Source: a virus. From it: DNA of 22,996 nucleotides. This document shows, one piece after another, positions 1-22,996 of this stretch. The first letter of the stretch is position 1, and every line of letters starts with the position of its first letter. Location: positions 1-22,996 of IMG/VR virus record IMGVR_UViG_3300022659_000101; one strand, written 5' to 3'. The notes under the pieces are model-generated. The model was given only the letters and a program-made list of their open reading frames with translations, was not told the origin of the DNA and did not search any database. A program made the translations under genes and the position numbers.

Positions 1-187
1 CAGCTGCGGCTTTTTCTGCTGCTTCAGCTGCGGATTTTTCTGCTTTGGTTAACTCTTTTGGCGCTTCAACTGCCCAACCATGACGAATAGCTAATTTGCC
101 TTCTTCATCACTTACTTTTTCTTTTTTGCCAGCAACCACTTGGCGGTTATCTAGCTGCATGGTGCGTTTTGGAATAATGATCATCAT
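1..187 (-). CDS. Partial phage protein downstream of major capsid gene
   Basis: This gene is truncated by the window edge; about 62 N-terminal codons are visible. It starts with two adjacent ATGs (187 and 184) behind a GGAG ribosome-binding site. The visible protein begins MMIIIPKRTMQL and becomes a Lys/Ala/Glu-rich, probably helical stretch (KAEKSAAEAAEKAA). Its position right after the capsid gene in a head operon suggests a head or head-tail completion protein. I do not recognise the family and the rest lies outside the window. Confidence 0.6.
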   Translation of the reverse strand, partial: MMIIIPKRTMQLDNRQVVAGKKEKVSDEEGKLAIRHGWAVEAPKELTKAEKSAAEAAEKAAA

Positions 188-202
188 GTGTCTCCGAAAA
201 GT

Positions 203-230
203 GGTTAAGTGAAGCTTGCCTCACTTAACC
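203..230. promoter_or_regulatory. Perfect 10-bp stem-loop between capsid gene and next gene
   Basis: GGTTAAGTGA and TCACTTAACC form a perfect inverted repeat with an 8-nt loop in the short gap after the capsid stop. In the direction of the capsid mRNA (minus) no T-run follows, so it looks more like an mRNA-stabilising or processing hairpin than a terminator. Read on the plus strand it is followed by TTTT. The half-arm GGTTAAGT also occurs at 6796-6803 just upstream of the large terminase start. Confidence 0.4.
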
Positions 231-252
231 TTTTGCCTTAATTAACTCGCGA

Positions 253-1560
253 TTACGCTGTTAATGCGTCTTTCATTGCTGAGAAGCTCTCAGCGTGACG
301 CACTGCAATATCAATATCCTGCAAGGCAATCACACGCACAGTGCCAGATGTTGAGCCTGTGTATGGGTCAACCATTAAATCTAGCGCACCCCACTGACCG
401 ATGATTAAGTCATTCCAGTTACCAGCGATGATTGCTGAAGCAACGCCTGTTGAGCTGCCTTTGGTAAGGTTGCCAGGCACTTGATTTGATACACCACCAC
501 GCATGCCGCCGATTGATGTAATGCCTTCAGCGTCCGGGAACTTTTCAACGATGTAACCAGACACATCTGCTGATTTAAGTGTGGTCATCAATTTGCCAAT
601 CACTTTTGCGTTAGTCATAATGCCCATGCTGCCAAAGTCGGCATTTGCACTTGCAATGTCACTCCACAACTCAACAATGTGACCCCAGTTTGGTGCTAAG
701 CCATCAGTGCCACCAACAACGCTACCAATACCGCTGGTATTTAAAATGCCACGCGGTTGATTGTCTGCTGCAGTGCCGTTGATTGCTGCTAAGTCAATTG
801 CTAATGCAATCACTTTAGATAAGTCATTACGCACAAACCCTTCAACATCCATGCTTGATTGCAATAACAATTTGCGACTAATGTCTGTAAATGCACCTAG
901 TGTTTTAGGACTCATTGTTACTTGGTCAAACGCTTGTTGTGATTCTGTTGGTGCGCCAGATTCCGCAACCCAATATGCAGTTGCGCCACCTGTTTGGCGT
1001 GGAATTGCGATTTGGCCAGTTAAGCCAGTTAAAAGCTGTGCGCCCATGCGTTGCACTAGGATTTTATTGCGCAGCAAATCAATAAATGAACCGCTTAATA
1101 AATCTGTAGCAACTGTATTGCCACCTGCAGTTGGTGTACCAACTGTTAAGTCACGTTGCTGAACTTCAATTGGCACATAAAAACCTTGTGCTGATTTGCC
1201 ATGTTTTGAAGCAAATGCATCTGAAGCTTCACGCTCAAATTTTGCTGCTTCTTGCGCTTTACGATCAGCTGGATTAGCTAATGCATTTAATGCACGTAAA
1301 AAGCTAAAGTGCCCAGCTTCTTTTTTGCTCATGCCAATCGTTGCGCTATCAACTGGTTTGTTTGCCATGCGCTCTAAAACGATGGTTTTAAACTCACCTA
1401 CTGTTTTGCCATCTTGAATAGCTTGCGCAGCTAAATCAGCGCATTTATATTGCGTGCCGATTGCTAAGATTTCATTGACAGTTGATAAAGCATCTTTTGT
1501 TGCGCGAGCTTGAATCGCTGTAACGTCAACGGCTTCTGTTTTGGTTTCTACTTTTTCCAT
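253..1560 (-). CDS. HK97-type phage major capsid protein
   Basis: This 435-aa protein is the shell subunit of the phage head. Residues 1-130 are charged and helical, like the scaffold-like delta domain that the prohead protease removes. The rest has the HK97 capsid pattern: a hydrophobic N-arm region (LLSGSFIDLLRNKILVQRMG), a core with AINGTAADNQPRGILNT, and a C-terminal part ending in an AVRHAESFSAMKDAL motif typical of PF05065 capsids. The start follows GGAG and overlaps the protease stop by 13 bp. The overlap lies at an A6 run (1560-1565). One more A there would fuse protease and capsid in frame, a known arrangement, so the N-terminus is uncertain. Confidence 0.9.
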   Translation of the reverse strand: MEKVETKTEAVDVTAIQARATKDALSTVNEILAIGTQYKCADLAAQAIQDGKTVGEFKTIVLERMANKPVDSATIGMSKKEAGHFSFLRALNALANPADRKAQEAAKFEREASDAFASKHGKSAQGFYVPIEVQQRDLTVGTPTAGGNTVATDLLSGSFIDLLRNKILVQRMGAQLLTGLTGQIAIPRQTGGATAYWVAESGAPTESQQAFDQVTMSPKTLGAFTDISRKLLLQSSMDVEGFVRNDLSKVIALAIDLAAINGTAADNQPRGILNTSGIGSVVGGTDGLAPNWGHIVELWSDIASANADFGSMGIMTNAKVIGKLMTTLKSADVSGYIVEKFPDAEGITSIGGMRGGVSNQVPGNLTKGSSTGVASAIIAGNWNDLIIGQWGALDLMVDPYTGSTSGTVRVIALQDIDIAVRHAESFSAMKDALTA

Positions 1561-2102
1561 TTTTTCTCCATAACGGGATTTGTTAATTCAATAATAGGGT
1601 TAGGGTCGTTTGCGCTTCTGCCTACACCAACAGTTGTATCTGCTGGCATTGAAACTATAGAAATTTCATAAGGCTCCCAATCGGTGACTTTATAAGTATC
1701 AAGTTGGTCTGATTCTTCAACTAAAACAGACTTATGAATTAGATACATCACACTTACAGAGCGACGAATGCCGTCTTTCACATCTTGGAAAACCTCTTCT
1801 GCACGCTCGCTTTTTCCGAAACGAACCACAGCACGACCTACTCGGTCTGCACCGATCTGCACAGATTCAATTACACCAATATGGTCGCGGCCATCATGAT
1901 CAACTAATAATGGTCCGCCATCTTTTAAGCGTCCAAGACGAATTGCATTTGCGTCGTGGCTGAGTATTTCATTACCCCAACAACGTGCATAAGGCGTTTC
2001 AGATGAAAAAGCCAATTGAACAGTGCGCGCTTCTTCATCAATAGCTTCGCGAGTGAATCCAAAACTACGAATTTCTTTAGTTCCTGGCTGAATCGTTTTC
2101 AT
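1548..2102 (-). CDS. Prohead (HK97-type) maturation protease
   Basis: This 184-aa protein, counted from the ATG at 2102, belongs to the caudovirus prohead protease family (PF04586). It cleaves the capsid delta domain during head maturation. Visible features are the N-terminal EIRSFGFTREAIDEEARTVQ strand region, the GGPLLVDHDGRDHIGVIES segment carrying the conserved catalytic His (LLVDHD), and a later serine region (DGIRRSVSVMY). Two upstream in-frame ATGs exist (2138, 2117), but AAGGA lies 7 nt before 2102. It sits between portal and capsid, as is usual. The C-terminus overlaps the capsid start and may really continue into it (see the fusion finding). Confidence 0.88.
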   Translation of the reverse strand: MKTIQPGTKEIRSFGFTREAIDEEARTVQLAFSSETPYARCWGNEILSHDANAIRLGRLKDGGPLLVDHDGRDHIGVIESVQIGADRVGRAVVRFGKSERAEEVFQDVKDGIRRSVSVMYLIHKSVLVEESDQLDTYKVTDWEPYEISIVSMPADTTVGVGRSANDPNPIIELTNPVMEKKWKK

Positions 2103-2130
2103 GTTGTGTTCCTTCATAAGTGCTATAAAA

Positions 2131-2171
2131 CCATGCAAAGCGTCAACACATTAAGGCGAAGTGTTGACACT
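2131..2171. repeat. 41-bp hairpin repeat, copy 1 (end of portal gene)
   Basis: This is 37/41 identical to positions 4300-4340. It contains an inverted repeat with arms 2142-2151 and 2159-2168 (one mismatch) and loop TAAGGCG. It covers the last codons and stop of the portal gene. Together with copy 2 it brackets the connector and portal genes. Confidence 0.75.
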
Positions 2172-3728
2172 CTCGTCATCAGGTTTAGGTTTGTTAATAT
2201 CGCTGTGTAAACGGGTGTATTCTGGTAAGCCAAGCTCACGGGCTTCTTTGTTTGCGCGTGCCAAATCGGTCATCACATCGTGCAAATCAACGCCCATTTG
2301 GTTGGCGATTGTGTAGGGCGAAGTAAAGCCGTTTTGCACCGCCAATAAACTGGCTTGAATGTCACGCAATGGATCAACCCATTGCCAACGTCTGCCCTGC
2401 CAGCTATGCGCCATAAATTTATCGAGTTTTGATGCGGGTAAGGCTGAGCCGTTAGGCAGTTTGATTTCACCTTTAAGCAGCGCCATTGCTAGCCACTCTT
2501 TAAACAATGGTTTAAGCAGTGAATTGATCAGCCAGTTTTGAATGGTCATCCACTGTTCGCGCTCTTCAATTACGCCACTGCGAATGCTAGAAAAGTTGAC
2601 GTTTTCAAGATCGTTGGCTAAACCGTTGTAAGCCACGTTTAAGCCACTGGATGCGCGACGTAAAAAGTTTTTAACAAATGGCCCAAGCATGGTGTCTGGG
2701 TATTTTGTATCGAGTGGTTGAAAGCTATAGCCTTCTGGCAACGTGTCAAATTCACCAGGCACGCTAACATCAATTGGCGGCAGCTCTGATTCTTCAGAGT
2801 CAGTTGAGCCATTAGGCGGCAACCCATCAGGCGAAACAATAAAGCCCAATGTGTTTGCGCCTTTGCGTGCAGCAATCAATGCGCTTTGCTCAAATTCGCC
2901 TAAATGATGCAGGGTTAACATGCTGGCACTCATCCACGGAATGCCGCGCACCTGCTCTGGATTTTCGTAAACAAAATCGTGATATATATCGTCAGCTGGC
3001 ACAGCTTCACGAATGCGGGTTTGATGCGCTTCGCTTTGGTGGCTTGTATAAATGTGATAAAAAAGCGGGCGGCGATACTCATCAACCTCAATACCCATAA
3101 TCACTTGATTTTGACCACGACCAGCGGGCACGTTGTATAGCGTATCAAGCCGATCAACATCAATTAATTGCAAAGAAAAACCAAAACGATTACGCGCCTT
3201 TGCGCCTTTTATTTTACGAATTAAATACTCACCATCACGCGCAAAAGCTCTGGCCACTGCACGCTCAAAATCAGTAAAGCTCATGCGTCCACTAATTTCG
3301 CACACGCCTTTTTCGCAGAAGTCATGCCATGCAAGCTCAATGGCATTGGTGGCTGGTTTGTCTTCAGTTGTTTCATTGCTCATCACACGCGATTGCAAAT
3401 TAAAGCCGTTGGTACCAACGACGTTTGCTACCACCATGTTGATGAATTTTTTTGCGTAATCGTTATTTTTAGATAGGTCACGTGATCGTGCGCGAAGCTT
3501 ATCTAAATCTGTGCGTAACTCTTGGTTGATATTGTCTGTAGTGCTAAACCAACCGCTGGTTAAGCGCGAATGAATTGCAGCCGTAAAACGGCGCTGGTTT
3601 AATGCTTTTGTTTTATTTTTTAACGCGGATGGTGATTGTGTTTGCATCCAGTTTTGTAAAACAACTGAGCCAGGCGCACGCACTTTTTCAACGTCATACC
3701 AATGTGGTTTGGTTTGATTATTAGCCAT
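2151..3728 (-). CDS. Lambda-family phage portal protein
   Basis: This 525-aa protein matches the lambda gpB portal family (PF05136), which forms the dodecameric DNA-entry vertex. Recognisable pieces are the N-terminal ARSRDLSKNNDYAKKFINMV segment (about 80-100), which fits the R-A-R-L-n-N-yA pattern, the ARDGEYLIR strand, QLIDVDRLD, the RGIPWMSASML region, and the C-terminal W-V-D-P-L-R-D block (HSWQGRRWQWVDPLRDI). Its ATG overlaps the stop of the upstream connector gene (TAATG), implying translational coupling. Length and order (terminase, connector, portal, protease, capsid) are typical. The last codons are made from the 41-bp hairpin repeat. Confidence 0.95.
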   Translation of the reverse strand: MANNQTKPHWYDVEKVRAPGSVVLQNWMQTQSPSALKNKTKALNQRRFTAAIHSRLTSGWFSTTDNINQELRTDLDKLRARSRDLSKNNDYAKKFINMVVANVVGTNGFNLQSRVMSNETTEDKPATNAIELAWHDFCEKGVCEISGRMSFTDFERAVARAFARDGEYLIRKIKGAKARNRFGFSLQLIDVDRLDTLYNVPAGRGQNQVIMGIEVDEYRRPLFYHIYTSHQSEAHQTRIREAVPADDIYHDFVYENPEQVRGIPWMSASMLTLHHLGEFEQSALIAARKGANTLGFIVSPDGLPPNGSTDSEESELPPIDVSVPGEFDTLPEGYSFQPLDTKYPDTMLGPFVKNFLRRASSGLNVAYNGLANDLENVNFSSIRSGVIEEREQWMTIQNWLINSLLKPLFKEWLAMALLKGEIKLPNGSALPASKLDKFMAHSWQGRRWQWVDPLRDIQASLLAVQNGFTSPYTIANQMGVDLHDVMTDLARANKEARELGLPEYTRLHSDINKPKPDDESVNTSP

Positions 3729-4287
3729 TAGAACCCCGTTAATACTTTGTTACGCACTTGCAAGCCGTTTTTACGGTTTTGTGCGGCGATTTCTCGGTTA
3801 ACTTCTTGCTGAACTTTTGAGCGAAAAGCTAAGAATTCACTAGGGCTAGTAAACGTCATGGTGCGCCCTGCTATTGAATAGCTTTGTGTATAGGCTTTTT
3901 GCCATACGCGGAGAATGCAGAATTGAGCTGATCTAGGCATTGCTTTGCAGCGCTTCGATTATCAAAGCCCTGTGATTGCCCTGCCAAGTTTGGGAAAATT
4001 TGCAAACTACCATTGCCAACGGTGTAACGATCATCACCTTTGGTGACGTATGCCTGCGTGCTATAAGTGCCGGCTAAATATGCGCCGCTTGTTGTGGCTG
4101 GAATAACGACTTTGTGATTTTCGCCTTCAGCCGTGCTGGTTACGGTGTATTTATTGGTGGCATTAATAAACACATAGTGCAATACCCAGCTATCGTTAGC
4201 AGGGTAATCTTTAAGTGTTTTAATCCATTGAACCGTATCGCCTGCGGTAAAGTTTTGAGGCTCGGTATTTGAAATAGGGTTTTGCAT
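3728..4287 (-). CDS. Putative head-tail connector/joining protein (reconstructed across a frameshift)
   Basis: Two overlapping frames (138 aa ending at 3871, and a downstream frame ending at 3728) join into one 186-aa protein if the T5 run at 3896-3900 had one more base. The junction then reads AYGKKAYTQSYSIAGRTM. The restored C-terminus (YSIAGR...SPSEFLAFRSKVQQEV) resembles, from memory, small proteins found between terminase and portal in lambda-type head operons, where gpW-like joining proteins also occur. The N-terminal half is beta-rich (TAGDTVQWIKTL, TYSTQAYVTKGDDRYTV). It starts at the ATG at 4287 and its stop overlaps the portal start. The exact family is inferred and biochemical function is unknown. 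Confidence 0.65.
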
Positions 4288-4299
4288 GCATCCACTTTG

Positions 4300-4340
4300 C
4301 CATGCAAGGTGTCAACACTTTAAGGCGAAGTGTTGACGCT
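4300..4340. repeat. 41-bp hairpin repeat, copy 2 (between Mor-like and connector genes)
   Basis: This is the partner of 2131-2171 with 4 mismatches. Here the stem is perfect: GTCAACACTT (4311-4320), loop TAAGGCG, AAGTGTTGAC (4328-4337). Read on the plus strand it is followed by GCTTTTT, so it could terminate antisense transcription. In the operon's own direction no T-run follows. Confidence 0.75.
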
Positions 4341-4342
4341 TT

Positions 4343-4666
4343 TTACCCCTTATAAATTGCGTATGCCCGCTGGCGTGATATGCCAAACCTGCGACCAATC
4401 AAACTAAAGCTGTCACCTGCCCGTGCCATGCGGATAATATCTCTACGCCTTTTTGATACAAATTCAACACTCACCAAATGCTTGCCAATGTATGGCCGCT
4501 CACCATTCCAATCTTGTCTAACTTCACGCTCAATTTGCTCAAAATGCGCCTCAGTCAATGCACCTTCAGCTTTAAAAACCGACTGAATGCGCTGCAGAAT
4601 ATCCAGCACAATGTCATTGGTTTCAATGTGTTCCTGTGGCGCTAATTGTGAGTTAGATTCTGTCAT
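4343..4666 (-). CDS. Mor-like transcription regulator (helix-turn-helix)
   Basis: This 107-aa protein resembles the Mor/C family of Mu-type phage activators (PF08765). It has a helical N-terminal half (NDIVLDILQRIQSVFKAEGA), a short strand region around GERPYIGKHL, and a C-terminal helix-turn-helix (ARAGDSFSLIGRRFGISRQRAYAIYKG). The start at 4666 is chosen because AAGGAAA precedes it by 6 nt and it lies 2 nt after the terminase stop; upstream ATGs lie inside the terminase gene. Mor-type activators switch on middle or late promoters, but here it sits inside the packaging operon, so its target is unknown. A DNA-binding packaging accessory role is an alternative. Confidence 0.65.
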   Translation of the reverse strand: MTESNSQLAPQEHIETNDIVLDILQRIQSVFKAEGALTEAHFEQIEREVRQDWNGERPYIGKHLVSVEFVSKRRRDIIRMARAGDSFSLIGRRFGISRQRAYAIYKG

Positions 4667-4668
4667 GG

Positions 4669-6780
4669 CTATTTCCTTACGATTCTGCGGCGTGGTTTTG
4701 GTGTTGGTGCAACGGGGGTTGGTTTGCCAGTGTTTGAAACAGCGTATTTGCTTAAATCCACCGCGCATAAACGCATGGCAGCAAAGCTATAAATTTTGCA
4801 GTCAATTGCTTCGTTACGTGGGCGGGTTTTAACCCATTGCAAAATGGGGCGCTGACCACGCATTTTGGTCACTAACTTTTCAGCTGTGAGCTGCGCAAAG
4901 TATTCATCATCAAAGTCTGGCTCTTGCGGAAAATGAATATAACCCGCACCTGGTGTGGTAATTTTTAAGCGTGAATAAACTAGCGCCTTGCCTTGGTCCA
5001 CGCCTAACGGCTCTACATGCACAGCACGTTTGCGGGTTGCACGTAAACGCGCGCGACGTTTCTTTTCATCTTCAATCAGCGGACGGCCAGCACCTTCAAC
5101 GCCTTTAATGGCAATGCACCATTTACGCTTTTCACAAAATGCATACACCATGCTTGTGTTATAGCCAGAGTCAATCGCTGCCAAGCGAATGCCTGCATCG
5201 GTCAATACTTCGTGCAGCTCATCCCAAACGCCTTGTGACGCAGTATCACCTGGTATCACAATATGATTGAGCGTCCAGTTCTCTTCATCTTTACCCCAGC
5301 CATCAATCGTGACTTCAAGCCGGTCTTTTTGCACGTCCACGCCAGCGGTTTTAAATGCAATTGTTGGTTTGTCGTAAACTTCTAAGCGCATCATTAACGA
5401 TGTAGGGTCTTGCTCATCGCCTTCTTCTTTAAAGACTTCACCCAAATAGGTATTAATAAACGCTTTTAATTCGGAGGTGTCGCCCTGGCATTTAAGCCAT
5501 TTTTCAATAATCGCTAGCCAGCTAATGCCCAAGCCAACAGGCGAATAAAGCGCGTTGATGTGGTAGCCGTGATGCAGTTTGATGCTTGGGCGTTCGGCAA
5601 TCCAGCGCCCTTTGGCGAGCATGTCTGTTTTGTGCCCTTCATCGATGAAAGCGCCGCAGTGTTCGCACAAATAATGCACTGAAACCACGTGCGGCTCTTC
5701 GCCTTCAGCTGGAACGCTCATGCGCCATTTAAGTCCGTACGATAAATCTTTACCGCCAAATTTTAGGGTTTGATATTCGCCGCAATGTGGGCATGGCACG
5801 TGATAACGGCGCATGTCGCTACGCTTATATAAAATATCAATGCGCGAGGCTTCGTCTTTTGTGGGCGTGCTAACAAAGTAGCTTTTTGCGCGACTGAATG
5901 TGCGTTGACGGTTTTCAATCAACGTCATTGGGTCGCCTTCACCGCCCACATCCCACGGGAATGCGTCCACTTCATCCGCTTCAACATACGGCAAGTGATC
6001 ACTACGCAAACTATCTGGTGAATTTGCGCCTGCTTTGATAATGCGAGCGCGTGCGCCATATTCCAAAAGATCGCCACGGTTGGCTTTATTGCGTGTGGAT
6101 TTGTTGACCAGCTCTTTAAGCACTGGCGTTTCTTCCATCATTTTGCTTAAACGCGGATTAAGTGAGCGTTCGCGCAGCTCTAAAGTTGGGACCACGCAAA
6201 GCAAATCTTTATTTTGCAAATGGTGCATGATGTAGCCAACCCAGTTATACATCACCTCAGTACCACCCACGCCAGATGACTTGATAAACGTCACGCTGCG
6301 CACGGGCGAATGCTCACTCAAATCATCCATGATGTCGCGTAAATATGGCGTGGTTGCCGTACTCCAACGCCCTGGTAAATTGGTACCACTTTCAAGCCAG
6401 CGATTGCGATCTGCCCATTGGCTCACGGTCATTAAATCGCGCGGTTTTGCGCCACGTTTAAAATACTCGTTAAACTCAGGCAAGGCTTTGTTTGCCGCGT
6501 CCACTTTATTTGCAAGCCCGTGCATGATTTCAAGCAAGCAATCGGTCATGTGGTAATGCACGCGGGTTTCGTCAAACTCGTTATCAATCGCGTCTATCAG
6601 ATCATTCGCCATTTGCTCGGTGATGCTGAGCATTAAGCGCCGCACATCCATTGCCGCCATAATCACATCCGTTGATTGACAGCTGTTCTCCAACGCAAGG
6701 CTGTAATCATTTAACGCAATATTGGCATTGAGTTTTGCCTCCTGCGTTTTTAAGTCTGGCATTGTGGTGGTCGTTGTCAT
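4669..6780 (-). CDS. Phage terminase large subunit (lambda GpA family)
   Basis: This 703-aa packaging motor belongs to the gpA family (PF05876). The ATPase domain shows the variant Walker A KSSGVGGTE (167-175), typical of GpA terminases, and a Walker B region YVEADEVDAF (265-274). A zinc-binding insertion has cysteines at 330/333 and 372/375. The C-terminal part holds the nuclease domain with acidic residues (GVDVQKDRLEVTIDGWG, then AAIDSGYNT). It cuts concatemeric DNA and drives it through the portal. It is followed 2 nt later by the Mor-like gene. The ATG at 6780 has a weak ribosome-binding site; a second ATG six codons in (6762) is possible. Confidence 0.95.
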   Translation of the reverse strand: MTTTTTMPDLKTQEAKLNANIALNDYSLALENSCQSTDVIMAAMDVRRLMLSITEQMANDLIDAIDNEFDETRVHYHMTDCLLEIMHGLANKVDAANKALPEFNEYFKRGAKPRDLMTVSQWADRNRWLESGTNLPGRWSTATTPYLRDIMDDLSEHSPVRSVTFIKSSGVGGTEVMYNWVGYIMHHLQNKDLLCVVPTLELRERSLNPRLSKMMEETPVLKELVNKSTRNKANRGDLLEYGARARIIKAGANSPDSLRSDHLPYVEADEVDAFPWDVGGEGDPMTLIENRQRTFSRAKSYFVSTPTKDEASRIDILYKRSDMRRYHVPCPHCGEYQTLKFGGKDLSYGLKWRMSVPAEGEEPHVVSVHYLCEHCGAFIDEGHKTDMLAKGRWIAERPSIKLHHGYHINALYSPVGLGISWLAIIEKWLKCQGDTSELKAFINTYLGEVFKEEGDEQDPTSLMMRLEVYDKPTIAFKTAGVDVQKDRLEVTIDGWGKDEENWTLNHIVIPGDTASQGVWDELHEVLTDAGIRLAAIDSGYNTSMVYAFCEKRKWCIAIKGVEGAGRPLIEDEKKRRARLRATRKRAVHVEPLGVDQGKALVYSRLKITTPGAGYIHFPQEPDFDDEYFAQLTAEKLVTKMRGQRPILQWVKTRPRNEAIDCKIYSFAAMRLCAVDLSKYAVSNTGKPTPVAPTPKPRRRIVRK

Positions 6781-6811
6781 GGTGATGTCTGTGAAAAGTG
6801 GTTAAGTTTTT

Positions 6812-7006
6812 TTACTTACTATTGCCTTGAGCAGCCCGCCCGCCTTTATATGATTTTGGAAATCCAATTTCATACAATTCAATAAGCGGTGATTCTTTAT
6901 TGCCTAAGTGCCAATCATTTCTTGAAATCTCAAAATTCCACCATTGTTTACGGCCTGCTTGTATGTGATATACCCAAATTCTCAAGTTAAACCAAACGTC
7001 ACTCAT
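6812..7006 (-). CDS. Small conserved phage protein between TerS and TerL
   Basis: This 64-aa basic, Trp-rich protein (MSDVWFNLRIWVYHIQAG, then RKQWWNFEISRNDW) has no recognised domain. The ATG at 7006 is preferred: it follows AAAGGG and lies 2 nt past the TerS stop; a GTG one codon upstream overlaps that stop. Its place between the terminase subunits is consistent in phages of this type as I recall them, which argues for a real gene. Function unknown. Confidence 0.6.
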   Translation of the reverse strand: MSDVWFNLRIWVYHIQAGRKQWWNFEISRNDWHLGNKESPLIELYEIGFPKSYKGGRAAQGNSK

Positions 7007-7008
7007 CA

Positions 7009-7556
7009 CTAACCCTTTCTCAATCTGCGCATGGCGCGTGGAAATTCCGCTTTAATCACGCGGTTTAATTTTTTAATTTCATCCAGCAATAATTGCTTGC
7101 GGAGTTTTTTGTCTTTTGTCACTGCCAAGCGCGGTGCGGTTTGGTCAACCAAGCGCTCAAGGCTGGCGCGTAGTGTATTGCCAAGGGCTTGCGCTTCACG
7201 GCGCACATCGTTTATTAAAAACCGCTTGCCTAGTGCTAAATCAAAATCCAATGCTTTATGGTCGTTTTTGGTTTGTTGTAATTGGCGCTCATAAAATTGG
7301 CGGCTGCCTTCTTCAACCTCCGCCACCTTGCGTTTTTTACGTGCTGGCTTTGTACCTTTGCGCTCGGCTTCGTGTCGCGCTGCGACAGCGGGTTTTGTAC
7401 CAGCTGCAGTGTCGGCGATTTTTTCAGCGATGCTTCAACCTCCACCCGTTTGCCGTCCGCGGTGAGCACAATGCGACCATGACTGATAAGCTCAGTGACG
7501 TAGCTCGGCACGCGCTCAATGCGTTTGGCAAACTGGGATTTGGTTTCGATGGTCAT
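7009..7556 (-). CDS. Terminase small subunit-like protein (reconstructed across a frameshift)
   Basis: The N-terminal frame (from ATG 7556) and the C-terminal frame (ending 7009) become one 182-aa protein if the T6 run at 7419-7424 has a seventh T. The junction then reads EASLKKIADTAAGTKP. The N-terminus (TKSQFAKRIERVPSYVTELISHGRIVLTADGKRV) is a winged-helix DNA-binding domain of the Nu1/terminase small subunit type. The middle is Lys/Arg-rich, and the C-terminus is a long helix region (residues about 85-182) suited to oligomerisation or TerL binding. TerS recognises the packaging site and loads TerL. It lies directly upstream of TerL and overlaps the KilA-N gene by about 40 bp. Confidence 0.72.
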
Positions 7557-8232
7557 TAATGTGTCTGTTAAATACCGTTAAGTTGTTTAGGTTTGTTAAG
7601 GTTTTTTTCACTTTAGCTTGGTAAAACGCTGTTTTGTTTGCAAGCCGTTTAGCCATCACAGCAATAAGCTTGGCTTGCTGTTCTGTATTTAGTGAAATTC
7701 CAGACGGGTCTAATAGCGCATTCACAAACTCATCAGTCGTCATCACGCATGCGTCCGCTGGCACAGCATGCACTTGCTCTTGCCCTAAGTGGTTATAGCT
7801 GATTAACCAGCGGCGATTGATGAGTGATGGCGTTTCTTGCACAACGGGTGCGGGTGATGTTTGAAGTGCATCAAACGTGCGAATGACTTCAAGTGTGAAT
7901 TGCGGACTAATCCACATAGCGTAGGCATAGACCAATTCTTTGCAGGCGAATGTACCGCGCAAATCACCTCCATGCTTAACTTTTATGGCAAGTTGCGAAT
8001 TTGCGCCTTGCTTATTTTTAGCAAGGCTCATATCTGAGACTTGAGTATTTTCGTCAGTCTTAAAGTGTGAACACTGAGAAATTTCTTTAATTAATGCTTG
8101 AGTTTGTTCTACTCTCAAAAAGTTTGCAGGCTTATCTTTAAACCGACCGCCGCTAGCTTTGTGTAAATCGTTAAGTGAGTAGAGTCCATCGAGTTGACGG
8201 ATTTCGGTTGTATCAATTTGAATTGAGTTCAT
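7516..8232 (-). CDS. KilA-N domain antirepressor
   Basis: This 238-aa protein begins MNSIQIDTTEIRQLDGLYSL. The KilA-N domain (about 1-125) includes YSLNDLHKASGGRFKDKPANF, GTFACKELVYAYAMWISPQF and EVIRTFDAL, all typical of phage antirepressors that counteract or titrate the CI repressor. The C-terminal part (150-238) is variable. The start at 8232 follows AGGAAA. The frame stays open upstream, but those codons lie in a structured RNA and are not coding. The C4-type RNA just upstream matches the P1/P7 arrangement in which ant is silenced by antisense RNA. The last codons overlap TerS; an extra A in the run near 7607-7613 would end the protein earlier. Confidence 0.85.
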   Translation of the reverse strand: MNSIQIDTTEIRQLDGLYSLNDLHKASGGRFKDKPANFLRVEQTQALIKEISQCSHFKTDENTQVSDMSLAKNKQGANSQLAIKVKHGGDLRGTFACKELVYAYAMWISPQFTLEVIRTFDALQTSPAPVVQETPSLINRRWLISYNHLGQEQVHAVPADACVMTTDEFVNALLDPSGISLNTEQQAKLIAVMAKRLANKTAFYQAKVKKTLTNLNNLTVFNRHINDHRNQIPVCQTH

Positions 8233-8279
8233 GATGTCGTTTCCTGTAAGTTGGTTTAATCCAACCAACCCGATTCCAA

Positions 8280-8362
8280 ACGGGTGGGCGGAGCTTGACG
8301 GGTTGGAATACTGGGGAAACACCAGCGAGCCTTTCGGCTCCCCGCCAAGCCCGCCCATAACA
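8280..8362 (-). ncRNA. c4: C4-type antisense RNA upstream of antirepressor
   Basis: On the minus strand this segment folds as the C4 RNA family does (P1/P7 C4; Rfam C4). An outer stem joins 8351-8356 with 8286-8291 (GGGCGG/CCGCCC), and an inner GAGCC/GGCTC stem lies at 8327-8340. A single-stranded segment reads AGTATTCCAACCCGTCAAGC. Its CCAACCCG (8299-8306) is complementary to CGGGTTGG at 8265-8272, close to the antirepressor ribosome-binding site, and to most of GGGTTTGGAATC near 8427-8438. C4 RNAs are processed from the ant leader and block ant expression. Identification is by recalled motif and by fold, not by a covariance search. Confidence 0.7.
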
Positions 8363-8379
8363 GGACGACACAAGGCAAC

Positions 8380-8410
8380 AAAAAAGCCGTTTGCTCTAAC
8401 ACAACGGCTT
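8380..8410 (-). terminator. Intrinsic terminator upstream of C4 RNA
   Basis: On the minus strand AAGCCGTT, a loop of about 11 nt, and AACGGCTT are followed by a six-T run (8385-8380). It lies between the early operon and the C4/antirepressor leader. It could stop read-through from the replication genes or act as an attenuator for the antirepressor transcript. Confidence 0.65.
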
Positions 8411-8440
8411 AATGCCGTTTCCCGCGGGATTCCAAACCCG

Positions 8441-8460
8441 ACTGCACAATGAGGTGCAGT
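8441..8460. repeat. Perfect 7-bp inverted repeat (ACTGCAC/GTGCAGT)
   Basis: ACTGCAC, a 6-nt loop, and GTGCAGT form a perfect dyad between the divergent antirepressor leader and the plus-strand gene at 8521. No T-run follows on either strand, so a protein-binding operator or 5' stem-loop is more likely than a terminator. Confidence 0.4.
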
Positions 8461-8520
8461 GCGTGAATAATATGCCAACGCGTGTAATATGTAAAGTTTA
8501 GAAAATACGGGGGTATCAAT

Positions 8521-9003
8521 ATGAGTTTTGCAAAGTTTATTACTGCCATTATTGGCGATATTCTTTCCGCCAGTAATCAACCAAAAAAGCCTAAAACCTA
8601 CCCAGTGCTGACCAAAGAAATGTTTACCAACAGTGGACCAATTGGCACTGCCGAAGCCAAGAAATTGTATAAACAATTTATGGTGGATATTGGCTACCTT
8701 GAAAAAGACGAAGCTACAGAATATGCAGGCGCTTTTGCGGATGCAATGAATGAACATTTGGAGTATTTGCAAGCTGATGTACGTGACGCTAAAGAGGCAC
8801 TGGCTGAGGCTAAAAAGGAAGCGAACGATTTTGAAGGTTTGACCAAAGAGGAAATTATTGAAGCTAAGGCTGATATTCCACAATTCATTGAATGGGAGCA
8901 AAACGAGCTTACAAATGCGCAAGCCGCGCTCGCAAAATTTAAAACCGATAAACGCGACTTTATGATTGAATATATTAATGGGGAAACTCAAAACCATCAT
9001 TAA
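8521..9003 (+). CDS. Accessory (moron-type) protein, helical/coiled-coil, unknown function
   Basis: This 160-aa protein is encoded on the plus strand inside an otherwise minus-strand region, with its own GGGGG ribosome-binding site and a TAATAT -10-like box at 8485-8490. The N-terminus (MSFAKFITAIIGDILSAS) is a short amphipathic or hydrophobic helix. Residues about 75-150 are rich in Ala, Glu and Lys and should form a coiled coil (KEALAEAKKEANDFEGLTKEE). The stop is convergent with and touches the 63-aa gene at 9000. Position and strand are those of a lysogenically expressed accessory gene. I do not recognise a family; superinfection exclusion or host modulation would be guesses. Confidence 0.7.
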   Translation: MSFAKFITAIIGDILSASNQPKKPKTYPVLTKEMFTNSGPIGTAEAKKLYKQFMVDIGYLEKDEATEYAGAFADAMNEHLEYLQADVRDAKEALAEAKKEANDFEGLTKEEIIEAKADIPQFIEWEQNELTNAQAALAKFKTDKRDFMIEYINGETQNHH

Positions 9004-9191
9004 ACTCCAGCCTTAACTATTGGCTCATGCGCTTCGCAGTCATCACCTGCGATGGCATAATACGATGCCCATTGTTGCGTTGCGCCTGCATCTGGTCTCA
9101 TAAAGCGTCCGCAGCTTTGTTTGTATGCGCAGTCGATGCCTTCACATTTATATGCGTTTGCATCTGCTTTAAGATTTATTTCGTTTGCCAT
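9000..9191 (-). CDS. Small cysteine-containing phage protein
   Basis: This 63-aa protein starts at the ATG at 9191, overlapping the upstream 85-aa gene by 23 bp. It has four cysteines in a short span (CEGIDCAYKQSCGRF, later DDCEAHEP), suggesting a small metal-binding or redox-insensitive fold. It lies at the end of the replication operon. No family recognised. Confidence 0.6.
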   Translation of the reverse strand: MANEINLKADANAYKCEGIDCAYKQSCGRFMRPDAGATQQWASYYAIAGDDCEAHEPIVKAGV

Positions 9192-9426
9192 ATCGGTTTA
9201 GTTCCAAATTCATTAAGCCAGCAATCACACCTTGCGCTGGTAGCTTTGTTTTTAAGTCGCCAAGTGCGATGTAGTCTTCGCCTGTTATTTCTAAGCCAGC
9301 AGGTGGTGACTCTTTCCAACCACGACTACCACCCACCTGCCCTGTTGTTTCATTTGTTGCTTTAAATTCAACTCGCCCAAAGACTTCACTAAATTCATCT
9401 ACCACTTCTTTTATTGACTTACTCAT
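9169..9426 (-). CDS. Small hypothetical phage protein
   Basis: This 85-aa acidic/neutral protein begins MSKSIKEVVDEFSEVFGRVE. It is intact, and it overlaps the next gene by 23 bp, which supports translation. It is encoded downstream of the primase-helicase after the repeat-rich gap. No motif recognised; a replication-associated role is inferred only from position. Confidence 0.6.
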   Translation of the reverse strand: MSKSIKEVVDEFSEVFGRVEFKATNETTGQVGGSRGWKESPPAGLEITGEDYIALGDLKTKLPAQGVIAGLMNLELNRYGKRNKS

Positions 9427-9764
9427 TATTTTTAAGATGTGATGGGGGTGTTACGGGGTGCGCGCGACCCCGGAACGCCTGACACCCGCATAAAATATGC
9501 ACATGTTCCGGGTGTGACGGGTGTGACGGGGTTGCGCGCCTGCACGTGTAACATACACACGCGCTTGTGTGCTATTAATTTAAACGTTACGCGCACACGT
9601 GCGCACAAAGCCCGCAACACTCGGAACAAGCCAATAAACACGGGGCTTTTGCTCGGAACATACCCCGTCACATACCCCGTCACACCCAGAACATATTTAG
9701 TCATTTTTCGGTCTCAAGGCTTCGTCAAAATCTAAAACGCAGGTGGTCACCCATTTTGCGCCCG
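9427..9764. repeat. Repeat-rich noncoding interval after primase; candidate replication origin
   Basis: This is a 338-bp gap with dense repeats. A 29-bp arm at 9503-9531 (TGTTCCGGGTGTGACGGG...) is repeated almost exactly in inverted form at about 9657-9694. Inside each arm GTGACGGGT or CCCGTCACA is tandemly duplicated. The box CGGAACA (or TGTTCCG/TGTTCTG) recurs at 9504, 9621, 9653 and 9686, and CGGAACG at 9471. A further hairpin AAAGCCC/GGGCTTT spans 9607-9649, and the centre is rich in CACGTG-like palindromes. Open frames exist on both strands, but their translations are repeat-driven (VTPVTP, TGYVTGYV), so I do not call a gene. Confidence 0.5.
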
Positions 9765-12017
9765 TTAAATCTGCGGTTTTTTGTGTTTCTCTGCGTAATA
9801 TTCTTCAGGCGGAAAGATGATTGCGCGTTGTTTTTGATCGCCATTAAAGTGATAATCAGAGTAAATGCGCCCTTTTTGCCGTGACCAGCCGCGCATTTTT
9901 ACAATATTGCCGATGATTTGATTCAGCTCACGCGGCCTTGCCACACCATTACGCTTGCAAAAGTTTGTGTATGCCAGGTAAAGCGATTCTGATTTGCATG
10001 GGCAAACTGGAATATCCAGCCCGCCTTCAATCCATTCACTTAAAAAGCGTTCACCTGAGTCTAGGTTGATGTCGATTAAGTCTTGTTTTGAGCGTGTCAT
10101 TGGCGGCTTTGAGTGCTCGTTAAAGTCGCCTAGCGGTAGGTTTAATAAATAATCATGCAGTGCGGCAATGCCACCATTAGCCACTTCATCAGCAATGTCT
10201 GCGTAGTAACCTTCGCCCGTTTTTTCTGGCGTCCAGATCACCGCAAAACGCCGATCGTCTTTTTCTAATACCAGCGGTTGTTTTTCGTTTGATAAAAACA
10301 CCAAGTTAACGTGGTTATGCTCATCATGTGCCGCCACGTTTTTCGGGTTGATGCGTACCGTGTCGCCAGTGATTAAGGCTTTTAGTTTGTTTTTAATGTG
10401 GAATAATTCTTGGCGTGCGACCACTTCATCGGCAATCATGAATAGCTTGCCACTTGCCCAGTCGTTAAATTTATCGTCAATTTCAGCTTGGCCAATGATG
10501 CGACCATACTTGCCATAAATGGCTGAGTACGCTTCAAAAAATAGATTTTTACCAGCGCCTTGCGGACCGTGAAAAATGAGTGCCGTGCGCATTTTTGCAC
10601 CAGGCTTTTGAATTGGTAAAGCGAGCCACTTTAAAACCCATTGATAAACTTCATCATTGCCAGACTCTTCACCGCTACACAAAAAGCGCAGCAGGCTTAA
10701 TAGCGTTTCGCAACTACCATTTTTTGGTGTTGTGGGCCATCCGCCCCATAGATTACAAATAATCTGTTGGTCTTTATCTGTGGGGTCAAAGCCCACTTCA
10801 GATAAGCGCACCACACTACGCATTGGATGCAATTTCCATTCGCGCCAGGCATGATCCACGCATATATCTAACACGTCTGATTTTGGGATTAAGCTGGCCT
10901 CTTGGTGATCGTACATCGTGCCACCCGCGCCATAAATTAAGCTATAGCGTGTGACTGCTTCAGCCACATCGAGCAGTGGTTTTAATGTGCCTTTAGCTTC
11001 ACCCCCGCCCCCCATGCTTTGCGCCCCGCCTTGCGGAGTCGCATTACCCCAACCAAGCTGGATGAGCTTTTCCTCAATTTGCACTCTTACGGTGCTATTG
11101 GAGCATTGCGGAAAGTTAGCTAGATCATTAAAGTCTGTGAGCTTTTTGTTATCGCGACCATATGGAAACGCTGGTTTTATCCAAGCGCCATTCACAGCAA
11201 TTGCTGTGGCCTCGGCTGACTTAACGCCCGGGTTGCCTTCAGATAAATAATCATCATCTGCAAGCACTAGAATTTTTGTGCGCGGGTATTTTTTGTGAAA
11301 TGCTGCAGCGACATGGACCAAGTTGCCAGCATCAAACGCCACTGCAACTGGATAGCCTGTTGCCTCAAATGCGGTTGCACATGTGGCGTAACCTTCACCA
11401 ATTAAAAGCAGTTCTTTTGGCGCGCCACCGATTAAGTGAAAGTGGCCTTTTTTATCCAAGCCTTTTGGCCAGTATTCTTTTTCAAGTTTATTGCCACGGT
11501 CTTTACCGCGTATGATCTGCAAGCCCCATGTTTTGCCGATGGTGTCTTGCATGGGTACTGCCAGCGTGCCATTGCCACTTGGCGAAAATCTCAACCCATG
11601 CGCGAGTACACCTTTGCGCTGCAGGTAAGTGGATTCGCCATCAGATATATATTTTGACCAGGTGCTTGATGCTTGCTTTGATGCTAACTCAGCATCACGG
11701 GCGCGCTGCGCGTTTGCTTTTTTAATCGCTTCAGCATGGCGAATTTTAATGGCTTCGCGCTGCTCTTTTGAAAGTATGATGCCTTTGCCTGGTGAGATTT
11801 TTTCTTTAAACGCCTCACCTGCATACCAGTAACCGAACGAGCCAATCAATGCTGAAGTGGTGCCGTCATCTAGCGTGATTTCATGCAGGCTGTACCATCC
11901 CTTTTGCTTGTGCCCTTCGCGCTTGACGCGCACCATTTTGCCAATGGTTAAATCCGATACAACAAAATCGTGCGAGACTAAGGTATCAATGACGGCATCA
12001 TAATTTGACCAGATCAT
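9765..12017 (-). CDS. Phage primase-helicase (Toprim + DUF5906/D5-like helicase)
   Basis: This 750-aa protein combines primase and helicase activity for phage replication, like P4 alpha. The N-terminal part binds template DNA. A Toprim domain follows, with the catalytic Glu in LIGEGYATCATA (E208) and acidic residues in VLADDDYL (254-256). A low-complexity linker (QGGAQSMGGGGEAKG, about 329-343) separates it from a superfamily 3-type ATPase: Walker A GPQGAGKN (484-491), Walker B-like FMIADEV (526-532), and a sensor NLVFLSNEKQP. The start overlaps the stop of the GpZ-like gene as ATGA. It is intact, and a repeat-rich possible origin follows. Confidence 0.92.
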   Translation of the reverse strand: MIWSNYDAVIDTLVSHDFVVSDLTIGKMVRVKREGHKQKGWYSLHEITLDDGTTSALIGSFGYWYAGEAFKEKISPGKGIILSKEQREAIKIRHAEAIKKANAQRARDAELASKQASSTWSKYISDGESTYLQRKGVLAHGLRFSPSGNGTLAVPMQDTIGKTWGLQIIRGKDRGNKLEKEYWPKGLDKKGHFHLIGGAPKELLLIGEGYATCATAFEATGYPVAVAFDAGNLVHVAAAFHKKYPRTKILVLADDDYLSEGNPGVKSAEATAIAVNGAWIKPAFPYGRDNKKLTDFNDLANFPQCSNSTVRVQIEEKLIQLGWGNATPQGGAQSMGGGGEAKGTLKPLLDVAEAVTRYSLIYGAGGTMYDHQEASLIPKSDVLDICVDHAWREWKLHPMRSVVRLSEVGFDPTDKDQQIICNLWGGWPTTPKNGSCETLLSLLRFLCSGEESGNDEVYQWVLKWLALPIQKPGAKMRTALIFHGPQGAGKNLFFEAYSAIYGKYGRIIGQAEIDDKFNDWASGKLFMIADEVVARQELFHIKNKLKALITGDTVRINPKNVAAHDEHNHVNLVFLSNEKQPLVLEKDDRRFAVIWTPEKTGEGYYADIADEVANGGIAALHDYLLNLPLGDFNEHSKPPMTRSKQDLIDINLDSGERFLSEWIEGGLDIPVCPCKSESLYLAYTNFCKRNGVARPRELNQIIGNIVKMRGWSRQKGRIYSDYHFNGDQKQRAIIFPPEEYYAEKHKKPQI

Positions 12018-12623
12018 CGAAAGCCCCTTGCCATTACTGATTTAATTGCGCGCTCAATCTCAATTGGCAATTCAACATTGATGCGGTCCAATACCTTGCG
12101 GTTAATGCGCTTAGTGTTAAACATTTGCGCCACGTCAATTGTGGTGATTGCCTTAATTGGCAATCTGTCTTTACCAGTACGTGCAAAAACTGTGCGTCCT
12201 TTATTGCCAACAAACGCGCCAGTAATCTTTTTAGTGCCGCCAGTATTTTTAATTTGAAAATTTATTTGCGTACTTTTTTAGATTTGGTTTTTTTCTGCGC
12301 CTTGCTTCAGATTGTGTAATTATCTTGCCTTTAACAAACTGAATAAGATTTAAGCCACGCCCACGCCTACTACCTCGAAGTGGCTCTATTGTCACTTGCC
12401 ATGAGCCAATTTTCTTTTGGGCTTTTGTTATATTTATTTTGCTTGAGACATCTTTTTTAGCAATATTAAATTCAGCTCTAATTTCCTTATCCATTGCCGT
12501 CTTGGCTTTCGATGCAACTTTGTTTAGTGCAGCAGAAATCACACGTCCTTTCACATCACGTGACAACGTATTAATCCTGTTCTGCACTTGCTTAAAGTCT
12601 GATTTGATTGAAAGTGTGACCAT
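12014..12623 (-). CDS. GpZ-like (prophage minor tail protein Z) family protein, reconstructed
   Basis: The visible N-terminal frame (124 aa from 12623) covers residues such as VISAALNKVASKAKTAMDKE and IRAEFNIAKKDVSSKI, matching the GpZ family (PF06763). It stops after two A-runs. Adding two A bases in total at 12274-12279 and/or 12288-12294 opens a frame giving QIKNTGGTKKITGAFVGNK, then ARTGKDRLPIKAITTIDVA, and ending MARGFR at 12014. This is the expected GpZ C-terminal half, and it ends in an ATGA overlap with the primase, which supports the reconstruction (203 aa). GpZ proteins belong to tail completion, so a place just ahead of the primase is odd; a different function is possible. Confidence 0.65.
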
Positions 12624-12695
12624 TAATATTGATACCGATTATGTAAGTTATTGTTTTATATAAATTTCAGTAATCTTTAAACTAAAATCCTAGCG

Positions 12696-12788
12696 CTATT
12701 TCGCGATCGTTTCGTCCCGTAATGAACACCTCGCGGGAGTACCTTTTGAAAGCTCAATCATTGGCTTACTGAAATAACTTTTCATCAT
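12696..12788 (-). CDS. Possible 30-aa peptide in the gap before GpZ-like gene
   Basis: This short frame has ATG at 12788 or 12785, preceded by AGGGAA. It reads MMKSYFSKPMIELSKGTPAR... and ends at TAG. It would fill most of the 200-bp gap between the zinc-finger gene and the GpZ-like gene. Only the ribosome-binding site supports it; no family recognised. Confidence 0.3.
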   Translation of the reverse strand: MMKSYFSKPMIELSKGTPARCSLRDETIAK

Positions 12789-12823
12789 CAATGTTCCCTA
12801 AATGCTAAGCGTGGGGCGCGGGG

Positions 12824-13033
12824 TTATTTGGTAAGCGATGCACGAAGTTGGAAATCATCACGGCAATCGGCATCGCAAAACAAAGCGTTAGAATCTGCCA
12901 AATGCTCTTCACAGTTAAAGCACGCGCCATTAGCCTGCATTGCTGGCTTGCTGGCTTTAGCTCTTATTGTTTGTAGTGCAATCTCACGCGAGCGCATCTC
13001 AACATCAGTCGCCTGATCATAAATATCTGTCAT
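12824..13033 (-). CDS. Small zinc-finger phage protein
   Basis: This 69-aa protein has a C-terminal treble-clef-type zinc site, CFNCEE...NALFCDADCRDDF (Cys-X2-Cys-X12-Cys-X3-Cys), as in small phage proteins annotated DUF2116 or zinc-ribbon. The N-terminus is helical (YDQATDVEMRSREIALQTIR). Its ATG overlaps the stop of the CII-like gene (ATGA), so the two are translationally coupled. It probably binds DNA or protein in early regulation or replication; the specific role is unknown. Confidence 0.75.
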   Translation of the reverse strand: MTDIYDQATDVEMRSREIALQTIRAKASKPAMQANGACFNCEEHLADSNALFCDADCRDDFQLRASLTK

Positions 13034-13473
13034 ACAACTTTCGCCTCAATAATCTGTTGGAAAGCCAGCAACTTAGCTTGCACCCCTGTCACTTCAACGC
13101 ATATACGCGAAAACTCTTTTCTGTTAATCACGCCATCAGCAAAGGCTTTTTGAAATTCCGCAGACAGCTCACCAAGCTCTTTCATGATTTGCATATAAGC
13201 ATCAAGCAAACATAGATCGCTACCGTCTGGCATATCCGGCAACCGCACAACAACCGCATTTGCCTTACTCGCAAAGTATTGAGCAACGTCAATGCTGGTG
13301 TCCGTAAACTCTGCTAACAACTCAAGCTCATCGATGTTTAGATGATGCGTATCAACATTAGGGTTGAGCTTACTGGCCAGCACCTTTTCATTACGCCCCA
13401 TCATTGAGGCAATACCAGCAATCGTGCCTTTATATTCACGGGCAATGCGATATACAAAATGAATGATAGTCAA
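13030..13473 (-). CDS. CII-like phage regulatory protein (CP76 family)
   Basis: This 147-aa protein matches the phage regulatory CII family (PF06892). Typical pieces are YRIAREYKGTIAGIASMMG, then NEKVLASKLNPNVDTHHLNIDELELLAEFT, a compact helix-turn-helix. CII proteins activate lysogeny promoters, balancing repressor establishment against lytic genes. The start is TTG at 13473: AGGAAT lies about 8 nt upstream and the N-terminus aligns with the family there, while the first ATG would remove the first helix. It follows an intrinsic terminator downstream of the cro-like gene, the same order as lambda cro-tR1-cII. Confidence 0.85.
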   Translation of the reverse strand: MTIIHFVYRIAREYKGTIAGIASMMGRNEKVLASKLNPNVDTHHLNIDELELLAEFTDTSIDVAQYFASKANAVVVRLPDMPDGSDLCLLDAYMQIMKELGELSAEFQKAFADGVINRKEFSRICVEVTGVQAKLLAFQQIIEAKVV

Positions 13474-13540
13474 CGTGTAAATTCCTAAAAAAGAACGTGT
13501 TTATCGTTATTAATCATTGAGATACTTAAACCCTGCAAAC

Positions 13541-13574
13541 AAAAAAAGACCCGCCGCACAATGCTATGCGGCAG
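13541..13574 (-). terminator. Intrinsic terminator between cro-like and cII-like genes (tR1 position)
   Basis: On the minus strand CCTGCCGCA, a 7-nt loop, and TGCGGCGG are followed by TCTTTTTTT. The stem has one bulge. Its place between the cro-like and CII-like genes equals lambda tR1, where antitermination would decide how much of the early operon is expressed. Confidence 0.65.
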
Positions 13575-13590
13575 GCCAAGGGAGATAACA

Positions 13591-13887
13591 ATGTCACTTA
13601 CAAAAAGACTTAACGCTTTAGAACAGGCACATAGAGCCATGCATGCCAGGCATGAAGCATTGATCATGGTATGTCGCGTAATGCTACCGCTCATATCAGC
13701 CCCCGCCGTTTTAAAGCAGCGCTTGTTAACAGGCGCTTACGACGCACTAAATGACCACATGCAAAAAGCGGGCTTTGATGAAGAGTTTCAACAATCCGCG
13801 CGGGCTGCAGTTGATGAGATATCGCACACGATTCTTTTGAATGTGGTGGCAAGTAAGCAGACGCACCAGAATAACGCCCAGCTTTAA
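13591..13887 (+). CDS. Plus-strand small helical protein in the cro-cII interval
   Basis: This 98-aa protein has the ATG at 13591 behind GGGAGA at good spacing; an upstream in-frame ATG at 13561 lies in the terminator stem. The protein is mostly helical (SLTKRLNALEQAHRAMHARH, later FDEEFQQSARAAVDEISHTI). It runs antisense to the early transcript between cro and cII, so its transcription could oppose that operon. No family recognised. The minus strand here also has open frames, but they have no ribosome-binding sites. Confidence 0.55.
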   Translation: MSLTKRLNALEQAHRAMHARHEALIMVCRVMLPLISAPAVLKQRLLTGAYDALNDHMQKAGFDEEFQQSARAAVDEISHTILLNVVASKQTHQNNAQL

Positions 13888-13926
13888 GCTTAAATAAAAT
13901 GTATTCACCTAATAAGCTTAATGAGT

Positions 13927-14181
13927 TCATGCACACTCCCTGGTACGCAAATGTTCTGGCAAACCGTCGTTTGGGTGTGGGTACAGATCAGGACGAAGTT
14001 CGTGAGGAGTTACTTTCCAATCAACAGCAGTAGCAACATCAATTACATATTCAGGTGCAACCTTGCATCCGTATCTATTAACCCAAGCCGATACAAGGTA
14101 TTGACCCTTGCCTATTTTCTTACCGAGCATGGTCTGACTACCGCAAATATCAATTGCTTTTATGAGAGGATTTTCTAACAT
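13927..14181 (-). CDS. Cro-like regulator of the YdaS family
   Basis: This 84-aa protein has the YdaS/Cro-type helix-turn-helix: LIKAIDICGSQTMLGKKIGK, then GQYLVSAWVNRYGCKVAPEYV. The tail VTPHELRPDLYPHPNDGLPEH is typical of this family. It is divergent from the CI repressor gene with an 82-bp operator region between them, the standard cI/cro switch. It would repress the repressor promoter and commit to lytic growth. It starts at ATG 14181 with a weak ribosome-binding site and is the first gene of the minus-strand early operon. Confidence 0.85.
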   Translation of the reverse strand: MLENPLIKAIDICGSQTMLGKKIGKGQYLVSAWVNRYGCKVAPEYVIDVATAVDWKVTPHELRPDLYPHPNDGLPEHLRTRECA

Positions 14182-14189
14182 GCGTCTAT

Positions 14190-14228
14190 TTAATACTATT
14201 GTATCAAATCATGTCAAGACAAATGTAT
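14190..14228 (-). promoter_or_regulatory. PR-type promoter with two repressor operators (O1, O2)
   Basis: On the minus strand a consensus -35 TTGACA (14217-14212) is followed after 16 bp by TATTAA (14195-14190). Operator O1, ATACTATTGTAT (14193-14204), covers the spacer and -10. Operator O2, AGACAAATGTAT (14217-14228), ends on the first T of the -35. Both fit ATAC-N4-GTAT (O2 with one mismatch), 24 bp apart. The promoter drives the cro-like gene and everything downstream of it. The same layout occurs at 15941-15980. Confidence 0.7.
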
Positions 14229-14242
14229 TAGTAAATTCTAAT
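14227..14242. promoter_or_regulatory. Perfect dyad ATTAG-N6-CTAAT in the cI/cro region
   Basis: A 5-bp perfect inverted repeat lies next to operator O2, 21 bp before the repressor start codon. It may be a third operator (Cro- or CII-type) or part of the repressor-maintenance promoter. It is not present at the PL promoter. Confidence 0.35.
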
Positions 14243-14263
14243 ATTTTTCACAATAATGTTGTT

Positions 14264-14983
14264 ATGAAATTTAGCGAAAGAATAGTTACAGCCAGAAAGT
14301 ACGCAAAACTAAGCGTAGAAGAGCTTGCATTTAAAACTGAATGTTCGTCAGATTTAATTCGTAAACTTGAGGCAGGCACCAGGAAAGGGACAACGTTTTC
14401 TGTGAAAATCGCACTTGCATGCGGTGTTAGTCCAACTTGGCTTGATACGGGCGATGGTGAGATGATTGAAAGAAAATCTGACAGTACGCCAATGCTTAGT
14501 ACTAACGTTAATCAAACCACTGCAGAATATGTAACAAAAATAATAGATTTAGAAAATAATGAAGATTATCCTGCCATACGCAAAGTAAGCTTAAAGCTAT
14601 CTGCTGGCATTGTTGGCTTTAGTATTGAGCACGACATTGAAGACAAAACACCCATGGTGATGGGTAAAGAATGGTTTGAGAAGCGTGGATATAACCCTTC
14701 AAAACTACTGGCCGTTAAAGTCAAAGGTGACAGCATGGCCCCACGCATTAACGATTGCGACACCGTAGTCATTAATACAGCTGACGCTAAGCCACTAGAC
14801 GGTATAGTCTTTGCTGTTAACTACGAGGGTGAGCTCTTAATTAAACGCTTAGTGCGTGATGCTGGCTTGTGGTGGCTTGCATCTGACAATCCAGATCAGC
14901 GACTTTACCCACGCAAACAATGCGAAGGTGATTTGTGCTTGATTTTAGGCAGAATTGTTCACAAGCAAAGCGAAATTATATAA
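14264..14983 (+). CDS. CI-like phage repressor (XRE helix-turn-helix + S24 peptidase domain)
   Basis: This 239-aa protein starts at ATG 14264; upstream codons would run through the operators. Residues 1-65 are an XRE-type DNA-binding domain (LSVEELAFKTECSSDLIRKL). The linker is followed by an S24/LexA-type domain with cleavage site Ala114-Gly115 (KLSAGIVGF), catalytic Ser157 in VKGDSMAPRI, and Lys194 in ELLIKRLV, so RecA-stimulated self-cleavage on DNA damage is expected. It keeps the prophage silent by binding the operators at PR and PL. The gene after it starts directly at its stop codon (TAAATG), so it is co-transcribed. Confidence 0.93.
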   Translation: MKFSERIVTARKYAKLSVEELAFKTECSSDLIRKLEAGTRKGTTFSVKIALACGVSPTWLDTGDGEMIERKSDSTPMLSTNVNQTTAEYVTKIIDLENNEDYPAIRKVSLKLSAGIVGFSIEHDIEDKTPMVMGKEWFEKRGYNPSKLLAVKVKGDSMAPRINDCDTVVINTADAKPLDGIVFAVNYEGELLIKRLVRDAGLWWLASDNPDQRLYPRKQCEGDLCLILGRIVHKQSEII

Positions 14984-15618
14984 ATGATCTCAAACTTTAA
15001 TGCTATTAATTCCGCAATAAATTGTCGAATTGAAACCAGATCAGCGCAGACACTTATCGGTATATGTAGCGGACTAATTGCTGACGATGAGCTAACAGAT
15101 AAAGAAATTTCATATTTACAAACTTGGATTCAAGAAAATTCAGGATTAAAAGACCAGTGGCCAGCATCGCAAATAATTAGACGTATTGAAGACATTAAAA
15201 GTGACGGCATAATCACAGAAGCAGAACGCGATGATCTTATAAAATTATTAAAAGACATAACTCAAAACAACTTTTCAGATACTGGAGCCGCCGGTGCAGA
15301 AGGACCGGCTCTACCAATAGACAATGTAACCATCACATTTACTGATAAAACATTTTGCTTTACTGGCGAATTTATGTACGGCACCAGAAATGCATGTCAA
15401 GAAGTGATTACAAAGCTTGGCGCAGTTCCTATTGACGGCATTTCAAAAAATTGAATTACTTAGTAATTGGCACTAGAATTTCTCCAGCCTGGTTTAATAC
15501 ATCATACGGTAGAAAAATTGAGAAGGCTGTTCAACTAAAAGCCCAAAATAGCAATTTATTTATCATATCGGAAAAACAGTGGTTTGATGCTTTACAAAAT
15601 TCCGTTAAAAATAATTAA
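14984..15618 (+). CDS. BRCT-domain protein co-transcribed with repressor (reconstructed across a frameshift)
   Basis: The first frame stops at 15454. One more A in the A6 run 15445-15450 gives a 211-aa protein whose junction reads DGISKKLNYLVIGTRIS and which ends QNSVKNN at 15618. Residues 1-95 are helical with a TerB-like acidic pattern (LIADDELTDKEISYLQTWI). Residues about 115-211 are a BRCT domain: FTGEFMYGTRNACQEVITKLG, the Gly turn, YLVIG, GRKIEKA, and IISEKQWFDAL with the conserved Trp. BRCT domains bind DNA ends or phosphopeptides. It starts right after the repressor stop, so it is expressed in the lysogen; a defence or DNA-maintenance role is possible but unproven. Confidence 0.75.
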
Positions 15619-15640
15619 CTTTCAAATTTAAGGAAATATT

Positions 15641-15838
15641 ATGCTACCAGCAATTGGGTACATGGTTGGTTTTTACATCATTACTAGAATGATTGAAAAC
15701 ATCATGAAAAAAGACACCGAAACGTTTGTTGTTATATGTTCATTTATAACAATAATTGTATGTGCATTAGGTATGTTTATACTTTTTAATGCTGGAAACC
15801 AAGCTGGCAGTAGTTTAGACATGCTAAAAAACTTGTAA
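15641..15838 (+). CDS. Small two-helix membrane protein
   Basis: This 65-aa protein has AAGGA 7 nt before its ATG. It has two hydrophobic segments: residues 3-20 (PAIGYMVGFYIITRMI) and about 30-52 (FVVICSFITIIVCALGMFIL). It is the last gene of the repressor transcript, ahead of an intrinsic terminator, so it should be made in lysogens. Small membrane proteins in this place often exclude superinfecting phage, but nothing in the sequence proves that. Confidence 0.65.
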   Translation: MLPAIGYMVGFYIITRMIENIMKKDTETFVVICSFITIIVCALGMFILFNAGNQAGSSLDMLKNL

Positions 15839-15862
15839 CTAATATCATTTAGTTGGACTACC

Positions 15863-15887
15863 AAACCCGCCTAGTGCGGGTTTTTTA
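15863..15887 (+). terminator. Intrinsic terminator of the repressor operon
   Basis: AACCCGC, a 5-nt loop, and GCGGGTT are followed by a T-run (TTTTTTATT). It lies 25 bp after the small membrane protein gene and closes the repressor-BRCT-membrane protein transcript. Confidence 0.88.
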
Positions 15888-15940
15888 TTGCCTAAAATTT
15901 GTTTAATTTTGATTATTAGTTAAATATTTTAATAAAAATA

Positions 15941-15980
15941 ATACAAATGTATTGCACAATCTAAGACAATAGTATTTAAT
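15941..15980 (+). promoter_or_regulatory. PL-type promoter with two repressor operators (O3, O4)
   Basis: -35 TTGCAC (15952-15957) and a TATTTAAT -10 region (15973-15980) are homologous to the PR promoter: both read GA-(T)-ACAATAGTATT before the start. O3 is a perfect ATACAAATGTAT (15941-15952) ending on the first T of the -35; O4 AGACAATAGTAT (15964-15975) covers the spacer. It should drive the plus-strand operon from 16020 through the DGR, excisionase and integrase under repressor control. Positions 15888-16019 hold no gene. Confidence 0.7.
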
Positions 15981-16019
15981 ATTTCAAAACATCACTCAAA
16001 ATCATTTGGGAGTTTTGAA

Positions 16020-16259
16020 ATGCAACCAACCATTAATGAGTTACAAGCCGCATTTAACCGCACAGGGCTAGCTCACAACGGCACCAGCTTTAAGCAAGCA
16101 TTAAATGACTCAATGCTGCATAAATGCCTGGTACGCATTGCAACACTTACACAGCGCAAAACTCCCCCAGTGATCAATCGTGATGTTTGCAGCGCACCTA
16201 AAAAAAGTGCGCAACGCAAATCAACGCCAGCAAAGTATCGCTGGGATTTAAATTACTAG
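16020..16259 (+). CDS. First gene of PL operon, small basic protein
   Basis: This 79-aa protein has its ATG at 16020, 8 nt after GGGAG. It has a helical N-terminus (INELQAAFNRTGLAHNGTSF) and a basic, low-complexity C-terminus (APKKSAQRKSTPAK). No family recognised. As the first gene after the repressor-controlled promoter, it may have an immediate-early role (antitermination or host takeover) by analogy with lambda N; that is inference from position and basic charge only. Confidence 0.55.
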   Translation: MQPTINELQAAFNRTGLAHNGTSFKQALNDSMLHKCLVRIATLTQRKTPPVINRDVCSAPKKSAQRKSTPAKYRWDLNY

Positions 16260-16268
16260 GAGTTGAGT

Positions 16269-16454
16269 ATGGATCCTATAGCTAAAAAGAAACTTGAACA
16301 CGCAATCAATACGCGTGGCGTCACAGATGACGATATAGATTTTATTCATAGCTGCAACTGCATTTTGGTCTTTAAGCAAGAAAAATCCCAAGCGGCATTG
16401 GCTATTGAGGCACATCGTCATGCCTCTGGTTTTGTTAGTGCAGAAACGGCTTAG
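16269..16454 (+). CDS. Small hypothetical protein in PL operon
   Basis: This 61-aa protein starts at ATG 16269, 6 nt after AGGAG; a TTG two codons earlier touches the ribosome-binding site and is rejected. The sequence includes IAKKKLEHAINTRGVTDDDI and a Cys pair HSCNCIL. No family recognised. Confidence 0.55.
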   Translation: MDPIAKKKLEHAINTRGVTDDDIDFIHSCNCILVFKQEKSQAALAIEAHRHASGFVSAETA

Positions 16455-16456
16455 TC

Positions 16457-16645
16457 ATGGCTAAACCAATTCACAACTACTGCCACAAAGTCAGCCTAAC
16501 TAGGCGTATTTTTAATGCCGTAAAAACGGGTTTTCGCTGGTTTAAATTACTCCCAACGCGTTATAGATTGGCCAAGTTTTACATGGCTAAGTGTGGCTAC
16601 ACATTCAAAACTGCATGGTGCAGGGCTGGCATGGTGTTGCTATGA
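16457..16645 (+). CDS. Small basic hypothetical protein
   Basis: This 62-aa protein is rich in Lys, Arg and aromatics (VSLTRRIFNAVKTGFRWFKL), with an amphipathic character. It starts 2 nt after the previous stop, and its own stop overlaps the next ATG (ATGA). Its reality rests on this tight packing. Function unknown. Confidence 0.5.
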   Translation: MAKPIHNYCHKVSLTRRIFNAVKTGFRWFKLLPTRYRLAKFYMAKCGYTFKTAWCRAGMVLL

Positions 16646-16890
16646 CCGCCCTACTTATATTCATCAGCACATTTGTACTGGTATTTGCGCTTGGCTTTCA
16701 AAGCCTAAACGTGAATAACGGCCACTTCAAAGCCGCGTTTTTCACCAGCTTTGGCATTGCCCTAAGCAACTTAATTTTACTCAAAACCGTGCCACAAGCT
16801 GACTGGCTAGAAATTACTGCCTATCTAACGAGTGGACCATTCGCCATTGTTGCCAGCATGTGGGCGCATAGAAAGTGGTTAAGAAAATGA
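16642..16890 (+). CDS. Small membrane protein, about three transmembrane segments
   Basis: This 82-aa protein starts at ATG 16642, in ATGA overlap with the previous gene. Hydrophobic stretches lie at residues 2-19 (TALLIFISTFVLVFALGF), about 30-46 (AAFFTSFGIALSNLILL) and about 57-74 (ITAYLTSGPFAIVASMW), ending in a basic tail (AHRKWLRK). Resembles small inner-membrane phage proteins; no named family. Confidence 0.6.
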   Translation: MTALLIFISTFVLVFALGFQSLNVNNGHFKAAFFTSFGIALSNLILLKTVPQADWLEITAYLTSGPFAIVASMWAHRKWLRK

Positions 16891-17141
16891 ATGAAGCTGA
16901 TTTAGAAAAACTTTTAACGTCATCGTCAACCGATAAATATCGCACTGATTTAGCAATCGTAATTTTAATTGGCAAGCGCTACTTTGTTTCATTTAACAAA
17001 AGTGGTCGATTGAATTCAGCTTGGCATTTATCTGGCGCATCATTATTCCCTGCTTGGCAATATGAATCAATCAAAAAAGACTGCGTGAATTTAATAAAAA
17101 AAGGTTATGACCCAGTTATTAAGTTGGTGAATTGCTCATGA
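16887..17141 (+). CDS. Small hypothetical protein
   Basis: This 84-aa protein starts at ATG 16887, in ATGA overlap with the membrane-protein gene; a GTG at 16875 is less likely. It includes an acidic N-terminal helix and a central strand region (LAIVILIGKRYFVSFNKSGR). Its end overlaps the next start (ATGA at 17138). It contains an intact A7 run (17096-17102) in frame. Function unknown. Confidence 0.55.
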   Translation: MNEADLEKLLTSSSTDKYRTDLAIVILIGKRYFVSFNKSGRLNSAWHLSGASLFPAWQYESIKKDCVNLIKKGYDPVIKLVNCS

Positions 17142-17326
17142 CTAAAAAACAAAACCGCAGCAAACGTCCACCGCCACAACCACCTAAACCTCCTCTATCA
17201 AGACACGTTAGAGAAAGCGTTTCTTGTATTGGATTTTGCACAAAGTGCGGCAGTTCAATGCAAAGAAAATTCATATTTTTTGGCAAATCAAAATGCATTC
17301 ATCCTGAATGCGGAAATGAGGTATAG
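17138..17326 (+). CDS. Small Pro-rich zinc-ribbon protein
   Basis: This 62-aa protein starts at ATG 17138 (ATGA overlap). The N-terminus is basic and Pro-rich (SKRPPPQPPKPPLSRH). The C-terminus carries a four-Cys zinc ribbon, CTKCGSSMQRKFIFFGKSKC...C. Zinc ribbons of this size usually bind nucleic acid or protein. No closer assignment. Confidence 0.55.
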   Translation: MTKKQNRSKRPPPQPPKPPLSRHVRESVSCIGFCTKCGSSMQRKFIFFGKSKCIHPECGNEV

Positions 17327-17327
17327 C

Positions 17328-17791
17328 ATGAACCGCGCCCAACGCCGACAAGCAGAACGCAATGACCGTCGTGGCATTGTTTACACGCCTAAAGTACTGC
17401 CCGTTCCTGCCATTTTTGACGAATTCAACGTGTTTGATTTTCCGCAAATGATGCTGCAAAAACTTGAAAACGGTGAGATTGAAGCCGTGCAAGGTACACC
17501 AGTTTTTACGATAACCACGGCGTAGTCACCGAAGTTGTGCCAGCGCTTGAAGGCTGGTTATTCACATGGCGCCGCATCAATGAAAAGCTAAACGGCAATT
17601 TAGATCTATCAGCACTTGAGCGCATCAACAACAAAATGCGTGTTGCCATGCTCATGACGCCAACCGAAGTGGTGAAAGCCAAAGTGTGCTTAGACCGTTT
17701 ACGCATGTTCTTTAGAACCGCAGATCGCAAAGCCATTTGCGAGATAGCAAAAACCGCACAAATTGCCATTTTGATGGAGGCTCACTCATGA
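17328..17791 (+). CDS. Conserved-looking phage protein (reconstructed across a frameshift)
   Basis: The frame from ATG 17328 (after GAGG) stops at 17525. One more T in the T5 run 17503-17507 gives VFYDNHGVVTEVVPALEGW and joins it smoothly to the downstream frame ending at 17791, for a 154-aa protein. It begins MNRAQRRQAERNDRRG, a motif I associate with small phage/plasmid proteins, and its C-terminal half is helical (LERINNKMRVAMLMTPTEVV). Its stop overlaps the next ATG (ATGA). Function unknown. Confidence 0.6.
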
Positions 17792-18057
17792 GAAAGCCAC
17801 GCCATTACGAACAAACTTGTAACTGTCGCGCTTACAGCTTTCCGCATCGATTTGGCGGTGGCACATGCCAAGGCATATCAGTAGTCGCAAATCAATGGCG
17901 TGAAAACTTTGGCGGTGGCGATTGCGAAGACTGCAACTTAGTTAACAAACAGGAATGCGCCCCTTATTGCGAGGTGCTTATGGGGCAAGAAAGCACAGCC
18001 GAGTGCCCAGTTTGGCAAGAGCACGTGCGGTTTAACGAAATAAGAATTTACAAATGA
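17788..18057 (+). CDS. Cysteine-rich small protein
   Basis: This 89-aa protein starts at ATG 17788 (ATGA overlap, GGAGG 7 nt upstream). Eight cysteines appear as CNC, TC, CEDC, C...YC and C pairs (GGGDCEDCNLVNKQECAPYC), with Gly-rich turns, suggesting one or two metal clusters. No family recognised. Confidence 0.6.
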   Translation: MRKPRHYEQTCNCRAYSFPHRFGGGTCQGISVVANQWRENFGGGDCEDCNLVNKQECAPYCEVLMGQESTAECPVWQEHVRFNEIRIYK

Positions 18058-18131
18058 CTAAAACACGCAAAGGCGCATCACGCAGAAGCAGGCGCGATAG
18101 AGCAAATGAAAAACGTAGGCCGTGGTTGTAA
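18054..18131 (+). CDS. Possible 25-aa highly basic peptide
   Basis: The ATG at 18054 overlaps the previous stop as ATGA. The peptide MTKTRKGASRRSRRDRANEK... is nearly half Arg/Lys. The overlap pattern matches the rest of this operon, but its length makes it uncertain. Confidence 0.4.
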   Translation: MTKTRKGASRRSRRDRANEKRRPWL

Positions 18132-18171
18132 CCCTGCTAGGTGCGTTGAATTATTTAATGAGGTGAGAGAT

Positions 18172-18381
18172 ATGGGCAAAAATAAAACAGTTGAGCTTGC
18201 AAATCTAAATGTTAGCGGTCTGCTTACTTTAGAGTGCCCATTTTGCGATTACATAATTAAACAAGCTAAGTTATATAAATTTAACAAATGCGATATGTGC
18301 GATTCTGAAATGCAAGCATTGCCACCTACAAGGTCAAAAACCAAATGTGAGGTTGGCAGATGGAAAAGCCGAATAACTTAA
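18172..18381 (+). CDS. Small zinc-ribbon protein upstream of the DGR
   Basis: This 69-aa protein starts at ATG 18172, chosen for the GAGGTGAGAG ribosome-binding site; an in-frame ATG at 18106 lacks one. A zinc ribbon is visible as CPFCDY...KFNKCDMC, followed by a basic tail. It may be a nucleic-acid-binding protein; it is the last small gene before the DGR target genes. Confidence 0.55.
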   Translation: MGKNKTVELANLNVSGLLTLECPFCDYIIKQAKLYKFNKCDMCDSEMQALPPTRSKTKCEVGRWKSRIT

Positions 18382-18433
18382 CCCCTTTTAACAGGCACAT
18401 TCACCCACGCAACACCAACCACAGGAGAGCAAC

Positions 18434-19048
18434 ATGAACGCACCACAACGGGCAGCACAATTAGTGATCGGCCAAGCAATGTTAGGCGGATTTTTCGCAG
18501 GCACATTCAGCTTAGATGGAATTGAACACGGCATTATCGTTTCACCTGCCATTAAAGGGCAGTTTGAAGACGTGCAATACCTGAAAGACGAAGATAACGC
18601 AGTTAAAGGCGCACTCTCATACTATGACGGGCTAGCCAATACCAACGCAATGGCCGAAGCTGGCAGCGAAATTTCCAAACAAGTACGCGCATTGGTGATT
18701 GACGACCATAACGACTGGTACATTCCAAGCCAAGACGAGCTTGAAATTATCTACCGCAACCTAAAACCAACTACTCGCGAAAACTGGCAATACGCACGCT
18801 CTGGCATCAATTTAAGTGCTGTACCACCCACTCGCCCATACACCGCAATTAACCCACTCCAAACCACGGTTGAAGCCTTTAAAGAAGGTGGCGATGAAGC
18901 CTTTATTGCCGCTGCTTATTGGAGTTCTACCCAGCACGCAGCTTACGCTGACTATGCCTGGTTTCAGGGCTTCGGCTTCGGCAATCAGCACTGCAGCCAC
19001 GAGTACGACAGCTTGCATGTCCGTGCAGTCCGCAGATTCGTTATTTAG
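18434..19048 (+). CDS. DGR target protein 1 (DUF1566/C-type-lectin-like fold, variable C-terminus)
   Basis: This 204-aa protein has AGGAGA 6 nt before its ATG. Residues about 100-204 show the DUF1566/Lcl pattern, a C-type-lectin-like fold: DWYIPSQDELEIIYRNL, AAYWSST, then the Trp/Gly-rich variable segment and the closing LHVRAVRR. The last 37 codons are variable region 1. Twelve codons differ from the template, giving F, G, H, C, S, E, Y and D at template Asn, Lys or Tyr positions. There is no signal peptide or membrane segment and no tail-fibre domain. The N-terminal half (GGFFAGTFSLDGIEHGIIVS) resembles a repeated beta-sandwich-like lead-in also seen in target 2. The binding partner is unknown. 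Confidence 0.9.
   Translation: MNAPQRAAQLVIGQAMLGGFFAGTFSLDGIEHGIIVSPAIKGQFEDVQYLKDEDNAVKGALSYYDGLANTNAMAEAGSEISKQVRALVIDDHNDWYIPSQDELEIIYRNLKPTTRENWQYARSGINLSAVPPTRPYTAINPLQTTVEAFKEGGDEAFIAAAYWSSTQHAAYADYAWFQGFGFGNQHCSHEYDSLHVRAVRRFVI
18933..19037 (+). repeat. DGR variable region VR1
   Basis: This aligns without gaps to the template repeat 20089-20193. There are 16 substitutions, all at positions where the template has A. The last about 30 bp (GCTTGCATGTCCGTGCAGTC...) match the template exactly and would hold the initiation-of-mutagenic-homing segment, next to the stop codon. Confidence 0.95.
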
Positions 19049-19093
19049 CCCTTTAACTATTTAGTTATTTTTTATTTCAAATCGGAGTACATC

Positions 19094-19525
19094 ATGAACC
19101 AAGCAGTCGATAAAACTGAATTAACGATTGACCCAGCAAACACCGCCAATGTTACTGGCATCTTGCTAAACACAAGCATCGTTTTAAGTGAAGGCGAACA
19201 ATGGGCGGGCATTTTGTTGGGCAAAAACGGTGAGCCCGACCAGCACATCATTTTATTGCCAGGCGAACCTGAAACAAGATTAAACCATGCCGATGCAACA
19301 GCATGGGCAATCGCACAAGGCGGTGAATTACCCACACGCCGCGAGCAATCATTACTGTTTGCTAACCTTAAAGAAGCGTTTAAAGAAGACTGGTATTGGT
19401 CCAGTGAAACGCACGCAGCTATCGCTGACTATGCCTGGTTTCAGGGCTTCGGCTACGGCGATCAGAGCAGCAACTACGAGCGCGGCAGCTTGCATGTCCG
19501 TGCAGTCCGCAGACAAGCTATTTAG
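19094..19525 (+). CDS. DGR target protein 2 (DUF1566-like, variable C-terminus)
   Basis: This 143-aa protein has GGAG 7 nt before its ATG. The N-terminal 60 residues form a beta-rich domain (AGILLGKNGEPDQHIILLPG). The Lcl/DUF1566 core follows: ATAWAIAQGGELPTRREQ, EDWYWSSETHAA, then the variable segment DYAWFQGFGYGDQ and the closing LHVRAVRR. Twelve codons differ from the template. Like target 1 it lacks a signal peptide. Target 2 is shorter and has a different lead-in, so the two genes are paralogous modules served by one template. Confidence 0.9.
   Translation: MNQAVDKTELTIDPANTANVTGILLNTSIVLSEGEQWAGILLGKNGEPDQHIILLPGEPETRLNHADATAWAIAQGGELPTRREQSLLFANLKEAFKEDWYWSSETHAAIADYAWFQGFGYGDQSSNYERGSLHVRAVRRQAI
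19411..19513 (+). repeat. DGR variable region VR2
   Basis: This aligns without gaps to template positions 20090-20192 with 16 substitutions, all at template A. Four substituted codons (TAT to TTT, two AAC to GGC, AAG to GAG) are identical to those in VR1. One AAC near the middle is unchanged. Confidence 0.95.
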
Positions 19526-19559
19526 TCATTTAGCAATTTAATTATTGTTTTTTATCAGC

Positions 19560-19919
19560 ATGGCTATCCACACCCAATTGCCAATCTATACGCAGGCTTA
19601 TCACCTGCTTGAAGTGATCACTAAGCTTACTAAAAATTTGCCTAGAGACTTCAAGCAATTGGTAGGCGCCAAGTTGCGCGATGAAATATTCAACATTTGC
19701 ATACTCATTTTTAGAGCCAATGTAAATCGCGATAAATTACCGCACATCAATAGCTTAATAGAGCGCTTACAAGTCGCAGAATTAACCATCAGACTTGCAC
19801 GCGATATGCGCATGATCTCAATTCCGCAATACGCAGAAGTGATTGAGATTACGACCAGCATCGGCAAACAGGCGACTGGATGGCGCAATTCGCAACAACG
19901 CCCGCTTCATGGTAGTTAA
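19560..19919 (+). CDS. avd: DGR accessory variability determinant (Avd-like four-helix bundle)
   Basis: This 119-aa basic, all-helical protein has the Avd/S23-like pattern: PIYTQAYHLLEVITKLTKNLPR, then DFKQLVGAKLRDEIFNICIL, LIERLQVAELTIRLARDM, and EVIEITTSIGKQATGW. In characterised DGRs Avd forms a pentamer with a basic pore, binds the template RNA and RT, and is required for mutagenic cDNA synthesis. The start at 19560 follows the VR2 gene by 35 bp; an in-frame non-ATG start slightly upstream is less likely. It lies between the targets and the template, as in Bordetella phage BPP-1. Confidence 0.87.
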   Translation: MAIHTQLPIYTQAYHLLEVITKLTKNLPRDFKQLVGAKLRDEIFNICILIFRANVNRDKLPHINSLIERLQVAELTIRLARDMRMISIPQYAEVIEITTSIGKQATGWRNSQQRPLHGS

Positions 19920-20088
19920 GGCCATCATGACTGAGCGATATTTGAATCTGGTTGTGCCGCTAGCTCAAAAGGCTACCGCCATGCGCAAAATAGATACCAC
20001 TGATAGCCATCAGGCAAGGTCTAGCGCAGTTTCTTTGCTGACTGACAACAGTCTTCAGTTTAGCGACGTAGATAGCACAATTAAGCAC

Positions 20089-20193
20089 AGCACGCAGCTA
20101 ACGCTGACTATGCCTGGTATCAGAACTTCAACAACGGCAATCAGAACAACAACAACAAGAACAACAGCTTGCATGTCCGTGCAGTCCGCAGAT
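20089..20193 (+). repeat. DGR template repeat (TR)
   Basis: This 105-bp template matches VR1 and VR2 except at adenines. Read in the VR frame it is packed with Asn codons (ten AAC, one AAT) plus one AAG in the diversified segment, e.g. CAGAACAACAACAACAAGAA, the hallmark that lets A-mutagenesis reach many residues without stops. It lies about 170 bp after avd and directly before the RT. The transcribed spacer from 19920 is probably part of the DGR RNA bound by Avd/RT. Confidence 0.95.
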
Positions 20194-21314
20194 CCATCAT
20201 TGCTCCACCATGCTGACTTTACCTTTGCAGAACTTACGCAAGCTTATTTTGATTGTAGGAAATCAAAGCGCAACACTGCCAGCGCCTTAGCTTTTGAGCA
20301 AGATTTAGAGGCGAATTTACGCGATTTATACGATGAATTAATCGACGGCACATACGCACCAGGCAAATCAATCTGCTTTGTGATTACGCGCCCAAAACCA
20401 CGCGAAGTGTGGGCGGCTGACTTTCGTGATCGTATCGTGCATCATCTATTTTATAACCGTGTTTCACCTCGGTTTTATGCAGCCTTTATTGCCGACAGTT
20501 GCGCCTGCATACCAGGCCGTGGCACTTTATATGCTGCAAAACGCTTAGAAAGCAAAATACGCAGCATTACTCAGAACTGGCAAAAGCCAGCGTATTACTT
20601 GAAGTGTGATTTAGCCAACTTCTTTGTGGCCATCAATAAAGACATTGTTTACGACCTCATTCAAAAGCGCGTATCAGAGCCTTGGTTGCTATGGTTAGCC
20701 GCCACTATTCTATACCACGACCCGCGCCAAAACTTTGAGTTACGTGGGCAAGCACATTTGCAAAACCTAGTGCCAGCGCACAAACGCCTGGTCAACCATG
20801 ACAACACCAACGGACTGCCAATTGGCAATTTATCATCGCAGTTTTTTGCGAATATTTACCTTAACGAGCTGGACCAATACATTAAGCATCAAATAGGCGC
20901 TAAGTATTACATCCGCTATGTGGACGACTTCATTCTGCTGCATGACTCACCACAGTGGCTCAATGAAGCGCTAGAAGCCATTAACGCATTCTTACCCGCC
21001 ACACTCAAAGCCAATTTAAACCCTAAAAAACCATCCTGCAGCCGGTTGATCGTGGCGTGGATTTTGTGGGGCAAGTGATTAAACCTTGGCACAGATACAC
21101 CCGCAAACGCACCATAAACGAAGCTATGCGCCAAGTACAGAACGCTAAAGAAAACGAAGTATTTGAAAAAGCCAACAGCTACTTCGGCTTAATTGGCCAA
21201 GCATCAAGCAGCCATCACGACCAATGCAAATTAGCCAATGTGCTACGCAAGCGTGGCAGAACCATCAATCAAAAAATTAGTAAGACTTATAGAAGCAGTA
21301 AAGAAAATGTTTAA
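20173..21314 (+). CDS. DGR-type reverse transcriptase (reconstructed across a frameshift)
   Basis: This is a group II-intron-related RT of retroelement class DGR. Visible motifs are KSICFVITRPKPREVWAADF and RDRIVHHLFYN (motif 1/2), YLKCDLANFFVAIN (motif 3/A), the DGR signature GLPIGNLSSQFFANIYLNEL, and the catalytic YIRYVDDFILL. The first frame stops at 21078. One extra A in the A6 run 21025-21030 restores NPKKTILQPVDRGVDFVGQ and a C-terminus ending at 21314, about 380 aa in all. The start is uncertain: ATG 20173 lies inside the template's 3' end; TTG 20200, or ATG 19927 reading through the template, are alternatives. The end overlaps excisionase by 8 bp. Confidence 0.88.
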
Positions 21315-21594
21315 ATACGTCACTGTTGCTAAATTCTGCATTGAAACTGGTTACACAGAAGATGCTGTTCGCACTAAAATTCGTGATGGTGTATGGTTGC
21401 AAAATATAATTTGGATTAAAGCGCCAGATGGCCGTATTTTAATGAGTATTGAGGGCTATAACGAATGGGTAGAAGCGGCAGTAATATCACAAAGGCGTCA
21501 GAAACGAGTTACCAAATCGCCTTTACCTATAAAGGCGTCCGGTGCAGGGAGCGCATTAAACTCAAGCCCAGCGCCATTAATGACAAGCGCGTAG
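21307..21594 (+). CDS. xis: Excisionase-like protein
   Basis: This 95-aa protein starts at ATG 21307 and overlaps the RT stop. The N-terminal 55 residues match small phage excisionases: MFKYVTVAKFCIETGYTEDA, VRTKIRDGVWLQNIIWIKAP, then DGRILMSIEGYNEW, a winged-helix DNA-bending fold. It overlaps the integrase start by 130 bp, a common xis-int arrangement that couples excision and integration expression. It directs integrase to excise the prophage. Confidence 0.85.
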   Translation: MFKYVTVAKFCIETGYTEDAVRTKIRDGVWLQNIIWIKAPDGRILMSIEGYNEWVEAAVISQRRQKRVTKSPLPIKASGAGSALNSSPAPLMTSA

Positions 21595-22663
21595 CAAATC
21601 ACTTAGGCGCAATTCTTGACGCTATTGATAAAGATATTTTTGATTACGCCACCACATTTCCAAACTCTCCACGCAGGCTACTATTTATAGAGCGACAAGG
21701 CGATGCGTTACTTGTAGAAAAATATTTAGATGATTGGTTGCTTGCCAAAACTAAACAAATCAAGCATTCAACCTTACAAGGCTATACCAAGATTATCAAC
21801 AACCTGATCATCCCTGAATTTAAAGGTACTGTGCTTAGTGAACTAAAGCGACCCACAATTCGTAAATGGTTGGCTGAGATGAAATGCGGCAATAAGCGCC
21901 TTACAAACATTCAAAGCGTATTGCGAACAGCACTACAAGATGCAGTAGATGATGAGATTTTAGAAACTAACCCACTCTATGGCTGGAAATACGAAAACAA
22001 AGGCATTCCAAAGCCAGATGACGATGTTGCCCCATTCTCAGCTGATGAACAGGATTTAATATTAAATAAACTGGAAGGGCAAAACCGCAACATTTACCAA
22101 TTATTTTTTGGACTGGTCTAAGAACAAGTGAAATGATTGCACTACAGTGGGCGGATATTGATTGGCTGCGTGGTGAGATTGATGTAAATAAGGCAATGAC
22201 TCAAGCATCAGATGAATTTGAAGAGCCTAAAACTAAAGCTGGCCGACGCAAAGTCAAAATATTAGCACCTGCAATGGAAGCGCTACTCAGCCAAAAACAA
22301 TATACCTTTTTACAAAATAAAGAGATATTCCAAAACCCAATAACGCAAGAACCTTGGAATGGTGACGCAAGCCTTAGAAAAACAGTATGGCAGCCAGCTT
22401 TAAAACGAGCAAATGTCAGATATCGTCGTCCATATCAAACTCGTCATACCTATGCCAGCATGATGCTAACAGCGGGAGAATCTATTGCTTGGTTAGCACA
22501 GCAAATGGGCCATGCTGATTGGGCAAGTTTAAGAAAAACTTATGCTAAATATATTAAAGACTCAATACCAGACGCAGGTGAAAAGGCCGTTAAAATGTTT
22601 AGCAAAAATGCTGTCAAAAAAGCTGCCATATCAGCCCCAAACCAACCAAAAAAACAGGCATAA
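21465..22663 (+). CDS. int: Tyrosine-recombinase integrase (reconstructed across a frameshift)
   Basis: This protein is about 399 aa. Residues 1-70 form an arm-DNA-binding domain (DUF3596-like: ASETSYQIAFTYKGVRCRER), followed by a core-binding SAM-like domain (HSTLQGYTKIINNLIIPEF) and the catalytic domain. The first frame stops at 22121. A seventh T in the T6 run 22104-22109 restores FFWTGLRTSEMIALQW with the box I Arg. Further catalytic residues are Lys in KTKAGRRKV, Arg/His in YQTRHTYASM, His in GHADW, and the Tyr nucleophile in LRKTYAKYI. It inserts the phage into the tmRNA gene 46 bp away. Confidence 0.9.
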
Positions 22664-22699
22664 AATTGACAGCATAAAATCATAAGTTACTGATTTTAT
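22659..22699. repeat. AT-rich direct and inverted repeats beside the attachment site
   Basis: GCATAAAAT occurs twice, 13 bp apart (22659 and 22672). The second copy is part of an inverted repeat, ATAAAATCA (22674-22682) with TGATTTTAT (22691-22699). They lie between the integrase stop and the tmRNA 3' end. They could be integrase arm-type sites; the dyad could also serve as the tmRNA terminator, although it has no long T-run. Confidence 0.4.
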
Positions 22700-22709
22700 T
22701 AAAAATAAT

Positions 22710-22740
22710 TGGTGGAGCTGGGGGGAATCGAACCCCCGTC
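22710..22740. other. Phage attachment site at the ssrA 3' end
   Basis: The junction of the integrase-side prophage end and the 3' end of ssrA is where tmRNA-targeting phages insert, usually within the T-arm and acceptor stem. The exact core cannot be fixed without the other end; a partial copy of this segment is expected left of the window. Confidence 0.7.
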
Positions 22741-22996
22741 CGCAAATCCTCCACAGACAGTTCTACATACTTAGCCTTGTTGTTTAATTTAATCTGCACC
22801 ACACCAACAGACAAGCACTGTACAGACGAGTTACCTTAAGGTTAATGCTGTGCTAAGTAACCCAACACAACACGTATCCCGTGTATATGACGCTACGGAT
22901 GGGTTACCCCAATCCACCCCACGGGAGAGATGGTGTAGCGTCTAGCAGGATTAAGCTGCTAGAGCGTAAGTTTCGTCGTTTGCGACTATACTTGTT
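22710..22996 (-). tRNA. ssrA: tmRNA (SsrA), 3' part; prophage integration target
   Basis: Read on the minus strand this is the 3' part of transfer-messenger RNA, which rescues stalled ribosomes; its 5' end lies beyond the window. The 3' end is tRNA-like, with GGTTCGATTCC (T-arm) and a ...GCTCCACCA end encoding CCA. The tag frame reads ANDETYALAA then TAA (22983-22951), the tag I recall for Methylobacillus and relatives. Pseudoknot-rich sequence fills the middle. The gene is complete at its 3' end because the phage carries a matching segment. Confidence 0.93.

Follow-up and report, generated by a model that had tools for sequence, protein, structure and literature searches.

A two-target phage diversity-generating retroelement with a structured RNA placed 5' of its template repeat

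The virus fragment IMGVR_UViG_3300022659_000101, analysed over its whole length of 22,996 bases and here called the window, carries a diversity-generating retroelement (DGR) on its plus strand. Its minus strand encodes capsid, portal and terminase genes (Pfam/PHROGs), and a CI-like repressor and an integrase are also present. Rfam searches located two further RNAs on the minus strand, namely a C4 antisense RNA, which is a phage antirepressor control RNA (RF01695, 65.5 bits; 8280-8362), and a tmRNA gene that is cut off at the right contig end (22710-22996). This tmRNA gene is the probable attachment site of the integrase; truncated as it is, and taken with the repressor, the integrase and the virion genes, it makes the window look like a prophage in ssrA. 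In seven relatives, the genes next to the cassette were most often integrases and repressors, with tail genes present too, and these neighbours revealed no clear tie of the cassette to any one gene module.

The cassette begins with two target genes. Target gene 1 (18434..19048, 204 amino acids) has a lectin-like Lcl_C C-terminus that includes the first variable repeat, VR1 (Pfam PF07603, E = 6.5e-12). Target gene 2 (19094..19525, 143 amino acids) ends in an Lcl_C-like C-terminus with VR2, which resembles that of target 1 and matches PF07603 with E = 3e-6, below the curated cut-off. A fold search with a weak predicted model of target 1 returned no match. The accessory variability determinant gene, avd, follows (19560..19919, 119 amino acids; bAvd PF22296, E = 9.6e-12; phrog_3206 Avd, E = 5e-27), and after it come the template repeat (TR) and the reverse transcriptase (RT) gene. 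Repeats and Pfam/PHROGs matches together reproduce the order target 1, target 2, avd, TR, RT given in the initial annotation of this DNA.

Three copies of one sequence start at 18934, 19411 and 20090, and correspond to VR1 (18934-19036), VR2 (19411-19513) and the 103-nt TR (20090-20192). Alignment of each VR to TR over 103 positions gave 16 differences for VR1 and 16 for VR2; all 32 of these fall at a template A and none elsewhere, in agreement with the counts first reported. Changes at non-A template positions, which the annotation had named as counter-evidence, were looked for in both VRs, and none was present. Given that 36 of the 103 TR bases are A, the chance of 16 of 16 differences falling at A is ~3e-9 per VR. 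Eleven TR adenines are altered in both VR1 and VR2, and at 9 of these 11 the new base is the same. Family-wide, the new base is shared in 156 of 345 cases (45%; 48 VR pairs), compared with 38% expected from composition. The 9 of 11 in the window may thus reflect one VR having been copied into the other.

Two members of the family from different samples, L005 and L039, which form the closest comparable phage pair, captured diversification in progress. They are near-identical over ~8.6 kb, with an identical TR and ~4 other differences, and their two VRs together differ at 37 positions, 36 of them at a template A. Such VR differences at A alongside a fixed TR indicate that both targets are being diversified in the family. 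Together with the A-only differences of the window, they uphold the view that adenine-specific retrohoming has acted on both targets. At least two VRs were found in 42 of 50 loci, so that a two-target cassette is the family rule. The single template with two lectin-like targets, highlighted initially as making this prophage a good system for study, is present here with two Lcl_C targets; having two targets for one template is usual in the family and does not set this phage apart.

The RT catalytic domain starts at 20200 and its N-terminal part runs to a frame break (20200..21078; RVT_1 PF00078, E = 6e-15; phrog_1423), beyond which the C-terminal part continues in a shifted frame (21057..21314; 54% identity to the same part of the RT of relative L009). 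A one-base loss within six consecutive A (~21025-21030) breaks the frame. The retroelement, earlier called complete, is thus whole in its list of parts and frameshifted in its RT as assembled. Two further genes share this fault, the integrase at 22100-22107 and an early ORF at 17505-17511, each being split where a T run is one base short. Three single-base homopolymer losses within 23 kb point to sequencing error, which is the likely source of the frame breaks. The RT carries the motif IGNLSSQ where QGxxxSP is usual for the RT family, and its nearest solved structures are entries 8ub7-8ube, those of the BPP-1 DGR RT. Judged by its sequence, the window RT belongs to the DGR group and is broken as assembled, whereas the family, judged by its VRs, is active in nature.

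Between avd and TR lies the structured RNA RT-15 (Rfam RF03018; 19896-20087, plus strand), which starts inside avd and ends two bases before TR. Scoring 165 bits where the gathering cut-off is 82, the copy in the window is a full-length member with a conserved fold. Of 52 proteobacterial-type relatives, 50 have RT-15 immediately 5' of TR. It is missing from L033, whose contig begins inside RT, and from L043. In L043 (9740-10001), RT and TR are present without RT-15, and the sequence ahead of TR looks like a target gene; it is as if a VR-TR recombination had deleted avd and RT-15. We also searched from the RNA side in 797 genomes (399 + 398). All matches above the cut-off lay beside a same-strand DGR-type RT, whereas no RT accompanied the three weaker ones. 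Every forward-strand match above the cut-off also proved to have TR and VRs; the four reverse-strand ones were checked for RT and for helix P0 (described below) only. By Rfam scan, RT-15 is absent from BPP-1 and from the Bacteroidales relatives (four of L051-L057 scanned).

Covariation supported the RT-15 fold. Across 40 relatives, 93.3% of cells were paired, and two-sided changes occurred at 40 of 56 pairs. Cells with two-sided changes numbered 273 in these relatives, versus 73 after shuffling and no more than 72 in controls with slid partners, although the loci share kinship, so that such shuffle-based counts overstate significance, an objection answered in part by the tree count and VR-flank control given below for P0.

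Folding 25 loci to a consensus over RT-15, TR and a further ~55 nt revealed that an otherwise single-stranded stretch of RT-15 pairs with the 3' end of TR. The resulting helix, P0, falls outside the Rfam RT-15 model, which ends before TR. Its 5' strand, UG-A-AUCUG with the A unpaired, lies within RT-15 (19943..19950; RNAalifold and pair counts in 52 loci), and its 3' strand, CAGAU-C-CA, spans the TR 3' end (20189..20196; pair counts in the same 52 loci). Seven pairs flank a common A-C mismatch, with the consensus 5'-NN-x-AUCUG facing CAGAU-x-NN. At the two outer positions, pairing is standard in 96% and 90% of the 52 loci versus 45% and 60% after shuffling, counts in which L048 and L072 are mis-registered; both were left out of the tree count and the VR-flank control. 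The first pair is UA in 24 loci, GC in 17 and CG in 8 of the 52. On the RT tree this pair changed 10 times and each of its bases alone also changed 10 times, so the two sides change together. Compared with the VR flanks of the same loci, pairing was 98 versus 72% and 90 versus 39%, a control that is partial because five P0 pairs also form with VR. The AUCUG side is invariant, and that half of P0 is therefore backed by complementarity alone. A 5-nt chance match was considered as the origin of P0 and was overturned by the 25-sequence consensus fold and the pair counts. Directly after the 5' strand, G19951 is the same base in 40 of 40 aligned relatives.

The RT frame itself runs without a stop through RT-15 and TR (ORF scan, 19843..21078), with in-frame ATGs at 19909, 19927 and 19981. 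From the avd stop to the RT domain, 32 non-redundant loci (3,056 codons) contain 1 stop in the RT frame versus 117 and 119 in the other frames. In most relatives, the open RT frame covers TR and no less than the second half of RT-15, and most loci are missing a start codon near the RT domain. The ATG at 19981, which lies within RT-15 in CCGCCATGCGC and has AAGG upstream, is a likely start of the window RT; in the deposited record of Burkholderia phage Magia, the RT begins at this ATG too. Exceptions occur. In several loci the frame meets a stop within the first half of RT-15, and a clade (L020, L022, L023, L025, L034 and L047) has an ATG just before the RT domain while keeping RT-15 and P0. 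RT translation through TR is not universal.

Two side observations concern the placement of this frame. In L006 (9718-9989), a ~90-amino-acid ORF of unknown function lies exactly between TR and RT, and the RT has its own ATG. In the Bacteroidales relatives L051-L057, TR is inside the RT ORF too, but in another frame, being read in the VR frame; the four loci scanned among them had no Rfam match upstream of RT.

The N-terminal RT extension encoded by RT-15 and TR is predicted to be disordered (AlphaFold, pLDDT ~26). Its divergence at the three codon positions is 0.28/0.31/0.37, versus ~0.25/0.20/0.54 in the RT domain. With the extension unfolded and its codon positions diverging almost equally, it is the RNA that is conserved. 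Peptide function as the main constraint on the extension was ruled out by the near-equal codon-position divergence, the pLDDT of ~26 and the later RT starts of some loci.

Synonymous codons distinguished the two sides of TR. Where two of 32 loci encode the same amino acid, the codons are identical in ~0.57-0.80 of pairs in the RT-15 extension, 0.79 in TR and ~0.5 after TR. No RNA-level conservation was detected 3' of TR by this measure in the 32 loci, and the fall to ~0.5 indicates that the RT coding sequence conceals no conserved RNA. A hidden 3' spacer within that sequence was accordingly rejected for want of excess synonymous conservation. TR ends 8 nt before the start of the RT domain, and no structured 3' spacer of the BPP-1 type is found there. 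In L006, RT-15 still touches TR even though the extra ORF parts TR from RT. The locus does have a retron-like feature, a folded RNA on the 5' side that a helix ties to the template 3' end, which is a likeness of working only.

Divergence at template adenines in the two VRs, the fold of RT-15, P0, the loss of conservation after TR and the RT frame through TR, all read from sequence, make one explanation very probable in our judgement: the locus is a two-target phage DGR whose template RNA would consist of RT-15, TR and ~4 nt, closed by P0. The RT-Avd complex would bind the folded RT-15 (~190 nt), and P0 may hold the TR 3' end at the active site. Synthesis of cDNA would start near GTCCG at the TR 3' end, from an internal RNA base; G19951, beside P0, would face the template start and is our guess for that base. 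The RT would copy TR toward the TR 5' end, misreading A, and would stop at RT-15, after which the cDNA would replace VR1 or VR2. Priming would be internal as in BPP-1, yet the domain responsible would lie ahead of the template, as it does in retrons. A stop imposed by RT-15 at the TR 5' end would agree with BPP-1, in which synthesis halts at the end of avd (PMC12875486). One RNA cannot be a folded template and a translated RT at once, so RT-15 may limit RT synthesis. The more specific proposal, that this DGR family primes mutagenic cDNA the retron way, through P0 and an internal RT-15 base, with folding and RT translation mutually exclusive, is one that we put forward tentatively, as a serious possibility.

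Other explanations assign RT-15 a lesser part. In an ordinary BPP-1-type DGR, RT-15 would only regulate avd and RT translation, and the primer RNA would lie 3' of TR in the RT coding sequence. The avd stop indeed falls inside RT-15, as do likely RT start sites, and BPP-1 primes from a 3' spacer (PMC12875486). We nevertheless consider this quite improbable, since synonymous conservation past TR is not in excess, and P0, which covaries, ties RT-15 to the TR 3' end, not to the RT start. Moreover, RT-15 stays at TR in L006 despite the intervening ORF, and the loci with later RT starts still have RT-15 and P0. The contact of P0 with the TR 3' end, where cDNA would begin, is also what makes it unlikely that RT-15 is mainly a stop signal at the TR 5' end while a separate RNA or a protein primes, as a pure stop signal would have no need of such a helix. 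That role does have a precedent in BPP-1, in which a motif at the avd 3' end, on the same side of TR as RT-15, terminates cDNA (PMC12875486), and protein priming occurs in other RTs (DRT10, PMC12632851).

A different doubt concerns the window copy, whose RT is broken as assembled. Were the frameshift real, this copy would be a dead relic that no longer diversifies, and PMC3521204 describes DGRs with a frameshifted RT and intact VR and TR. We give this reading a small chance: the VRs hold no non-A change, RT-15 and P0 are intact, and the same fault, a homopolymer short of one base, splits the integrase and a third ORF, as expected of sequencing error.

Taking the two-target DGR with a P0-closed template RNA as the preferred reading, the DGR itself is of known type, and for the RNA layout suggested by these sequences, with a folded part 5' of TR and inside the RT gene, we found no account. 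The RT-15 family was reportedly described by Weinberg et al. in 2017, and RT-15 appears as an unexplained misc_RNA beside RT in some phage records. No paper naming RT-15 RNA or its DGR layout was found in the literature covered, which excludes the original RT-15 description, the BPP-1 cryo-EM paper and the 2018 DGR survey, so that earlier recognition is possible. Detailed knowledge of how DGRs work comes from a single phage, BPP-1, whose recruiting and priming RNA trails the template; a reverse layout backed by covariation shows that a trailing RNA is not a fixed feature of DGRs. The Rfam family RT-15 would thereby gain a function, and a layout common to retrons is pointed to. Retron-way priming, if true, would link the RNA logic of DGRs and retrons. 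In addition, RT-15 with P0 provides a search key, and the compact template RNA is a possible tool for targeted mutagenesis.

The window DGR and that of BPP-1 are alike in Avd, TR, a DGR-type RT, adenine-specific transfer from TR to VR and the order target, avd, TR, RT. In BPP-1, TR stands directly at avd and a 144-nt spacer precedes brt, whereas the window family has ~190 nt of folded RNA before TR. According to PMC12875486, that spacer folds, brings in the enzyme and primes, and a trailing structured RNA also appears in PMC8867640. Unlike BPP-1, the window has its TR in the RT frame, nothing conserved 3' of it, and targets with Lcl_C instead of Mtd. Schillinger et al. 2012 (PMC3521204) likewise set apart DGRs whose TR overlaps the annotated RT ORF, as structural group 3, and the window has its TR early in that ORF; in the passages covered, the class is defined from annotation, with no mention of a structured RNA or of P0. 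Retrons have a structured RNA ahead of the template and prime from an internal guanosine (PMC8867640). The window cassette shares with them the order of structured RNA, template and RT in one transcript and a helix that joins the ends of the template RNA, a likeness known from sequence alone. In contrast to retrons, its RT is of the DGR type and is accompanied by Avd, TR/VR pairs and mutagenesis, and on the strength of that RT, Avd and TR/VR we class the cassette as a DGR and not as a retron.
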